A DNA stretch of 64,000 bases from Jiangella muralis (GTDB lineage: Bacteria; Actinomycetota; Actinomycetes; Jiangellales; Jiangellaceae). The stretch covers positions 537,125 to 601,124 of the forward strand of contig NZ_KQ434752.1 in assembly GCF_001270745.1 (NCBI RefSeq). Direction: 5' to 3'. The notes below the pieces were generated by a model. The model made no database searches and was not told the DNA's origin. It saw only the letters and a list, made by a program, of their open reading frames with translations. Made by a program: the position numbers and the translations under genes. Shown here piece after piece: positions 1 to 64,000 of the stretch (its first letter is position 1; each line of letters opens with the position of its first letter).

Positions 1-1155
1 AGCGGGCTGGCGTGGAACGCGGAGTCGCTGATCGGCGGCCGCATCGTCCAGGGCGTCGGCGCCGCCCTGCTCTCGCCGGCCGCGCTGTCCATCGTCGCGA
101 CGACGTTCCACGGGACGGAGCGCAACCGCGCCCTCGGCGTCTGGGCCGCCCTCGGCGGCGCCGGGTCGGCGGCCGGTGTGCTGGTCGGCGGACTGCTGAC
201 CGCCGGTCCCGGCTGGTCGTGGATCTTCTACGTGAACGTGCCGGTCGGCATCGTGCTGGTCGTGCTGCTGCCGCGGCTGCTCGCGACGGTGCGCCCGGGC
301 GACGATCCGGCGCACGGCGACCCGCGGCCGCGTCGGCTGGACGTGCCGGGAGCGGTGCTGGTCACCGCGGCGACGGCGGCGCTGATCTACGGTCTGGTCA
401 ACGCGGGCGACGACGGGTGGACGGGGTCGTCGACGGTGCTGCCGGTGCTGGCGGCAGCGGTGCTGTACGTCCTCTTCGTGCTGCTGCAGCTGCGGCTGCG
501 CGCTCCGCTCGTCGACCCGCGGCTGCTGACCCGGCGGCCGGTGCTGACCGGTGTGCTGCTCATGCTGGTGGCGACCGGGCTGCTGATCTCGTCCTTCTTC
601 CTCGGCTCGTTCTACCTGCAGCACGTGCGCGGGCACGGCGCGCTGGTCACGGGGTTGCTGTTCCTCCCGGTGGCGGTCGCGGTCGCCGCGGGGGCGCACG
701 TCGGCGGGCAGGCGGTCGGCCGGGTGGGGCCGCGGCTGGTGGCGGCGGTGGCGCTGACGATCGCCGCCGGCGGGCTCGCGCTGGCCGCCGTCGCGACCGC
801 GCGCGACGGCGGGGACGTGGACACGGCGCTGCTGGTGACCGGCATGAGCATCGCCACGGCCGGCCTCGGCGGCGGCTTCGTCACCGCCACCACGACCGCC
901 CTCGCCCACGTCGACCACCACGAGGCCGGGCTCACGTCCGGGCTGGTGAACACGTTCCATGAGTTCGGCGCCGCCCTGGGCGTGGCGCTGGCGTCGAGCA
1001 TCGCCGCGGCGGACCTCGCCCCCGGGACGACCGGCACCGACGGGTTCACCGGGGCGTTCGCGGCCGGCGCGGGTGCCGCCGTCGTGGCGGGCGTGGTCGC
1101 GTGGCTGCTGGTCCCGGCCGGCAAGCCGGCGATGAGGAGCATGCCGGTGCACTGA
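1..1155 (+). CDS. MFS drug exporter, DHA2 (14-TM) family, 5'-truncated by window edge
   Basis: The reading frame is open from the first base, so the start lies outside the window; about 384 residues remain. The visible part begins in the motif-C region of the family (SGLAWNAESLIGGRIVQGVG, then a GAALLSPAALSI-like stretch) and continues through at least eight hydrophobic helices, including WIFYVNVPVGIVLVVLLP, the hallmark helix of DHA2/EmrB-type proton-driven exporters. It is expected to sit in the cytoplasmic membrane and export hydrophobic toxic compounds; the substrate cannot be predicted. It converges on the sigma-factor gene with 35 bases between stops. No regulator is visible on this side; one may lie upstream of the window. 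Confidence 0.93.
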   Translation, partial: SGLAWNAESLIGGRIVQGVGAALLSPAALSIVATTFHGTERNRALGVWAALGGAGSAAGVLVGGLLTAGPGWSWIFYVNVPVGIVLVVLLPRLLATVRPGDDPAHGDPRPRRLDVPGAVLVTAATAALIYGLVNAGDDGWTGSSTVLPVLAAAVLYVLFVLLQLRLRAPLVDPRLLTRRPVLTGVLLMLVATGLLISSFFLGSFYLQHVRGHGALVTGLLFLPVAVAVAAGAHVGGQAVGRVGPRLVAAVALTIAAGGLALAAVATARDGGDVDTALLVTGMSIATAGLGGGFVTATTTALAHVDHHEAGLTSGLVNTFHEFGAALGVALASSIAAADLAPGTTGTDGFTGAFAAGAGAAVVAGVVAWLLVPAGKPAMRSMPVH

Positions 1156-1190
1156 CCCGCCAGGACCGGGCCGGGACGGGCGCGCGGGAA

Positions 1191-2057
1191 CTAGGGCTGG
1201 GGTCCGGCGCCGACCGGCTCGGGCTCCAGCTCGCCGATCTTCGCGCGCAGCCGCCGCAGGATCCGGATCAGCAGCCGCGACACCTGCATCTGCGTGACGC
1301 CGAGCTCGTCGCCGATCTCCTGCTGGGTGAAGCCGCGGAAGTAGCGCAGGTAGAGGACCCGGCCGTCGCGCGGGGAGAGGCTGCGGCAGGCGGCGGCGAG
1401 GGTCGCGACGGCCTCGGTGCGGGCGTAACCGCCTTCGGACGCGCCGAGGAGATCGCCGAGAGTGGCGCCGTCGCCGCCGGGATCGGCGGTGGGGTGGTCG
1501 AGGGAGACGGCGGCGTAGCAGTCGGTCGCGCGGCCCGCCTCGAGCACGTCGGGGAGGTCGGCGCCGAGGTGGGCGGCCAGCTCGGCGGGCGTCGGGAGGG
1601 TGCCGCGGGTCTGCGACAGCTCGTCGGCGGCGGCGACCATCGACGCGCGGAGCTCCTGGACGCGGCGCGGCGGCCGGATGGACCAGCCGTGGTCGCGGAA
1701 GTACCGCTTCACCTCGCCGACGATGGTGGGGACGGCGAACGAGAGGAAGTCGTCGCCGCGGTCGGCGTCGAACCGCTGGGCGGCGGCGACGAGACCGGCG
1801 CTGGCGACCTGGTGCAGGTCCTCGGCGTCGATGCCGCGCCCCGCGTACCGGCGGCTGATCGCCTCGGCCAGCCCGAGGTTCCGGACGACGACGTCGTCGA
1901 GGGCGCGCTGCCGGTCGCGGCCGGACAACCGGGCGGCCCGGCGGAGGAGGTCGTTGGTGAGGTCGTCGTGCTCGCGTCGCGCTCGCAACCGGGCTTGCCG
2001 GCCGGGACGCAGCCGCGCGTGGCCGAGGGACGGATCGGACGAGGTTCGAGTCGGCAT
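1191..2057 (-). CDS. RNA polymerase sigma factor, SigB/SigF/SigG-like stress or developmental group
   Basis: About 288 residues with the full sigma-70 region 2-3-4 layout of the SigB/F/G group. Region 2 contains RNLGLAEAISRRYAGRGIDAEDLHQVASAGL and FLSFAVPTIVGEVKRYFRDHGWSIRPPRRVQEL; region 3 follows (LPTPAELAAHLGADLPDVLEA); region 4 carries the helix-turn-helix FRGFTQQEIGDELGVTQMQVSRLL. I chose the ATG at 2057 because a GAAGGGG ribosome site precedes it; longer frames begin with low-complexity residues. Such factors usually direct stress or morphological regulons and are held by an anti-sigma factor. No anti-sigma or anti-anti-sigma gene is adjacent, so its switch must be encoded elsewhere. 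Confidence 0.93.
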   Translation of the reverse strand: MPTRTSSDPSLGHARLRPGRQARLRARREHDDLTNDLLRRAARLSGRDRQRALDDVVVRNLGLAEAISRRYAGRGIDAEDLHQVASAGLVAAAQRFDADRGDDFLSFAVPTIVGEVKRYFRDHGWSIRPPRRVQELRASMVAAADELSQTRGTLPTPAELAAHLGADLPDVLEAGRATDCYAAVSLDHPTADPGGDGATLGDLLGASEGGYARTEAVATLAAACRSLSPRDGRVLYLRYFRGFTQQEIGDELGVTQMQVSRLLIRILRRLRAKIGELEPEPVGAGPQP

Positions 2058-2230
2058 GCGCACACCCCTTCGCTGACGAAGCAGGTGGCACGCTGTTTGA
2101 CCACGGGCTCCCGGGCCGGGCGACGGCACGCCCCGGCCGTTGTGAGAATTCCATCACCTCGCATTTCCCGGCCGATGTCAACCGATCTGACCAGATCGAT
2201 CCGGCCGGTGTGACGGGGCGGGCGGCGTGG

Positions 2231-3094
2231 TCACTTCGACTGTGGCAACCGCACCGACCCGCGCCGGGGCGCGGCGGCCGACGGCGGCGGGACGACCGGG
2301 CCGATGTCGCCGTCGGGGGCGTCGTCGAGGTCGACGATGACCGGGGCGTGGTCGCTGGGACCGGTGCCCTTGCGGGCGTGCCGGTCGACCCAGGCGGCGG
2401 CGACGCGCTCGGCGACCGGCGCGCCGGCCAGCACGAGGTCGATGCGCATGCCGAGGTCCTTGTGGAACATGCCGGCGCGGTAGTCCCAGTAGGTGAACAC
2501 CCGCTCGGACGGCCAGCGGTCGCGGACGACATCGTGCAGGCCGGCCGACTGGAGGTCGGCCAGGGCGGCCCGCTCGGGCCCGGTGACGTGCGTCTGCCCG
2601 GCGTAGGCGTCGGGGTCGAACACGTCGGCGTCGGCGGGCGCGATGTTCATGTCGCCGCACACCATGACGGCCTCGGGGCCGGCGGCGACCTGGGCGCGCA
2701 GCGCCTTCAGCCACTCCAGCTTGTACGCGTAGTGCTCGGAGCCGGGTTCGCGGCCGTTGGGCACGTACACCGAGTGCACCCGCACTCCCCCGCAGGTCGC
2801 GGAGACGGCGCGCGCTTCCTGGTGCGGGAAGCCCGGCCCGCCCGGCAGCCCGCTGACGACGTCGTCGAGGCCGACCCGGGAGAACAGCGCGACGCCGTTC
2901 CAGCGCGGCTCGCCGTGGTAGGCCGCCTGGTAGCCGCGTGTGTCGAGCTCGGCGCCGAGGAGGTCCTCGACCGCGTCGTCGGCGAGCTTGGTCTCCTGCA
3001 GGCAGACGACGTCGGGGCGGCGCTGGTCGAGCCAGGGCAGCAGCCGCGGCAGCCGCTGCTTCACGGAGTTGACGTTCCAGGTGGCGACTCTCAC
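2231..3094 (-). CDS. xth: Exodeoxyribonuclease III (ExoIII/Xth family)
   Basis: 287 residues beginning VRVATWNVNSVKQRL from a GTG codon; the much longer open frame upstream is not coding. Family motifs occur in order: LQETK with the metal-binding Glu near residue 34, YVPNGRE, GDMNIAPADADVFDP, TYWDYRAGMFHKDLGMRIDLVL and the C-terminal GPSDHAPVIVDL containing the catalytic Asp-His pair. Members cut at abasic sites and degrade DNA 3' to 5' in base-excision repair. It is divergent from the membrane-protein gene at 3164, with 69 bases between starts, and has no obvious operon partner. Confidence 0.96.
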   Translation of the reverse strand: MRVATWNVNSVKQRLPRLLPWLDQRRPDVVCLQETKLADDAVEDLLGAELDTRGYQAAYHGEPRWNGVALFSRVGLDDVVSGLPGGPGFPHQEARAVSATCGGVRVHSVYVPNGREPGSEHYAYKLEWLKALRAQVAAGPEAVMVCGDMNIAPADADVFDPDAYAGQTHVTGPERAALADLQSAGLHDVVRDRWPSERVFTYWDYRAGMFHKDLGMRIDLVLAGAPVAERVAAAWVDRHARKGTGPSDHAPVIVDLDDAPDGDIGPVVPPPSAAAPRRGSVRLPQSK

Positions 3095-3163
3095 CGGACC
3101 TACCGTAGCGGCGTCCACCGACACCCGGCGAAGATGGTTCCGCACACCATCAGGGAGGTGGTC

Positions 3164-4042
3164 ATGACCGACGCTGTGGCGCCCCACGACGTCGACTCGG
3201 CGGACTGGTGGGACCACCGTCCGGTGTTCTCCGCGACCGACAAGGGATCGCGGATCACCGGGCTCGCGCCGGGCCGGGCGCCCGGAGGTCTCACCCCACG
3301 GCTGCTGGTCTCGGCGCTGCTGACCTTCACGACCTGGGCCGCCGTGACGCTGCTCGGCTCGGTGTCGCTGGGCTGCACGACGTCCGCCGGCTGTGTCGCG
3401 GGCGTCGGCGCGGGCTGGCTGATCGGCGGCGCCCTCGTCGTCGGCTACCTGGCCCTGTACGTCACGGTCGGCCTCGCCGAACACGCGCGGGGCCGCCTCG
3501 GGCAGCGCCGGGCGGCCTCGTTGTCCTACCTGGCCCCGCTGCTGGCCGGCATCACCGTGGGTGCGGGCGCCGGGGCTGCCGTGGCGGCCGGCTCCGACCC
3601 GGCCGAGGGCATGCGCCAGGCGCTCGACGGCGTGCCGGGCACCGAGGCCACCCTCATCTCGGCGGTCGTCGCGGTGCTGGCCGCCCTCTGGGGCCTGACC
3701 GTGGCGGCGCGGCTGCCGTCCGCCCTGCGCCATGCTCGGGAGCGCCAGCAGCGCATCGAGCGGCTCCGGCGCGACGGCCGCCGGTACGCGGGCCGGCTCC
3801 AGCTCGGCGGCATCCGCTTCTGGTTGCACAACGACCCCGAGCTCGACGTCGTCGTCACCTACGACTCGCCGGCCGGCCGCCACGAGGTGCCGGCCCGCAT
3901 GCGCAGCTCACCCGACCGCGTGCCGAAGAACGGCAGCAGGGTCGTCGTCTTCACCGACCCGCGGAACGCCGTCCACATCGAGCTCGACCGCGACGCCCAG
4001 CCCGCCTTCGAACCGGAACAGCGCTACACGCCGTCGGAATAG
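3164..4042 (+). CDS. Conserved membrane protein with C-terminal soluble domain, DUF3592-like, function unknown
   Basis: 292 residues; the ATG at 3164 follows a GGGAGG ribosome site. The first 40 residues are hydrophilic. Helices are visible at roughly residues 48-66 (LLVSALLTFTTWAAVTLLGS), 80-103, 124-145 and 163-182. A basic stretch (RHARERQQRIERLRRDG) then leads into a soluble C-terminal domain with beta-rich character (YAGRLQLGGIRFWLHNDPELDVVVTY, MRSSPDRVPKNGSRVVVFTDPRN). That tail resembles the DUF3592-type domain, in which a protein-supplied value is converted to a flow or bound quantity, but the match is weak. I do not recognise a catalytic motif. It stands alone, divergent from xth. 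Confidence 0.7.
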   Translation: MTDAVAPHDVDSADWWDHRPVFSATDKGSRITGLAPGRAPGGLTPRLLVSALLTFTTWAAVTLLGSVSLGCTTSAGCVAGVGAGWLIGGALVVGYLALYVTVGLAEHARGRLGQRRAASLSYLAPLLAGITVGAGAGAAVAAGSDPAEGMRQALDGVPGTEATLISAVVAVLAALWGLTVAARLPSALRHARERQQRIERLRRDGRRYAGRLQLGGIRFWLHNDPELDVVVTYDSPAGRHEVPARMRSSPDRVPKNGSRVVVFTDPRNAVHIELDRDAQPAFEPEQRYTPSE

Positions 4043-4130
4043 CGGGCGAATTCGGTCGGAATGCCGCCGACAACCCCGCGTGATTTTACTGTCAGCAGAT
4101 TAGCGACACAAGACTGTTCGTGATCGGCCG

Positions 4131-4176
4131 TTTCGGTTAACGTCCGAAAAGGAGCTGCTGTACTTTCCGAGCGCGA
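4131..4176 (+). promoter_or_regulatory. Promoter region of the small Cys-rich gene, with inverted repeat
   Basis: A TTAACG (-35) and TACTTT (-10) pair separated by 18 bases precedes the gene at 4192. The -35 element lies inside an inverted repeat, TTTCGG (4131-4136) and CCGAAA (4144-4149), which could bind a dimeric regulator. The surrounding 150 bases are clearly less GC-rich than the genes. Confidence 0.4.
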
Positions 4177-4191
4177 GAAACGAGGCCGCCC

Positions 4192-4407
4192 ATGGACCGT
4201 CTCCAGCACATCGCGACGTTCTGCGGCAACTGCGACTGCGGCTGCCCGGAGTTGTTCCTCGACCAGAACGCTCCGCCCGAGCGCCGCGTCGTCATCACCG
4301 ATGACTTCGGCCAGCGAGTGCAGATGAGCCTCGCCCAGTTCCGGCTCATCGTCGAGTCGGCCAAGGAGGGCCAGCTCGACGAGGTGCTGCAGCCGGCCAA
4401 CGCCTGA
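4192..4407 (+). CDS. Small conserved protein with CxxCxCxC motif, possible metal binder
   Basis: 71 residues. The N-terminus carries CGNCDCGCP, with cysteines at 11, 14, 16 and 18 and then ELFLDQNAPPERRVVITDDFG. The C-terminal half is a predicted amphipathic helix (MSLAQFRLIVESAKEGQLDEVLQ). The dense cysteine motif suggests zinc or iron-sulfur binding, but no function is established from sequence. The rest is strongly acidic and probably cytoplasmic; there is no signal peptide. I recall comparable small proteins in other actinomycetes but cannot assign a named family. It converges on pyk with 24 bases between stops. A weak GAGG ribosome site lies six bases before the ATG. Confidence 0.75.
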   Translation: MDRLQHIATFCGNCDCGCPELFLDQNAPPERRVVITDDFGQRVQMSLAQFRLIVESAKEGQLDEVLQPANA

Positions 4408-4431
4408 GCGCCGACCGGCGACAGCTTCCAC

Positions 4432-5883
4432 TCAGTGGTAGGCCGGCGCGACCTTGCCCACGGCGTCGCCGATGCGGTGCACCCGCATGGCGTTGGTGGA
4501 GCCGGGGATGCCGGGCGGGGATCCCGCGACGATGATGACGAGGTCGCCGCGACGGCACCGCTCCTGCTCGAGCAGCATGCGGTCGACCTGCTTGACCATC
4601 TCGTCGGTGTGGTCGACGTGCTCGGCGGTGAACGCCTCGATGCCCCACGACAGCGCCAGCTGGTGCCGCGTGGCGCTCAGCGGGCTGAACGCGAGCAGCG
4701 GGATGCCGGGCCGCAGCCGGGCCATCCGGCGGGCGGAGTCGCCGCTCTGGGTGAACGCGACCAGGTACTTCGCGCCCAGCAGGACACCGGTCTCGACCGC
4801 GGCCTTGGTGATGGCGCCGCCCTTGGTGCGCGGCTTGGTGCCCAGCGGCGGGATGCGCTCGAGCCCGTGTTCCTCGACCGTCTCGACGATCTTCGCCATG
4901 GTGGCGACGGTCTCGATGGGATAGGCGCCGACGCTGGTCTCACCGGACAGCATGACGGCGTCGGCGCCGTCGAGGACGGCGTTGGCGACGTCGGAGGTCT
5001 CGGCGCGGGTGGGCCGCGGGTTGGTGATCATGGAGTCGAGCATCTGGGTGGCGACGATGACCGGCTTGGCCCGGCGCCGGCACAGCTCGACGGCGTTCTT
5101 CTGCACCAGCGGGACGTCCCACAGCGGCAGTTCGACGCCGAGGTCGCCGCGGGCCACCATGACGCCGTCGAACGCGTCGACGATCTCGGCGAGGTTCTCG
5201 ACCGCCTGCGGCTTCTCGACCTTCGCGATGACCGGCAGCCGGACGCCCTCTTCGGCCATGATGCGGTGGACGTCGTCGACGTCGGACGCGGACCGGACGA
5301 ACGACAGCGCGATCATGTCGGCGCCGATGCGCAGCCCCCACCGCAGGTCCTCGATGTCCTTCTCGGACAGCGCCGGCACGCTGACGGCGGTGCCGGGGAG
5401 GTTCAGGCCCTTGTGGTTGGAGACCTTGCCGCCGATGACCACGGTGGTGACGACGTCGGTGTCGGTGACCTCGGTGACCTCGAGCGCCAGCTTGCCGTCG
5501 TCGATGAGCACGGCGTCGCCGGCCGTGACGTCGCCGGGCAGCCCCTTGTACGTCGTGGACGCCCGCTCGGCGGTGCCGTCGACGTCCTCGACCGTGATCG
5601 TGAAGGTCTGGCCGACCTCCAGCTCGGCCGAGCCGCCGGCGAACTCGCCGAGCCGGATCTTCGGGCCCTGGAGGTCGACGAGGACGCCGACGTTGCGCTC
5701 GGCCTCGGTGGCCGCCTTGCGCACCCGCAGGTACCGTTCCTCGTGCTCCGCGTGGCTGCCGTGGCTGAGGTTGAACCGCGCGACGTCCATGCCGACGTCG
5801 ATCAACTCACGCAGCCGCTCCGGCGAGTCGGTCGCTGGACCAAGGGTGCAAACAATCTTCGCTCTACGCACGTCCGCCAACAC
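4432..5883 (-). CDS. pyk: Pyruvate kinase
   Basis: 483 residues converting phosphoenolpyruvate and ADP to pyruvate and ATP. Motifs: RRAKIVCTLGPATDS at the start, FNLSHGSHAEH, VDLQGPKIRLGEF, the KVEKPQAVENL strand, VARGDLGVELP, the family signature with catalytic Lys/Glu context PVIVATQMLDSMI and the ADAVMLSGETSVGAYP stretch. The C-terminal regulatory domain ends GIPGSTNAMRVHRIG. The GTG at 5883 is preceded four bases earlier by GAGAAG; the GTG at 5871 is the alternative. The gene lies 15 bases downstream of gltD and could be the last member of a gltBD-pyk transcript. Confidence 0.97.
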   Translation of the reverse strand: MLADVRRAKIVCTLGPATDSPERLRELIDVGMDVARFNLSHGSHAEHEERYLRVRKAATEAERNVGVLVDLQGPKIRLGEFAGGSAELEVGQTFTITVEDVDGTAERASTTYKGLPGDVTAGDAVLIDDGKLALEVTEVTDTDVVTTVVIGGKVSNHKGLNLPGTAVSVPALSEKDIEDLRWGLRIGADMIALSFVRSASDVDDVHRIMAEEGVRLPVIAKVEKPQAVENLAEIVDAFDGVMVARGDLGVELPLWDVPLVQKNAVELCRRRAKPVIVATQMLDSMITNPRPTRAETSDVANAVLDGADAVMLSGETSVGAYPIETVATMAKIVETVEEHGLERIPPLGTKPRTKGGAITKAAVETGVLLGAKYLVAFTQSGDSARRMARLRPGIPLLAFSPLSATRHQLALSWGIEAFTAEHVDHTDEMVKQVDRMLLEQERCRRGDLVIIVAGSPPGIPGSTNAMRVHRIGDAVGKVAPAYH

Positions 5884-5898
5884 TAGTCTTCTCGGGGC

Positions 5899-7365
5899 TC
5901 ACACTGCGAGCGCACGGTCGGTGGGCGAGACCGGCGAAGGCAGCCGATCCACCCCTGTCAATTTGCGGTCGACGGCCGCCGCGACCGACCGGCCCTCGGC
6001 GATCGCCCACACGATCAGCGACTGGCCGCGCCCGGCGTCGCCGGCCACGAAGACGCCCGGGATGGTCGTCTCGAACGACTCGTCGCGGACGATGGTGCCA
6101 CGTCCGTCCAGCTCGACGCCGAGCTGCTCGATCAGCGCCGACTTCTCCGGGCCGGTGAAGCCCATGGCCAGCAGGACGAGGTCGGCGGGAAGGTCGCGCT
6201 CGGTGCCGGGCACCGGCTCGAAGCCCGACGGAGTCCGCTCGACCTCGACCACCCGCAGCGCCGTGACGCGGCCGTCCTGGCCGGTGAACTCCAGCGTGGA
6301 GACGGCGTAGACGCGCTCGCCGCCCTCCTCGTGGGCGCTGGCCGTGCGCAGCATCAGCGGCCAGGTCGGCCATGGCGTCGACGGGTGCCGGGTGCCGGGC
6401 GGCTCGGGCATGATCTCGAGCTGGGTGACCGACGCCGCGCCCTGCCGGTGGGCGGTGCCCAGGCAGTCGGCGCCGGTGTCGCCACCGCCGATGATCACGA
6501 CGTGCTTGCCCTCGGCGGTGATCTGCCCGGGGACGGTCTCGCCCAGCGCCGCGCGGTTGCCCTGCGGCAGGTACTCCATCGCCTGGTGGACGCCGTCCAG
6601 CTCGCGGCCCGGGATCGGCAGGTCGCGCCAGTCGGTGGCGCCGACGGCGAGCACGACGGCGTCGTAGCGGGCCCGCAGCTCCTTGCCGGTGATCGCGGCG
6701 CCGACGTCGACGCCGGTGCGGAAGATGGTGCCCTCGGCGCGCATCTGGTCCAGCCGGCGGTCCAGGTGCCGCTTCTCCAGCTTGAACTCCGGGATGCCGT
6801 AACGCAGCAGCCCACCGGCGCGGTCGGCCCGCTCGTAGACGGCGACGGTGTGCCCGGCGCGGGTCAGCTGCTGGGCGACGGCCAGCCCGGCCGGCCCGGA
6901 GCCGATGACGGCGACCGTGCGGTCGGTCAGCCGCTCCGGCGGCAGCGGCGACACCCAGCCCTCGTCGAACGCCTTGTCGATGATCGCGACCTCGACGTTC
7001 TTGATGGTGACGGCGTCGTCGGCGATGGCGACCACGCAGGCCGCCTCGCACGGCGCCGGGCACAGCCGCCCGGTGAACTCGGGGAAGTTGTTGGTGGCGT
7101 GCAGCCGCTCGGCCGCCACCTTCCAGTCGTCGCGCCAGACGAGGTCGTTCCACTCCGGGATGAGGTTGCCCAGCGGGCAGCCGTGGTGGCAGAACGGGAT
7201 GCCGCAGTCCATGCAGCGCCCGGCCTGCTCGACGATGATCGGCAGCAGCGCGCGGCCGATGCCCGGTGCGGGATAGACCTCGTTCCAGTCGCGCAGCCGC
7301 TCCTCGACCGGGCGCGGCGTGGCGCCCTGGCGCTGCGTCTTCAGGAAGCCTCGTGGGTCAGCCAT
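5899..7365 (-). CDS. gltD: Glutamate synthase (NADPH) small subunit
   Basis: 488 residues from the ATG encoding [13 protein letters not shown]; this start overlaps the gltB stop by eight bases. The N-terminal iron-sulfur region shows [20 protein letters not shown] and later [12 protein letters not shown]. It is followed by an FAD-binding Rossmann motif ([21 protein letters not shown]) and an NADPH site ([21 protein letters not shown]), ending with [19 protein letters not shown]. It passes electrons from NADPH to the large subunit, which makes two glutamates from glutamine and 2-oxoglutarate. The two genes are translationally coupled. Confidence 0.97.
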
Positions 7366-10300
7366 GCGCCGCCTCCATGATCGCGACGTCGACATCGCGT
7401 CCATCGCGCTCGGCGGCGGCCTTGGCGGCGAGCACTCGCTTGTAGTCCGTGGGCATGATGAGTGAGAACCGGGTCATCGACGCCGGCCAGTCGGCCAGCA
7501 GCGCCTCGGCGACGGCCGAGCCGGTCTCGTCGTGGTACGTCGAGATGATGCCGTGCAGCCGGGCCAGCTCACCGGCGTCGGGCGTCTCGATCTCGACCAT
7601 GTCCGGGTTGACCCGGCTGGTGTCGAGGTCGAGCACGAACGCCGTGCCGCCGGACATGCCGGCGGCGATGTTGCGGCCGGTGCGGCCGAGGATGACGACG
7701 GTGCCGCCGGTCATGTACTCCAGCGCGTGGTCGCCGACGCCCTCGACGACGGCGGTGACGCCGGAGTTGCGCACGCAGAACCGCTCGCCCACGAGCCCGC
7801 GGACGAACAGGTCGCCGCCGGTGGCGCCGTAGGCGGCGACGTTACCGGCGATGATGTTCTCCTCGGCGGCGAACGGCGCGGCGCGGTCGGGCCGGACGAT
7901 GACGCGGCCGCCGGACAGCCCCTTGGCGAGGTAGTCGTTGACGTCGCCCTCGAGCCGCAGCGTGACACCGGCCGGCAGGAACGCGCCGAACGACTGCCCG
8001 GCCGAGCCGGTGAACGTGACGTCGATGGTGTCGGCGGGCAGGCCGGCGCCGGAGGTGCGTTTGGTGACCTCGTGGCCGAGCATGGTGCCGACGGTGCGGT
8101 GGACGTTGCGCACCTCGAGCTGGACGCGCACCGGCTCGCCGTGCTCGAGGGCGTCGGTGGCCAGCGCGATCAGCTGGTTGTCGAGCGCCTTCTCCAGCCC
8201 GTGGTCCTGGCTGGCCACTTGGCGCCGGGCGGCGCCGTCGGGCAGCTCGGGCACATGCAGGACGGGCGAGAGGTCGAGCCCGGCGGCCTTCCAGTGGCCG
8301 ACGGCGGCGACGGTGTCGAGGAGGTCGGCCCGGCCGATGGCGTCGTCGAGGCTGCGCAGTCCCAGCTCGGCCAGGTACTCGCGCACCTCCTGCGCGATGT
8401 ACTCGAAGAAGGTGACGATGAACTCGGGCCGGCCGGTGAACTTCTTGCGCAGCTCGGGGTTCTGCGTGGCGACGCCCACCGGGCAGGTGTCGAGGTGGCA
8501 GACCCGCATCATGATGCAGCCCGACACCACCAGCGGCGCGGTGGCGAAGCCGTACTCCTCGGCGCCCAGCAGCGCGGCGACGACGACGTCGCGGCCGGTC
8601 TTGAGCTGGCCGTCGGTCTGCACGACGATGCGGTCGCGCAGGCCGTTGAGCAGCAGCGTCTGCTGCGTCTCGGCCAGCCCGAGCTCCCACGGGCCGCCGG
8701 CGTGCTTGAGGCTGGTCAGCGGCGCGGCGCCGGTGCCGCCGTCGTGACCGGAGATCAGCACGACGTCGGCGTGCGCCTTGGAGACGCCCGCGGCGACCGT
8801 GCCGACGCCGACCTCGGCGACCAGCTTCACGTGGATGCGGGCGGCCGGGTTGGCGTTCTTGAGGTCGTGGATGAGCTGCTTGAGGTCCTCGATGGAGTAG
8901 ATGTCGTGGTGCGGCGGCGGCGAGATGAGGCCGACGCCCGGCGTGGAGTGCCGGGTGCGCGCCACCCACGGGTACACCTTGTGCCCGGGCAGCTGGCCGC
9001 CCTCGCCGGGCTTCGCGCCCTGCGCCATCTTGATCTGGATGTCGTCGGCGTTGCTCAGGTAGTCGGACGTGACGCCGAACCGGCCGCTGGCCACCTGCTT
9101 GATGGCGCTGCGCCGCTCGGGGTCGTACAGCCGGTCGGCGTCCTCGCCGCCCTCGCCGGTGTTGGACTTGCCGCCGAGGCGGTTCATCGCGATGGCGAGG
9201 GTCTCGTGCGCCTCGCGGCTGATGGAGCCGTACGACATGGCGCCGGTGGAGAACCGCCGGACGATGCTCTCGATGCTCTCGACTTCGTCGATCGGCACCG
9301 GCGGGAGCTGCCCGGTCTTCAGCCGGAACAGGCCGCGCAGCGTCATCAGCCGCTTGGACTGCTCGTTCACCTGCTCGGTGTACTGCTTGAAGACGTCGTA
9401 GCGCCCGGCCCGGGTGGAGTGCTGCAGCCGGAACACCGTCTCGGGGTCGAACAGGTGCGGCTCGCCCTCGCGCCGCCACTGGTACTCGCCGCCGACCTCC
9501 AGCTTGCGGTGCCGGGTGGCGCTGCCGCCGCGCGGGTAGGCCTGGGCGTGCCGGCGGCGCACCTCTTCGGCGACGACGTCGAGGCCGATGCCGCCGAGCC
9601 GGGAGGTGGTGCCGGTGAAGTACTTGTCGACGACCTCCCGGGCCAGCCCGACCGCCTCGAAGATCTGCGCGCCGGTGTAGGACGCGACGGTCGACACGCC
9701 CATCTTGCTCATGACCTTGAGCACGCCCTTGCCGAGCGCCTTGATGAGGTTGGCGACCGCCTTCTCGGGCGAGACGCCGGGCAGCAGGGTGCCCTGCCGG
9801 ACGAGGTCCTCGACGCTCTCCATGGCGAGGTACGGGTTGACCGCGCCGGCGCCGTAGCCGATCAGCAGCGCGACGTGGTGCACCTCGCGGACGTCGCCGG
9901 CCTCGATGACCAGGCCGACCTTGGTGCGGCTCTTCTCGCGGATGAGGTGGTGGTGCACCGCGGCGGTGAGCAGCAGCGACGGAATGGGCGCCAGCGTGGT
10001 GTCGGAGTTGCGGTCGGACAGCACGATGATGCGCGCGCCGGACTCGATGGCCTTCGACGCCTCGGCGCAGATCTCGGCCAGCCGCCGGCCCAGCTCCGCT
10101 CCCCCGCCGGCGACGTCGTACAGGCCGCGGATGACGTGGGTGGCGTAGCCCGGCAGGTTGCCGTCGCGGTTGACGTGGATGATCTTCGCGAGTTGATCGT
10201 TGTCGATGACCGGGAACGGCAGCACCAGCTGGCGGCACGATGCCGGGCCGGGGTCGAGCAGGTTGCCCTCGGGGCCGACGGTGCCGGCCAGTGACGTGAC

Positions 10301-11884
10301 CAGCTCTTCCCGGATGGCGTCCAGCGGCGGGTTCGTGACCTGCGCGAACAGCTGCGAGAAGTAGTCGAACAGCAGCCGCGGCCGGTTCGACAGCGCCGCG
10401 ATGGGGGTATCGGTGCCCATCGATCCGATCGGCTCGGCGCCGGCCTTCGCCATGGGCGCGAGCAGCAGCCGCAGCTCCTCCTCGGTGTAGCCGAAGGTCT
10501 GCTGGCGCCGGGTGACGCTGGCGTGGGTGTGCACCACGTGCTCGCGCTCGGGGAGGTCGCCGACGCGGACCAGGCCGGCGTGCAGCCACTCGCCGTACGG
10601 CTCCTGCGCGGCCAGCGTGTCCATGACCTCGTCGTCGTCCATGACCTTGTGGCCGGCGACGTCGACGAGGAACATGCGGCCCGGCTCCAGCCGGCCCTTG
10701 CGCACGACCTTCGCCGGGTCGAGGTCGAGGACGCCGGCCTCGGACGCGAGCACGACCAGGCCGTCGTCGGTGATCCAGTACCGGCCCGGGCGCAGCCCGT
10801 TGCGGTCGAGCACGGCGCCGACGAGGTCGCCGTCGGTGAAGACGACCGCGGCCGGCCCGTCCCACGGCTCCATGATGGTGCTGTGGAACTCGAAGAAGTC
10901 GCGCCGCGCCTTCGAGATGCCCTGCTGGTTCTCCCACGCCTCGGGGATCATCATGCGCACCGCGTGCGGCAGGCTCCGCCCGCCCAGGTGCAGCAGCTCG
11001 AGCACCTCGTCGAAGCTGGCGGAGTCGCTGCCGTCGGGCGCGATGACCGGGTACAGCCGCGACAGGTCGCCGCCGATGACCTCGCTGGCCAGCTGCGACT
11101 CGCGGGCCCGCATCCAGTTGCGGTTGCCCTGGACGGTGTTGATCTCGCCGTTGTGCGCGACGAAGCGGTACGGGTGCGCCAGCGGCCAACTCGGGAACGT
11201 GTTCGTGGAGAACCGCGAGTGCACGACGGCGATGGCCGAGGCCAGCCGCTCGTCGGAGAGGTCCGGGAAGAACGGCTCCAACTGGCCGGTCGTCAGCATG
11301 CCCTTGTAGACCATGGTGCGCGACGACAGGCTCGGGAAGTACGCGCCGGTGCTGCGTTCGAGCCGCTTGCGCAGCGCGAACGCCTTGCGGTCCAGCTCGA
11401 TGCCGCTGCTGCCGCCGTCGGCCACGAACAGCTGGCGCACCCGCGGCAGCGTCGAGCGCGCCGTGCGGCCCAGCAGGCCCGGCGTGGTGGGCACCTCGCG
11501 CCAGGCGAGCACCGTCAGGCCCTCGTCGGCGGCGATGCGGGTGGTGGCCGCGACGATCTCGGCATCCTGCGCGTCGTCGTCGGGGATGAAGGCCAGGCCC
11601 GTGGCGTAGTGCCCGGCGGCGGGCAGCTCGACACCGGCGACCGCCCGGCAGAACGCGTCCGGGATCTGGATGAGGATGCCGGCGCCGTCGCCGGAGTCGG
11701 GCTCGGCGCCCGAAGCTCCCCGGTGGTCGAGATTGCTCAGGGCGGTCAGCCCGCGATCGATGATCGCGCGGCTGGCCACGCCGTCGAGCGTGGCCACGAA
11801 GGCCACGCCGCAGGCGTCGTGTTCGAACCGCGGGTCGTAGAGACCTTGGCTGGGAAAGCCCTGGGGGTGAGGCGTGAGGCGCAT
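7358..11884 (-). CDS. gltB: Glutamate synthase (NADPH) large subunit
   Basis: 1508 residues. I start at the ATG giving [15 protein letters not shown], which has GGGAG five bases upstream; the frame stays open farther but without family homology. Cys25 ([10 protein letters not shown]) would become the N-terminal glutaminase nucleophile after propeptide removal. Domains in order: type-II amidotransferase ([27 protein letters not shown]), central domain, FMN/2-oxoglutarate synthase barrel ([13 protein letters not shown], then [20 protein letters not shown]), the 3Fe-4S loop [19 protein letters not shown] and the C-terminal GXGXG beta-helix ([16 protein letters not shown]). A GlnR-like site lies about 62 bases upstream of the start. 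Confidence 0.97.
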
Positions 11885-11945
11885 GGCACTCCCGTCGTCG
11901 TGAGACTGGCGGCGGGTGCAGGGACGACTCTGGCCCGTGCGTGAA

Positions 11946-11961
11946 GTTTCGTGGACATTAC
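11946..11961 (-). promoter_or_regulatory. GlnR-like binding site upstream of gltB
   Basis: On the minus strand it reads GTAAT, six bases, GAAAC, which differs by one base from the actinobacterial GlnR half-site pair GTNAC-n6-GAAAC. It lies about 62 bases upstream of the gltB ATG. An ACAACAC/GTGTTGT inverted repeat at 11960-11985 abuts it. Nitrogen control of gltBD by GlnR would make sense, but the inference rests on a single motif. Confidence 0.4.
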
Positions 11962-12346
11962 AACACTTCGGCCGTCGTGTGTTGTCGCGTCTCTCCATGA
12001 TATCGACGACCGGGGTGAAACACACAGGCGAGAACCCGCTGTTGATCATCGGATTCTCCACTGACGCCCGGTCGTCGCCGCAGATCGTCAGGTCAGCGGA
12101 CTGTCGGACCGTACAAGTACATTGACGTCCACGTACCGGCGAACGGCGTCATCCCCTGGCGTGGCGGGGTGTTCGTGGCCGTTTCGTAACGTGCCGCACG
12201 GCGGTGCACAGTTCGCCGGGCTCGCTCCTGAATGATCCTCTGGCGGCTGAAACCTTGGCGATGGCGCTCTTGTTGGTGCTCTGGCAGCACAGACAGCGCC
12301 ATGGTCATGGTTCTCATCAGGATCTGCCACGTTCGCCGGAGACCGC

Positions 12347-12466
12347 ATGTTGGACGGCCCACTGCCGCAAAGCGGCGAACTGCGGGACAACGGCGAACCG
12401 TTACGCGATCCCCAACCCACCGTGTGGATCCGCTGCGTCGAGTGGGGCGGATCACTGTTCCCCTGA
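12347..12466 (+). CDS. Possible 39-residue small protein
   Basis: ATG TTG GAC ... TGA encodes a 39-residue peptide that starts MLDGPLPQSGELRDNGEPLR and ends TVWIRCVEWGGSLFP. GGAG lies five bases before the ATG, an ideal ribosome site. About three quarters of its third positions are G or C, higher than its surroundings but lower than neighbouring genes. It is too short for normal ORF calling. There is no signal peptide, helix or known motif apart from the tryptophan-rich C-terminus. It may be a real small protein or chance. Confidence 0.3.
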   Translation: MLDGPLPQSGELRDNGEPLRDPQPTVWIRCVEWGGSLFP

Positions 12467-12647
12467 CGACAGCGACGCCACCCAGTGACGCGCCAGGGCG
12501 CACAGTCGCCGCGGCCGAGATCGACGTGAGATCGCTGCGCCGAGCCACCGAACGCGGCTGGACAGACGCCGCGTCTACACCTGTAGAACCGGGACCAGCC
12601 ACGCGACGCCCGTTCAACACCCGGTTCGAGTGTCGGAGTGTCGGAGA

Positions 12648-12662
12648 CCAAGCGAAGCTTGG
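12648..12662 (-). terminator. Short hairpin downstream of lgt
   Basis: A perfect six-base stem (CCAAGC/GCTTGG, three-base loop) lies 19-33 bases beyond the lgt stop, followed on the minus strand by TCTCCGACACTCC. It is weak and lacks a T-run. Confidence 0.3.
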
Positions 12663-12680
12663 GTGGGCCTCGCCCGGGCG

Positions 12681-14060
12681 TCAGCTGCCGCTGGCGGGGG
12701 TGCTCGTCGAGTCGGCGGGCGGCGCCTCCGTCGGGGCCTTCTTCGCCGCGGTCTTCTTGGCGGCCGTGGCCTTCTTCGCGGCGGTGGACTTGGCCGCCGT
12801 CTTCTTGGCCGCGGCGTCCTTGACCGGCGTCTTCTTGACCGGGGCCTTCTTGACCGGCGCCTTCTTGGCAGGCGTCGCCTTCGTGGCCGGAGCCTTCTTG
12901 GCGGTGGCGGCCTTCTTCGTGGTGGTGGCCGTCGTCGTAGCCGGGGCCGTAACGGTGGCGGCGCTCGTCTTCTTCACCGCCGACGCCGGCTTCTCGTCAG
13001 CGGCCTTCTCCTCGGCCGGCTTCGGCTCGTCGGCCGGCTTCGGCTTCTCGGCCGGCTCCTCCGCGGACGCCTCCTCGGCCGGCTCCTTCTTCTCCGCCGG
13101 CTTCGGGTCCTCGGCCGTGGGCTTCTTCTCGTCGTCCGGCTCGTCGTCCGGGAGCGTGATCGGCGTCTCGTCCTCGGCCTTGCCCTTGTCGTCGAACGGG
13201 TCGGGCTGGTCGTAGTAGCCGCGCAACGCCTCGGGGTCCTCGCGGCCGGGGTGGCGCTTGAGCGACCAGAAGAAGTAGGCCATCGCCGCCACGAAGATCA
13301 GCCCGGACACCCACAGGTTCACCCGGACGCCGAAGATGTGGTTGGCGGGGTCGATGCGCAGGTACTCCCAGAACCCGCGGCCCAGCGTGTAGCCGGCCAC
13401 GTACAGCGCGAACAGCCGGCCGAACCCGATGGTGTACCGCTTGTCGAGCCACAGCAGCACGAACGCCACCGCGACCGCCCACAGCGCCTCGTAGAGGAAC
13501 GTGGGGTGGAAGGTCGCGACGTCGGCGTAGCCGTCGGGCCGGTGCACGGGAGCGATCTCCAGCCCCCACGGCAGGTCCGTCGGCTTGCCGAACAGCTCCT
13601 GGTTGAACCAGTTTCCCATCCGCCCGAGTGCCTGGGCGAACAGGATGCCCGGCGCGGCCGCGTCGGCCATGGCCGCGAACGGGACGCCGCGGCGGCGGCA
13701 GGCGATCCAGACGCCGAGGGCACCCATGGCGATGGCGCCCCAGATGCCCAGGCCGCCCTCCCAGATCCGCAGCGCCTGCCAGGGGTCGCGGCCCTCGCGG
13801 AAGTACAGCTGGTTGTCGGTGATGACGTGGTAGATGCGGCCGCCGATGATGCCGAACGGCACCGCCCACACGGCGATGTCGGCGACGACGCCGGCCTCGC
13901 CGCCGCGGGCCAGCCAGCGCCGGTTGGTGAGCCAGATCGCCACGACGATGCCGGCCATGATGCACAGTGCGTAGGCCCTCAGCTCGAACCCGAGGACGTC
14001 GATCGAGTTGCTGCTCGGGCTGGGGATGAAGGTGGGCACCACGGCCGGCGTCGCGATCAC
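12681..14060 (-). CDS. lgt: Phosphatidylglycerol:prolipoprotein diacylglyceryl transferase with lysine-rich C-terminal extension
   Basis: 459 residues; the catalytic membrane core is about the first 275. Core motifs: IGGRIYHVITDNQLYF, GGLGIWGAI, the signature GRMGNWFNQELFGKPTDLPWG, HPTFLYEALWAV and LGRGFWEYLRIDP. It attaches diacylglycerol to lipobox cysteines of prelipoproteins in the membrane. After the last helix (VSGLIFVAAMAYFFWSLKRH) come an acidic Pro/Glu/Lys segment and a roughly 85-residue Lys/Ala/Pro/Thr tail with AKKA, PVKKA and TAAKK repeats, resembling histone H1 tails; by the E. coli topology it would be cytoplasmic. The GTG start lies downstream of a dsbA-like gene. Mycobacterial Lgt also carries extensions, but this composition is unusual. 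Confidence 0.95.
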   Translation of the reverse strand: MIATPAVVPTFIPSPSSNSIDVLGFELRAYALCIMAGIVVAIWLTNRRWLARGGEAGVVADIAVWAVPFGIIGGRIYHVITDNQLYFREGRDPWQALRIWEGGLGIWGAIAMGALGVWIACRRRGVPFAAMADAAAPGILFAQALGRMGNWFNQELFGKPTDLPWGLEIAPVHRPDGYADVATFHPTFLYEALWAVAVAFVLLWLDKRYTIGFGRLFALYVAGYTLGRGFWEYLRIDPANHIFGVRVNLWVSGLIFVAAMAYFFWSLKRHPGREDPEALRGYYDQPDPFDDKGKAEDETPITLPDDEPDDEKKPTAEDPKPAEKKEPAEEASAEEPAEKPKPADEPKPAEEKAADEKPASAVKKTSAATVTAPATTTATTTKKAATAKKAPATKATPAKKAPVKKAPVKKTPVKDAAAKKTAAKSTAAKKATAAKKTAAKKAPTEAPPADSTSTPASGS

Positions 14061-14114
14061 AGGCGAACCGTACCGGACCGGCCGAACCGGGTCGTCATCG
14101 CGGTGTGCTCCAGA

Positions 14115-14930
14115 TCACTGAGTGGCCGAAGGGTTCGGCGTCTCGGCCGCCGGCGGGGTCGCGCTGGCGTCCGGAGCCGGGGTGGCGACGCTGCCACCGG
14201 CCGCGACGGTCGCCACCGCCGCCTGAATCCCTTCCGGCGTCCACGAGGAGTTCGGCAGCAGCTCGCCGTTGAGGAACACCGTCGGGGTGCCCTCGACCTG
14301 GTGGTCGCGGGCCGACTGCGGAACGGCGGCCGCCCAGTCCTCGAAGTCGTCGTCGCGGACGCAACTCTCGTAGTCGCCGCCGATGCCGACCTGCTCACCG
14401 AGGTCGACCAGCGAGGTGGTGGACCACTGGGTGCCGGCCGCGGCGAACGCGGCGCTCTTGAACTCGGCCGCCTTGCCCTCCTGGGCCGCGCAGGCGAACG
14501 CGTTGTTGGCGCGGCGGGAGTAGACGGCGCCGGTGTAGTCGAGCGGGTGGTAGACGATGTTCGCCTCGCCGGCGTCGACCATCGTCTGGATGGCCGGGCC
14601 GTTGGCCGTCTCGAAGTCGGCGCAGTGCGGGCAGAGGAAGTCCATCCAGTAGTCGATGGTGACCGGCGCACTGGCGTCGCCGACGAGGATGCCGCCGCCG
14701 TCGCCCTCGATGGCCTGGCCGTTGCCGGACCCGACGGCATCGGGCACCGCGACCGGGCCGTCGTCGCCGCCCCGGCTCGCCGCGACCGCAACCGCGATGA
14801 TCGCGACGGCGGCCACGATGGCCACCGCCACGCCGTAGCGCATCATGCGCTCGCGCCGCTTCTCCTGGCGCTGCTGCTCCTCGCGCATCGCCTTGATGCG
14901 CTCGCGGGCCTCGGCCTTCTTGCTGCTCAT
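14115..14930 (-). CDS. Membrane-anchored DsbA-like thioredoxin (first of two)
   Basis: 271 residues. A charged cytoplasmic N-terminus (KKAEARERIKAMREEQQRQ) precedes one membrane helix at about 33-51 (VAVAIVAAVAIIAVAVAA). The extracytoplasmic part has the thioredoxin-fold DSBA/Thioredoxin_4 domain, with DYWMDFLCPHCADFE containing the CPHC active site and the conserved VEGTPTVFLNGELL (cis-Pro loop). Family members oxidise or isomerise disulfides in exported proteins. The C-terminal 35 residues are a Ser/Thr/Pro/Ala tail. It is followed 54 bases later by lgt and preceded by a paralogue at 15019. Confidence 0.92.
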   Translation of the reverse strand: MSSKKAEARERIKAMREEQQRQEKRRERMMRYGVAVAIVAAVAIIAVAVAASRGGDDGPVAVPDAVGSGNGQAIEGDGGGILVGDASAPVTIDYWMDFLCPHCADFETANGPAIQTMVDAGEANIVYHPLDYTGAVYSRRANNAFACAAQEGKAAEFKSAAFAAAGTQWSTTSLVDLGEQVGIGGDYESCVRDDDFEDWAAAVPQSARDHQVEGTPTVFLNGELLPNSSWTPEGIQAAVATVAAGGSVATPAPDASATPPAAETPNPSATQ

Positions 14931-15018
14931 CGGTGGGCTTCCTTCGACACGAGTGAGTTCACGGGGATTGACGAGGGTACAACTTCATTGACCATGATGT
15001 GAGTTCCGGACGCGGTGA

Positions 15019-15783
15019 TCACGATGTCGTCACGGCGGCGCGGAACTCGTCAGCGCTCATCGCCGCGGGGTTGTCGAGCAGGTCGCCGTTCAGCAGCACC
15101 GCCGGGGTCGCCTCCAGGCCTTCGTTGCGGAAGGCGTCGAGGACGTGCCGGCCCCAGTCGGCGTAGGTGCCGTCGCGGACGCACGACTCGAACACCGGGT
15201 CGTCGATGCCCGCGGCCTGACCGGCAGCCAGCAGGTCGTCCGTCGTGTAGCCGCCGGAACCCTCCTCGGGCTGGTTCGCGAACAGCTCGGTGAGCAGCTC
15301 CACCGGCCGGCCGGCGTCGACGGCGCAGCCGAACGCGTTGGCGGCGCGGTCGGACTCGTCGCCGAGGAAGGCGGCCGGGTGGTAGACGACGCGGGCGGTG
15401 CCGGCGGCGGTCAGCTCCGCCAGCACCGGCCCGCTCTCGCGGTCGAACTCGCCGCAGAACGGGCACTGGAAGTCGAACCAGTAGTCGATGGTGACCGGCG
15501 CGCTCGCCTCGCCTACGGCCACGCCGGTGCCGCCGTCGACGGTGCCCGATGGGATGGCGCCGGTGCCCTCGGGGCCCTCGGACGAGCGGTTGACCAGCAC
15601 GATCGCGACGACGGCGACGACCACCAGCACGCCGACGGAGATGGCGGCGCGCAGGAACCGCTCGCGCCGCCGGTCGGCCAGCGCCTTGGCCTCGGCCTCG
15701 GCCCGCAACTGCGCCGCCCGAGCGCGAGCCTGTTCTTTCTTCGAGCCTCGGGCCGGCGGCCGATTGCCGTGGTCGCTGGTCAT
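15019..15783 (-). CDS. Membrane-anchored DsbA-like thioredoxin (second of two)
   Basis: 254 residues, paralogous to the gene at 14115 (APVTIDYWFDFQCPFCGEFD against APVTIDYWMDFLCPHC). The active site is CPFC rather than CPHC, so the redox potential may differ. It has a basic N-terminus (KKEQARARAAQLRAEAEAKAL), a membrane helix at about 46-66 (AAISVGVLVVVAVVAIVLVN) and the cis-Pro loop GLEATPAVLLNGDLL. The ATG overlaps the trpA stop by one base, so it is probably translated from the trpBA mRNA. The predicted role is thiol-disulfide exchange in exported proteins. Confidence 0.92.
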   Translation of the reverse strand: MTSDHGNRPPARGSKKEQARARAAQLRAEAEAKALADRRRERFLRAAISVGVLVVVAVVAIVLVNRSSEGPEGTGAIPSGTVDGGTGVAVGEASAPVTIDYWFDFQCPFCGEFDRESGPVLAELTAAGTARVVYHPAAFLGDESDRAANAFGCAVDAGRPVELLTELFANQPEEGSGGYTTDDLLAAGQAAGIDDPVFESCVRDGTYADWGRHVLDAFRNEGLEATPAVLLNGDLLDNPAAMSADEFRAAVTTS

Positions 15784-16573
15784 CAGCGCGTGCGCACTCC
15801 CCCGGCGAGGTCGGCGGCCAGCTCGGCGACGGAGGCGACCCCGGCGGCGTGGTCGGCGGCCTCGAGCAGCCGGCGGACGAACGCGGACCCGGCGACGACG
15901 CCGTCGGCGTACGCGGCGATCTCGGCCGCCTGCGCGCCGTTGGAGACGCCCAGCCCGACCGCGACCGGCAGGTCCGTCGTCGCCTTCGTGCGCGCGACCA
16001 GCCCGGCCGCGGCGTCGCCGACCTGGTCGCGGGTGCCGGTGACGCCCATGACGGAGGTGGCGTAGACGAAGCCGCGGCAGGCCGCCGTCGTCATGGCGAT
16101 GCGGTCGTCGGTGGACGACGGCGCCACCAGGAAGACGGTGTCGAGGCCGTGCTCGCGCGCCGCCGGGATCCAGGTGTCGTCGGCGTCGGGCGTGAGGTCG
16201 GGCGTGATGACGCCGGACCCACCGGCCGCCGCGAGGTCGCGGGCGAACGCCGCCGCGCCGTAGCGCTGGAGCGGGTTCCAGTAGGACATGACGACGGCGG
16301 GCGCGCCGGTGGCGGCCACCGCCTCGACGACGCGCAGCACGTCGGCCGTGGTGGTGCCGGCCTTCAACGCGGCCTCGACCGCGGCCTGGACGGTCGGGCC
16401 GTCGATGACCGGGTCGCTGTAGGGCAGTCCGATCTCGACGGCGTCGACGCCGGCCTCGACCATGGCCTTCAGCGCCGTGATGGAGCCCTCGACGGTGGGG
16501 TAGCCGGCCGGCAGGTAGCCGATCAGCGCGGCGCGGCCCTCGGCCCGCGCCTTCTCGAACGCGACGGTCGTCG

Positions 16574-16577
<4 letters not shown>
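15783..16577 (-). CDS. trpA: Tryptophan synthase alpha chain
   Basis: 264 residues from GTG 16577, which overlaps the trpB stop by four bases (GTGA). The alpha chain cleaves indole-3-glycerol phosphate and channels indole to TrpB. Motifs: the catalytic Glu in [31 protein letters not shown], the catalytic Asp in [15 protein letters not shown], the [12 protein letters not shown] strand and the phosphate loop [15 protein letters not shown] ... [11 protein letters not shown]. The far longer upstream open frame is the antisense frame of trpB and is not part of this gene. Confidence 0.97.
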
Positions 16578-17815
<1,238 letters not shown>

Positions 17816-17888
17816 CCGTGTGCTCCTCGATGCGTGGCAGAGATGGCTGACAGGTGACGAGAGCGCGGCATGCGCCGTCACCCGCGAC

Positions 17889-17917
17889 GTTATCGCAGCG
17901 GGCGCCCACGACCCCAA
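17889..17917 (-). promoter_or_regulatory. Predicted promoter of trpB-trpA
   Basis: On the minus strand TTGGGG, 17 bases, GATAAC forms a housekeeping-type promoter, giving a leader of about 65 bases to the trpB GTG. It would replace the readthrough from trpC lost by the inserted genes. No attenuator peptide was recognised in the leader. Confidence 0.45.
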
Positions 17918-17941
17918 TCGCCTCCGGTTTTGCCGAACCGC

Positions 17942-17971
17942 TTGACGCTGCGTCAGCGCCGTCGTTACGTT
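17942..17971 (+). promoter_or_regulatory. Promoter of the Tat/GMC operon with palindromic operator
   Basis: TTGACG (17942-17947), 18 bases, TACGTT (17966-17971). A perfect 13-base palindrome, TGACGC-T-GCGTCA (17943-17955), covers the -35 element, so a bound dimeric repressor would block polymerase. A GGAAGGGG ribosome site and ATG 18006 follow. Confidence 0.5.
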
Positions 17972-18005
17972 CCACGCCCCTACCCACCAGTAAGGAAGGG
18001 GCCTC

Positions 18006-18893
18006 ATGTCCGTGCCCAGCCGCGACCTCGGCCGTCGCGCGTTCCTCGCCCGGATGGGGGTGCTCGGCGCGGCGGCGGCCGTCCCCGCGCTGGTGGCGCC
18101 GTCCGCGACCGCCACGCCGTCGGCGCTCTCGCCGCTGGTCGGCCTGCTCCGGCCGGTGCTCGCCGAGCTGTCCCGCGACACCCTGCGCGGGCTGGTCGTC
18201 ATGGTCTGCCCGGGTCCGGACGCGTACTCGCGCGCCCAGGGCACGCCGCGGGCCGAGGCGGGCGCGCTGGAGGCCCGCGGCGACGACTTCATGATCGCCG
18301 CGCTGGACGGCTTCGTGCCGTTCCCGGACCAGCTGGCCACGCCGCTGGCCGCCGCGCTGGCGACCGCCGTCGACGACATCGGGCTGCCGCTGCCGACCGG
18401 GCTGCTGGCGCCGCTGTTCCCGCCGGTGTGGACGCTGGACCGGGTGCTGCTGGAGCTGCTGGAGAACGACGAGGCGCTGCCGTTGTCGCTGGTCGTGGCG
18501 TTGCTGCTGAACGTCGTCGCGACCCAGGTGAACCCGCTGGCGTTGACCGGGCCGTTCCTTGCACCGTTCGCCCGGCTCTCGCTGGAGCAGAAGTGCCGGG
18601 CCTTCGAGCTGCTGGAGGGGCCGGACGCCGAGCTCGTCGCGCTGCTCGACGCCGGGCTGCCGGAGCCGCTGCGCTCGTCGATCAGCGGGCTGCTGACGTT
18701 CCTGGCCGGGGCGCTGCTGGAGTTCTCCGCGTTCGGCTCCTACAACGAGTGGGGCGTGTACGACGCCTCGGCCCGGACGGTGACGGAGCGGCCGGTCGGC
18801 TGGCAGCTGTCCGGCTACCAGCCCGACGGTGTCGTCGACGGCTGGGCCGACTTCATCGGCTACTACCAGGACCGGACCGAGGTGCAGGCCTGA
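18006..18893 (+). CDS. Tat-exported protein, predicted partner of the downstream GMC oxidoreductase
   Basis: 295 residues starting [20 protein letters not shown]: a twin-arginine signal ([10 protein letters not shown]) plus a hydrophobic stretch [15 protein letters not shown], so it is exported folded. The mature part is largely helical with no catalytic motif I recognise; it contains [18 protein letters not shown] and ends in an aromatic-rich stretch ([32 protein letters not shown]). Its stop codon overlaps the ATG of the oxidoreductase by one base. By analogy with FAD-glucose and gluconate dehydrogenases, where a Tat-signal small subunit carries a signal-less catalytic subunit outside the cell, it is probably a chaperone-like subunit. 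That is an inference from gene order and architecture, and it is longer than those small subunits. Confidence 0.8.
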
Positions 18894-20662
18894 TGCGCGA
18901 CGTCATCGTCATCGGCGCGGGCGGCGGCGGGCCCGTCGTCGCGAAGGAGCTGGCCGCCCGCGGCCTGGACGTGCTGATCCTCGAGGCCGGGCCGCGGCAC
19001 GCCGACCCGGACCGCGACTGGACGCACTACGAGAACGACGCCAACAACCCGCTCACCGGCTTCCTGCGGTTCGGCCCGGCCGGCCGGGAGGCGCCCGCGT
19101 GGTACCGCGAGACGCCGCAGAACTCGTTCATCTGGCAGCTGTCCGGCGTCGGGGGCACGACGCAGCACTACTTCGGCAACTGCCCGCGCGCCTACCCCGG
19201 CGTCTTCCAGGGCTACGACGGCGCCGACCGCGACGCCTACGACACGGACCACCTGTTCCCGTTCGGGTACGAGGAGCTGGCGCCGTACTTCGAGTGGGTC
19301 GAGGCGACGCTGCCGGTGCAGACCGCGGCCATGGGCACCAAGGAGCAGGTGTTCTTCCGCGGCTGCGAGGGCATCGGGCTGCCGGTGCAGACCACGAAGA
19401 CGACGACGGAGGACTCGTTCCGGCCGCAGCAGAACGCGATCCTGCAGCCCGGCGGGTTCGCCGGGAAGGTGACCGGACGGGACGACCCGCGGCTGCGGTA
19501 CCCGCAGGCCACCGGCTGCACGTTCTGCGGCTACTGCATGCAGGGCTGCAGCAAGCCGGCCGGCGCGCCGCGGAACCTGGCGGCCAAGCGGTCCACCGAC
19601 AACAGCTACGTGCCGATGGCGTTGACGGCGCCGTCGTGGGCGGCGGGTGGGCGGGCCGCGGAGCTGATCGCGGACGCCGTCGTGACCCGCATCCACACGA
19701 CCGAGCGCGGCGGCGAGACCGTCGCGGACGGCGTGACCTGGCGCGTCGGCGCGACCGGCGAGACGCACCGCGAGGACGCCCGGGTCGTCGTCCTGGCCGC
19801 CGGCTGCACGGAGAGCCCGCGGCTGTGGCTGAACAGCCGGCTGCCGAACCCGAACGACTGGGTCGGCCGCGGCTACACCGACCACTTCTTCGACTGGGTG
19901 ATCGGGCTGTTCGACGAGGACACCGGCTCCACCCGCGGCGCGGCGTCGGCGGCCCGCGCGGAGTTCCCCGGCCGCGGCGGCATGGAGAACGTCGGCCTCA
20001 CCCCCGGCCTGCAGCAGTTCGCCGCCGTCTTCTCCGACAGCGGGATCCGCGGGCACTACGCGAACGGCCGCGGCCAGGAGGGGCCGTGGGACGGCGCGGC
20101 CGGCCGGATGATCGGCCCGGAGCTCAAGGACGCCCTCATGAACGGCGTCGACCGGCTGCTGAACATCCTCGTCATCACCGACGACGACGTCGAGGCGCAG
20201 AACCGGGTCACGCTGTCCGCGCTGCCGGCCGACGAGCACGGCCCGGTGCCGAAGGTGGCGTTCCACCAGCGCAAACGGTCGGCCCGGACGCTGCGCAACC
20301 GCGAGTTCGTCTCCGCCCGGGCGGCCGAGACGCTACGCGCGGCCGGTGCCCGCAAGGTCGTCCGGGTCGACTGGCCGCCGCTGCTGCTGCACGTCCAGTC
20401 GTCGATGCGGATGGGCGCCTCCGACGCCGACTCCGTGCTGGACGCGAACGCGGAGGCGCGCTGGGTGAAGCGGCTGTTCATCGCCGACAACTCGGCGCTG
20501 GCCAACTCCCTCGGCGGCCCCAACCCGACGCTGACGTCGCAGGCGCTGGCCACCCGCACCGCCGAGAAGATCTTCCAGACCTACTTCGGCGGCGACCCAT
20601 GGGTGCACGCCGAGGCGCCGGTCGTCTCGACCGACGCACGGGTGACGGCCGCGCTGACGTAG
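18893..20662 (+). CDS. GMC-family FAD oxidoreductase with ferredoxin-like cysteine motif
   Basis: 589 residues, ATG 18893 overlapping the preceding stop (TGATG). The N-terminus is an FAD Rossmann fold (VIVIGAGGGGPVVAKELAARG, then LILEAG). C209-x2-C212-x2-C215-x3-C219 lies in GCTFCGYCMQGCSKP, a pattern consistent with an Fe-S cluster in the electron-transfer path. The C-terminal catalytic region shows HVQSSMRMG (active-site His) and NSLGGPNPTLTSQALA (second active-site position Asn). It has no signal peptide and probably travels with its Tat partner. The expected reaction is oxidation of a sugar or alcohol with electrons going to a carrier; the substrate is unknown. No cytochrome subunit gene is adjacent. 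It converges on trpC with a five-base gap. Confidence 0.9.
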   Translation: MRDVIVIGAGGGGPVVAKELAARGLDVLILEAGPRHADPDRDWTHYENDANNPLTGFLRFGPAGREAPAWYRETPQNSFIWQLSGVGGTTQHYFGNCPRAYPGVFQGYDGADRDAYDTDHLFPFGYEELAPYFEWVEATLPVQTAAMGTKEQVFFRGCEGIGLPVQTTKTTTEDSFRPQQNAILQPGGFAGKVTGRDDPRLRYPQATGCTFCGYCMQGCSKPAGAPRNLAAKRSTDNSYVPMALTAPSWAAGGRAAELIADAVVTRIHTTERGGETVADGVTWRVGATGETHREDARVVVLAAGCTESPRLWLNSRLPNPNDWVGRGYTDHFFDWVIGLFDEDTGSTRGAASAARAEFPGRGGMENVGLTPGLQQFAAVFSDSGIRGHYANGRGQEGPWDGAAGRMIGPELKDALMNGVDRLLNILVITDDDVEAQNRVTLSALPADEHGPVPKVAFHQRKRSARTLRNREFVSARAAETLRAAGARKVVRVDWPPLLLHVQSSMRMGASDADSVLDANAEARWVKRLFIADNSALANSLGGPNPTLTSQALATRTAEKIFQTYFGGDPWVHAEAPVVSTDARVTAALT

Positions 20663-20698
20663 CGCGCTCAGCCCTGGCGGCTGCCCCGGTTGAGCGCG
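20663..20698. terminator. Bidirectional hairpin between GMC gene and trpC
   Basis: CGCGCTCA (20663-20670) and TGAGCGCG (20691-20698) pair perfectly across a 20-base loop that can itself fold (GCC/GGC). It starts one base after the GMC stop and overlaps the last trpC codons, so it can serve both strands. Confidence 0.5.
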
Positions 20699-21483
20699 GG
20701 GTGGGCGCCGGCGGCGACGAGGTCGGCGACGGCGGCCCTGGGGTCCTTGCCGGTGACCAGGGTCTCGCCGACCAGGACGGCGTCGGCGCCGGCCCGGGCG
20801 AGGTCGATGACGTCACGCGCGGACTTCACGCCGGACTCGGCGATCTTCACGATGCCGTCGGGCACCGTGGGAGCCAGCCGCTCGAACGTGGTGGTGTCGA
20901 CGTCGAGGGTCTTGAGGTCGCGGGCGTTGATGCCGATGAGCTTCGCGCCCGCGTCGGCCGCCCGCGCCACCTCGTCGGCGGTGTGCGCCTCGACCAGCGG
21001 CGTCAGCCCGATGGACTCGGCCCGCTCGATGAGGCTCACCAGCGCGATCTGCTCGAGCGCCGCGACGATGAGCAGCGCGAGGTCGGCGCCGTAGGCGCGC
21101 GCCTCCCACAGCTGGTAGCTGGTGACGATGAAGTCCTTGCGCAGCACCGGCGCGTCGACGGCGGCCCGGACGGTCTTGAGGTCGTCGAGGGTGCCGCCGA
21201 ACCGGCGCTGCTCGGTGAGCACGCTGATGGCCGCGGCGCCGCCGGACTCGTAGTCGACAGCGAGGGCGGCGGGGTCGGCGATCTCGGCCAGGGAACCACG
21301 CGACGGGCTCGACCGTTTCACCTCCGCGATGACCGAGACCCCCGGAGAACGGAGCAACGGCAGCGGATCACGGGCCGGCGGCTGCTTGGCCGCCATCTCC
21401 TTCAGCTGATCGAGAGGGCACCGGCCCTCACGTTCGGCCAGGTCGGCGCGCACCCCGTCGATGATCTCTTCGAGAACGCTCAT
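20668..21483 (-). CDS. trpC: Indole-3-glycerol phosphate synthase
   Basis: 271 residues from the ATG encoding [15 protein letters not shown], with GGAG immediately upstream. It closes CdRP to indole-3-glycerol phosphate. Motifs: [22 protein letters not shown] (catalytic Lys), [43 protein letters not shown] (general acid Lys), [20 protein letters not shown] and IAESGVKS. Bases 20678-20698 near the 3' end lie in a hairpin. It belongs to the trpE-membrane-HGxxPAAW-wHTH-trpC stretch; trpB, its usual follower, is now 2.8 kb away. Confidence 0.97.
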
Positions 21484-21600
21484 CTCCGCCCCTCGCCGGT
21501 GCCACCCCGCCGAATCGGTCGACCCGGCGGGTCCAGAGTAACGGCGAGTGATGGGTGCTCTCGACATACCCCCGGTGACGGGCGCCCGATCGGCATGTGC

Positions 21601-21951
21601 TCACCCCTCCGGAGCGGGGTCGAGGGCGTAGCCGACGCCGCGCACGGAGCGGATCGTCAGGGCGCCGCCGAGCTTGCCGCGCAGCGTCGCGACGTGCACG
21701 TCGACGGTGCGGGTGCCGACGGGGACGGGGTAACCCAGCGCCTGGCACATGAGCTCCTCGCGCGTGCACACCAGGCCGGGCCGGTCCATGAGATGGGCCA
21801 GCAGCGCGGCCTGCAACGGCGTCAGCGCGACCTCGCGCCCGCCGGGGGTCGCCATCAACCGGTGATCGACGTCCAGCGTGACACCACCGACGGAGACGAC
21901 CGGCGGACCCGCCCGGGCCCGGTCCGACGTCGTCCTGCCGGCGCTGGCCAT
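21601..21951 (-). CDS. Stand-alone winged-helix DNA-binding protein (OmpR/PhoB effector domain)
   Basis: 116 residues that correspond to a lone Trans_reg_C domain: GGVTLDVDHRLMATPGGREVALTPLQAALLAHLMDRPG, CTREELMCQALGYPVPVGTRTVDVHVATLRGKLGG and the wing IRSVRGVGYALDP. There is no receiver domain, so it is not a normal response regulator. It lies between an HGxxPAAW gene (two bases after this start) and trpC, 117 bases downstream. It could control the trp genes or itself, but its target is unknown. The wing and recognition helix look intact. Confidence 0.85.
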   Translation of the reverse strand: MASAGRTTSDRARAGPPVVSVGGVTLDVDHRLMATPGGREVALTPLQAALLAHLMDRPGLVCTREELMCQALGYPVPVGTRTVDVHVATLRGKLGGALTIRSVRGVGYALDPAPEG

Positions 21952-21953
21952 GG

Positions 21954-22205
21954 CTACCCGATGCGGTCCTCGCCCGTCGCCACGGCGGGCTGCCCGGGGC
22001 CGCTCTGGGTGTCGCGCTGCCCGAGCCCCATCATCTGCATGATCTTGCCGACGATGCCGCCGACCACGACCAGGCCGACACCGCCGATCCAGAACAGCGG
22101 CCAGTTGAGCAGGATGACGGCGATGGCGCCGACCACGAAACCGGCGAGGATCAGGATGACCGTGGTCCAGGCGGCCGGGGTGTGGCCATGCTCGTTGTGC
22201 GCCAT
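21954..22205 (-). CDS. HGxxPAAW family small membrane protein
   Basis: 83 residues with the family signature at the N-terminus (MAHNEHGHTPAAWTTV), two membrane helices (VILILAGFVVGAIAVILLNW and LFWIGGVGLVVVGGIVGKIM) and a short polar tail (GLGQRDTQSGPGQPAVATG). The family is restricted to actinomycetes and repeatedly sits next to trp genes, but has no known function. The ATG at 22205 fits family length; the ATG at 22214, two bases after AGGAG, is an alternative start three residues longer. Confidence 0.85.
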   Translation of the reverse strand: MAHNEHGHTPAAWTTVILILAGFVVGAIAVILLNWPLFWIGGVGLVVVGGIVGKIMQMMGLGQRDTQSGPGQPAVATGEDRIG

Positions 22206-22290
22206 CAGTGTCATGTCTCCTGTCGTCGTGGCCTCACCGCCATTGTGCCCGATGACCGCAACCGCTCGTCGGGCGACCTCGGTACCCGGC

Positions 22291-22881
22291 TCAGCCGGTG
22301 GGGTCGTCGCCGCGGTCGAGGGCGTCCCAGGCGGCCCGGTTGCCCTCCGCGGGCTTCGCCGGGGCGCGCCGGGAGGCGCGTCCACCGGTCCGCTCGTACC
22401 GCGAACCCATCGACGGCCAGGACGGCCCGCGCACGGCCACCAGCAGCCCGGCCAGCACCACCAGCAGCCCAGCGACGACCACCGCGACCGCCCACCCGGG
22501 CGACGTCGACACCGAGTCGACCGGCCCGGCGGCCTCCGGACCGGTCGTCAGCCAGTCGGACACCCGCCCGGCGAGGTCGGGCAGCACCAGGGCGGCCATG
22601 ACGGCCTGGACGGCGCCCAGCACGGCCAGCACGCCCCCGACGACGCGCCGCCCGGCCCGCCGCAGCGCCGGGACCGCCACGACGGCCGCCAGCGCCACCA
22701 GCGCGGCGGCCGGGGCGAGCGGCAGCAGGTCGGACCCGGACACCGTGGCGGACGTCACCGAGAGTGACGACGACTGCTCACCGCTCCCCCACGGCCGGGA
22801 CGCCGCGACCAGCCCGAGCACGCCGCCGGCGGCCAGCAGGAGCAGCGCGCCGGCGTACTCGCGGCGGGCGGACGGGCTCAC
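22291..22881 (-). CDS. Trp-region conserved membrane protein
   Basis: 196 residues from GTG 22881, overlapping the trpE stop by four bases. Four helices can be seen: [63 protein letters not shown] and [23 protein letters not shown]. This matches the actinobacterial family found between trpE and trpC (Trp operon-associated membrane protein). It is not a known enzyme of the pathway; a role in transport or in complex stability has been supposed. The tail is hydrophilic ([15 protein letters not shown]). Confidence 0.85.
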
Positions 22882-24398
22882 CGGACCGGCCGCATCGTCT
22901 CGGCGACGGCGATGGCACGCAGCGCCGCGGCGGCCTTGTTGCGCGACTCCGTCCACTCCGCCTCTGGATCGGAGTCGGCGACGATGCCGGCGCCGGCCTG
23001 CACATACGCTGACCCGTCGCGGATCAGCGCGGTGCGGATGGCGATGGCGACGTCGAGGTCGCCGGCGAAATCGAGGTACCCGACGACGCCGCCGTAGACG
23101 CCGCGGCGCACCGGCTCGAGGTCGTCGATGATCTCCATGGCCCGCACCTTCGGCGCGCCGGACAGCGTGCCGGCCGGGAAGCAGGCGGCCAGCACGTCCA
23201 GCGCCTCCTGGTCGTCGCGCAGCCGCCCGACCACCGTCGACTCGATGTGCATGACGTGGCTGTAGCGGCGCACCGTCATGAAGTCGACCACCTCGACGGT
23301 GCCGGGCGCGCAGACGCGGCCGAGGTCGTTACGGGAGAGGTCGACCAGCATGAGGTGCTCGGCCCGCTCCTTGGGGTCGGCGAGCAGCTCGTCGGCCAGC
23401 GCGGCGTCGGCCTCGGGGGTGTCGCCGCGCCACCGGGTGCCGGCGATCGGGTGCGTCATGGCGCGGTCGCCGTTGACCTTGACCAGCGCCTCCGGGCTGG
23501 ACCCGACCACGGAGTAGGCGCCGTTGCCGTCGCCATCGGGGCCAGGCAGCCGGACGAGGTACATATACGGGCTCGGGTTGTCGCGGCGCAGCACCCGGTA
23601 GACGTCCAGCGGGTCGGCCGTGGTCGGCGTCTGGAACCGCTGCGAGAGCACGACCTGGAACGCCTCGCCGGCCCGGATCTCCTCCTTGGCCCGCTCGACG
23701 GCGGCGAGGAAGTCGGGCTTGTCAGTGCGGCTGTCGTGCCGCGGCGGCGCGCCGGGGTCGTACGAGGCGACCGACGACGGCGTCGGCTGGGCCAGCTCGG
23801 CGGTCATGCGGTCCAGCCTCTCGACCGCGTCGGCCCACGCCTGGTCGACCCGTTCGTCGCTGTCGTCCCAGTTGACGGCGTTGGCGACGAGCAGGATGGT
23901 GCCGTCGTCGTGGTCGAGGACGGCGACGTCGGTGGCCAGCAGGAACGACATGTCCGGCAGCCGCAGGTCGTCGGTGGTCGTCTCCGGGAGCCGCTCCAGC
24001 CGCCGCACCGCGTCGTAGGAGACGAACCCGACCAGCCCGCCGGTCAGCGGCGGCAGGCCGGGCAGCCGCCGGCTCTTCAACGCCTGCAGCGTGCCGCGCA
24101 GCGCCTGCCACGGGTCGCCGCCGGACGGCAGCCCCACCGGCGGGGGACCGTGCCAGACGGCCTCGCCGTCGCGCTCGCTGAGCACCGCGGCCGAGTGGGC
24201 GCCGACGAACGAGTAGCGCGACCACACGCCGCCGTGCTCGGCGGACTCCAGCAGGAACGTGCCGGGCCGGTCGGCGGCCAGCTTGCGGTACACGCCGACC
24301 GGGGTCTCGCCGTCGGCCAGCAGCCGGCGCACGACCGGGATGACGCGGTGCTCCTTGGCCAGCACCCGGAACGTCTCGAGATCGGGGGTGACGTTCAC
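22878..24398 (-). CDS. trpE: Anthranilate synthase component I
   Basis: 506 residues from GTG 24398 ([19 protein letters not shown]), overlapping the hisI stop by four bases. It converts chorismate plus ammonia or glutamine to anthranilate. Motifs: LLES near residue 49 (feedback-site region), [105 protein letters not shown] and the terminal [14 protein letters not shown]. No trpG, trpD or trpF lies in the window. No leader peptide is visible because the gene is internal to the hisI unit. Confidence 0.97.
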
Positions 24399-24769
24399 GC
24401 GGCGGCGCCCGGGACGGAGTCGAGCAGGCCGTCGTCGAAGCAGGTGCGGGTGCCGGTGTGGCAGGCCGGGCCCTCCTGGTCGACCTTGAGCAGCAGGGTG
24501 TCGCCGTCGCAGTCGAGGCGCACCTCGCGCACCCACTGCCGGTTCCCCGACGTCTCGCCCTTCACCCAGTACGCGCCGCGGCTGCGGCTCCAGTAGGTGG
24601 CCCGGCCGGAGGTGAGCGTGCGGTGCAGCGCCTCGGCGTCCATCCACGCGAGCATGAGCACCTCGCCGGTGTCGTGCTGCTGGACGACCGCGGGCAGCAG
24701 GCCGTCGGGGGTGAGGGTGAGCCGGGAGGCTACGGTGGGGTCGAGCCCCCCATCGGCGGCATTGTGCAT
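24395..24769 (-). CDS. hisI: Phosphoribosyl-AMP cyclohydrolase
   Basis: 124 residues from ATG 24769 (GGGGG upstream). It hydrolyses the purine ring of PR-AMP, the third step of histidine synthesis. Zn/Mg ligands are recognisable in [29 protein letters not shown]; the [21 protein letters not shown] segment is the family signature. There is no fused HisE domain, so the pyrophosphohydrolase is encoded elsewhere. It is the first gene of the hisI-trpE unit, divergent from the lipoprotein at 24893. Confidence 0.95.
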
Positions 24770-24815
24770 GCCCCCATTGTCGCCGACGACACGCCTCCAG
24801 ATCTTCGGTATCGCA

Positions 24816-24844
24816 TCGTGGACGAGACGATGACCAACTAGGGT
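24816..24844 (+). promoter_or_regulatory. Predicted promoter for the lipoprotein pair
   Basis: TAGGGT (24839-24844) is a good actinobacterial -10 box; the -35 at 24816 (TCGTGG) is poor. The 123 bases between hisI and this gene also serve hisI in the other direction. Confidence 0.3.
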
Positions 24845-24892
24845 GCCATGGTTGGGTAACAGCGCAGCGACTCTTGACGAAGGAGCATTCTC

Positions 24893-25381
24893 GTGGCAAG
24901 CACGTCCCGCGCCGCCTTGGCGGCGCCGGTCGCCATTGCCGCGGTGCTGCTGCTCGCGGGGTGCTCGGACGACGGCGACGAGCCCCAGCGCGACGCCTCG
25001 GGCAACGTCACCGAGTCCGCCGGCGCCGACGTCTTCGACGTCCAGGCCGGCGACTGCCTCGGCGACTTCGGCGACTCCGAGCAGGTCACAGACGTCTCCG
25101 TGGTCCCGTGCGACCAGGAGCACGCGCAGGAGATCTACGCCACGGCCGAGATCGCCGACGGCGAGCTGCCCGGCGACGACGACCTCCGCGCGCAGGCCGA
25201 GGAGACGTGCACCGCCGAGTTCGAGGCCTACGTCGGCCTCGCCTACGCCGAGTCCGCGCTCGACTTCACCTGGCTGCAGCCCACCGCCGAATCGTGGGAC
25301 CAGGGCGACCGCGAGCTGGTCTGCCTCGTCTACGATCCCGCCGGGCCGGTGACCGGGTCATTGCAGGGTGCGAACCGCTGA
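24893..25381 (+). CDS. Septum-formation-type lipoprotein, first of a tandem pair
   Basis: 162 residues starting at GTG with GAAGGAG seven bases upstream. The signal peptide ends in a lipobox (VLLLAGC, Cys near residue 24), so it should be lipidated by Lgt and anchored outside. The mature part is very acidic and matches the septum-formation family (PF13845-like): [77 protein letters not shown]. Conserved cysteines suggest two disulfides. The role is unproven. The paralogue follows 100 bases downstream, and both carry the C-terminal stretch PAGPVTGSL/TLxGANR. Confidence 0.88.
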
Positions 25382-25481
25382 GGCCACCGATGACCGTCAC
25401 CACCACGAACTCCGCCGACCGCCCGAGCGGCCGGCGGTGCAGAGGCGCCGTGCCCACGGCGTGTACAACCTGAAGGAGACA

Positions 25482-26075
25482 ATGATCGTGCGAATCACGA
25501 TTCGTACCGCTGTCACGGCGCTCGCCGCCGTCGCCGCGCTGAGCCTCAGCGCGTGTGGCGACGACTCGTCGGACGACAACGGCGGCGGCGACTCGACCGC
25601 CACCACCGAGGAGACCCCGGCGGAGGACGAGACCCCCGCCGAGGACGAGACCCCCGCCGAGGAGACTCCGGCGGAGGACGAGACCCCGGCCGAGGACGAG
25701 GGGTCCGATGGCGAGACCCAGAACGTCTTCGACGTGGGCCTCGGCGACTGCATCAGCAACTTCAACGCTGAGGAGCAGATCGAGGAGCTGACCGTCATCC
25801 CCTGCGAGCAGGAGCACGACCAGGAGGTGTTCACGGTCGTCGAGGTCCCGGACGGTGACTTCCCGGGCTCCGAGACGTTCCAGGCGCAGGTCGAGTCCGA
25901 CTGCATCGCCGAGTTCGCCACCTTCGTCGGCATGGACTACAGCGAGTCGGCGCTGGAGATCCAGTGGCTGGAGCCGACCGAGGAGTCGTGGGCAGAGGGC
26001 GACCGCGAGCTCGTCTGCACCGTGCTCGACCCGGCCGGCCCGGTGACCGGCACCCTCGAGGGCGCCAACCGCTGA
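25482..26075 (+). CDS. Septum-formation-type lipoprotein, second of a tandem pair, with ETPAED repeat
   Basis: 197 residues; ATG 25482 sits two bases after GAAGGAGAC. Lipobox ALSLSAC. After the Cys comes an acidic linker with five copies of ETPAED (one shortened), encoded by an 18-base tandem repeat at 25611-25697. The C-terminal domain resembles the upstream protein ([67 protein letters not shown]). The linker probably spans the cell wall. The two genes may be co-transcribed. A strong hairpin overlaps the following convergent gene end. Confidence 0.88.
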   Translation: MIVRITIRTAVTALAAVAALSLSACGDDSSDDNGGGDSTATTEETPAEDETPAEDETPAEETPAEDETPAEDEGSDGETQNVFDVGLGDCISNFNAEEQIEELTVIPCEQEHDQEVFTVVEVPDGDFPGSETFQAQVESDCIAEFATFVGMDYSESALEIQWLEPTEESWAEGDRELVCTVLDPAGPVTGTLEGANR

Positions 26076-26085
26076 GGTCCGGCAG

Positions 26086-26120
26086 CGGCCTGGGTCAGCG
26101 CGACTGGCTGACCCAGGCCG
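26086..26120. terminator. Bidirectional terminator inside the ABC gene 3' end
   Basis: CGGCCTGGGTCAGC (26086-26099) and GCTGACCCAGGCCG (26107-26120) form a perfect 14-base stem with a seven-base loop. It starts eleven bases after the lipoprotein stop and includes the last codons and stop (26095-26097) of the convergent ABC gene. Confidence 0.7.
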
Positions 26121-27891
26121 TATGCAGGGCGGCGTACACGCCGCCCTTCTGCACGAGCTCCGCGTGCGGCCCGGACTCCACCAGCCGGCCGCGATCGAAC
26201 ACGAACACCTCGTCGGCGGCCTCGGCGGTGGACAACCGGTGCGCGATGGTCACCGACGTCCGGCCGCGGGAGATGCCCTCGAGCGCCCGCGCCAGCCGCA
26301 CCTCCGTCGCCGGGTCGACCGCGCTCGTGGCCTCGTCGAGGACCAGCAGGTCGGGGTCGGCGAGGTAGGCCCGGGCCAGCGCCACCAGCTGCCGCTCGCC
26401 CGCCGACAGCGACTCGCCGCGCTGCCCGACCGGCGTCTCCAGGCCGTACGGCAGGGAGTCGAGCCACTCCCCCAGCCCCAGTTCGGTGACGGCGAGCAGC
26501 AGTTCCTCGTCGGACGCCTCGGGCTTGCCGTAGCGCAGGTTCGCCGCGAGGGTGTCGTCGAACAGGAAACCCTCCTGCGGCACCATGACCACCCGTTCGC
26601 GCAGCGACGCGAACCGGATGTCGCGCAGGTCGGCGCCGTCGACCAGCACCCGCCCCTGCACCGGGTCCATCAGCCGGGTGAGCAGCTTGGCGAACGTCGT
26701 CTTGCCCGAACCGGTCTCGCCGACCACCGCCACCCGGGTGTGCCGGGCGATGGCGACGTCGACGTCGTGCAGCACCGTCGGCCCGCTCGGGTAGGCGTAG
26801 GAGACGCACTCGAAGCGGACGTCGATGGGGCCGCGGGGCAGCCTGACGCCGTCCTCGCCCGGGTCGGCGACGTCGGCGTGGGTGTCGAGGATGCCGAGCA
26901 CCCGCCGCCAGCCGGCGATGGCGTTCTGCGCCTCGCTGAGCACCTCGGTGCCGATCTGGACGGGCGCCACGAACAGCGTGACCAGGAACAGGAACGCCAG
27001 CATGCGGCCCAGGCTGATGTCGCCGGCGACGCCGAGCAGCACGCCGACCACGATGATGGCGGCGTTGGCCAGCCCGGCCACCACCTCGCCGGTGGAGAAC
27101 GCCGTGGCCGCGAGCCGCTGCGCCCGGCTGGCGGCGACCCGGTGCGACTCGACGGCGTCGTCGATGCGCTGCTGGGTGCGGCCCTCGACGGCGTAGGCGC
27201 GGACCGCCTGGGCGCCGACGACGGCCTCGGAGATGGAGCCGAGCATGCCGCCGACCCGCTCGCGCACCACCATGTACGCCCCCGACAGCATGCGCTGGAA
27301 CGTCCGCAGCGCCAGGAACAGCGGCAGGAAACAGACCCAGACCAGCAGCGTCAGCTGCCATGAATACACGGCCATGACGATGGTCGCGATGACCAGCTGG
27401 CCCAGGCTGGCCAGCATGATCAGCCCGCCCCACTGGACGAACTGGGAGATGGTGTCGACGTCGCTGGTGACCCGGGAGACCAGCGAGCCGCGCCGCTCGG
27501 TGTCCTGGGTCAGCACGGAGAGGTCGTGCACGTGCCGGAACGCCTTGGTGCGCAGCGTGGCGAGGCCGGCCTCGCTGGCCCGGAAGATGCGCCGGTTCAT
27601 GTGGTAGGCGGCGACCACGGTGAGGACGATGCCGACGCCGGCCAGCCCGACCATCCAGCGGACGTAGCCGAGGTCGGCGCCGCCGCTGGCGTTCAGGCCG
27701 TCGTCGACGGTCTGCTGGACGGCGATCGGCACGACCACGCGCCCGGCGGTGGCGACCAGCGCGAGCAGCAGCGTGACCAGCAGCCCCTGGGTGATCTCCG
27801 GCGACAGCGCGAGGCCGCGCCGGAACGTCGCCCAGGCGGAGCCGGACTGGACGTCGCCCAGGCGCGATCCTGGGCTGGCTGCCGTGCTCAT
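26095..27891 (-). CDS. ABC exporter half-transporter, canonical ATPase partner
   Basis: 598 residues; ATG 27891 overlaps the previous stop by four bases. Six-helix type-I exporter membrane domain (residues about 30-330) fused to an ATPase. Walker A GETGSGKTT, Walker B LLVLDEATSAVDP with catalytic Glu and H-loop TIAHRLST are intact, but the signature is LSAGERQ instead of LSGGQ. This complements the partner at 27888: a heterodimer would have one ATP site made of intact Walker plus canonical signature and one degenerate site. Substrate unknown (lipid, peptide or drug). Confidence 0.93.
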   Translation of the reverse strand: MSTAASPGSRLGDVQSGSAWATFRRGLALSPEITQGLLVTLLLALVATAGRVVVPIAVQQTVDDGLNASGGADLGYVRWMVGLAGVGIVLTVVAAYHMNRRIFRASEAGLATLRTKAFRHVHDLSVLTQDTERRGSLVSRVTSDVDTISQFVQWGGLIMLASLGQLVIATIVMAVYSWQLTLLVWVCFLPLFLALRTFQRMLSGAYMVVRERVGGMLGSISEAVVGAQAVRAYAVEGRTQQRIDDAVESHRVAASRAQRLAATAFSTGEVVAGLANAAIIVVGVLLGVAGDISLGRMLAFLFLVTLFVAPVQIGTEVLSEAQNAIAGWRRVLGILDTHADVADPGEDGVRLPRGPIDVRFECVSYAYPSGPTVLHDVDVAIARHTRVAVVGETGSGKTTFAKLLTRLMDPVQGRVLVDGADLRDIRFASLRERVVMVPQEGFLFDDTLAANLRYGKPEASDEELLLAVTELGLGEWLDSLPYGLETPVGQRGESLSAGERQLVALARAYLADPDLLVLDEATSAVDPATEVRLARALEGISRGRTSVTIAHRLSTAEAADEVFVFDRGRLVESGPHAELVQKGGVYAALHTAWVSQSR

Positions 27892-29693
27892 GACTGGTCC
27901 TTCGGGTCGGTGCCGGCCATGGCCCGCTCGGCGGCGTCGCGTTCGTACGCGGTGATCAGGTCGCGGTAGCCGGGCGACGTGGTCAGCAGCTCGGCGTGGA
28001 CGCCGCGCGCGGACACCCGGCCGTCCTCGACGTAGACGACCTCGTCGGCCAGCGCGATGGTGGCCCGCCGGTAGGCGACCACGACGACCGTCGACGGCAG
28101 CGCGGCGTCGCGCAGCCCGGCCAGGATGCGCCGCTCGACCTCGGGGTCGACGGCGCTGGTGGCGTCGTCGAGGACGAGCAGCCGGGGCCGGCGGACCAGC
28201 GCGCGGGCCAGCGCCAGCCGCTGCCGCTGCCCGCCGGACAGGGTGGCGCCGCGCTCGCCGATGCGGGCGTCGAGCTCGCCGGCGAGGCTGGTGACGAAGC
28301 GGTCGCCCTGGGCCAGCCGCAGCGCCGCCCAGACGTCGTCGTCGGGCACCGTCAGGCCGAGCGTGACGTTGTCGCGGACGGTGTCCTCGAAGATGAACGG
28401 CTGCTGGAACACCAGCGACACCGCGCCGGCGACCTGCCCCGGTTCCAGCTCGCGCAGGTCGGTGCCGTCGAGCAGGACCGCGCCGGTGGCCGGGTCGACC
28501 AGCCGGACCAGCAGGCTGGCCAGCGTCGACTTGCCCGACCCGGTGGACCCGACGACGGCGATGGTGCGGCCCGGCTCGACGTCGAGGTGGACGCCGTCGA
28601 GCACCGGCGTGCCCTCGACGTAGGAGTACGTGACGTCGCGGACGCCGAGGTGCGCGGGTTCGCCGGCGCCGTTGAGGCTGCTGGTCCCGTGCGGGAGCGC
28701 GCCCTCGGCGTCGAGGACGGCCTGCACCCGCCGCCAGCCGACGGTGGCACGGGGCAGCTCGCCGAGCACGAAGCCGATGGCGCGGATCGGGAACGCGGTG
28801 ATGGTGAGCAGGTAGGCGACCTGGACCAGCGTGCCGGGCGCCAGCGACCCGTCGGCGACCCGGGCAGACCCGATGACCAGCACCGCCAGCACGCCGAGGT
28901 TGGGCAGCGCCTCCATCAAGGGGTCGAACGCACCGCGGATGCGGCCGACCGCCGCGTTGGCGTCGCGCAGCTGGCCGGCGACCTTGCCGAACCGGGCGGT
29001 CTCGGCGGCCTCGCGGCCGAGCGCCTTGACCACCATGGCGCCGTCGAACGACTCGTGCGCCACGCCGGACAGCTCCGCGCGCAGCGCCTGCGCCCGCGTG
29101 GCCAGCGGCGACAGCCGGCGCTGGTAGAAGAAGTTGAGCAGCAGGATGGCCGGGAACAGCAGCGCGCCGACCAACGCCAGCCAGGGGTCTGCCAGGAACA
29201 TCGACACCAGCGCGAACACCAGCATGACCACGACGCCGAGCGCGAACGGCAACGGCGCGATGGGCCAGAACGACGACTCGACGTCGGCGTTCGCGTTGGA
29301 CAGCAGCTTGCCGGTGGAATGCTGGTGGTGCCACGACAGCGGCAGCCGGAGGTATTGGCGGCTCACCTGGCGGCGGTAGCGCGCGTTCAGGCGGTACTGC
29401 CCCAGCCCGGCGAAGTACCGGCGCACCACGATGCCGGCGGCCTTGACCAGCGCCGTCACCATGATCGCCAGCGCCGTCAGCGCCAGCGCGCCGGTGGTGG
29501 TCTCGCCGTCGCGGAAGGCCGGCACCACCACGCGGTCGGTGATCCGCCCGATCACCTCGGCCGCCGCCACCGTCGCGATCCCGTACACCGCGCTGCCGGC
29601 GACCGCAATGCCGAGAATGACGGGTTCGTCGCGCATGGCCCGGACGAGGATCCGGACCCCCTCGCGCAGGGTGGCCTGCCGCTCGTCCCTCAC
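27888..29693 (-). CDS. ABC exporter half-transporter, degenerate ATPase partner
   Basis: 601 residues assuming the GTG at 29693 (VRDERQATLREGV); the start is uncertain because ribosome signals are weak and the frame is open for 104 codons more. The membrane domain runs to about 325 (AVYGIATVAAAEVIG, ALGVVVMLVFALVSMFLADPW). ATPase: Walker A GSTGSGKST at 382, signature LSGGQRQ at 485, Walker B LLVLDDATSAVDP with Asp510 where Glu is expected, and AYRRA at 540 where the H-loop His should be. These changes are typical of the non-catalytic half of heterodimeric exporters. First gene of the two-gene operon. Confidence 0.92.
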   Translation of the reverse strand: MRDERQATLREGVRILVRAMRDEPVILGIAVAGSAVYGIATVAAAEVIGRITDRVVVPAFRDGETTTGALALTALAIMVTALVKAAGIVVRRYFAGLGQYRLNARYRRQVSRQYLRLPLSWHHQHSTGKLLSNANADVESSFWPIAPLPFALGVVVMLVFALVSMFLADPWLALVGALLFPAILLLNFFYQRRLSPLATRAQALRAELSGVAHESFDGAMVVKALGREAAETARFGKVAGQLRDANAAVGRIRGAFDPLMEALPNLGVLAVLVIGSARVADGSLAPGTLVQVAYLLTITAFPIRAIGFVLGELPRATVGWRRVQAVLDAEGALPHGTSSLNGAGEPAHLGVRDVTYSYVEGTPVLDGVHLDVEPGRTIAVVGSTGSGKSTLASLLVRLVDPATGAVLLDGTDLRELEPGQVAGAVSLVFQQPFIFEDTVRDNVTLGLTVPDDDVWAALRLAQGDRFVTSLAGELDARIGERGATLSGGQRQRLALARALVRRPRLLVLDDATSAVDPEVERRILAGLRDAALPSTVVVVAYRRATIALADEVVYVEDGRVSARGVHAELLTTSPGYRDLITAYERDAAERAMAGTDPKDQS

Positions 29694-29783
29694 ATCACTC
29701 GCTCTCTGCGCTCCCGACTGCGGCCCTCGGAGGGCGCGCAGGCGGGCTCGAACGCGCGCGCGAATTTCCGTGGGGTGCCCGGC

Positions 29784-29798
29784 TTTGTACGGTACCAA
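29784..29798 (-). promoter_or_regulatory. Near-palindrome upstream of the ABC operon
   Basis: TTTGTAC-G-GTACCAA on the plus strand: 15 bases, six of seven arm positions complementary. It lies 91-105 bases before the chosen GTG. This symmetry fits a TetR-type operator; no regulator gene is adjacent. Confidence 0.35.
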
Positions 29799-29856
29799 CA
29801 GCCGCCGACACACCTGTAATCCGTTTCCAGCGGAATCGCGGGGCCGGCGACCGTTG

Positions 29857-29960
29857 GCCTGCTGGTCTGGCGTCACGTCCTGGTCTCCTGTCACGTTCGA
29901 GGTCCCGTATCGGGTGTTTCGCGTGACAGAGGACCAGGACGCAACACCAGACCAGGACGC
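29857..29960. repeat. 104-bp quasi-palindrome with four 16-base half-sites
   Basis: 39-base arms (29857-29895 and 29922-29960) are inverted copies with 32 of 39 positions matching around a 26-base centre that itself contains CCCG-TAT-CGGG. Each arm holds two direct copies, 18 bases apart, of a unit close to CCTGGTCTNNTGTCAC. Translated outward on both strands, the arms give related peptides (VTGDQDVTPDQ and VTEDQDATPDQ). It lies between the ABC operon and the surface-protein gene, both on the minus strand. Confidence 0.7.
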
Positions 29961-29987
29961 CGAGCGGCGGCAAACCCGTGGAGACGG

Positions 29988-30024
29988 CGCTGCCCGCCTC
30001 ACCACGAGGGCGAGGCGGGCAGCG
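29988..30024 (-). terminator. Terminator hairpin after the surface-protein gene
   Basis: A perfect 13-base stem, CGCTGCCCGCCTC (29988-30000) and GAGGCGGGCAGCG (30012-30024), with an 11-base loop, begins 16 bases after the stop of the gene at 30040. No T-run follows, as is common in high-GC genomes. Confidence 0.65.
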
Positions 30025-30039
30025 GTGACGGCGGAGGCG

Positions 30040-31335
30040 TCAGGCCGTGGCGCGGCGCGACCGCAGCAGGAACGCGAGCCCGACGATGCCCAGCAGCGCG
30101 GCCGCGGTCAGCGGCAGGCCCGGGCCGGAGCCGGTGTCGGGCAGCGGCTCGCCGGTCTCGCTCGGCGACGGCTGCGGCGTCGGCGTGGCCGAGTCGGTCG
30201 GCGTCGGGGTCGGGGTCGGCGTGGGCTTCTCGACGACCTCGATGGTGACGGTGGCCGGCTCGGACGTCGCGGCGCCGTCGGAGACGGTGAAGGTGAACGC
30301 GTCGTCGCCGGTGTAGCCGTCGGCCGGGGTGTAGGTGAGGTCCGGCGCGGTGCCGCTGAGCGTGCCGTTCTCCGGCTCGGACGCCAGCTCGTAGGTGAGC
30401 TCGTCACCGTCCTCGTCGGTGCCGGTCAGCGTGATGTCGACCGGGGTGTCGACGGTGGTCTCGACGGCCTGGTCGTCGGCGACCGGCGGGTGGTTCGCCT
30501 CGAACGTCCCTGCCGCGATCAGCACGGCCGAGTCGAAGATCGGGTCGGACGTGTCGGCGATGGCCAGCTTGACGTGGTTGGTCTCACCGGCCTCCACAGC
30601 GGCCACGCAGGTCAGCAGGGTGGTGAAGCCGTCGAGCTCGGTGTCGTGCGTGTGGTTGGGCCGTTCGTTGTCGACGTAGAGGCCGGCGTGACTGTCGTTG
30701 TTGATCGTGTTGACCGAGACCGGCTGGTCGTCGTCGCCGACGACTGCGCAGTTCTCGCCGTTGACGAAGAACCCGAAGACGTCGTTGTAGGGCGAACCGA
30801 CGTACTCGTTGTACTCCTCGGAGCCGAACGTGTACTGGAACGAGATCTGGTCGGTCGCCGGGACGAAGTCGAACTCCAGAACGGTGGCGTCGAACGTCGC
30901 CGCCTCGACCAGTGCCGTGAGGTCGTCGTCGCCGGGCGCGCCCAGCTCGGTGGTCATGGTCTTCGAGACGTTCGGGCCGAGGATGCTGCTGTACTCGCCG
31001 GCCACGGCGCCGGACGACAGCACCACACCGCCCGGCACACCGAAGACCGGCTCGAAGCCGCCGGCCAGGCCGGCGCCGAACGGGTTGCCGGTGAACGCGA
31101 CGTTGTCGACGGTGACGCCCTCGCCGAGCAGCGACTGGACGATGTCCTCGGCGGTCAGGCCGCCGGTGTCGAGGTCGGCGACGGTCTGGTCGCCGACCCC
31201 CTCCCCCTTGGCGACCGGCGCCGGTAGGCTGCGCGGTTCCTCGGCCGCCAGCGCGGCCGGCGCGCCGGTGGCGATGATCAGTGTCGCGCCCGCGGCCAGC
31301 ATGGCCGTTCTGCGGGCAGACGAAAGAGACCTCAC
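30040..31335 (-). CDS. LPxTG surface protein with choice-anchor and cadherin-like domains
   Basis: 431 residues from GTG 31335 (GAGGGG upstream). Signal peptide RTAMLAAGATLIIATGAPAALAAEE; a choice_anch_L-type domain containing FGSEEYNEYVGSPYNDVFGFFVNGENC and NDSHAGLYVDN; one Ig/cadherin-like repeat (NHPPVADDQAVETTVDTPV ... LTYTPADGYTGDDAFTFTVSDGA); a TPTPTPTPT linker; and a sortase signal LPDTGSG with a final helix (LPLTAAALLGIVGLAFLLRS) and RSRR tail. It should be covalently attached to the wall by sortase. It follows hisF by 157 bases with no functional link to histidine synthesis; adhesion or structural roles are typical for the domain types, but unproven. Confidence 0.92.
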   Translation of the reverse strand: MRSLSSARRTAMLAAGATLIIATGAPAALAAEEPRSLPAPVAKGEGVGDQTVADLDTGGLTAEDIVQSLLGEGVTVDNVAFTGNPFGAGLAGGFEPVFGVPGGVVLSSGAVAGEYSSILGPNVSKTMTTELGAPGDDDLTALVEAATFDATVLEFDFVPATDQISFQYTFGSEEYNEYVGSPYNDVFGFFVNGENCAVVGDDDQPVSVNTINNDSHAGLYVDNERPNHTHDTELDGFTTLLTCVAAVEAGETNHVKLAIADTSDPIFDSAVLIAAGTFEANHPPVADDQAVETTVDTPVDITLTGTDEDGDELTYELASEPENGTLSGTAPDLTYTPADGYTGDDAFTFTVSDGAATSEPATVTIEVVEKPTPTPTPTPTDSATPTPQPSPSETGEPLPDTGSGPGLPLTAAALLGIVGLAFLLRSRRATA

Positions 31336-31492
31336 AGGTGTGCCCCCCTCAAGGCATGGCGGCACCACGGTGCCGCCGCAAAAAGTCACAGAAAAGTGTG
31401 TCGAATCAAGATCCGCCGCAGGGCGGACCGCGTCAGCATAGCGGCATCGGCGGCTCTTGTGACGTCTCGACCCGGTATGTCCGCGGCGCGTC

Positions 31493-32254
31493 TCAGCGGA
31501 CGGTATGACCGGATTCCGCGAGGGCCGTCTTGACCTCGCCGATGCGCAGCTCACCGAAGTGGAAGACGCTCGCGGCCAGGACGGCGTCGGCCCCGGCGTC
31601 GACGGCGGGCGCGAAGTCGGCCAGCGCTCCCGCGCCGCCGCTGGCGATGACCGGCACGTCGACGACGGCACGGACGGCGCGCAGCAGCTCGAGGTCGTAG
31701 CCGTCCTTGGTGCCGTCGGCGTCGACGGAGTTCAGCAGGATCTCCCCGGCGCCCAGCTCGGCCGCCTTCGCCGCCCACCCGACGGCGTCGATGCCGGTGC
31801 CGCGGCGCCCGCCGTGCGTGGTGACCTCGAAGCCCGACTCGGTGCCGCCGCCGCGCCGCGCGTCGACCGACAGCACCAGCACCTGGTTGCCGAACCGGCC
31901 GGCGATCTCGGCGACCAGCTCGGGCCGGGCGACGGCGGCGGTGTTGACGCCGACCTTGTCGGCCCCGGCGCGGAGCAGGCGGTCGACGTCCTCGACGGCG
32001 CGCACGCCGCCGCCGACGGTCAGCGGGATGAACACCTGCTCGGCCGTGCGCGCGACGACGTCGTACGTGGTGGACCGGTCGTCGGACGAGGCGGTGATGT
32101 CGAGGAACACCAGCTCGTCGGCGCCCTCGGCGCCGTAGGCGGCGGCCAGCTCGACCGGGTCGCCGGCGTCGCGCAGGTCGGCGAACCGGACGCCCTTGAC
32201 CACGTGGCCGGCGTCGACGTCGAGGCAGGGGATGACGCGGACGGCCACGCTCAC
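31493..32254 (-). CDS. hisF: Imidazole glycerol phosphate synthase cyclase subunit
   Basis: 253 residues from GTG 32254, overlapping the hisA stop by four bases. TIM barrel: [17 protein letters not shown] (catalytic Asp near 11), [51 protein letters not shown] (second catalytic Asp), [17 protein letters not shown] and [11 protein letters not shown]. It accepts ammonia from HisH and forms IGP plus AICAR. It is the last his gene of the hisH-methyltransferase-hisA-hisF unit. Confidence 0.97.
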
Positions 32255-32976
32255 GCCGTGGCCACCTTCAGCGCCTCCTCCAGGGTGAACTGGCCCGCGT
32301 ACAGCGCCTTGCCGATGATCGCGCCCTCGACACCCACGTCCACCAGCGAGCGCAGCGCCGCGACGTCGTCCAGGCTGGACACCCCGCCGCTCGCGACGAC
32401 GGGACGGGACGTGCGCGCGCAGACCTCGCGCAGCAGGTCCAGGTTGGGGCCGCGCAGCGTGCCGTCCTTGGTGACGTCGGTGACGACGTAGCGGGCACAG
32501 CCGTCGCGGTCCAGCCGCTCCAGCACCTCCCACAGGTCGCCGCCGTCGCGGGTCCAGCCGCGGGCGGCCAGCGTGGTGCCGCGGACGTCCAGTCCGACGG
32601 CGACGCGGTCGCCGTGGCGGGCGATGGCCGACGCCGTCCACTCCGGGTCCTCCAGCGCTGCGGTGCCGAGGTTGACCCGGCGGCAGCCGGTGGCCAGCGC
32701 CGCGGCCAGCGATTCGTCGTCGCGGATGCCGCCGGACAGTTCGACGTCGACGTCCAGGCGCCCGACGACCGACGCCAGCAGCTCGCGGTTGGACCCGCGG
32801 CCGAACGCGGCGTCGAGGTCGACCAGGTGCACCCACGGCGCGCCCGCACCCTGCCAGGCCAGCGCGGCCTCCAGCGGGTCGCCGTAGGACGTCTCGGACC
32901 CGGCCTCGCCCTGCACCAGGCGCACGGCCTGGCCGTCGGCGACGTCGACGGCGGGCAGCAGCTCGAGGATCGACAT
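32251..32976 (-). CDS. priA: Phosphoribosyl isomerase A (HisA/PriA type)
   Basis: 241 residues; ATG 32976 overlaps the methyltransferase stop by one base. Barrel motifs [23 protein letters not shown] (catalytic Asp near 10), [40 protein letters not shown] (second Asp) and [14 protein letters not shown]. In actinomycetes without trpF this enzyme isomerises both ProFAR (histidine) and PRA (tryptophan). No trpF is visible here, so the dual-function reading is likely but inferred. Confidence 0.93.
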
Positions 32977-33722
32977 CAGAGCTTCACCGCCCGGAACCGC
33001 AGCCGGCGGTAGTCGGCCCACCAGGCGTCGTCGTGCCACAGCGCCGGGCGGGCGATCTCCTCCGCCCGCGTCAGCACCTCGGCCGGCAGCCCTTCGACCT
33101 GTGTCGACGCGAACATCTCCAGCCACTTCGTCAGGCCGTCGGGGCCGGTCAGCTTGGTCGGCCGGTCGTAGAAGTCGAGCTGGCGGATCTCCAGCCCGGC
33201 GTCCTCCAGGATCGCCGCGTACTCGGCCGGCGAGTTGAAGAACCACGGCCAGGTGCGATCGGGCAGCCCCGCCTCGCGGCAGGCGCGGTCGACGGCCGCC
33301 GTGATCGACGCGACGTTGCCGGTGGCGCCCATCTCGGCGACGAACCGGCCGCCCTGGCGCAGCGCGTCGGACACGCAGCCGAGCACCTCGACCTGCGCCG
33401 GCATCCAGTGCAGCGCCGCGTTGGAGACGACGGCGTCGACCGGCTCGTCGACGGTGAAGTCGTGCGCGTCGGCGACCCGCAGCTCGGCGGCGTCGCCCAG
33501 CCGCTCGCGGGCGGCGTCGATCATGGCCGGGTCGGAGTCCATGCCGATGACCCGCGCGCCGGCGTCGATCAGCCGCGCCGTCAGTTCACCGGTGCCGCAG
33601 CCGAGGTCGAGGATGGCCTCGCCGGCCTGCGGCTGCAGCCAGTCGAGCAGTTCCGCGCCGTAGGCGGCGACGAACGCGAAGTCGCGGTCGTAGGCGCGCG
33701 CGTCCCAGTTGGTCACGGTCAC
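32976..33722 (-). CDS. Class I SAM-dependent methyltransferase
   Basis: 248 residues from GTG 33722, overlapping the hisH stop by four bases. SAM motif [34 protein letters not shown]; motif II region [24 protein letters not shown]; then [16 protein letters not shown]. The [10 protein letters not shown] and [21 protein letters not shown] segments resemble trans-aconitate 2-methyltransferase relatives, but substrate assignment is weak. The tight coupling to hisH and hisA is unusual. Whether it acts in the pathway or is a passenger is unknown. Normal codon use. Confidence 0.88.
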
Positions 33723-34366
33723 AAACCTTTCACCCAGTTCTCGAGTAGGTGCAGCCCCGCGTCACCGGACTTCTCCGGGTGGAACTGCGTCGCGGTCAGC
33801 GGCCCGTTCTCGACGGCGGCGACGAAGGTGTCGCCGTTGTGGTCCGACGTGGTCACCAGAGGCGGTTTCAGCCGCTCCGGCGGTGGCATCACCCACTGGC
33901 GGACACCGTACGAGTGCACGAAGTAGAACCGCTCCTTCTCCACCCCGCCGAACAGCACCGAGCCGTCCGGCACGTCGACGGTATTCCAGCCCATGTGCGG
34001 CAGCGGGTGCGCCCGCAGCCGCTCGACGACGCCCGGCCACTCCCCCATGCCGTTGGTCTCGACGCCGTGCTCGACGCCGCGCTCGAACAGGATCTGCATG
34101 CCGACACAGATGCCCAGCACCGGCCGGCCGCCGGCCAGCCGCCGTCCGACCACCTCGTGCCCGCGGGCGGCGCGCAGGCCGTCCATGCAGGCGGCGAACG
34201 CGCCGACGCCGGGGACGACGAGCCCGTCGGCCTCGGCCGCGGCCTGGCGGTCCGCGGTCAGCGTGACGTTCGCGCCGACCTGCTCCAGCGCGCGCGTGGC
34301 GGACCGGACGTTGCCGGATCCGTAGTCGAACACGACGACGTCTCGGTTGGGTGGCACGTCACTCAT
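33719..34366 (-). CDS. hisH: Imidazole glycerol phosphate synthase glutaminase subunit
   Basis: 215 residues; ATG 34366 preceded by GGGGTGG. Class-I amidotransferase with oxyanion strand [33 protein letters not shown], nucleophile loop [29 protein letters not shown] and catalytic His-Glu in [14 protein letters not shown]. It feeds ammonia to HisF. It is separated from hisB by a plus-strand hydrolase whose start lies only 29 bases away, so the hisH promoter must overlap that short gap or the hydrolase gene. Confidence 0.96.
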
Positions 34367-34395
34367 CGTCCACCCCGGCGTGTCACACTTCCAGC

Positions 34396-35559
34396 GTGAG
34401 CCTCGACGATCGTGCCGCCGCGCTCGGCCGGCGTTGGCCGCTGCGGGTGGCCGTGGGCTCGGCGGCGGTCGCGGTGGCGGGTCTGGCCACGACCGGTGCC
34501 GGCGGCTGGTACTACGCCGACGAGCTGCTGCAGGTGCGCCCGGAACCGCCCGACTTCCCCGTCGAGGTCGTCGCCGTCGTCGGCTCCACCGTCACGCTGT
34601 CCGGCCCGGGCGCCGACGAGCCCGGCGTCGTCGGGCTGCAGTGGCCGGGCGGGTTCGCCCGCGTCGGCCCGGACATCGACCTCGCCGGCGAATACGTCCT
34701 GCGCAGCATCCAGCCGTACCCGCAGCTGCCCGCCGTCGGCACGAACGTGCGCGTGGCCTACTACGCCGCGCCCGACGACCTGCGCGACCTCTCGCGCGTC
34801 GCCGGCGTCGCCGCCCGCACCGTCGAGTTCGACGGCCCGCTCGGCAGCTACCCGGCCACCTACCTGCCGGCCGGCGGCGAGCGCTGGATGATCCACGTCC
34901 ACGGCCGCGGCGCCACCCGGGCCCAGGCGTACCGGCTCGTCCCCGCCGTGCACCGGCTGGGCCTGCCGCAGCTGTCCATCGGCTACCGCAACGACGACGA
35001 CGCGCCCGAGGGGCCGCACCGCGAGTACGGGCTGGGCTGGACGGAGTCCGAGGACCTCGCCGCCGCCCTCGACTGGGCCCGCGGGCAGGGCGCCCGCGAG
35101 TTCGTCCTGACCGGCTACTCGATGGGCGGCGCGATCGTCGGCAACCACCTGCGGGTCGCCGGCTCGGAGGGCGTCCGCGGTGTCCTCTACGACTCGCCGG
35201 TGCTGTCGTGGACGGACATCCTCGCCTACCAGGCGCGGCTGCGCGGCGTGCCGGCCTTCGGCGCCACCGTGGCGGCGTCGGTCGTGCGGGCCCGCACCGG
35301 CATCAACGTCTGGGCCATGGACCAGGTCGCGCACGCCGACCAGCTCGACGTCCCGGTGCTGCTGGTGCACGGCTCCGCCGACACCACCGTCCCGGTGACG
35401 TCGTCCGACCGGTTCGCCGAGGCCCGCCCGGACCTCGTCACGTACGTCCGCACCGAGGCCGAGCACGTCCGCAACTGGAACCTCGACCCGGCCGGGTACG
35501 AGGACGCGGTGACGGCGTTCCTGACGTCGCTGCCCGCGGACGCCTCCGTGCCCGCCTAG
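34396..35559 (+). CDS. Membrane-anchored alpha/beta hydrolase
   Basis: 387 residues from GTG 34396 ([18 protein letters not shown]). An N-terminal helix ([24 protein letters not shown]) anchors the enzyme or acts as an uncleaved signal. Hydrolase motifs: [15 protein letters not shown] (oxyanion region), nucleophile elbow [32 protein letters not shown] with the acid Asp and EAEHVRNWN with the catalytic His. The substrate is unknown. The gene sits convergent to hisB (two-base gap) and divergent from hisH, breaking the his gene chain. A CACACT box six bases before the GTG could produce a leaderless message. Confidence 0.88.
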
Positions 35560-35561
35560 CG

Positions 35562-36161
35562 TCACAACGCGCCCTTCGTCGACGGCACGCCGCGCTCGCG
35601 CGGGTCGATGGCGACGGCGGTGCGCAGCGCCCGCGCGACGGCCTTGAACTGGGCCTCGGCGATGTGGTGCGGGTCGCGGCCGCCGAACACGCGCACGTGC
35701 ATGGTCAGGCCGCCGTGGTGCGCCAGGCTCTCCAGCACGTGCGCCGTCAGCGACCCGGTGAAGTGGCCGCCGATCAGCACGAACTCCTGACCGGCCGGCT
35801 CGCCGGAGTGCACGAAGTACGGGCGTCCGGACACGTCGACGACGGCGTGCGCCAGCGCCTCGTCCAGCGGCACGGTGGCCTCGCCGTAGCGGACGATGCC
35901 GACCTTGTCGCCGAGCGCCTCGCGCAACGCCTGGCCGATGACGATGGCGGTGTCCTCGACGGTGTGGTGGACGTCGATGTGGGTGTCGCCCTCGGACCGG
36001 ACGGTGAGGTCGATGAGCGAGTGCCGGGCCAGCGCCGTCAGCATGTGGTCGTAGAACGGCACCGTGGTGGCGATGTCGTGGCGGCCCTCGCCGTCGAGGT
36101 CCAGTTCGACGCTAACCTTGCTCTCGCTGGTCGCGCGCTCGACCTTGGCGGTGCGGCTCAT
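35562..36161 (-). CDS. hisB: Imidazoleglycerol-phosphate dehydratase
   Basis: 199 residues; ATG 36161 overlaps the hisC stop by four bases. Monofunctional His[40 protein letters not shown] (first metal-binding HHxxE), [44 protein letters not shown] (second HHxxE) and VPSTKGAL at the end. No phosphatase domain, as expected outside enterobacteria. It is the last gene of the hisDCB unit before the convergent hydrolase. Confidence 0.97.
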
Positions 36162-37258
36162 GACTGCTCCTTCAGTACGTCGCCCAGTACGTCACCCAGT
36201 GCCACCTTGAACGCCGTCGTCTCCTCGGGCGTCCCCACGGAGACCCGCAGCCAGCCGTCCGGGCCGGTCTCGCGGATCAGCACCCCGTGGTCCAGCAGAG
36301 CCTGCCAGACGGCGTGGCGGTCCTCGAACCGGCCGAACAGCACGAAGTTCGCGTCGGACTCGGCGGCCCGCAGGCCCTGCTCGCGCAGCCAGCTCGCCAG
36401 CGCGTCCCGCTCGTCGCGCAGCTGGGCGACCCGCTCCTGCAGCTCGGCCGCGTGCTCGAGCGCGACGACGGCGACCGCCTGCGTGACGGCTGACAGGTGG
36501 TACGGCAGCCGGACGACGCGCAGGACGTCGACGATCTGCCGGCTCGCCGCGGCGTAGCCGAGCCGGGCGCCGGCGAAGGCGAATGCCTTGCTCATCGTCC
36601 GGGTGACGATCAGCCGCGGGTGCGTGGCCAGCAGGCTGAGCGCGCTGGGCACGCCGTCGCGGCGGAACTCCGCGTACGCCTCGTCGACCACTACGATGCC
36701 GTCGGTGGCGTCGTGCAGGACACTGACCAGGCCGAGCGGGACGGCGGTGCCGGTGGGGTTGTTCGGCGACGCGACGAACACGACGGTCGGCTGGTGCTCG
36801 GCGATCGCCTTCAGCGCGGCGTCCTCGTCGATGCCGAAGTCGTCGTCGCGCCGGGCCGTCGCCCAGTTCGTCGAGGTGTCGCGGGCGTACTCGGGGTACA
36901 TCGAGTAGGTCGGCGCGAAGCTGAGCGCCGTGCGTCCCGGGCCGCCGAAGGCCTGCAGGATCTGCAGCATGATCTCGTTCGAGCCGTTGGCCGCCCAGAC
37001 CTGGCCGGTCTCCAGCGTCACGCCGGACTCGCGGTCCAGGTAGCCGGCCAGCCGCTCGCGCAGTGTCGTCGCCTCGCGGTCCGGGTACCGGTTGAGGGTC
37101 CGGACGGCGTGCGCGACGGCGCGGGCGGCGTCGGCGACCAGTTCCTCCGACGGCGGGAACGGGTTCTCGTTGACGTTCAGGCAGACCGGAACGTCCAGCT
37201 GCGGCGCGCCGTACGGCTCGACACCGCGCAGCTCGTCGCGGATGGGGAGCTCATTCAT
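36158..37258 (-). CDS. hisC: Histidinol-phosphate aminotransferase
   Basis: 366 residues; the ATG ([12 protein letters not shown]) overlaps the hisD stop by eight bases. PLP fold-type [87 protein letters not shown] and the PLP Lys in [17 protein letters not shown]. Final motif [14 protein letters not shown]. Transaminates imidazole acetol phosphate with glutamate. The open frame upstream of the ATG is antisense to hisD. Confidence 0.97.
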
Positions 37259-38564
37259 CGGGGAACCTCGCGGTGACGGCCTCGCCGTGCGCCGGCAGGT
37301 CCTCGGCGTCCGCGAGCGCGCGGACGTCGTCGGCGATGCCTCGCAGGGCCGGTTCGTCGTACTCGACGACGTGGACGCCGCGCAGGAACGTCTGCACCGA
37401 CAGGCCCGACGAGTGCCGGGCGCTGCCGCCGGTGGGCAGGACGTGGTTCGAGCCGGCCGCGTAGTCGCCGAGGCTGACCGGGGACCACGGGCCGACGAAG
37501 ACGGCGCCGGCGTTGCGCACCCGGGCGGCCACGGCCGCGGCGTCGCGGGTCTGGATCTCCAGGTGCTCGGCCGCGTAGGCGTCGACGACGGCCAGGCCCT
37601 GGTCGAGGTCGTCGACGAGGACGATGCCGGACTGCTCGCCTTGGAGCGCCGTCCTGACGCGTTCGTCGTGCTTGGTGTTCGCGGCACGCCGCTCGAGCTC
37701 GGCCGTGACGGCGTTCGCCAGCGGTTCGCTCTCGGTGACCAGCACCGATGCGGCCAGCGGGTCGTGCTCGGCCTGGCTCACGAGGTCGGCGGCGACGTGG
37801 CCGGGGTCGGCGGTGTCGTCGGCCAGCACCGCGATCTCCGTCGGCCCCGCCTCGGCGTCGATGCCGACGACGCCGCGCAGCAGCCGCTTCGCCGCCGCGA
37901 CGTACACGTTGCCGGGCCCCGTCACCAGATCGACGCGCTCGACCTCGCCGGGGATGCCGTACGCGAGCATCGCCAGCGCTTGGGCGCCGCCCACCGCGTA
38001 CACCTCCGTGACGCCGAGGAGCGCGCAGGCGGCGAGGATGGTCGGGTGCGGCAGGCCGCCGGCCTCTTTCTGCGGCGGCGACGCGACGGCCAGGCTGCCG
38101 ACCCGCGCGACCTGCGCCGGGACGACGTTCATGACGACGCTGCTCGGGTAGACGGCCAGGCCGCCCGGCACGTACAGGCCGACACGCTGGACCGGGATCC
38201 ACCGCTCGGTGACCCTGCCGCCGGGGACGACGGTCGTGGTGACGTCCTGCCGCCGCTGGTCGCCGTGGACGAGGCGGGCGCGGCGGATGGACTCCTCCAG
38301 CGCCGCCCGGACCCGCGGGTCGAGCGTGTGGAGCGCGTTGCCGAGCGCCTCCTGCGGAACCCGCAGCCGCGGCGGCGCGACGCCGTCGAACCGCAGGGTC
38401 AGCTCCCTGACCGCGTCGGCCCCCCGATGCCGCACGTCCTCGCAGATCGGCCGAACGGCAGCGAGCGCCGCCTCGACGTCGATCGGGGCGCGTGGGACGA
38501 GCATGCGGTAGTCGAGGCTCTCGCCGGCGGCGAGCCTCCCCCGCAGGTCGATGCGGCGTATCAC
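37251..38564 (-). CDS. hisD: Histidinol dehydrogenase
   Basis: 437 residues from GTG 38564, with a poor GGGTGA ribosome site. It oxidises histidinol to histidine in two NAD-dependent steps. Motifs: [31 protein letters not shown]-like strand, [65 protein letters not shown] with a Zn ligand, [19 protein letters not shown] and [11 protein letters not shown]. It is the first gene of hisDCB. The 180 bases upstream contain a promoter-terminator pair on the other strand (candidate small RNA). Confidence 0.96.
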
Positions 38565-38634
38565 TCACCCGAGTCTAGGCGCGGGGTTCACCCATCGGAC
38601 GCATTGCCCGCATCGCAAGATGTCGTGGGCGCCG

Positions 38635-38664
38635 TTGCAGGAAGGTGCGCGATCCGGCTACCCT
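38635..38664 (+). promoter_or_regulatory. Promoter for a candidate small RNA
   Basis: TTGCAG (38635-38640), 18 bases, TACCCT (38659-38664). It points away from hisD and toward a strong hairpin 34 bases further on, with no ORF between. Confidence 0.45.
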
Positions 38665-38670
38665 GGAGTC

Positions 38671-38737
38671 AGCCAAGGGCAGTAGCCCGAGGAAGTGAGC
38701 CCGAGACCCCTCCGGACGGTGGTGGCGCTCGGGCTTT
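38671..38737 (+). ncRNA. Candidate 67-base small RNA upstream of hisD
   Basis: From the predicted start, GGGC-AGTA-GCCC forms a small hairpin (38677-38688). AGCCCGAG (38698-38705) pairs with CTCGGGCT (38728-38735), enclosing CCTCCG/CGGTGG, and TTT follows, a terminator-like end. A second GCCCGAG copy (38685-38691) could compete for the same CTCGGGC, giving two exclusive folds. No peptide is encoded. It may instead be an attenuator relic of the following gene remnant. Confidence 0.35.
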
Positions 38738-38744
38738 GCGCTGT

Positions 38745-38948
38745 CTAGGGCCTGACCACCACGACCGTGGCGATCAACGGTGCCACGCGCCGGCGCCAGT
38801 CCTTGCCCGCGCCCCAAGCCCAGGCGATCGCGTCCGGCAGCCAGAGCAGGGGCTCCGCCCTCGGCGGTAGGTGCCGGTAGCTGAATTGGCCGTCCAACCC
38901 GGCCGTGCGTACCGCCTCGTAGAGCGCGGCCCGGTCACGCTCGTCCGC
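38745..38948 (-). pseudogene. Remnant: C-terminal 67 codons of a conserved actinobacterial protein
   Basis: In one minus frame the sequence reads ADERDRAALYEAVRTAGLDG, QFSYRHLPPRAEPLLWLPDA, IAWAWGAGKDWRRRVAPLIA and then a stop. The final LLWLPDAIAWAWGAGKDWRRR pattern is like the C-terminus of conserved actinobacterial hypothetical proteins (DUF3800-related, as I recall). There is no in-frame start codon nearby, and the preceding codons run into the DUF218 gene end, so the N-terminal part is gone. It was probably deleted when this junction formed. Confidence 0.5.
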
Positions 38949-38967
38949 ATGCCCGCGGGCCGCCGCC

Positions 38968-39561
38968 CTAGCCGAACAGGGCCCGCGCCATCGCCGGCGC
39001 CGACGCGGCCACCTCGCGGAGGTACCCCTGCCGCGTCCCGGGCGGGTTGGAGTCCTTCGAGTCGTGCGCGACGCCGACCGCGTCGAGGCCGAGCGACCGG
39101 CAGAGCGCGACCGTCCGCGGCAGGTGGAAGCGCTGGCTGACCACCAGCAGCCGCGACAGCCCGAACTCGTCGCGGGCCCGCACGCACGACGCCCAGGTGT
39201 CGACGCCGAGCGGGTCCTCGACGATCGCCGCGTCCGGCACGCCGGCCGACACCAGGTAGCGCCGCATCGCCGCCGGCTCGTCGTACCCGCCGGGCGCGGT
39301 CCCGCCGCTGACCAGCAGCGTCCGTGTCCGCCCGAGGTGGTACAGCGCGGCGGCGACGTCCAGCCGCCCGGCCAGCAGCCGCGACGGCTGCCCGTCGGCG
39401 CGGACCCCGGCGCCCAGCACCATCGTGACGTCCTCGGCCGGCGCGTCGGCCGGGTCGGACAGGATCCGGCCCGCGCTCGCCCAGTACGCCCACAGCGTCG
39501 GCGTCACCAGCGCGACGACGGCGGCAGCGGCGGCCAGCCCGAACCAGCGGCGCCGGGTCAT
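38968..39561 (-). CDS. SanA/YdcF-like DUF218 membrane protein
   Basis: 197 residues. One N-terminal helix (GLAAAAAVVALVTPTLWAYWA) and a DUF218 domain: DVTMVLGAGVRADGQPSRLLAGRLDVAAALYHLGRTRTLLVSGG, DEPAAMRRYLVSAGVPDAAIVEDP, TWASCVRARDEFGLSRLLVVSQRFHLPRTVALCRSLG. E. coli relatives (SanA, ElyC) affect envelope integrity, but the reaction is unknown. It is downstream of kdgK (34-base gap) and could be co-transcribed. Confidence 0.9.
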   Translation of the reverse strand: MTRRRWFGLAAAAAVVALVTPTLWAYWASAGRILSDPADAPAEDVTMVLGAGVRADGQPSRLLAGRLDVAAALYHLGRTRTLLVSGGTAPGGYDEPAAMRRYLVSAGVPDAAIVEDPLGVDTWASCVRARDEFGLSRLLVVSQRFHLPRTVALCRSLGLDAVGVAHDSKDSNPPGTRQGYLREVAASAPAMARALFG

Positions 39562-39595
39562 CCGGCCACCGGCTCGAGGTATCCGCAGCGCGGCG

Positions 39596-40549
39596 TCAGC
39601 GGTGCACCGCCTCGGTCGCGCGCAGGGCGGGCAGGTCGGCGCGGGTCGGCAGGCCCTCCCAGTCGCCGAGGGAGGTGCAGGCGAACGCGCCCGCCGCGAC
39701 CGCCGTCGCCAGCCGCCGCTCGACCGGTGCGCCGTCCATCAGCTCGGTGAGGTAGCCGGCCACGAACGCGTCGCCGGCGCCGACGGTGTCGACCACCCGC
39801 ACCGGGACGGCCGGCGTCCGCCGCAGCTCGCCGTCGACCAGCGAGACGGCGCCGTCGGCGCCCAGCTTGATGACGACGTGCGCCGGGCCGAGCGCGGCCA
39901 GCGCGTACACCATGTCCGACGGGTCGCCCTCGGGCACGATCAGCGACGCCTCCTCCGGCCCGGCGAACAGCACGTCGGCCTGCCGGGCCAGCGGCGTCAG
40001 CGCGGCGCCGGCGTCGTCGCGGCTCCACAGCGCCGACCGGTAGTTCAGGTCCAGCGAGACGGTCGTGCCGGCCGCCTTCGCGGTGTCGACGGCCAGCTGC
40101 ACCGCCGACGCCGGGCCGGGGCCGAGCGCCGGGGTGATGCCGGTGACGTGCAGGACGGCGGCCTGCTGGATCGGCTCCAGCGGCAGGTCGAACGCCGTCA
40201 GCGCCGACGCCGCGCTGCCGGCCCGGTAGTAGCGGACCCGGGTGTGCAGGCTGTTCGGCCGCTCCTTCACCATCAGGCCGGTGGGCCGGGTGTCGTCGAC
40301 GGTGGCGACCGTGGTGATCCCCTCGGCGCGCAGCTCGCGCAGCATCAGCTCGCCGAAGCCGTCGGCGCCGACCCGGCTGATCCACGTCGCCGGACGACCC
40401 AGCCGCCGCACGCCGACCGCGACGTTGAGCTCCGCGCCCGCGACCGACACCAGCGCGGCACGGTGGTGCGCCCAGCCGCCGGTCTCGGCGGCCGCGACGA
40501 GCGCCATCGCCTCGCCGATCGTGACGAGGCCGCGGGCGCCCCCGCTCAT
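39596..40549 (-). CDS. kdgK: 2-keto-3-deoxygluconate kinase (PfkB family)
   Basis: 317 residues; ATG 40549 overlaps the eda stop by four bases. Ribokinase-fold sugar kinase: GLVTIGEAMALVA, SVAGAELNVAVGVRRLG, ISRVGADGFGELMLRELRAEG, NSLHTRVRYYRAGSAAS (KDG-kinase-like substrate strap), VSLDLNYRSALW, VVIKLGADGAVSL and catalytic DTVGAGDAFVAGYLTEL. Phosphorylates KDG to KDPG, which Eda cleaves to pyruvate and glyceraldehyde-3-phosphate. Neighbouring eda and IclR gene support the assignment over other PfkB kinases. Confidence 0.93.
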   Translation of the reverse strand: MSGGARGLVTIGEAMALVAAAETGGWAHHRAALVSVAGAELNVAVGVRRLGRPATWISRVGADGFGELMLRELRAEGITTVATVDDTRPTGLMVKERPNSLHTRVRYYRAGSAASALTAFDLPLEPIQQAAVLHVTGITPALGPGPASAVQLAVDTAKAAGTTVSLDLNYRSALWSRDDAGAALTPLARQADVLFAGPEEASLIVPEGDPSDMVYALAALGPAHVVIKLGADGAVSLVDGELRRTPAVPVRVVDTVGAGDAFVAGYLTELMDGAPVERRLATAVAAGAFACTSLGDWEGLPTRADLPALRATEAVHR

Positions 40550-41196
40550 GCGCCCGCCCGCGCGTCGCGCACGGCCGCCAGCGCCCGCGCCGCCCGGTCC
40601 GCCAGCGCCCCGAGGTCGCCGCCGTCCGCGGCGTCGCCCAGCAGCGGACCGCCGAGCCCGACGCCGGACGCGCCGGCCCGGATCCAGTCGCCGATGTTGT
40701 CGAGGCTGACGCCGCCGGTCGGCATGATCGCGATGTCCGGGAACGGCCCGCGCAGCGCGGTGATGTACGACGGCCCGACCGCCGAGCCGGGGAACAGCTT
40801 GACCACGGTGGCGCCGGCCCGCCAGGCCGTCAGGACCTCCGTCGGCGTCAACGCGCCCGGGTAGGCCGGGATGCCGGCCGCACGGGCGGCCGCGATGACG
40901 TCCGGCTCGACCGACGGCGACACGACGAACCCGGCGCCCGCCTCGACGACGGCCCGCGCCTGCTCCGCGTCGACGACCGTGCCCGCGCCGATGTCGACGC
41001 TGCCGGGCAGCGTCTTGCGGAGCTCGCGGATCGCGTCCAGCGCGCCCGGCGACGTCAGCGTGATCTCCAGGCAGGTGATCCCGGCGTCGACCAGGGTCCG
41101 GCCGATGTCGCCGAACCGGTCGGCGGAGCGGGCCCGCAGGATCGCCATGACCCCGGTCTCGCGCAGTTGCGGGCTCGGGGGGATGCGGTCGGTCAT
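40546..41196 (-). CDS. eda: 2-keto-3-deoxy-6-phosphogluconate aldolase
   Basis: 216 residues; ATG 41196 overlaps the IclR stop by four bases. Class-I aldolase: GVMAILRARSADRFGDIGRTL, GITCLEITLTSPGALDAI (catalytic Glu), [72 protein letters not shown] (Schiff-base Lys), GPFPDIAIMPTGGVSLDNIG. Upper-pathway genes (uronate or gluconate dehydratases) are not in the window. Confidence 0.95.
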   Translation of the reverse strand: MTDRIPPSPQLRETGVMAILRARSADRFGDIGRTLVDAGITCLEITLTSPGALDAIRELRKTLPGSVDIGAGTVVDAEQARAVVEAGAGFVVSPSVEPDVIAAARAAGIPAYPGALTPTEVLTAWRAGATVVKLFPGSAVGPSYITALRGPFPDIAIMPTGGVSLDNIGDWIRAGASGVGLGGPLLGDAADGGDLGALADRAARALAAVRDARAGA

Positions 41197-41972
41197 CGTG
41201 GTTCCTCTCTGCGGCGGGGTGCGCCGAGTTGCTCCGAGACGGCCCGGCCGGCGGCGACGACCTGCTCGCCGAGCCGCTCGAACCGGTCTGGGGTGACGCG
41301 GGTGGCCAGCCCGGCGACGGAGACGGCGGCGACGACGGCGCCGTCGTGGTCGAACACCGGCGCGGCGACGCAGCGGATGTCCGGCTCGTTCTCGATGTCG
41401 TCGACGGCGTAGCCGCGCTCGCGGACGGCGCTCAGCCCGGCCCGGAACGCGCCCGGCCCCGTGACCGTCCGCTCGGTCCGCGCGGCCAGCCCGTGCGCGA
41501 CCACCGTCTCGACGTCCCTCGGGTCGGCGAAGGCCAGGTAGGCGCGGCCGACGCCGGTCGAGTGGGCCGGCTGCCGCGAGCCGACGGAGGAGTTCATCCG
41601 CACCCGCCCCGGCCCGTCGATCTTGTCGATGTAGACCATGTCGGGCAGGTCGGGCAGCACGAGGTGCACCGACTCCCCCGTCGCGTCGACCAGGCGGCGC
41701 AGCGCCGGCTGGGCCAGCGCGCGCAGGTCGACGGAGTCGAGGTAGCCGCGGCCGAGCTGTGCGGTGCGCGAGCCGAGCAGGTGCCGCCCCTGTTCGACGC
41801 GGACGAGTCCCGCCTCGGCGAGCGGCGCGAGCAGCCGCAGCGCCGAGCTCTTGTGCACGCCCACGGCGACGGCCAGCTCGGTCAGCGTCGCACCGCCCGA
41901 CGGCGTGGCCGTGGCCACCGCGTCGAGCAACGCGATCCCCCGTCGCAGCGACGACGAGTTGTTCCGCTCCAC
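41193..41972 (-). CDS. IclR-family regulator of the kdg operon
   Basis: 259 residues when started at GTG 41972, which has GAGGG eight bases upstream; the GTG at 41999 would overlap the predicted operator and lacks a ribosome site. Winged helix: LRRGIALLDAVATAT, LTELAVAVGVHKSSALRLLAPLAEAGLV. Effector domain: ATGESVHLVLPDLPDMVYIDKIDG, AHSTGVGRAYLAFAD, ERGYAVDDIENEPDIRCVAAPVFDHDGAVVAAVSVAG. Close to KdgR-like regulators of KDG metabolism. It is the first gene of the IclR-eda-kdgK operon and probably autoregulated through palindromes at 41986-42011. Confidence 0.93.
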   Translation of the reverse strand: MERNNSSSLRRGIALLDAVATATPSGGATLTELAVAVGVHKSSALRLLAPLAEAGLVRVEQGRHLLGSRTAQLGRGYLDSVDLRALAQPALRRLVDATGESVHLVLPDLPDMVYIDKIDGPGRVRMNSSVGSRQPAHSTGVGRAYLAFADPRDVETVVAHGLAARTERTVTGPGAFRAGLSAVRERGYAVDDIENEPDIRCVAAPVFDHDGAVVAAVSVAGLATRVTPDRFERLGEQVVAAGRAVSEQLGAPRRREEPR

Positions 41973-41985
41973 CGGCTCACCCTCT

Positions 41986-42028
41986 GTTGCGCTTTGCACA
42001 ACGACGTTGTGTAGATGAGCCCATCATA
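41986..42028 (-). promoter_or_regulatory. IclR operon promoter and double palindromic operator
   Basis: TATGAT (-10, plus-strand 42023-42028) predicts a start near 42016. Just downstream, CACAAC-GAC-GTTGTG (41997-42011, perfect) overlaps GTTGCGC-TTT-GCACAAC (41986-42002, 6 of 7). Both share the CACAAC half-site. A bound IclR dimer of dimers would cover the start of transcription. Confidence 0.6.
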
Positions 42029-42043
42029 TATCGGGCATCGGGC

Positions 42044-42070
42044 GCGGGGCGGCCGGTCGGGCCGCCCCGC
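42044..42070 (-). terminator. Terminator after the esterase gene
   Basis: GCGGGGCGGCC (42044-42054) and GGCCGCCCCGC (42060-42070): perfect 11-base stem, five-base loop, starting eight bases after the esterase stop and insulating the IclR operon. Confidence 0.7.
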
Positions 42071-42078
42071 ACCTCGGC

Positions 42079-43053
42079 TCAGGCGCCCTTGGCGATGTCG
42101 CGCAGCCAGCGCAGTTGTTCGCGGGTCTGGAACGTCTGGCCGCCCTCGTGCTTGTTGTACGGCCAGATCCTGATGTCCTTCGGCCCGGCGTAGTGGTTGT
42201 ACGAGGCGAACACGGTCGACGGCGGGCAGGTGGTGTCCATCAACGCGACGCTGTACAACGCGGGGGTGGTGGCGCGGGCGGCGAAGTTCATGCCGTCGAA
42301 GTAGGACAGGGTGCGGAAGACCTGCTCTTCGTGGTCACGGTGGATGGACAGGTAGCGGGCGATCTCGTAGTACGGCAGCGTCTCGACGATCTCGGTGGCG
42401 CGGCGGTAGCCGGTGAGGAACGGGACGTCGAACATGGCGCCGGCCAGGCCGGGGCGCAGCCCGGCGACCGCGGTGGCGATGCCGCCGCCCTGGCTGCCAC
42501 CGGCGATGACGACGCGCGAGGAGTCGACCAGCGGGTGCGACAGGGCGGCGTCGACGGCACGGACGGCGTCGGTGAAGACCCGGCGGTAGTAGTAGTCGTG
42601 CGGGTCGAGCACGCCGCGGGTCATGAACCCGGGGGTCTGCGCGTTCTGCCCGCCGACCGGGTCGGGGGTGTCACCGGGGGTGCCGTTCGAGCCCTGCCCG
42701 CGGGTGTCCATGACGAAGGTCGCGAACCCGGCGACGGGCGAGGACAGCCAGTCGTGCGGGAAGCCGCGGCCGCCGCCATAGCCGATGTAGTGGACCACCG
42801 TCGGCAGCGGCTCGGCCGCGCCGGCGGGGACGATCAGCCAGCCGGCGATGCGGTGCCCGCCCCAGCCGGAGAACCGCACGTCGAACACGTCGACCAGGCG
42901 TAGTGCGGCGTCGTACGGGGTGAATTGCGCATCGAGCGGGAACTGGGCGGCCTCCTCCAGCGTCCGCGACCAGAAATCATCGAAATCGGGCTGCTCGTCC
43001 CGCACCGGGCGATAATCGCGCAACTCGGAAAGGGGCTTGTCGAACAACGGCAT
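42079..43053 (-). CDS. Acetyl xylan esterase / cephalosporin-C deacetylase family (CE7)
   Basis: 324 residues, the normal CE7 length. Motifs: [43 protein letters not shown] (oxyanion), [11 protein letters not shown], nucleophile [18 protein letters not shown], acid [21 protein letters not shown] and catalytic His in [13 protein letters not shown]. It removes acetyl groups from xylo-oligosaccharides and similar small esters in the cytoplasm; there is no signal peptide. It neighbours a KDG-catabolic operon, suggesting hemicellulose or pectin-derived sugar use. Confidence 0.94.
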
Positions 43054-43084
43054 GGCGGTCGTCCTCCGCGAGGCGTCGTTGAAT

Positions 43085-43101
43085 GTGGTCGGACCACCCT
43101 A
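43085..43101 (-). promoter_or_regulatory. FadR/GntR-type operator at the esterase promoter
   Basis: GTGGTC-G-GACCAC (43085-43097) is a perfect 13-base palindrome. It touches the minus-strand -10 box TAGGGT (ACCCTA at 43096-43101), so it covers the transcription start. TGGTCnGACCA is the shape recognised by FadR-subfamily GntR regulators. No such regulator is adjacent. Confidence 0.5.
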
Positions 43102-43199
43102 ATCGACGGCCGCGCCGTGCCACCGGTCCGTACCAGGGCTAAAGGTGCAACTCGCTGGTAACACACCGTTCACGGATGATCGAAACGCGGCGCGTGCGA

Positions 43200-43228
43200 T
43201 GACGAATCACGTGGGTTGGGTCTAGATT
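43200..43228 (+). promoter_or_regulatory. Promoter giving a leaderless ybaK mRNA
   Basis: TGACGA, 17 bases, TAGATT; the -10 ends six bases before the ybaK ATG, so the mRNA would begin at or next to the start codon. There is no ribosome site. Confidence 0.5.
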
Positions 43229-43234
43229 GCCCTA

Positions 43235-43732
43235 ATGGGGACAACAACACGCCAGCGCACAGGAACACCGGCCACGCTGGTGCTGGAGCGAGCCGGAGTG
43301 CCGTTCACCGTGCACCCGTACCACCACGACACCTCCGCGCCGTCATTCGGCCTGGAGGCTGCCCGCGCCCTCGGCGTCGTGCCGACGCGCGTCTTCAAGA
43401 CCCTGCTGGCCGAGGTCGACGACGAACTCGTCGTCGCCGTGGTGCCGGTGTCGGGGTCACTGGACCTCAAGTCGCTGGCTCGCGCCGCCTCCGGCAAGAA
43501 GGCGGTCATGGCCGCCACGTCGCAGGCCGAGCGGGCCACCGGCTATGTGGTCGGGGGAATCAGTCCGTTCGGGCAGCGCCGCCGGCTGCCCACCATCGTG
43601 GACGAGGCGGTCTACGGCTACCCGACGGTGTTCGTCTCGGCCGGTCGCCGCGGTCTCGACCTCGAGATCACGCCGTCCGACCTCGTCCGGCTGACCGGCG
43701 CGAAGACCGCCACCATCGGCCGGACCAGCTAA
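43235..43732 (+). CDS. ybaK: Cys-tRNA(Pro) deacylase, YbaK family
   Basis: 165 residues. YbaK/EbsC fold: LERAGVPFTVHPYHHD, GLEAARALGVVPTRVFKTLLAEV (Lys used in catalysis), VVPVSGSLDLKSLARAASGKKAVMA, ERATGYVVGGISPFGQRRRLPTIVDEAVYGYPTVFVSAGRRGLDLEI. It clears cysteine mis-charged onto tRNA-Pro. Converges on the membrane-protein gene at 43737 with four bases between. Confidence 0.95.
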   Translation: MGTTTRQRTGTPATLVLERAGVPFTVHPYHHDTSAPSFGLEAARALGVVPTRVFKTLLAEVDDELVVAVVPVSGSLDLKSLARAASGKKAVMAATSQAERATGYVVGGISPFGQRRRLPTIVDEAVYGYPTVFVSAGRRGLDLEITPSDLVRLTGAKTATIGRTS

Positions 43733-43736
43733 CTCG

Positions 43737-44261
43737 CTACACGCCGGGGGGCGACCAGGGGGTGCGGTCTTCGCGGAACAGCGCGACGACCGCTGCGACG
43801 ACGACGGCCACCATCGACCAGATGAGCAGCGCCGCGGTGGACTTCAGCTCGAGCGGCAGCAGCACGTCGGCGCCGTCGGCGAGACCGGACACGCTGCCGT
43901 CGGGTCCCAGGAACTCACCCACGAACCGGGCGATCAGGGAACCGACCACGCCCATGGCGGCCAGCGACACCAGGACCGCGACCGGGTTGCGCCGGTGCCA
44001 GACCACGAAGACGACCGACAGCAGCAGCCCGAACCCGCCGCTGAGCAGCGCGAACACGGCGTCGCGGGTGAACAGGTGCTGGCCCTCGCGGGAGTCGTAG
44101 CCCAGCGCGCCGTTGACGACGACGCCCTGCACGTCGGGCGCCAGCAGCCACCACAGCACGCCCAGGAGCACACCCGCGACGACCGACACGACGGCGATCT
44201 GGAGGACGACGCGGGTGTTGCTCGGCGCGTCGTGCCCCAGCCGCTCGGCGCGCGTCGTCAC
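43737..44261 (-). CDS. Four-helix membrane protein, DUF2567-like
   Basis: 174 residues if started at GTG 44261, which overlaps the dnaE stop by four bases; GTG 44273 is the alternative. Helices: VLQIAVVSVVAGVLLGVLWWLL, FALLSGGFGLLLSVVFVVWH, VLVSLAAMGVVGSLIARFVGEFL and STAALLIWSMVAVVVAAVVALF. Extracellular loop LAPDVQGVVVNGALGYDSREGQHLFTRDA. Resembles actinobacterial DUF2567 proteins; function unknown. Coupling to dnaE suggests the same transcript. Confidence 0.8.
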   Translation of the reverse strand: MTTRAERLGHDAPSNTRVVLQIAVVSVVAGVLLGVLWWLLAPDVQGVVVNGALGYDSREGQHLFTRDAVFALLSGGFGLLLSVVFVVWHRRNPVAVLVSLAAMGVVGSLIARFVGEFLGPDGSVSGLADGADVLLPLELKSTAALLIWSMVAVVVAAVVALFREDRTPWSPPGV

Positions 44262-47200
44262 GACGCCAGACACGTGGGGCCCAGGAGCTGCTTGAGGTCG
44301 CCCATGAGCGCCGTGGACGGGGTGACCCGCAGGCGGTCGTCGAGCTTCATGACGGTGGTGCGGCCGGGCCCGGTGAGCTTCAGGTGCACCGGGGTGGCGC
44401 CGGGATGCGTCGTCAGGACGTCCTTGAGCCGCTCGACCACCGGCGGCGTGCACCGGGTCATCGCCATGGTGACGACGACCGGCCCGGAGGGGCCGTCGGA
44501 GAGGTCGGGCATGCTCAGCTCGGCCGCGATGAGCTGCGGCGCCTCCTCGCGGCGGTCGAGCCGGCCCTTGACCACGACGATCTCGTCCTCGGCCAGCTGC
44601 AGCGCGTACAGCTGGTAGGTGGCCGGGAAGAACATCGCCTCGATGGAGCCCTCGAGGTCCTCGACCGTGACGATGGCCCAGGTGTCGCCGCGCTTGCTGA
44701 CCTTGCGCTGCAACGACGTGATGAGCCCGCCGACGCTGATGGTGGTGCCGTTGGGCACCTCTTCCTCGTCGCTGAGCGCGGAGATGGGCCGGTCGGACGC
44801 GTTGGCGATGATGTGCTCGAGGCCGAGCAGCGGATGGTCGGACACGTACAGGCCGAGCATCTCGCGCTCGAACGCCAGCTTCTGTTTCTTGTCCCACTCG
44901 GTGAGCTCCGGCACCTGGACCTCGAAGCCGCCGGCGGCGTCGTCGCCCGCGCCGCCGAAGAGGTCGAACTGGCCGACCGCCTCGTTGCGCTTGAGCGAGA
45001 TGACGGTGTCGACGGCGTCGTCGACGATGGCGGCCAGCGCGCGCCGGGCGTAGCCGAGGGAGTCGAACGCACCGCCGCGGACCAGCGACTCGACGACCCG
45101 CTTGTTGCAGACGTGCACCGGGACCTTGTCCATGAAGTCCGGGAACGTCTCGAACCGGCCGTTCTCCTGCCGGGCCGCGACGATGCCGTCGACGACGTTG
45201 GCGCCGACGTTGCGGATGGCGGTGAGGCCGAAGCGGATGTCGGTGCCGACCGGGGTGAAGTCGCCGGCCGACTCGTTGACGTCGGGCGGCAGCACCTTGA
45301 TGCCCATGCGGCGGCACTCGGACAGGTACAGCGCCGTCTTGTCCTTGTCGTCGCGGACCGAGGTGAGCACCGCGGCCATGTACTCGGCCGGGTAGTGCGC
45401 CTTGAGGTAGGCGGTCCAGTACGCGATGACGCCATAGGCCGCGCTGTGCGCCTTGTTGAACGCGTAGTCGGAGAACGGGACCAGGATGTCCCAGAGCGTC
45501 TTGATGGCGGCGTCGCCGAAGCCGCTGGCCTTCATGCCGTCGGAGAACGGCACGTACTCGGCGTCGAGGACCTCGCGCTTCTTCTTGCCCATGGCCCGGC
45601 GGAGCAGGTCGGCCTTGCCGAGCGAGTACCCGGCGAGCTGCTGGGCGATGGCCATGACCTGCTCTTGGTAGATGATCAGGCCGTAGGTGGTGCCGAGAAT
45701 GGGTTCGAGCGCCTCGGCCAGCTCGGGGTGGACCGGTGTGATGGGCTGCTGGCCGTTCTTGCGCAGCGCGTAGTTGATGTGGCTGTTCGCGCCCATGGGC
45801 CCGGGGCGGTACAGCGCGATGAGGGCGGAGATGTCCTCGAAGTTGTCGGGCTTCATCTGCCGCAGCAGCGAGCGCATGGGCCCGCCGTCGAGCTGGAAGA
45901 CGCCGAGGGAGTCGCCGCGGCCGAGCAGCTCGTAGGTGCCGCGGTCGTCCAGCGGCAGTTCCTCGAGGACGATGGCGTCCTTGCCGTTGCGGACGATGTT
46001 CTTCAGCGCGTCGTCGAGGATGGTGAGGTTGCGCAGGCCCAGGAAGTCCATCTTGACCAGCCCGAGCTCTTCACAGGTCGGGTAGTCGAACTGGGTGATG
46101 ATGGCGCCGTCCTGCTCGCGCTTCATCACCGGGATGGTGTCGAGCAGCGGCGCGGACGACATGATGACGCCGGCCGCGTGCACGCCCCACTGGCGCTTCA
46201 GGTTCTCGAGGCCCTTGGCGGTGTCGACGACCCGGCGCACCTCGGCGTCGGACTCGTACAGCGACCGGAACTCGCCCGCCTCGGCGTACCGCTTGTGCTC
46301 GGGGTCGAAGATGCCCGACAGCGGGATGTCCTTGCCCATGACGGCCGGCGGCATGGCCTTGGTGATGCGCTCGCCGACCGCGAACGGGTTGCCCAGCACC
46401 CGGCTGGCGTCCTTGACGGCCTGCTTGGCCTTGATGGTGCCGTAGGTGACGATCTGCGCGACGTGGTCGGTGCCGTACTTCTCGGTGACGTAACGGATGA
46501 CCTCGCCCCGCCGGCGCTCGTCGAAGTCGATGTCGAAGTCGGGCATCGACTTGCGCTCGGGGTTGAGGAACCGCTCGAAGATGAGCCCGTGCGGGATGGG
46601 GTCGAGGTCGGTGATGCCCATGGCGTACGCCGCGATGGACCCCGCGCCCGACCCGCGGCCCGGGCCGACCCGGATGCCGTTCTCCTTGGCCCAGTTGATG
46701 AAGTCGGCGACGACGAGGTAGTAGCCGGCGTAGCCCTTGGTGGTGACGACCTCGGTCTCGTAGTTGGCGCGGGCCCGGACGTCGTCGGTGATGCCGCCGG
46801 GGAAGCGCTGGTGCAGGCCGCGCTCGACCTCCTTGACGAACCAGGAGACCTCGTCCTCGCCGTCGGGCACCGGGTAGCGCGGCATGTACCTGCCGGGCTC
46901 CTCGACGAACTTGACGTCGCAGCGCTCGGCGATGAGGAGGGTGTTGTCGCAGGCCTCGGGGTACTCGGCCCACTTCTCGCGCATCTCGGCCGCGGTCTTG
47001 AGGTAGAAGTCCTCGGCGTCGAACTTGAACCGCTTGGGGTCGGCGAGCGTGGAACCGGACTGCACGCACAGCAGGACGGCGTGCGCCTCGTGGTCGGACT
47101 TGCGGGTGTAGTGGAGGTCGTTGGTGGCCAGCAGCGGCAGGCCGAGGTCCTTGCCCAGGCGCAGGAGGTCTTCGCGGATGCGGGTCTCGATGCTGAGCCC

Positions 47201-47770
47201 GTGGTCCATCAGCTCGAGGAAGAAGTTGTCCTTGCCGAAGATGTCGCGGAACTCCGACGCGGCCTTGATGGCTTCGTCGTACTTGCCCAGCCGCAGGAAC
47301 GTCTGCACCTCGCCGCTGGGGCAGCCGGTGGTCGCGATGATGCCGGCGGAGTACTTCTGCAGCAGCTCGCGGTCCATGCGCGGCTTGAAGTAGAAGCCCT
47401 CGATGCTGGCCAGCGACGACAGCCGGAACAGGTTGTGCATGCCGCCGGTGTTCTCGGCGAACATCGTCATGTGCGTGTAGGCGCCGCTACCCGAGACGTC
47501 GTCGCCGCCGCCGTCGCCCCACCGCACCCGCGTCTTGTCGAACCGGCTGGTGCGCGGCGTCAGGTACGCCTCGGTGCCGATGATCGGCTTGATGCCGTGC
47601 TTCTTCGCCTTGTTGTAGAACTCGTAGGCGCCGAACACGTTGCCGTGGTCGGTGGTCGCCACGGCCGGCATGCCCTGTTTCGCGGCCTCGGAGAAGAGGT
47701 CGTCGAGACGGGCGGCGCCGTCGAGCATGGAGTATTCGGTGTGCACGTGCAGGTGCACGAAGCTCGACAC
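44258..47770 (-). CDS. dnaE: DNA polymerase III alpha subunit (replicative)
   Basis: 1170 residues. Start GTG 47770 (VSSFVHLHVHTEYSML) follows AGGAGG by five bases. PHP domain: FVHLHVHTEYSMLDGA, ATTDHGNVFGAYEF. Polymerase: GRGSGAGSIAAYAMGITDLDPI, catalytic Asp triad in SMPDFDIDFDERRR and downstream; VQLDGGPMRSLLRQMKPDNFEDI; DYAFNKAHSAAYGVIAYWTAYLKAHYPAEYM. C-terminal helix-hairpin-helix (LGANVVDGI-like, ALAAIVDDAVD), OB fold (ISVGGLITSLQRKVSKRGDTWAIVTVEDL). Main chromosomal replicase. Mutasome paralogue DnaE2 would lack this full set. Confidence 0.97.
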   Translation of the reverse strand: MSSFVHLHVHTEYSMLDGAARLDDLFSEAAKQGMPAVATTDHGNVFGAYEFYNKAKKHGIKPIIGTEAYLTPRTSRFDKTRVRWGDGGGDDVSGSGAYTHMTMFAENTGGMHNLFRLSSLASIEGFYFKPRMDRELLQKYSAGIIATTGCPSGEVQTFLRLGKYDEAIKAASEFRDIFGKDNFFLELMDHGLSIETRIREDLLRLGKDLGLPLLATNDLHYTRKSDHEAHAVLLCVQSGSTLADPKRFKFDAEDFYLKTAAEMREKWAEYPEACDNTLLIAERCDVKFVEEPGRYMPRYPVPDGEDEVSWFVKEVERGLHQRFPGGITDDVRARANYETEVVTTKGYAGYYLVVADFINWAKENGIRVGPGRGSGAGSIAAYAMGITDLDPIPHGLIFERFLNPERKSMPDFDIDFDERRRGEVIRYVTEKYGTDHVAQIVTYGTIKAKQAVKDASRVLGNPFAVGERITKAMPPAVMGKDIPLSGIFDPEHKRYAEAGEFRSLYESDAEVRRVVDTAKGLENLKRQWGVHAAGVIMSSAPLLDTIPVMKREQDGAIITQFDYPTCEELGLVKMDFLGLRNLTILDDALKNIVRNGKDAIVLEELPLDDRGTYELLGRGDSLGVFQLDGGPMRSLLRQMKPDNFEDISALIALYRPGPMGANSHINYALRKNGQQPITPVHPELAEALEPILGTTYGLIIYQEQVMAIAQQLAGYSLGKADLLRRAMGKKKREVLDAEYVPFSDGMKASGFGDAAIKTLWDILVPFSDYAFNKAHSAAYGVIAYWTAYLKAHYPAEYMAAVLTSVRDDKDKTALYLSECRRMGIKVLPPDVNESAGDFTPVGTDIRFGLTAIRNVGANVVDGIVAARQENGRFETFPDFMDKVPVHVCNKRVVESLVRGGAFDSLGYARRALAAIVDDAVDTVISLKRNEAVGQFDLFGGAGDDAAGGFEVQVPELTEWDKKQKLAFEREMLGLYVSDHPLLGLEHIIANASDRPISALSDEEEVPNGTTISVGGLITSLQRKVSKRGDTWAIVTVEDLEGSIEAMFFPATYQLYALQLAEDEIVVVKGRLDRREEAPQLIAAELSMPDLSDGPSGPVVVTMAMTRCTPPVVERLKDVLTTHPGATPVHLKLTGPGRTTVMKLDDRLRVTPSTALMGDLKQLLGPTCLAS

Positions 47771-47883
47771 GGACGCCTCCTCACGCGAACAGACCACCGG
47801 CGTCAGGGGCGCGCGCCGGGGACTGGAGACAGCCTATGCCGACGCTCCGACAGCGTCTCGGTGCCACTCCGACGAGAGCCGGC

Positions 47884-48543
47884 TCACAACCGCCAGACGG
47901 GCGGTTCGCCCTCCTCGTCCCGTTCGGCGGCGTCGAGTCCGGCCTCGATGATCGCGGTGACGATGCGGGCCAGCGACTCCGGCGGGAGCGACGGCGCGCG
48001 CTCGGCCATCGCGGCGACGATGGCGGCCTCGCGGCCCGGGTCGCGGCCGGCGTGACCGCCCACGGGCTTGAGCCGCTGCACCCGTCCGGCCAGCGCGACC
48101 CGGTGCTCCAGCAGCGTCGCCAGTGCCGCGTCGACGGCGTCGATGGCCGCCCGGCAGCCGGTGACGGTGTCCGGGACGGCGGACCGGACCAGCGGCGCGA
48201 CCCGGGTCGCGGCCTCGCGGGCCTGCGCGGCGGCCGCGGCGCCCGGCGCGGTGAGCCACAGGCCGTCGGCTCCCGCCGCGACGGCGGCCGCGGCCAGCTC
48301 CGGCCGCTCCCCCAGGTTCACGACGACGGGCCGCCCCTGCGCCCGCGCGGCCTCGATGACGGCCGGGTCGACGCCACCGGCTCCGCCGACCAGCGTGACG
48401 GACGCGGCTGGGACGGCGTCGTGGTCGAGGTCGCCGCCGGCTCCGGCGGGCGCGACGACGAGCGGCCGGACGGCGTCGTGGAACGCCGCGGGGACGGCGG
48501 TGGCGGCCGTCGTTGCGGCCGGGCGCTGCGTGGGTGCGGTCAC
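47884..48543 (-). CDS. Chorismate mutase (AroQ type) with N-terminal extra region
   Basis: 219 residues from GTG 48543 (CAGGAG six bases upstream). The C-terminal 80 residues are the AroQ helical domain: CRAAIDAVDAALATLLEHRVALAGRVQRLK, DPGREAAIVAAMAERAPSLPPESLARIVTAIIEAGLD, with active-site Arg, Arg and Lys positions present. The 110-residue N-terminal part (VTLVGGAGGVDPAVIEAARAQGRPVVVNLG, ELAAAAVAAGADGLWLTAP) looks like half a TIM-barrel, reminiscent of the end of a DAHP synthase, and has no obvious active site. It converts chorismate to prephenate for Phe/Tyr. A fused relic or a regulatory domain is possible. Confidence 0.85.
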   Translation of the reverse strand: MTAPTQRPAATTAATAVPAAFHDAVRPLVVAPAGAGGDLDHDAVPAASVTLVGGAGGVDPAVIEAARAQGRPVVVNLGERPELAAAAVAAGADGLWLTAPGAAAAAQAREAATRVAPLVRSAVPDTVTGCRAAIDAVDAALATLLEHRVALAGRVQRLKPVGGHAGRDPGREAAIVAAMAERAPSLPPESLARIVTAIIEAGLDAAERDEEGEPPVWRL

Positions 48544-48767
48544 GGGATACTCCTGTTTCCGTGAACGGCCGTCCACCTCCGGGAGCCGGCCGTTCGGGGC
48601 CAGATGGCGAGAGAGCCGGCTCGGGAGGGCCGCGCTACGCCTCGGCGCGGCCGGCCACCCGGGCCGGCTCGATAAAGGCGAGATACGCGCGCATGACGGC
48701 GACGGTACCGGCGTCCCGCCCCGCCTGTCCACGAACCGGACCGCCTGGTTCACATGACGAGACGGGG

Positions 48768-51700
48768 TCAGCGTGGCCGGAGCGCCGCGCGGCAGGCGGC
48801 CGCCACCTGGCGTGCGGCGGCCAGCGGCGCCGTCCAGCCGGTCCGCTCCCCCGCGGCCACCAGCGGCGCGAGCAGCTCGGCGGCGGCCCGCGGGGCGCCG
48901 CGCCGGAGCCGGGCGCGGGCCAGCGCCACGTACGTGTCCGCGCCGTACAGCCAGACCGACCCCGGCGGGGCGCCGACGGCCCGCACCATGGCGTCGGCCT
49001 CGTCGAGCAGCTCGCGCGAGTCCGTCGCGGCGGCCAGCGCGGCCAGGCAGGGCAGCCGGTAGGCCTCGGTACGGTGCCGGCCGGCGATCGTCAGCCCGCG
49101 CTCCAGCAGGACGACGGCCTCCGCGGTCCGGTCCAGTTCCAGCAGCGTGGTGGCGTAGGCGGCCATGCTCGCGGCGCCGAACCAGGCGTGCGCCGGCAGC
49201 GTCAGCGACCGGCGCCCGTGCCGGACGGCGTCGCCGGGCCGGCCGCGCAGCCGCGCGATCCAGCCGAGGTTCGCCTCGTACCAGGACTCGTAGCCGGTGT
49301 ACCCGCTGCGCCGGTTGATCAGCAGCGCCTCCTCGACCCGCCTGGTGGCGGTGTCCCAGTCGCCGCGGGCGAGCGCCGGGAAGGCGGACTCGAACACGCA
49401 CCACTGCAGCAGCCAGAGGTCGCCGGAGCGTCGGCACAGCGGCTCCAGCTCGTCCAGGACGGCGCGCAGCTCGCGCACCTCGCCCTGGTAGGCGTACGCC
49501 GTCTTCAGCCCGTCCAGCGCCACCGTCAGCGCGTGGTCGCCGCCGATGACGCGGGCCAGCGCCAGCGCGCGCCGTCCGTACGACAGGGCGTCGTCGAAGC
49601 GCAGCCGGTTGGCCGAGAGCACCGAGAGCCACGCCAGCAGCTCCGACTCCGCCGGCCGGTCGCCCAGGCGCTGCGCCAGCCGCAGGCTCTCCTCGAGGTG
49701 CACCGTCCCCTCGGCGACCGGCCGGCCGCCACCCGCCCAGGCCGGCCCGCCCAGCTGGCGCAGGGCGCGCATCTCCAGGCCGCGGTCGCCGGCCGCACGC
49801 GCCGCCCGCAGTGCCTCCGCGTGGTCGGCCACCGCGTCGGCGTAGCGGAACATCGCCTCCCGGGCCCGGCCGCGGGCCAGGTGCGCCCGCCCGGTCAGCT
49901 CGACGTCGCCGCTGCGGCCGGCCGCGTCGATGGCCTGGCGCAGCAGCGCCTCGGCGTCGCCGACGGCGTACCGGTGCAGCGCCTGCTCCCCCGCGGCCAG
50001 CCAGCCCGGCCCGGCGCGCGCCCAGTCGCCCGCGGCCGCGGCGTGCCAGCCGACCGCCTCCGGGTTGCCGGCCTGCAGGTCAGCGGCGCGCAGGTGGTAC
50101 GCCACCCGGGTGGGCGGCGGCGTCGCGGCGTACAGGGTCTCCTGGACCAGGTCGTTCCCGAACTCGTACGAGCGGCCGGCCACCACGAGCAGCCGGGTCG
50201 GCAGGATCCGGTGACAACGCCGGGCCGCCTCCTGCGCGCTGAGGTCGAGCAGGCCGGCCAGCGTCATCGGCGTGAACGACGAGCCGAGCACGGCGGCGGC
50301 GTGCAGCAGCTCCTCGGCCTGCGGGCCGGCCCGCCGGACCCGGGCCATGACGCTGGCCCGCAGCGAGTCCGGGATGCCCTCCTCGCCCGCGGCCAGCGCG
50401 CGCAGCGTCTCGACGACGAACAGCGTGTGGCCGCGCGTGCGCCGGGCGATCTCGGCACCGTGCGCCTGCTGGCCGGCCTCGGCCGCCAGCCGCGAGATCG
50501 CCGCGTCGTCCAGCGGGCCGACGTCGAGCCGCTCGGCGACCCCGGCCAGCGTGGCGAGGACCCGCTCACCTTCGTCCGCCCGGACGGTGCCGATCACCAG
50601 CAGCCGGCCCTCGGCCGCGTGCCGGCCGAGGTAGTGCAGCAGCTCGACGGTGGCCGCCCCGGCGTGGTGCAGGTCGTCGACGACGAACACGACCGGCTGC
50701 CGGGCGGCCAGCCGGCGCAGGAAGACGACCACCGCGTCGTAGACGCGGCGACGCTCGGCGGCCGCGCTGCGCCGCTCCGGCGGCGGCTCGCCCAGCAGCG
50801 CCGCGACCTCCGGCACCAGCGTGGCCAGGGCGCCCGCGCGGTCACCGGTGGACTGCCGCAGCACCGGCGCCGGCAGCTGGGCGACCAGCCGGCCGAGCGC
50901 CTCGGCCACCGGCTGCAGGAACAGCGAGCGCTCCACGTCGTAGCAGCGCGCCTCCAGGGTGCGGCCGCCGGTGCGGCGGGCCAGCCGGGCGGCCTCCTCG
51001 GCCAGCGCGGTCTTGCCGATCCCGGCCTCGCCGGCGACCAGCACGAGCGCCCCCTCTCCGGCGACCGCCTGCTCCCACAGCCGGACCAGCCGGGCGAGCT
51101 CGGGTGCCCGCCCGGCCAGCCGTTCGACGCCGGGAGCGGAGCCGGCGACGGCGGGCGCGGCCGGTGTGACCTGCTGGCGCAGGATCGCGACGTGCAGCTC
51201 GCGGGTCGGCGGCGCCGGGTCGACGCCCAGCTCGGCGGCCAGGCCGGCGCGCAGCCGCTCGAACGCCGTCAGCGCCCGGGCCGGCTCGCCGGCGGCGTCG
51301 TAGACCCGCATCAGCGACCGCGCGGACCGCTCGTCCAGCGGTTCGGCCGCGGCCGCCGCCTCCGCCGCCGCGAGCGCCGCCGCGACGTCCCCCGTCCGCA
51401 GGCCCGCCTCGGCCGCGACCGCACGGGCCCGCCCGACGACGTCCGCCTGGAGCCGCCGGCCTTCCACCGCCCAGGCGGCGTCCGCCTCGTCGGCCAGCAG
51501 CGGCGTGGAGCCGACCAGATCCAGCCCGGCCTGGGCGGAGGCCAGCGCCATCGCCGGCTCCGCGTTCGCCAGCCGCAGCTCCGCCTCGTCGACGAGGTCG
51601 GCGGCCCGGTGCAGGTCGACCCGCGCGCCGTCGCCGAGCCGGTAGCCGGACCGGCCGCCGGCGACGACGTCCTGGCCGAGGGCGGCCCGCAACCGGCTGA

Positions 51701-51929
51701 CCAGCGTCGCGACGCTCGCCTCCGGCCGCCGCGGCGGCCGCCCGCCCCACAGCGCGTCGACGATGGTGTCGACGGGCACCAGCCGGCCGCCCGCGACGGC
51801 CAGCAGGGCCAGCAGCGTCCGCCCCTTGCGGTCGCCCACCTCGCCGGCGGCCAGCGCCCGGCCCGCGCGCACCACGGTCAGCTCGCCGGCCACGCGCACC
51901 TGCAGCTCAGCACCGTCCGCCGTGTCCAC
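48768..51929 (-). CDS. SARP/AfsR-type regulator with BTAD, AAA ATPase and TPR domains
   Basis: 1053 residues from GTG 51929. Winged helix at 1-100 (GELTVVRAGRALAAGEVGDRKGRTLLALL, VDTIVDALWGGRPPRRPEASVATLVSRLRAALG); BTAD at about 105-255 (LHRAADLVDEAEL ... PLDERSARSLMRVYDAAGEPARALTAFERLRAGLAAELGVDPAPPTREL); ATPase with Walker A AGEAGIGKTAL near 300 and Walker B PVVFVVDDLHHAGAA near 415; the C-terminal 450 residues are TPR-like repeats. This is the layout of AfsR and pathway-specific activators of secondary metabolism or stress. Its divergent FAD oxidase is a likely target, with 116 bases between starts. Confidence 0.93.
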   Translation of the reverse strand: MDTADGAELQVRVAGELTVVRAGRALAAGEVGDRKGRTLLALLAVAGGRLVPVDTIVDALWGGRPPRRPEASVATLVSRLRAALGQDVVAGGRSGYRLGDGARVDLHRAADLVDEAELRLANAEPAMALASAQAGLDLVGSTPLLADEADAAWAVEGRRLQADVVGRARAVAAEAGLRTGDVAAALAAAEAAAAAEPLDERSARSLMRVYDAAGEPARALTAFERLRAGLAAELGVDPAPPTRELHVAILRQQVTPAAPAVAGSAPGVERLAGRAPELARLVRLWEQAVAGEGALVLVAGEAGIGKTALAEEAARLARRTGGRTLEARCYDVERSLFLQPVAEALGRLVAQLPAPVLRQSTGDRAGALATLVPEVAALLGEPPPERRSAAAERRRVYDAVVVFLRRLAARQPVVFVVDDLHHAGAATVELLHYLGRHAAEGRLLVIGTVRADEGERVLATLAGVAERLDVGPLDDAAISRLAAEAGQQAHGAEIARRTRGHTLFVVETLRALAAGEEGIPDSLRASVMARVRRAGPQAEELLHAAAVLGSSFTPMTLAGLLDLSAQEAARRCHRILPTRLLVVAGRSYEFGNDLVQETLYAATPPPTRVAYHLRAADLQAGNPEAVGWHAAAAGDWARAGPGWLAAGEQALHRYAVGDAEALLRQAIDAAGRSGDVELTGRAHLARGRAREAMFRYADAVADHAEALRAARAAGDRGLEMRALRQLGGPAWAGGGRPVAEGTVHLEESLRLAQRLGDRPAESELLAWLSVLSANRLRFDDALSYGRRALALARVIGGDHALTVALDGLKTAYAYQGEVRELRAVLDELEPLCRRSGDLWLLQWCVFESAFPALARGDWDTATRRVEEALLINRRSGYTGYESWYEANLGWIARLRGRPGDAVRHGRRSLTLPAHAWFGAASMAAYATTLLELDRTAEAVVLLERGLTIAGRHRTEAYRLPCLAALAAATDSRELLDEADAMVRAVGAPPGSVWLYGADTYVALARARLRRGAPRAAAELLAPLVAAGERTGWTAPLAAARQVAAACRAALRPR

Positions 51930-52045
51930 CCCCCTGCCACCAGGTCGTACTCCTCCCGGCCGCGCCGGTCAAGAGCGACCGCAACGCCACCGCAACGGGG
52001 CGTGGAACCGTCGCCGTCGTCCGTACTCACCACGGGGGGAACACC

Positions 52046-53440
52046 ATGAGCACCGCCATCGAGACCGGGCGCACCGCGCACCGGGAGCTCACCGACGTCC
52101 GCGGCCGGCTGACCGGGCCGGAGGACGCCGGCTACGACGAGGCCCGCAAGGTCTACAACGCCATGATCGACCGGCGCCCGGCGCTGATCGCCCGGTGCGC
52201 CGACGCCGACGACGTCGCCCGGGTCGTCCGCTTCGCCCGCGACCACGGGCTGCCGCTCGCGGTGCGCGGCGGCGGCCACAACGGCGCCGGCCTGGGCGTC
52301 GTCGACGACGGTGTCGTCATCGACCTGGGCGACCTGCGCGACATCACCGTCGACCCGGCGGCCCGGACGGCGCGCGTCGGCGGCGGCTGCACCTGGGGCG
52401 AGGTGGACCGCGCGACGAACGAGCACGGCCTGGCCACGCCGAGCGGCATCATCTCGACGACGGGGGTCGGCGGGCTGACGCTCGGCGGGGGCATCGGCCA
52501 CCTGACCCGCGCGTTCGGCCTGGCCATCGACAACCTGCTCGAGGTGGAGATGGTGCTGGCGAACGGCGAGCGGGTGTCGGCCAGCGCGGCCGAGCACCCG
52601 GACCTGTTCTGGGCGGTCCGCGGCGGCGGCGGCAACTTCGGCGTCGTCACGTCGTTCCTGTTCCGGCTGCACGAGCTGGACACCGTCATCGCCGGCCCGA
52701 CGTTCTGGCCGGTCGAGCAGACCGCCGAGGTGCTGTCGGCCTACCGCGACTTCCTGCCCGCCGCGCCGCGCGAACTGAACGGGTTCTTCCTGGTCGGAGC
52801 GGTGCCACCGGCGCCGCCGTTCCCCGAGGAGCTGCACCTGCGCACGGTCTGCGGCGTCGTCTGGTGCCACGTCGGGTCCGCGGAGCAGGCCGCCGCCGAC
52901 ATGGCGCCGCTGCTGGACGCGCTGCCCGAGCCGCTGCTGCACGGGCCGGCGCCGATGCCGCACCCGGCGCTGCAGGGCGCCTTCGACGGCCTCTACCCGC
53001 CGGGCGACCAGTGGTACTGGCGGGCGGACTTCGTCACGGAGATCCCGGACGAGGCGGTGGCGATCCACGCCGACTTCGGCGCCCGGCTGCCCACCTGGAA
53101 GTCGACCATGCACCTGTACCCGATCGACGGCGCGGCGCACGACGCCGGTCCCGCCGACACCGCCTGGAGCTACCGGGACGCGCGCTGGGGGTCCGTGTTC
53201 GCGGGGGTGGACGCCGACCCGGCCAACGTCGAGCGCATCAGCACGTGGTCGAAGGGGTACTTCGGGGCGCTGCACCCGTACTCGGCCGGCGGGGCGTACG
53301 TGAACATGATGATGGACGAGGGCGAGGAACGGGTCCGGGCCAGCTACCGCGGCAACTACGAGCGGCTGGCCCGCATCAAGGCGCAGTACGACCCGGACAA
53401 CCTGTTCCGGGTGAACCAGAACATCCGCCCAGCTACGTAG
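52046..53440 (+). CDS. FAD-linked oxidase, berberine-bridge-like family
   Basis: 464 residues. FAD_binding_4 domain: [19 protein letters not shown]-like start, [45 protein letters not shown] with the covalent-FAD His in RGGGHN, and [32 protein letters not shown]. The second covalent position, a Cys in bicovalent enzymes, is not present (Ile-Ile-Ser), so mono-covalent FAD is expected. BBE C-terminal motif [50 protein letters not shown]. Oxidises alcohols, sugars or natural products; substrate unknown. Divergent from the AfsR-like regulator; its stop overlaps the convergent rluD by eight bases. Confidence 0.92.
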
Positions 53441-54359
53441 GCCGGATGAGGTCCAGGGCCTGCTGGAGGTCGTCGGGGTAGGTGGAGCTGAACTCGGCCC
53501 ACTCCCCCGACCCCGGGTGCTCGAAGCCCAGCCGCTTCGCGTGCAGCCACTGCCGCGTCAGCCCGAGCCGGGCGGCCAGCGTGGGGTCGGCGCCGTAGGT
53601 GAGGTCGCCGACGCAGGGGTGCCGCAGCGCGCTGAGGTGCACCCGGATCTGGTGCGTCCGCCCGGTCTCCAGGTGGACTTCCAGCAGGCTGGCCGCCGGG
53701 AACGCCTCCAGCGTCTCGTAATGCGTGACGCTGGGCTTGCCACCGGCGACGACGGCCCACTTGTAGTCGTGCTGCGGATGGCGGTCGATGGGGGCGTCGA
53801 CGGTGCCGCGGGACGGGTCCGGGTGGCCCTGGACCAGCGCGTGGTAGACCTTGTCGACCGTCCGCTCCTTGAACTGCCGCTTCAGCGACGTGTAGGCGCG
53901 CTCGGACTTCGCCACCACCATGAGCCCGCTGGTGCCGACGTCGAGCCGGTGGACGACGCCCTGCCGCTCGGCCGCCCCGCTGGTGGAGATGCGGAACCCG
54001 GCGGCGGCCAGGCCACCGACCACCGTCAGGCCGGTCCAGCCGGGGCTGGGGTGCGCCGCGACGCCGACCGGCTTGTCGACCACGACGACGTCGGGGTCGT
54101 CGTGGACGATGCGCATTCCTTCGACGTGCTCGGGGACGACCTGGATGGGCGCCGGCGGCGCCGGGAGCTCGACCTCCAGCCAGGAGCCGCCGCGCACGCG
54201 CGCCGACTTCAGCGCGACGGAGCCGTCGACGACGACGTGGCCGTCCTCGACCAGCGCGGCGGCCTTGCTGCGGGAGAACCCGAACAGCCGGGCCAGGGCG
54301 GCGTCGAGACGCTCGCCCTCCAGCCCGTCGGGGACGGGGAGACTGCGGTGCTCACTCAT
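53433..54359 (-). CDS. rluD: Ribosomal large-subunit pseudouridine synthase D family
   Basis: 308 residues. S4 RNA-binding domain ([31 protein letters not shown]), then RluA-type synthase: [34 protein letters not shown], catalytic Asp in [66 protein letters not shown] and [16 protein letters not shown]. Modifies 23S rRNA uridines. ATG 54359 overlaps the lspA stop by four bases. Confidence 0.95.
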
Positions 54360-54895
54360 GACGCGACCACCTCGCGCCGCCGGGCGTCGTGCGGGATGCC
54401 GCGCACGCTCAGCACCGCGACCAGCACGGCGCCGGTGACGATGGCGGTGTCGGCGAGGTTGAAGACCGGCCAGTTCGGCAGCTCGACGAAGTCGACGACG
54501 TGGCCGCGGAACGCGCCGGGCATGCGGAAGATGCGGTCGGTGAGGGTGCCCAGCGCGCCGCCCAGGACGGCGCCGAGCGCCACCGCCCAGCCGCGGTGCG
54601 CCACCCGGCGGCCGACCACCACGATGACCAGCACGACCGCGATGGCGACCACCGTCAGCACCGGCGTCAGGTTCGTGGCCAGGCTGAACGCGGCGCCCGG
54701 GTTGCGGATCAGCCGCAGCTGCACCAGCTCGCCCAGCACCGGGACCGCCCGGCCGGGGTCGAGCAGCGAAACTGCCAGGATCTTCGTCAGCTGGTCCGCC
54801 GCCAGCACGGCGGCGGCCACGGCCAGGAGGACGCCGGTGCGGCGGCGCCCTCCGTCCGTCAGCGGCGCTCCTGCTTCTGCTTGCACGTCATGCAC
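54356..54895 (-). CDS. lspA: Lipoprotein signal peptidase II
   Basis: 179 residues, four helices. [60 protein letters not shown] with the first catalytic Asp and [26 protein letters not shown] with the second. The usual GNLxDR is GTLTDR here. It cleaves signal peptides below the lipidated Cys, acting after Lgt. The ATG lies inside the end of the DksA-like gene (37-base overlap). Confidence 0.95.
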
Positions 54896-55314
54896 AGTGT
54901 GGCCCGCGGGAACGCCTGCAACCGGGCCTTGCCGATGGGGTTGCCGCAGTTCTCGCAGATGCCGTAGGTGCCGTTCTCGATGCGGCCCAGCGCCCGCTCG
55001 GTCTGGTTCAGCATGTCGCGGTGGCTGGCCGCCAGCGACATCTCGTGCTCGCGCTCGAACGTCTTGGTGCCGGTGTCGGCCTGGTCCTCGCCGCCGGTGT
55101 CGCCGCTGCGCAGCAGGTCGGCGATGTCGGCCTCGGCCTCGGCGATCTCCTCGCGCAGCCGCGTGCTGTCGGACCTCAGCAGGTCACAGACCTCCGTGAG
55201 CTCGGCTTCCGTCCACGGGCTCTCGTCTTCGCGGACCACCAGGGCGGCCGCCTCCGCGGCCTCGACCTTGCTGTTCCCGGCCATGGTGTCCACCTTCGCC
55301 TTCGCACCCGCCAT
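54859..55314 (-). CDS. TraR/DksA-family zinc-finger protein
   Basis: 151 residues from ATG 55314; a GTG at 55326 is an alternative with GGAAGG touching it. N-terminal acidic coiled coil ([57 protein letters not shown]) and the C4 zinc finger [32 protein letters not shown]. The coiled coil would insert into the RNA polymerase secondary channel. The DxxDxA tip of DksA is not clear, so a CarD- or DksA-like regulatory role is only an inference. Confidence 0.9.
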
Positions 55315-55380
55315 CTGCCTCGCCACCCTTCCGTACCCCCGTTGCCCCGTCCCACCCCTGCATGTGAGCCAGGTGCCGTG

Positions 55381-55409
55381 AGAATAGATCGTGACCCGCC
55401 CGTCATCAA
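55381..55409 (-). promoter_or_regulatory. Promoter of the DksA-like gene
   Basis: TTGATG, 17 bases, TATTCT on the minus strand, with about 60 bases of leader to ATG 55314. One of the best housekeeping promoters in the window; its -35 overlaps the end of the DUF167 gene. Confidence 0.6.
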
Positions 55410-55669
55410 TCCGCCTCGCGCATGAGATCTGCCAGGAGTGATGCCGCCGCGTCCGGGACCTCGACTGTCTTGGTCCTGCTGGTCGTTCCGGTGAGCAACG
55501 TCACCTCCCGCCGGCGTATTCCCAACGCGCCCGCCACGGCCTCCAGCGCCGCCTTGGTGGCGGCGCCGTCGACGGCGCGAGCCTGGACCGCCACCACGAG
55601 GGCGTCGCCGTACCGGCCGCCCACCGCCGTCCGGGAGGCGCCCGGCCGCACCCGGATCGTCACGCGCAC
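55406..55669 (-). CDS. DUF167 (YggU) family protein
   Basis: 87 residues from GTG 55669. VRVTIRVRPGASRTAVGGRYGDALVVAVQARAVDGAATKAALEAVAGALGI, RRREVTLLTGTTSRTKTVEV. The family is widespread and of unknown function. A TATTCT box seven bases upstream suggests a leaderless mRNA. Upstream codons in the frame have no homology. Confidence 0.85.
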   Translation of the reverse strand: MRVTIRVRPGASRTAVGGRYGDALVVAVQARAVDGAATKAALEAVAGALGIRRREVTLLTGTTSRTKTVEVPDAAASLLADLMREAD

Positions 55670-55676
55670 GCAGCCA

Positions 55677-55682
55677 AGAATA
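55677..55682 (-). promoter_or_regulatory. -10 box of the DUF167 gene (leaderless)
   Basis: TATTCT on the minus strand ends seven bases before GTG 55669; no ribosome site and no good -35. Confidence 0.4.
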
Positions 55683-55718
55683 GGTCGTCCAGGGGGTAGT
55701 CGCGCGTACACTGGCACC

Positions 55719-55888
55719 GTCGCGAGCAGGCGTTGACGGGGCCATCACCCTCGAGCCGCCGGAAGAACGGCGCCATGGCGCTCATTAGACCCGGCCGCGG
55801 CGAACGAAGTGGACCGGCGTCGCCGGTCAAGGAGGGTGGTACCGCGGGGTCCGCCTCGTCCCTCCGTCGGAGCACGACACGACGGAGG
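55719..55888 (+). promoter_or_regulatory. ileS T-box riboswitch, translational type
   Basis: The T-box core GGGTGGTACCGCG is at 55834-55846, with TGGT (55837-55840) able to pair with the tRNA ACCA end. Downstream CCTCCGTCG (55861-55869) and CGACGGAGG (55880-55888) form a perfect nine-base hairpin that would bury the purine-rich GGAGG before ileS. A TACACT -10 (55707-55712) sets the 5' end. ATC at 55744-55746 is a plausible Ile specifier, but the Stem I fold was not verified. Uncharged tRNA-Ile would free translation. Confidence 0.88.
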
Positions 55889-55902
55889 ATTCGAGAGCGA
55901 CG

Positions 55903-58900
55903 ATGACCGAGCCGACCGGCTACCGCGAGGTGCCCGCCCAGGTCGACCTGCCTGCGCTGGAGCACGACGTGCTCGCGCTGTGGCGCGACAACAACGTGTT
56001 CGCGCAGACGCTGAAGACCAGCGAGGGCCGCCCGCAGTGGACCTTCTACGAGGGCCCGCCCACCGCCAACGGCATGCCCGGCACCCACCACATCGAGGCA
56101 CGCGTGTTCAAGGACGTGTTCCCGCGCTACCGGACGATGAAGGGCTACCACGTCCCACGTCAGGCCGGCTGGGACTGCCACGGCCTGCCGGTCGAGATCG
56201 CCGTCGAGAAGGAACTCGGCTTCGAGTCCAAGAGCGACATCGAGGCGTACGGCGTCGCCGAGTTCAACGCGCGGTGCCGCGAGTCGGTGCTGCGTCACGT
56301 CGACGCGTTCGAGCAGCTCACCGAGCGGATGGGCTACTGGGTCGACCTCTCGCAGGCGTACCGCACCATGGACGCGTCGTACGTGCAGAGCGTCTGGTGG
56401 TCGCTGAAGCAGATCTTCGACAACGGCCTGCTGGTCGAGGACTACCGGGTGTCGCCGTACTGCCCGCGCGACGAGACGGCGCTGTCGTCGCACGAGCTGG
56501 CGCAGGGCTACGAGACCGTCGTCGACCCGTCGGTGTACGTGCGGTTCCCGCTGACGAGCGGTCCCTTCGCCGGCGAAGCCGCCCTCCTCGTCTGGACGAC
56601 CACGCCCTGGACGCTGGTGTCCAACACGGCGGTCGCCGTGCATCCGGACGTGACGTATGTCGTGGCGCGGCCGGCCGGGTCGTCCGAGCTGCTCGTGCTG
56701 GCCGAGCCGCTGCTGGCGTCGGTGCTGGGCGACGACGCCGAGGTCATCTCGTCGTTCACCGGCGCCGACATGGAGCGGTGGACGTACCAGCGCCCGTTCG
56801 AGCTGGTCGACATCCCCGACGCCCACATCGTCGTCGTCGACGAGTACGTGACCACCGAGGACGGCACCGGGCTGGTGCACCAGGCGCCCGCGTTCGGTGC
56901 CGACGACCTGCGGGTCTGCCGCCGCTACGGCCTCCCGGTGGTCAACCCGGTGCGCTCGAACGGCACCTTCGCCGAGGACGTCCCGCTGGTCGGCGGGCAG
57001 TTCTTCAAGCGCGCCGACGCCGGCCTCGTCGACGACCTCGAGCAGCGCGGCGTGCTGTTCCGGCACGCCCCGTACGAGCACGAGTACCCGCACTGCTGGC
57101 GCTGCCACACGCCGCTGATCTACTACGCGCAGCCGTCCTGGTACATCCGCACGACGCAGATCAAGGACGCGTTGCTGCGCGAGAACGAGAAGACCACCTG
57201 GTACCCCGAGACCATCAAGTGGGGCCGCTACGGCGAGTGGCTGCGCGGCAACGTCGACTGGGCGCTGTCGCGGAGCCGGTACTGGGGCACGCCGCTGCCG
57301 ATCTGGCGCAACGACGAGGACCCGTCCCGCATGGTGTGCGTGGGGTCGCTGCAGGAGCTGTCGGAGCTGTCCGGCCAGGACCTCTCCGAACTCGACCCGC
57401 ACCGCCCCTACGTCGACGACGTCACGTTCACGATGGACGGCGTGCCCGGCACGTTCCGCCGCGAGCCGTACGTCATCGACGTCTGGTACGACTCCGGCGC
57501 CATGCCGTTCGCGCAGGTCGGGTACCCGTACGAGCCCGGCAGCGCCGAGGCGTTCACGAAGTCGTACCCGGCGCAGTACATCTGCGAGGCGCTGGACCAG
57601 ACCCGCGGCTGGTTCTACACGCTGATGGCCATCGGCACGCTGGTGTTCGACCGGTCGTCGTACGAGAACGTCGTCTGCCTGGGGCTGATCCTGGCCGAGG
57701 ACGGCCGGCGCATGAGCAAGCACCTGGGCAACATCGTCGAGCCGATCTCGCTGATGGACGAGCACGGCGCCGACGCCGTCCGCTGGTTCATGCTGGCCAG
57801 CGGTTCGCCGTGGCTGCCGCGCCGGGTCGGCAACGCCGGCCTGCAGGAGATCGTCCGCAAGGTGCTGCTGACGTACTGGAACACGGCGTCGTTCCTGTCG
57901 CTGTACGGGCGGACCGCGGGCTGGCGGCCGGGCGACGGTTCGGCTCCCCCGGTGGCCGAGCGGCCGGTACTGGACCGCTGGGCGCTGTCCGAGCTGCACC
58001 GGCTGGTCCGCGAGGTCGACGCCGCGATGGACGGCTTCGACACGCAGACGGCGGGCGCGAAGCTAACGGCGTTCGTCGACGACCTCTCCAACTGGTACGT
58101 GCGGCGCTCGCGGCGGCGGTTCTGGGACGGTGACCCGGCCGCCCTCGCCACCCTGCACGAGTGCGTCGAGACGCTGACGCGGCTGATGGCGCCGATGGTG
58201 CCGTTCGTCACCGAGCGGGTCTGGCAGGACCTCGTCGTGCCGGCCGTCGCGGACGCCACGGCGTCGGTGCACGCCGCGACCTGGCCCGAGGCGGACGAGG
58301 CGCTGATCGACGACGCGCTGCGGGCCGAGGTGTCACTGACCCGGCGGCTGGTCGAGCTGGGCCGGGCCGCCCGGGCGGAGTCGAAGGTGCGGACCCGGCA
58401 GCCGCTGTCGCGCGCGCTGGTCGGCGCCCGCGGCTGGGACACGCTGCGGCCGGAGCTGCGCGCCGAGGTCGCCGACGAGCTGAACGTGGCGTCGGTGCTG
58501 TCGCTGGCCGAGGCCGGCGCCGGCGAGGACCTCGTCGACGTGAGCGCGAAGGCGAACTTCCGGTCCCTGGGCAAGCGGTTCGCGAAGGACACGCCGAAGG
58601 TCGCGGCAGCAGTGGCCGCCGCCGACGCGGGGGCGCTCGCGTCCGCCTTGAAGACAGCCGGTCGCGCCAGCGTCGAGGTCCCCGACCTCGGCACCGTCGA
58701 GCTGGCGCCCGACGACGTCGTCGTCACCGAGACGCCGCGCGAGGGCTGGGCGGTCGCCCGTGAGGGCGAGACCGTCGCGCTGGACCTCACGCTGACCGAC
58801 GCACTGGTCCGCGCTGGTCTGGTTCGCGAGGCGGTCCGGCTGGTCCAGGAGGCCCGCAAGGCGTCCGGATTCGAGGTGTCCGACCGCATCGAGCTGGCGT

Positions 58901-59079
58901 GGTCGGCGTCCGACCAGCTGGCGGCCGCGCTGCGCGAGCACGGCGCCCTGCTGGCCGACGAGGTGCTGGCGACGGCCGTGCACGAGGGGCTCGACGCGCT
59001 GGACGGCCGGCCCGAGCACGGCGACGCCGACCTCGGACTGACGTTCCGGGTGCGCCGCGTGCCCGCCGCCGACGCCTGA
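55903..59079 (+). CDS. ileS: Isoleucyl-tRNA synthetase
   Basis: 1058 residues. Class-I synthetase: WTFYEGPPTANGMPGTHHIEARVFKDVF (HIGH-type motif at 59-63), AGWDCHGLPVEIAVEKELG, editing domain with VWTTTPWTLVSNTAVAVHPDV, YPHCWRCHTPLIYYAQPSWYI zinc-like site, GTPLPIW, VIDVWYDSGAMPFAQ, AQYICEALDQTRGWFYTL, KMSKS equivalent RRMSKHLGN near 603-607, and C-terminal anticodon domain. Charges tRNA-Ile; controlled by the T-box ahead of it. Confidence 0.97.
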   Translation: MTEPTGYREVPAQVDLPALEHDVLALWRDNNVFAQTLKTSEGRPQWTFYEGPPTANGMPGTHHIEARVFKDVFPRYRTMKGYHVPRQAGWDCHGLPVEIAVEKELGFESKSDIEAYGVAEFNARCRESVLRHVDAFEQLTERMGYWVDLSQAYRTMDASYVQSVWWSLKQIFDNGLLVEDYRVSPYCPRDETALSSHELAQGYETVVDPSVYVRFPLTSGPFAGEAALLVWTTTPWTLVSNTAVAVHPDVTYVVARPAGSSELLVLAEPLLASVLGDDAEVISSFTGADMERWTYQRPFELVDIPDAHIVVVDEYVTTEDGTGLVHQAPAFGADDLRVCRRYGLPVVNPVRSNGTFAEDVPLVGGQFFKRADAGLVDDLEQRGVLFRHAPYEHEYPHCWRCHTPLIYYAQPSWYIRTTQIKDALLRENEKTTWYPETIKWGRYGEWLRGNVDWALSRSRYWGTPLPIWRNDEDPSRMVCVGSLQELSELSGQDLSELDPHRPYVDDVTFTMDGVPGTFRREPYVIDVWYDSGAMPFAQVGYPYEPGSAEAFTKSYPAQYICEALDQTRGWFYTLMAIGTLVFDRSSYENVVCLGLILAEDGRRMSKHLGNIVEPISLMDEHGADAVRWFMLASGSPWLPRRVGNAGLQEIVRKVLLTYWNTASFLSLYGRTAGWRPGDGSAPPVAERPVLDRWALSELHRLVREVDAAMDGFDTQTAGAKLTAFVDDLSNWYVRRSRRRFWDGDPAALATLHECVETLTRLMAPMVPFVTERVWQDLVVPAVADATASVHAATWPEADEALIDDALRAEVSLTRRLVELGRAARAESKVRTRQPLSRALVGARGWDTLRPELRAEVADELNVASVLSLAEAGAGEDLVDVSAKANFRSLGKRFAKDTPKVAAAVAAADAGALASALKTAGRASVEVPDLGTVELAPDDVVVTETPREGWAVAREGETVALDLTLTDALVRAGLVREAVRLVQEARKASGFEVSDRIELAWSASDQLAAALREHGALLADEVLATAVHEGLDALDGRPEHGDADLGLTFRVRRVPAADA

Positions 59080-59122
59080 CCAGCGAAAGGCCTGACCAGC
59101 GAAAGGGCTGACCAGCGAAAGG
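59075..59122. repeat. Three tandem 16-base repeats after ileS
   Basis: CCTGACCAGCGAAAGG occurs three times head to tail (59075-59090, 59091-59106, 59107-59122 with one base changed). The first copy contains the ileS stop. The third runs into the terminator hairpin. Confidence 0.85.
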
Positions 59123-59160
59123 GGCCCGGGCCGGCGTCGCGCGCCGGCCTAGGGCCCCTT
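59119..59160. terminator. Terminator between ileS and divIVA
   Basis: AAGGGGCCC-G-GGCCGGCG (59119-59136) pairs with CGCCGGCC-TA-GGGCCCCTT (59142-59160) around a five-base loop. It separates two convergent genes, and GACCAGCGA/TCGCTGGTC flanking bases can extend the stem. Confidence 0.7.
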
Positions 59161-59186
59161 GTCGTCGCTGGTCGAGCGGTCGAGCG

Positions 59187-59984
59187 TCAGCGCTGTTCGT
59201 CGTCGAGCAGGCTGGCAACCGAGCGGAGCGAGCCGCCCGTCTGCGTCGCCTGGGCGTTGCCACCGGGGCCGGACGACTGCGGCGAACCGCCGCCGCCTGC
59301 CGCCGCTGCGGGGACCTGCCCCACGCCGGTGTCGGCTTCGTCGACACCGCCGGTCTCGAGCTTGCGCAGCTCGCGCTCGAGGTAGGACTTCAGCCGGCTG
59401 CGGTACTCGCGCTCGAAGGCACGCAGCGTCTCGAGCTCGCGCTCGAGGTCGGCACGGTCGGACTCGAGCTTGCCGAAGACCTGGGTGCGGCGCTTCTGCA
59501 CCTCCTGCTCGATCGAGTCGGCCCGCTGCCGGGCGTCCTGCTCGATCTTCGCAGCCTTGGCCTTCGTCTCGGAGTCGAGCTTGTCTGCCCGGCTCCGTGC
59601 GTCGTTCATGAGACGGTCGGCCTCGGCCTTGGAGTCGGCGACGAGTTCGTCCGCCGTCTTCTGGGCCAGGGCGAGCACCTTGGCCGCGGCGTCGCTGGGC
59701 TGCACGCCGATGGGCGCGGCAGCCGTGGCAGACGGCGGGGCCTCGGGGGCCTTCGGCGCCTCCGGCTGGCGCGGAGCCTGGATGGGCTCGGCCGACGCGG
59801 CGACTCCGCCGCCACGGGTCACGGCGGAGAGCTTGTCGCGCAGCTCGTCGTTCTCGCGCTGCATGCGAGCAAGCTCGGCCTCGACCTCGTCCAGGAACTC
59901 GTCGACCTCCTGCATGTCGTAACCCTCGCGCAGGCGGACCGTCGTGAACTCTTTGTTCTGGACGTCCTCGGGCGTCAGTGGCAT
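59187..59984 (-). CDS. divIVA: DivIVA/Wag31 polar-growth protein
   Basis: 265 residues. N-terminal membrane-binding domain MPLTPEDVQNKEFTTVRLREGYDMQEVDEFLDEVEAELARM; long coiled coil (QKTADELVADSKAEADRLMNDARSRADKLDSETKAKAAKIEQDARQRADSIEQEVQKRRTQ ... LERELRKLE) after a Pro/Ala linker; acid tail. In actinomycetes it recruits cell-wall synthesis to poles. Divergent genes and ftsZ-cluster context are typical. Confidence 0.96.
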   Translation of the reverse strand: MPLTPEDVQNKEFTTVRLREGYDMQEVDEFLDEVEAELARMQRENDELRDKLSAVTRGGGVAASAEPIQAPRQPEAPKAPEAPPSATAAAPIGVQPSDAAAKVLALAQKTADELVADSKAEADRLMNDARSRADKLDSETKAKAAKIEQDARQRADSIEQEVQKRRTQVFGKLESDRADLERELETLRAFEREYRSRLKSYLERELRKLETGGVDEADTGVGQVPAAAAGGGGSPQSSGPGGNAQATQTGGSLRSVASLLDDEQR

Positions 59985-60030
59985 AGCGTCACCTCGGATG
60001 TGGGCATAGGCAGAATGTCACCGTACCGCG

Positions 60031-60318
60031 TCATCCTAGAGATCCGACAACAACAAGCAGAATCTGGACCAGGATGATGAGCACGATGAACGCCAGGTCG
60101 AGGGCAACCGAACCGATCCGCAACGGCGGCAGCACGCGACGAATCGCGCGCAACGGCGGGTCGGTCACCGTGTATATGGCCTCCAGCACGACGAGCACCA
60201 GCCCCTTGGGCTGCCACTCGCGGGCGAAGACCTGGATCCAGTCGACCACGAGCCGGACCAGCAAGGCGATGAAGAACAGCCACAACACCGCGGAGAGGAT
60301 CTGACTCACAGCCGACAC
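60031..60318 (-). CDS. YggT family membrane protein
   Basis: 95 residues from GTG 60318 (VSAVSQILSAVLWLFF), whose length matches relatives; GTG 60309 is an alternative. Two helices (ILSAVLWLFFIALLVRLVVDWI and LDLAFIVLIILVQILLVVVGSLG) and the family motif YTVTDPPLRAIRRVLPPLRIG between them. Genes of this family travel with sepF and divIVA in the division cluster; function in envelope or ion homeostasis is uncertain. Confidence 0.9.
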   Translation of the reverse strand: MSAVSQILSAVLWLFFIALLVRLVVDWIQVFAREWQPKGLVLVVLEAIYTVTDPPLRAIRRVLPPLRIGSVALDLAFIVLIILVQILLVVVGSLG

Positions 60319-60434
60319 AACACCTGAACCTACCCGACGTCGGCACGGAACGATGACTGCGACACGGGCACATGATTGGGACACGGCGAGCCGGGCGCGA
60401 GTTCGCGGAGTTTGCGAGTCACGCCCGGCCCAGG

Positions 60435-60965
60435 TCAGCTCTGGTTGAAGAACCCGCCGCTGACCATGCGGGCCTTGTCCTCGGCCGTCACGCTGACGTC
60501 CGCGGGTGTGAGCAGGAACACCTTCGCCGTCACCCGGTCGATGCTGCCGCGCAGGCCGAAGATGAGCCCGGCGGCGAAGTCGACCAGCCGCTTGGCGTCG
60601 ACGTCGTCCATCTCGGAGAGGTTCATGATGACGGGCGTGCCGTCACGGAAGTGCTCGCCGAGCGTGCGCGCCTCGTTGTATGTCCGCGGGTGCAGCGTGG
60701 TGATGCGCGCCTCACGCATGGCCGGTGCCCTCCGTACTGCCTGGACCGGACGGCGGTCGGCGAGCGAGGCCACCGTGGCGGTGTGCTCGCGCTCGGGTGC
60801 TCGTTCGGGTGCTCGTTCGCGACGCGGCTCCTCGGCGGGCTCGTCGTACTCCTCGGTGTACGCCTCGCCGTCGGCGTCTTCGTAGTCTTCGTATTCGTCG
60901 TCGTAGCGGTCTCGGTCCTCCACGAGGCCGAGGTAGACCGCAACCTTGCGCATTGCGCCGGCCAT
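60435..60965 (-). CDS. sepF: Cell division protein SepF
   Basis: 176 residues. N-terminal membrane-binding helix [28 protein letters not shown], an acidic/Arg-rich linker, and the SepF core [75 protein letters not shown]. Anchors FtsZ to the membrane. It has its own transcription unit, preceded by a terminator at 61049. A -10-like TAGTGT lies before it. Confidence 0.96.
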
Positions 60966-61048
60966 TCAAGTCCTCCGACTAGTGGTGGACGGTCCCCTGT
61001 TGATCCAGACACTAGCCTTGGGCACAGCCGGATCCGGGGATTGTGAGC

Positions 61049-61068
61049 GCGACACGCCCACGTGTCGC
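61049..61068 (-). terminator. Hairpin after pgeF
   Basis: GCGACACG (61049-61056), loop CCCA, CGTGTCGC (61061-61068): perfect eight-base stem 15 bases after the pgeF stop. It separates ftsZ-pgeF from sepF. Confidence 0.55.
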
Positions 61069-61082
61069 AGCAGTCACACCAA

Positions 61083-61805
61083 TCACGCCTGACTCATCCA
61101 TGCCACCCCGGCGAACCGTCCCGTGACGCCGTCACGGCGGTAGGAGTAGCTGTGCGGATCCTCGATCGTGCAGGTCGCGACGGTCTCGACGGCGGCGCCG
61201 GCGGCCCGCAGCTGCGCGACGACGCCGGCGGGGACGTCCAGCCCCGGCGTGCCCTGCCTGGTGACCGCCCACGCCTCCGGCACCACCGCGGCGACGTCGG
61301 CCCGCATGGCCTCGGGCACCTCGTAGCAGCGCCCGCAGACCGCCGGGCCGACCCGCGCGACCAGCTTGCGGGCGCCGAGGTCGCGCATCGCCGAGATGAC
61401 CGCCGGCACCACGCCGGCCTTCAGCCCGGGCCGGCCCGCGTGCGCGACGCCGATCACGGCCGCCTCGGGGTCGGCCAGCAGCACCGGCACGCAGTCGGCG
61501 ACGAGGACGGCGAGCGCGCGGCCCGGCTGCGTGGTCACCAGCGCGTCGACCTCGGGCGCGGGACCGGCCCACGGCCCGTCCACGACGGCGACGGCGTTGC
61601 CGTGCACCTGGTTCATGTAGTTGACGGCGCCGGGCGCCAGGCCGATCGCCGCCGCGAGCCGCGCGCGGTTGCCGGCGACGGCGTCCGGGTCGTCACCGAC
61701 GTGCCCGCCGAGGTTGAGCGTGTCGTACGGCGCGACGCTGATGCCGTCGTGCCGGTCGGTGAAGGCGAACCGGACCGGACCGGCCGCGCTGGTGTCTCGG
61801 AGCAC
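61083..61805 (-). CDS. pgeF: Peptidoglycan editing factor PgeF (laccase-domain, YfiH)
   Basis: 240 residues from GTG 61805. RFAFTDRHDGISVAPYDTLNLGGHVGDDPDAV, YMNQVHGNAVAVVD (metal His), VLVADCVPVLLADPEAAVIGVAHAGRPGLKAGVV (Cys and His ligands), RVGPAVCGRCYEVPEAM and CTIEDPHSYSYRRDGVTGRFAGVAWM. Limits misincorporation of serine in peptidoglycan and may have nucleoside hydrolase-type activity. Seventeen bases after ftsZ; the usual next gene, yggS, is absent. Confidence 0.94.
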   Translation of the reverse strand: MLRDTSAAGPVRFAFTDRHDGISVAPYDTLNLGGHVGDDPDAVAGNRARLAAAIGLAPGAVNYMNQVHGNAVAVVDGPWAGPAPEVDALVTTQPGRALAVLVADCVPVLLADPEAAVIGVAHAGRPGLKAGVVPAVISAMRDLGARKLVARVGPAVCGRCYEVPEAMRADVAAVVPEAWAVTRQGTPGLDVPAGVVAQLRAAGAAVETVATCTIEDPHSYSYRRDGVTGRFAGVAWMSQA

Positions 61806-61807
61806 TT

Positions 61808-61832
61808 GCTATTTCAACCTGCGCTATTTCAA
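61808..61832. repeat. 15-base duplication around the ftsZ stop codon
   Basis: GCTATTTCAA occurs at 61808-61817 and 61823-61832. On the minus strand the in-frame 15-base period repeats TTG-AAA-TAG, duplicating the last two codons plus stop of ftsZ immediately downstream of the real end. Confidence 0.7.
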
Positions 61833-63023
61833 GAAGTCGGGCACGTCCAGGTCGTCACTGGCCGTGGACGGGACGATGCGGCGCTGTTCGCGGGGCGGGG
61901 CGGGCGGCGCGGCGGGTGCGCCGTCACCGTCGGCGCCGCCCGTGTCCCCCTGGTCGCCCGGCTTCGCGGCGGCCGGGGTGGCCGTCGCGACCGAGCCGAT
62001 GCCCCCGGCGGCGGCCGCGCCATTGCCTCCGGCCGCCTCGGGCTTCCTCACGGTGCCCAGCTCGCGCCGCGTGGGCGAGCCGCTGTCGAATCCGGCCGCG
62101 ATGACGGTGACCCGCACCTCGTCGCCGAGCGCGTCGTCGATGACCGCACCGAAGATGATGTTGGCGTCGTCGTGCGCCGCCTGCGCGACCAGGTTGGCCG
62201 CCTCGTTGATCTCGAACAGCCCCAGGTCGGAGCCGCCGGACACCGACAGCAGCACCCCGTGCGCGCCGTCGATCGACGCTTCGAGCAGCGGGCTGGAGAT
62301 GGCCATCTCGGCCGCCGCCACCGCCCTGTCCTCGCCGCGCGCGGACCCGATGCCCATGAGCGCCGAGCCGGCGTTGCTCATGACCGACTTCACGTCGGCG
62401 AAGTCGAGGTTGATCAGGCCGGGCGTCGTGATGAGGTCGGTGATGCCCTGGACACCGGAGAGCAGCACCTGGTCGGCGCTCTTGAACGCGTCGAGGACGC
62501 TGACCTGGCGGTCGCTGATGGACAGCAGCCGGTCGTTCGGGATGACGATCAGCGTGTCGACTTCTTCGCGCAGCGCCTCGATGCCCGCCTCGGCCTGCAT
62601 CGCGCGCCGTCGTCCCTCGAACATGAACGGGCGGGTCACGACGCCGATCGTCAGCGCGCCGAGCGACCTCGCGATGCGGGCCACCACGGGCGCGCCGCCG
62701 GTGCCCGTCCCGCCACCCTCGCCCGCCGTGACGAAGACCATGTCGGCGCCCTTGAGCACCTCTTCGATCTCCTCGGCGTGGTCGTCGGCCGCCTTCCGGC
62801 CGACGTCCGGGTTGGCGCCGGCGCCCAGGCCGCGGGTGGCCTCGCGGCCCACGTCGAGCTTCACGTCGGCGTCGCTCATGAGCAGCGCCTGCGCATCGGT
62901 GTTGATCGCGATGAACTCGACGCCCTTGAGGCCGACTTCGATCATGCGGTTGACCGCGTTGACTCCGCCGCCGCCGATGCCGACGACTTTGATCACCGCG
63001 AGGTAGTTCTGCGGAGCAGTCAC
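61824..63023 (-). CDS. ftsZ: Cell division GTPase FtsZ
   Basis: 399 residues from GTG 63023. [37 protein letters not shown], tubulin signature [12 protein letters not shown] at about 102-112, PNDRLL, T7 loop [15 protein letters not shown]-terminal linker of low complexity ([22 protein letters not shown]) and conserved tail [10 protein letters not shown] that binds SepF. Polymerises into the division ring. The upstream neighbour should be ftsQ in actinomycetes; here a divergent gene pair is found. Confidence 0.98.
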
Positions 63024-63057
63024 TGGACATCGCCTTTCGTCGAGTTCAAACCCTCAC

Positions 63058-63086
63058 CCTCAAGTTGAGGTTTATAGTTATGTCAA
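63058..63086 (-). promoter_or_regulatory. AT-rich ftsZ upstream element with palindrome
   Basis: CCTCAAGTTGAGG (63058-63070) is an inverted repeat, with TATAAA just upstream on the minus strand and TTGACA further (plus-strand 63081-63086). The spacing between TTGACA and TATAAA is too short for one promoter, so exact elements are unsure. Such AT-rich palindromic leaders precede ftsZ in other actinomycetes. Confidence 0.45.
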
Positions 63087-63205
63087 CCTGAAGATGATGA
63101 AACGCTAAGCGCCATTCATGCTCGGCTCCCGTAGACACGCCGTAGCCCGCACGGATTGACCGCCTCGTGGTCCCCGCGCGCCCGAGTGCGCTTACCCTGG
63201 TCGCC

Positions 63206-63772
63206 ATGACTCGGCGGCTCGGCGGCGACGCCGGTGCGGGCGACGGCCCCCACCGCGACTCCCGTCCTGCGCCCGACGCTCCCTCCGGCGCCGACGCCCG
63301 CCGCCGCTCCCACACGTCCCAGGGCCTGGCCTCGCGCCTAGCCGCCGTCGCGTCCCGGCTCGCCTCGCGCTGGACGGCCGGCGTCGCGGTCGTCGTGGCG
63401 ACGGTGCTCGCTGGACTCTTCGCGACGCCTCTCGGCTCGGCCCCCGGTGTGGTCGCGCTGCTCGCCGTCCTCGTCATGGTCCTCGCGATGCTGGCCACGT
63501 CGCGAGCCCGCGTCCCCGCCGCCCCGCGGTACGGCCCCGGCCTGCGCCGCGTGGCCGCCGCTCCGCCCGTCGTCATCGCCCAGACCGACCCCGACGCCGC
63601 CGCCCGCCCGCGGCCGAGAGCGCCGTCCGGACTGCTGGTTCCCCTCAGCTGTCCGTCCACGTGCTCTCGTTCCGAAGGGTCCCGTCATGTTGTCCGTTCT
63701 CGACACACCTGCCCAGGGCGTCTCCGTGCTCGTCCTCGGCCTCTCCTCCGTTGTGGAGCCGCTCGCCGGTGA
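63206..63772 (+). CDS. DUF6412-like membrane protein
   Basis: About 188 residues from ATG 63206; a TACCCT box ends seven bases before it, so a leaderless message is likely. Two helices (WTAGVAVVVATVLAGLFATPL and VVALLAVLVMVLAMLA), then PAAPRYGPGLRRVAAAPP and QTDPDAAARPRPRAPSGLL, which resembles the C-terminal motif of DUF6412 proteins found next to YidC-like genes in Streptomyces. The last 28 codons overlap the YidC start and are dubious; the protein may end sooner or a frameshift may be present. Confidence 0.65.
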   Translation: MTRRLGGDAGAGDGPHRDSRPAPDAPSGADARRRSHTSQGLASRLAAVASRLASRWTAGVAVVVATVLAGLFATPLGSAPGVVALLAVLVMVLAMLATSRARVPAAPRYGPGLRRVAAAPPVVIAQTDPDAAARPRPRAPSGLLVPLSCPSTCSRSEGSRHVVRSRHTCPGRLRARPRPLLRCGAARR

Positions 63773-64000
63773 TGCCGCCACCGGCCTCGCCATCCTCCTC
63801 GTCGTCGTGCTCGTCAGGTTGGCGCTGCTGCCGCTGAGCCTGCGCGCCGCCCGGGCCGGACGTGCCCGGCTGGCGCTTCGCCCGGCCGAGTTGCGGCTGC
63901 GTGAGCGGTTCCGCCGCGATCCCGTCCGCCTGCGCCGCGAGCTCACCGCCCTGCACCGCTCCCACGGCACCTCGCCGTTCGCCGGCCTCGGCGCGTCGCT
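63687..64000 (+). CDS. YidC/Oxa1-like membrane insertase, 3'-truncated by window edge
   Basis: About 104 residues visible. ATG 63687 with GAAGG eight bases upstream. MLSVLDTPAQGVSVLVLGLS, helix DAATGLAILLVVVLVRLALLPLSLRAARAGRARLAL, then the basic hairpin ELRLRERFRRDPVRLRRELTALHRSHGTSPFAG, typical of the cytoplasmic helix pair before the conserved YidC core. It is probably a second, specialised YidC; the main one normally sits beside rpmH/rnpA. The rest lies outside the window. Confidence 0.85.
   Translation, partial: MLSVLDTPAQGVSVLVLGLSSVVEPLAGDAATGLAILLVVVLVRLALLPLSLRAARAGRARLALRPAELRLRERFRRDPVRLRRELTALHRSHGTSPFAGLGAS

Follow-up and report, generated by a model that had tools for sequence, protein, structure and literature searches.

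The window, a stretch of 64,000 nucleotides of Jiangella muralis DNA, carries two overlapping genes between trpC and trpB, here called SMALL and LARGE (Table 1). They run antisense to the surrounding trp genes, and trpA also lies on the trpB side of the pair, at 17788 and below. The stop codon of SMALL and the start codon of LARGE share one base (TGATG). The earlier note, made from this DNA alone, had described two overlapping genes on the strand opposite to trp that split the trpC-trpB junction, and its coordinates are exact. Among named relatives, the closest one found was Jiangella endophytica, whose LARGE is 94% identical, in a scan that possibly lacks the source genome's own records.

Table 1. 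Positions of the gene pair, its sequence features and the flanking trp genes in the window
Feature	Position	Strand	Basis
trpB (context)	16577..17788	-	
Divergent gap trpB/SMALL, 217 bp	17789..18005	.	
SMALL (295-residue Tat-signal protein; proposed hitch-hiker and small subunit)	18006..18893	+	ORF, alignment
Twin-arginine signal of SMALL, residues 1-36 (ending in SATA)	18006..18113	+	Cleavage site by eye
LARGE (589-residue GMC FAD oxidoreductase; catalytic subunit without signal)	18893..20662	+	Pfam, fold search
FAD-binding Rossmann motif of LARGE, VIVIGAGGGG, residues 4-13	18902..18931	+	
C209-x2-C212-x2-C215-x3-C219 of LARGE, proposed Fe-S ligands	19517..19549	+	
H500 of LARGE	20390..20392	+	Invariant in 54/54 rows
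N544 of LARGE	20522..20524	+	Invariant in 54/54 rows
trpC (context; convergent with LARGE, 5 bp apart)	20668..21567	-	IGPS E 3.6e-75

The junction can be compared across the family, where 20 of the 22 genomes searched have a trpC match. The pair lies between trpC and trpB in 10 of these 20, with a gap of 2.9-3.6 kb. It is absent in eight, and there the gap is 79-857 bp. The junction of one genome (G021) is 2116 bp long and carries another insert, which includes an ArsR-type regulator. In one further genome (G002), trpC is on one contig and the trpB-pair block on another. This gene order bears out the idea of an insertion at the trpC-trpB junction. The trpB leader is recognisable in all five pair-less genomes of the genus Jiangella (G007, G008, G009, G013, G015), in which the first 147-187 bp of the stretch upstream of trpB are kept at 71-90% identity. 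Because the match to these genomes ends at 17935-17975, we place the beginning of the cassette there, and trpB retains its own leader. By eye only, a promoter-like site, TTGACG-17-TTACGT, is seen at 17942-17970 in the gap between trpB and SMALL; a promoter and terminator consensus scan of the locus gave no match, including at this site.

SMALL has its twin arginine at residues 10-11. The reading of this start as a Tat signal holds for the whole family of small partners, since the two arginines are invariant in 53 of 53 aligned rows. In choosing starts for the SMALL genes, frames retaining the two arginines were preferred, but such a choice cannot create them. The alignment was made without L029 (frame-broken) and L059 (a fragment) of the 54 SMALL proteins, and the twin arginine is in neither. 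The NCBIfam model TAT_signal_seq matches 25 of the 53 members at E up to 1, the best E being 0.0014. Pfam and NCBIfam gave no family above cut-off over the 53 rows, PHROGs gave no family name for SMALL, and Pfam gave no named family for SMALL and six divergent members. The library matches consist of Tat-signal models, one sub-threshold match to DUF5987 and scattered weak matches to unrelated families. The DUF5987 (PF19449) match concerns one of the 53 members (L052) and does not reach the cut-off (13.2 bits vs 27, E 0.078), and Gluconate_2-dh3 (PF13618) is not listed for any of the 53 at E up to 10. A PDB sequence search with SMALL returned no chain at E up to 10, and the best E with the SMALL profile was 0.63, not a convincing match. 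Fold searches with SMALL gave no useful match in Foldseek (best E 0.99) and, in VIA-align 2, a best Z of 3.3 (rmsd 4.4 over 130) to a designed protein. We do not conclude from these empty fold searches that the fold is new.

Without the signal, the SMALL profile (35 sequences) scores 36.3 in hhalign against DUF5987 (16 sequences), and the maximum of 60 column-permuted profiles used as a control is 19.6. This likeness is confined to a short N-terminal segment, VPGpDxYS..PGAxeA. The same segment gives a score of 24.8 with a Tat-type Gluconate_2-dh3 set of 4 sequences (permuted maximum 21.1). With a mixed Gluconate_2-dh3 set of 12, another segment scores 21.9 (permuted maximum 20.8), and with a third set of 7, run without permuted controls, there is no signal at a score of 14.3. 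We take this as a hint, not proof, that SMALL may share descent with DUF5987, and as a weaker hint, again short of proof, for Gluconate_2-dh3.

LARGE is a GMC protein by both Pfam domains, GMC_oxred_N (52.6 bits, cut-off 23, E 7e-14) and GMC_oxred_C (41.8 bits, cut-off 24.6, E 2e-10). LARGE begins directly with the FAD motif, which stands at residue 6 or earlier in 52 of the 55 LARGE proteins; the exceptions, L043, L050 and L059, are damaged copies (truncated, frame-broken or fragmentary). The catalytic subunit has no signal of its own, as had been claimed from the single sequence. All four cysteines of the CxxCxxCxxxC motif noticed at 209-219 are invariant in 54 of 54 aligned LARGE rows, in an alignment made without L054 (frame-broken) and L059 (a fragment) of the 55 LARGE proteins. 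H500 and N544 correspond to the catalytic His and Asn of the GMC fold. A first reading of LARGE as a long-chain alcohol oxidase, prompted by a motif, has been set aside.

The spacing C209-x5-C215-x3-C219 is the same as that of the 3Fe-4S ligands of BcGDH, described as C212, C218 and C222, i.e., C-x5-C-x3-C (PMC6719666). LARGE differs in the extra C212, at the position expected for the second ligand of a 4Fe-4S motif. BcGDH is described as having a non-ligand cysteine, C213, in a disulphide, beside its first ligand (PMC6719666). From the cysteine columns we infer that LARGE would hold an Fe-S cluster. The AlphaFold model of LARGE (mean pLDDT 77) does not support a ligand geometry and is no test of it, since pLDDT is under 50 in the Cys loop (210-218).

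Among proteins of solved structure, LARGE is nearest by sequence to the alpha subunit of Burkholderia FAD-GDH (E 1.7e-17; 4.7e-24 with the profile), and fructose dehydrogenase is next. By fold, Foldseek puts the fructose dehydrogenase large subunit 9jqa_A first (E 1.4e-25), then FAD-GDH 6a2u_B (E 6.2e-23). VIA-align 2 is led by fructose dehydrogenase 8k6k_A (Z 30.7, rmsd 3.4 over 443 residues); the fructose dehydrogenase entries have Z from 27.8 to 30.7, and FAD-GDH is absent among the best 50 VIA entries listed. GMC oxidases that have no cluster come close behind in Z (alcohol oxidase 28.2, choline oxidase 27.9), so that membership of the hitch-hiker class cannot be read from the fold alone.

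SMALL and LARGE travel together. Each family genome searched has either both or neither, and 11 of the 22 have both. A LARGE query against public genomes returned 49 loci. They come from Actinobacteria, from two Burkholderiales (Aquabacterium, Leptothrix) and from one acidobacterial MAG, and 48 of them have a SMALL match upstream of LARGE. The exception (L043) keeps the Tat start, followed by a truncated LARGE, which looks like a deletion or an assembly fault. In one locus (L059) both SMALL and LARGE are fragments, 654 bp apart. Searching 396 genomes of the phylum with the SMALL profile, with six first-look candidates scored per genome, gave matches in at least five; LARGE (42-100% identity) adjoins SMALL in 5/5, the SMALL match of one of these (G212) being weak (E 8e-4). 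Neither direction of search turned up SMALL or LARGE separately, except for the damaged L043. Of 54 pairs, 44 have an overlap of 1 base between the genes and four have one of 8 bases; in the remaining six the genes lie 10-654 bp apart. Thus, the survey of gene order in relatives, which the earlier note had proposed as a check, gives a near-invariable pairing.

Tat hitch-hiker GMC enzymes are already established, and both FAD-GDH and FDH are described as using a hitch-hiker subunit with a Tat signal and as having a 3Fe-4S cluster (PMC6719666, PMC9727119). The pair resembles FAD-GDH of Burkholderia cepacia and FDH of Gluconobacter in its GMC catalytic subunit, its small Tat-signal partner and the C-x5-C-x3-C spacing, and it has their hitch-hiker layout, with a Tat-signal small subunit encoded together with a signal-less catalytic subunit. 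Unlike them, LARGE has a fourth conserved cysteine, C212, SMALL has no sequence or fold match to the gamma subunit in the searches run, and no multi-haem cytochrome subunit was found with the pair. The earlier proposal of a hitch-hiker architecture of secreted FAD dehydrogenases is supported: three things that could have spoken against it, namely relatives of LARGE with their own signal peptide, cysteines that vary and independent occurrence of the two genes, were looked for and not found.

Other two-gene GMC systems have features in common with the pair. Downstream of DUF5987 in actinobacteria, a Cys-motif GMC with the same columns is found in 16 of 17 loci, as CxNCNWM(M/L)xGC right downstream; L097 is without it. 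These pairs differ in that one cysteine is missing, Met standing in place of C215 (CC-M-C) in the four aligned partners. Another difference is that only L082 has a clear Tat start, and it is not shown that DUF5987 proteins as a group are Tat partners. No paper in the literature searched names DUF5987. Among Gluconate_2-dh3-GMC pairs, a Tat-like start is seen in 4 of 16 loci (L104, L109, L110, L111), and two partners have all four cysteines (L121, C-x2-C-x2-C-x4-C; L122, C-x2-C-x2-C-x3-C). They differ from the pair in that the score with the SMALL profile is barely above the permutations and that four other aligned partners have Arg in place of C212. The alignment behind these comparisons has 25 GMC proteins and is without four of 14 fetched loci, where the search pattern found no GMC; all four Cys columns are present in 15/15 LARGE relatives and in the two Gluconate_2-dh3 partners. 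This suggests that a variable cluster site may be common to two-gene GMC enzymes. GmcA/GmcB are two-subunit GMC enzymes of verrucomicrobial methanotrophs with proposed Tat export (PMC8630023, PMC12235487). By description, they and the Methylocella GMC are like the pair in having two subunits, and the parts of the papers that deal with them mention no cytochrome gene (PMC8630023, PMC12235487). Acetol and 2-propanol are their proposed substrates, the latter biochemically unvalidated and doubted (PMC12235487). As far as our searches go, in a literature that included few subscription journals and gave no description of the pair or of the SMALL family, the new elements are a SMALL family without a name and the constancy with which it is paired to a clade of four-Cys GMC proteins.

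We suggest that SMALL and LARGE form one exported Tat hitch-hiker FAD/Fe-S dehydrogenase, and we consider this likely. LARGE would fold and take up FAD in the cytoplasm, together with one Fe-S cluster on C209/C215/C219; C212 is a possible fourth ligand, and hence the cluster could be 4Fe-4S. SMALL would bind LARGE, and its twin-arginine signal would take the folded dimer across the membrane. Outside the cell, LARGE would oxidise an alcohol or sugar hydroxyl at the FAD, with His500/Asn544, and the electrons would pass through the surface Fe-S cluster to an acceptor that is not encoded beside the pair.

The surroundings of the pair agree with the last point. Neighbourhoods of up to about 8 kb per side, several of them shortened by contig ends, contain 674 ORFs by a simple finder over the 49 loci, and no c-type cytochrome is seen among them; CxxCH occurs only in a 4Fe-4S-type protein of L039. 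The absence of a cytochrome subunit pointed out in the earlier note is therefore upheld. Its oddity is not, since GmcA/GmcB and the DUF5987-GMC and Gluconate_2-dh3-GMC pairs make a hitch-hiker system with no cytochrome gene not unusual. The only PF00034/PF13442 (Cytochrom_C/Cytochrome_CBB3) protein detected in the source genome is diheme, lies beside cytochrome oxidase subunit III (COX3) and looks like QcrC of the bcc complex. The putative electron acceptor would be menaquinone, this diheme subunit of the bcc-oxidase complex, O2 or another, unrecognised carrier. Tentatively, one could go further: SMALL may found a Tat hitch-hiker family that has no name, and LARGE may carry a 4Fe-4S rather than a 3Fe-4S cluster and pass electrons, with no dedicated cytochrome, to the bcc-oxidase supercomplex (diheme QcrC) or to menaquinone. 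We regard this fuller version as possible and somewhat doubtful. If true, it would mean extracellular alcohol or sugar oxidation coupled to respiration in Gram-positive cells.

Alternatively, LARGE could be an exported oxidase that uses O2 and produces H2O2, with cysteines that are structural or a cluster that merely stabilises the fold, and would then need no respiratory acceptor. The lack of any cytochrome gene seen in the 49 neighbourhoods would suit such an enzyme, the solved relatives of LARGE include pyranose and C-glycoside oxidases, and other GMC oxidases are close by fold. Moreover, O2 is described as regenerating FAD-GO, a GMC glycoside oxidoreductase that was expressed together with a small subunit (PMC4650693). 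However, the Cys columns of LARGE coincide with the cluster ligands of a respiratory dehydrogenase, and its top matches are dehydrogenases, and we consider the oxidase unlikely. Still less probable, in our view, is a cytoplasmic LARGE that is merely co-transcribed with SMALL, an exported protein of separate function. LARGE has no signal, and another GMC protein of the source genome (L139) has a similar motif, C-x2-C-x2-C-x4-C, with no Tat partner visible beside its gene; thus, the Cys motif alone is no proof of export. Against this stand the overlapping genes, the near-invariable pairing across Actinobacteria and Burkholderiales, and the parallel DUF5987-GMC and Gluconate_2-dh3-GMC pairs. In addition, one of 55 LARGE proteins, from an actinobacterial MAG (L045), ends in LPATG, a hydrophobic stretch and RLRERA. 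Such a sortase-like tail would be superfluous for a cytoplasmic enzyme and argues for export of LARGE.

The history of the locus also suggests a maintained function for the proposed dehydrogenase. LARGE of the family forms one monophyletic clade (10/10, support 0.997, the frame-broken G010 copy left out), its identity follows trpB identity (r 0.92, 45 genome pairs), and the same trp site is occupied in at least two genera. Our reading is a single old acquisition within the family and, after it, repeated clean loss. Given monophyly and trpB-like divergence, we reject a recent mobile insertion in the trp locus. Though 9 of the 20 family genomes that have trpC are without the pair, the LARGE of one family genome (G010/L054) has a broken frame, L043 and L050 have damaged copies, and the spread is patchy (at least 5 of 396 phylum genomes), the single clade diverging in step with trpB, the shared site and the invariant active-site residues of LARGE make a passing or decaying insertion that has no maintained function very improbable.

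Interest in hitch-hiker FAD dehydrogenases comes from glucose sensors, where direct electron transfer is wanted, and a multi-haem subunit takes part in those whose structures are solved. An actinobacterial enzyme of two subunits, with a fourth cysteine as a candidate cluster ligand and a partner outside every named family, would offer a simpler scaffold. It would also assign a function to a family of small proteins that has no name in the profile libraries searched. The pair occurs at one chromosomal site and in 11 of 22 close relatives, which makes substrate screening by strain comparison practical.

As to the substrate, a few neighbourhoods are suggestive. Beside the pair in L015 and L044, on the same strand, lie a 2Fe-2S subunit and a molybdopterin dehydrogenase whose start looks Tat-like by eye; this would suit oxidation from alcohol to aldehyde to acid outside the membrane. 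The same-strand neighbours in L045, with starts that look signal-like by eye, are two PQQ-propeller proteins (upstream) and a CocE-like hydrolase. The assignment to an alcohol or a sugar is drawn from GMC chemistry and these 3 of 49 loci, and we offer it as a probable class. Clustering the neighbours over the 49 loci gave no general shared gene, and neighbourhoods differ between genera; the idea of a common operon from which the substrate could be named was rejected. Some recurrent or adjacent neighbours were not accepted as substrate evidence. In Kribbella, synteny accounts for a transporter and other genes common to the loci, and L042 has an AMP-binding ligase directly downstream. A regulator near SMALL is common to 11 loci, mostly of Pseudonocardiaceae, and the one checked is of the PucR type.

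At one of the loci compared (positions 1-9866 of L045), the SMALL-LARGE pair, i.e., the Tat-signal protein and the GMC oxidoreductase, stands in a row with genes for an amidohydrolase, two PQQ propellers and a CocE-like hydrolase. The C-terminus of the first propeller is weakly amicyanin-like. These genes may together serve alcohol oxidation at the cell surface, with a blue-copper protein as carrier.

Some copies of the pair look damaged. LARGE of Jiangella endophytica (L054, 8001-9824; G010:C23:392750-394514) is matched in two frames, covering residues 1-321 and 319-588, which reflects either a frame break or a sequencing error. In Fodinicola feengrottensis (L050, 4678-6435), the FAD motif of LARGE is not readable in its frame, and a frame break at the N-terminus is likely. 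In Kribbella turkmenica (L043, 7860-8010), the Tat start of SMALL runs on into a LARGE without its first ~45 residues, due to either a deletion or an assembly fault.

The genome of J. muralis encodes another GMC protein (L139, 856-2973, contig C21) with the motif C-x2-C-x2-C-x4-C. It is preceded by an NADH-dehydrogenase-like ORF, and no Tat partner was seen at this locus.

Relative G021 is without the pair, and its trpC-trpB junction (L080, 5043-7158) is filled by other DNA that includes an ArsR-type HTH regulator. Inserts may be tolerated at this junction. In the window, a thioredoxin/DsbA-like gene lies immediately 3' of trpA.

Neighbour of trpA in the window
Feature	Position	Strand	Pfam
Thioredoxin/DsbA-like protein	15019-15783	trp strand	Thioredoxin_4
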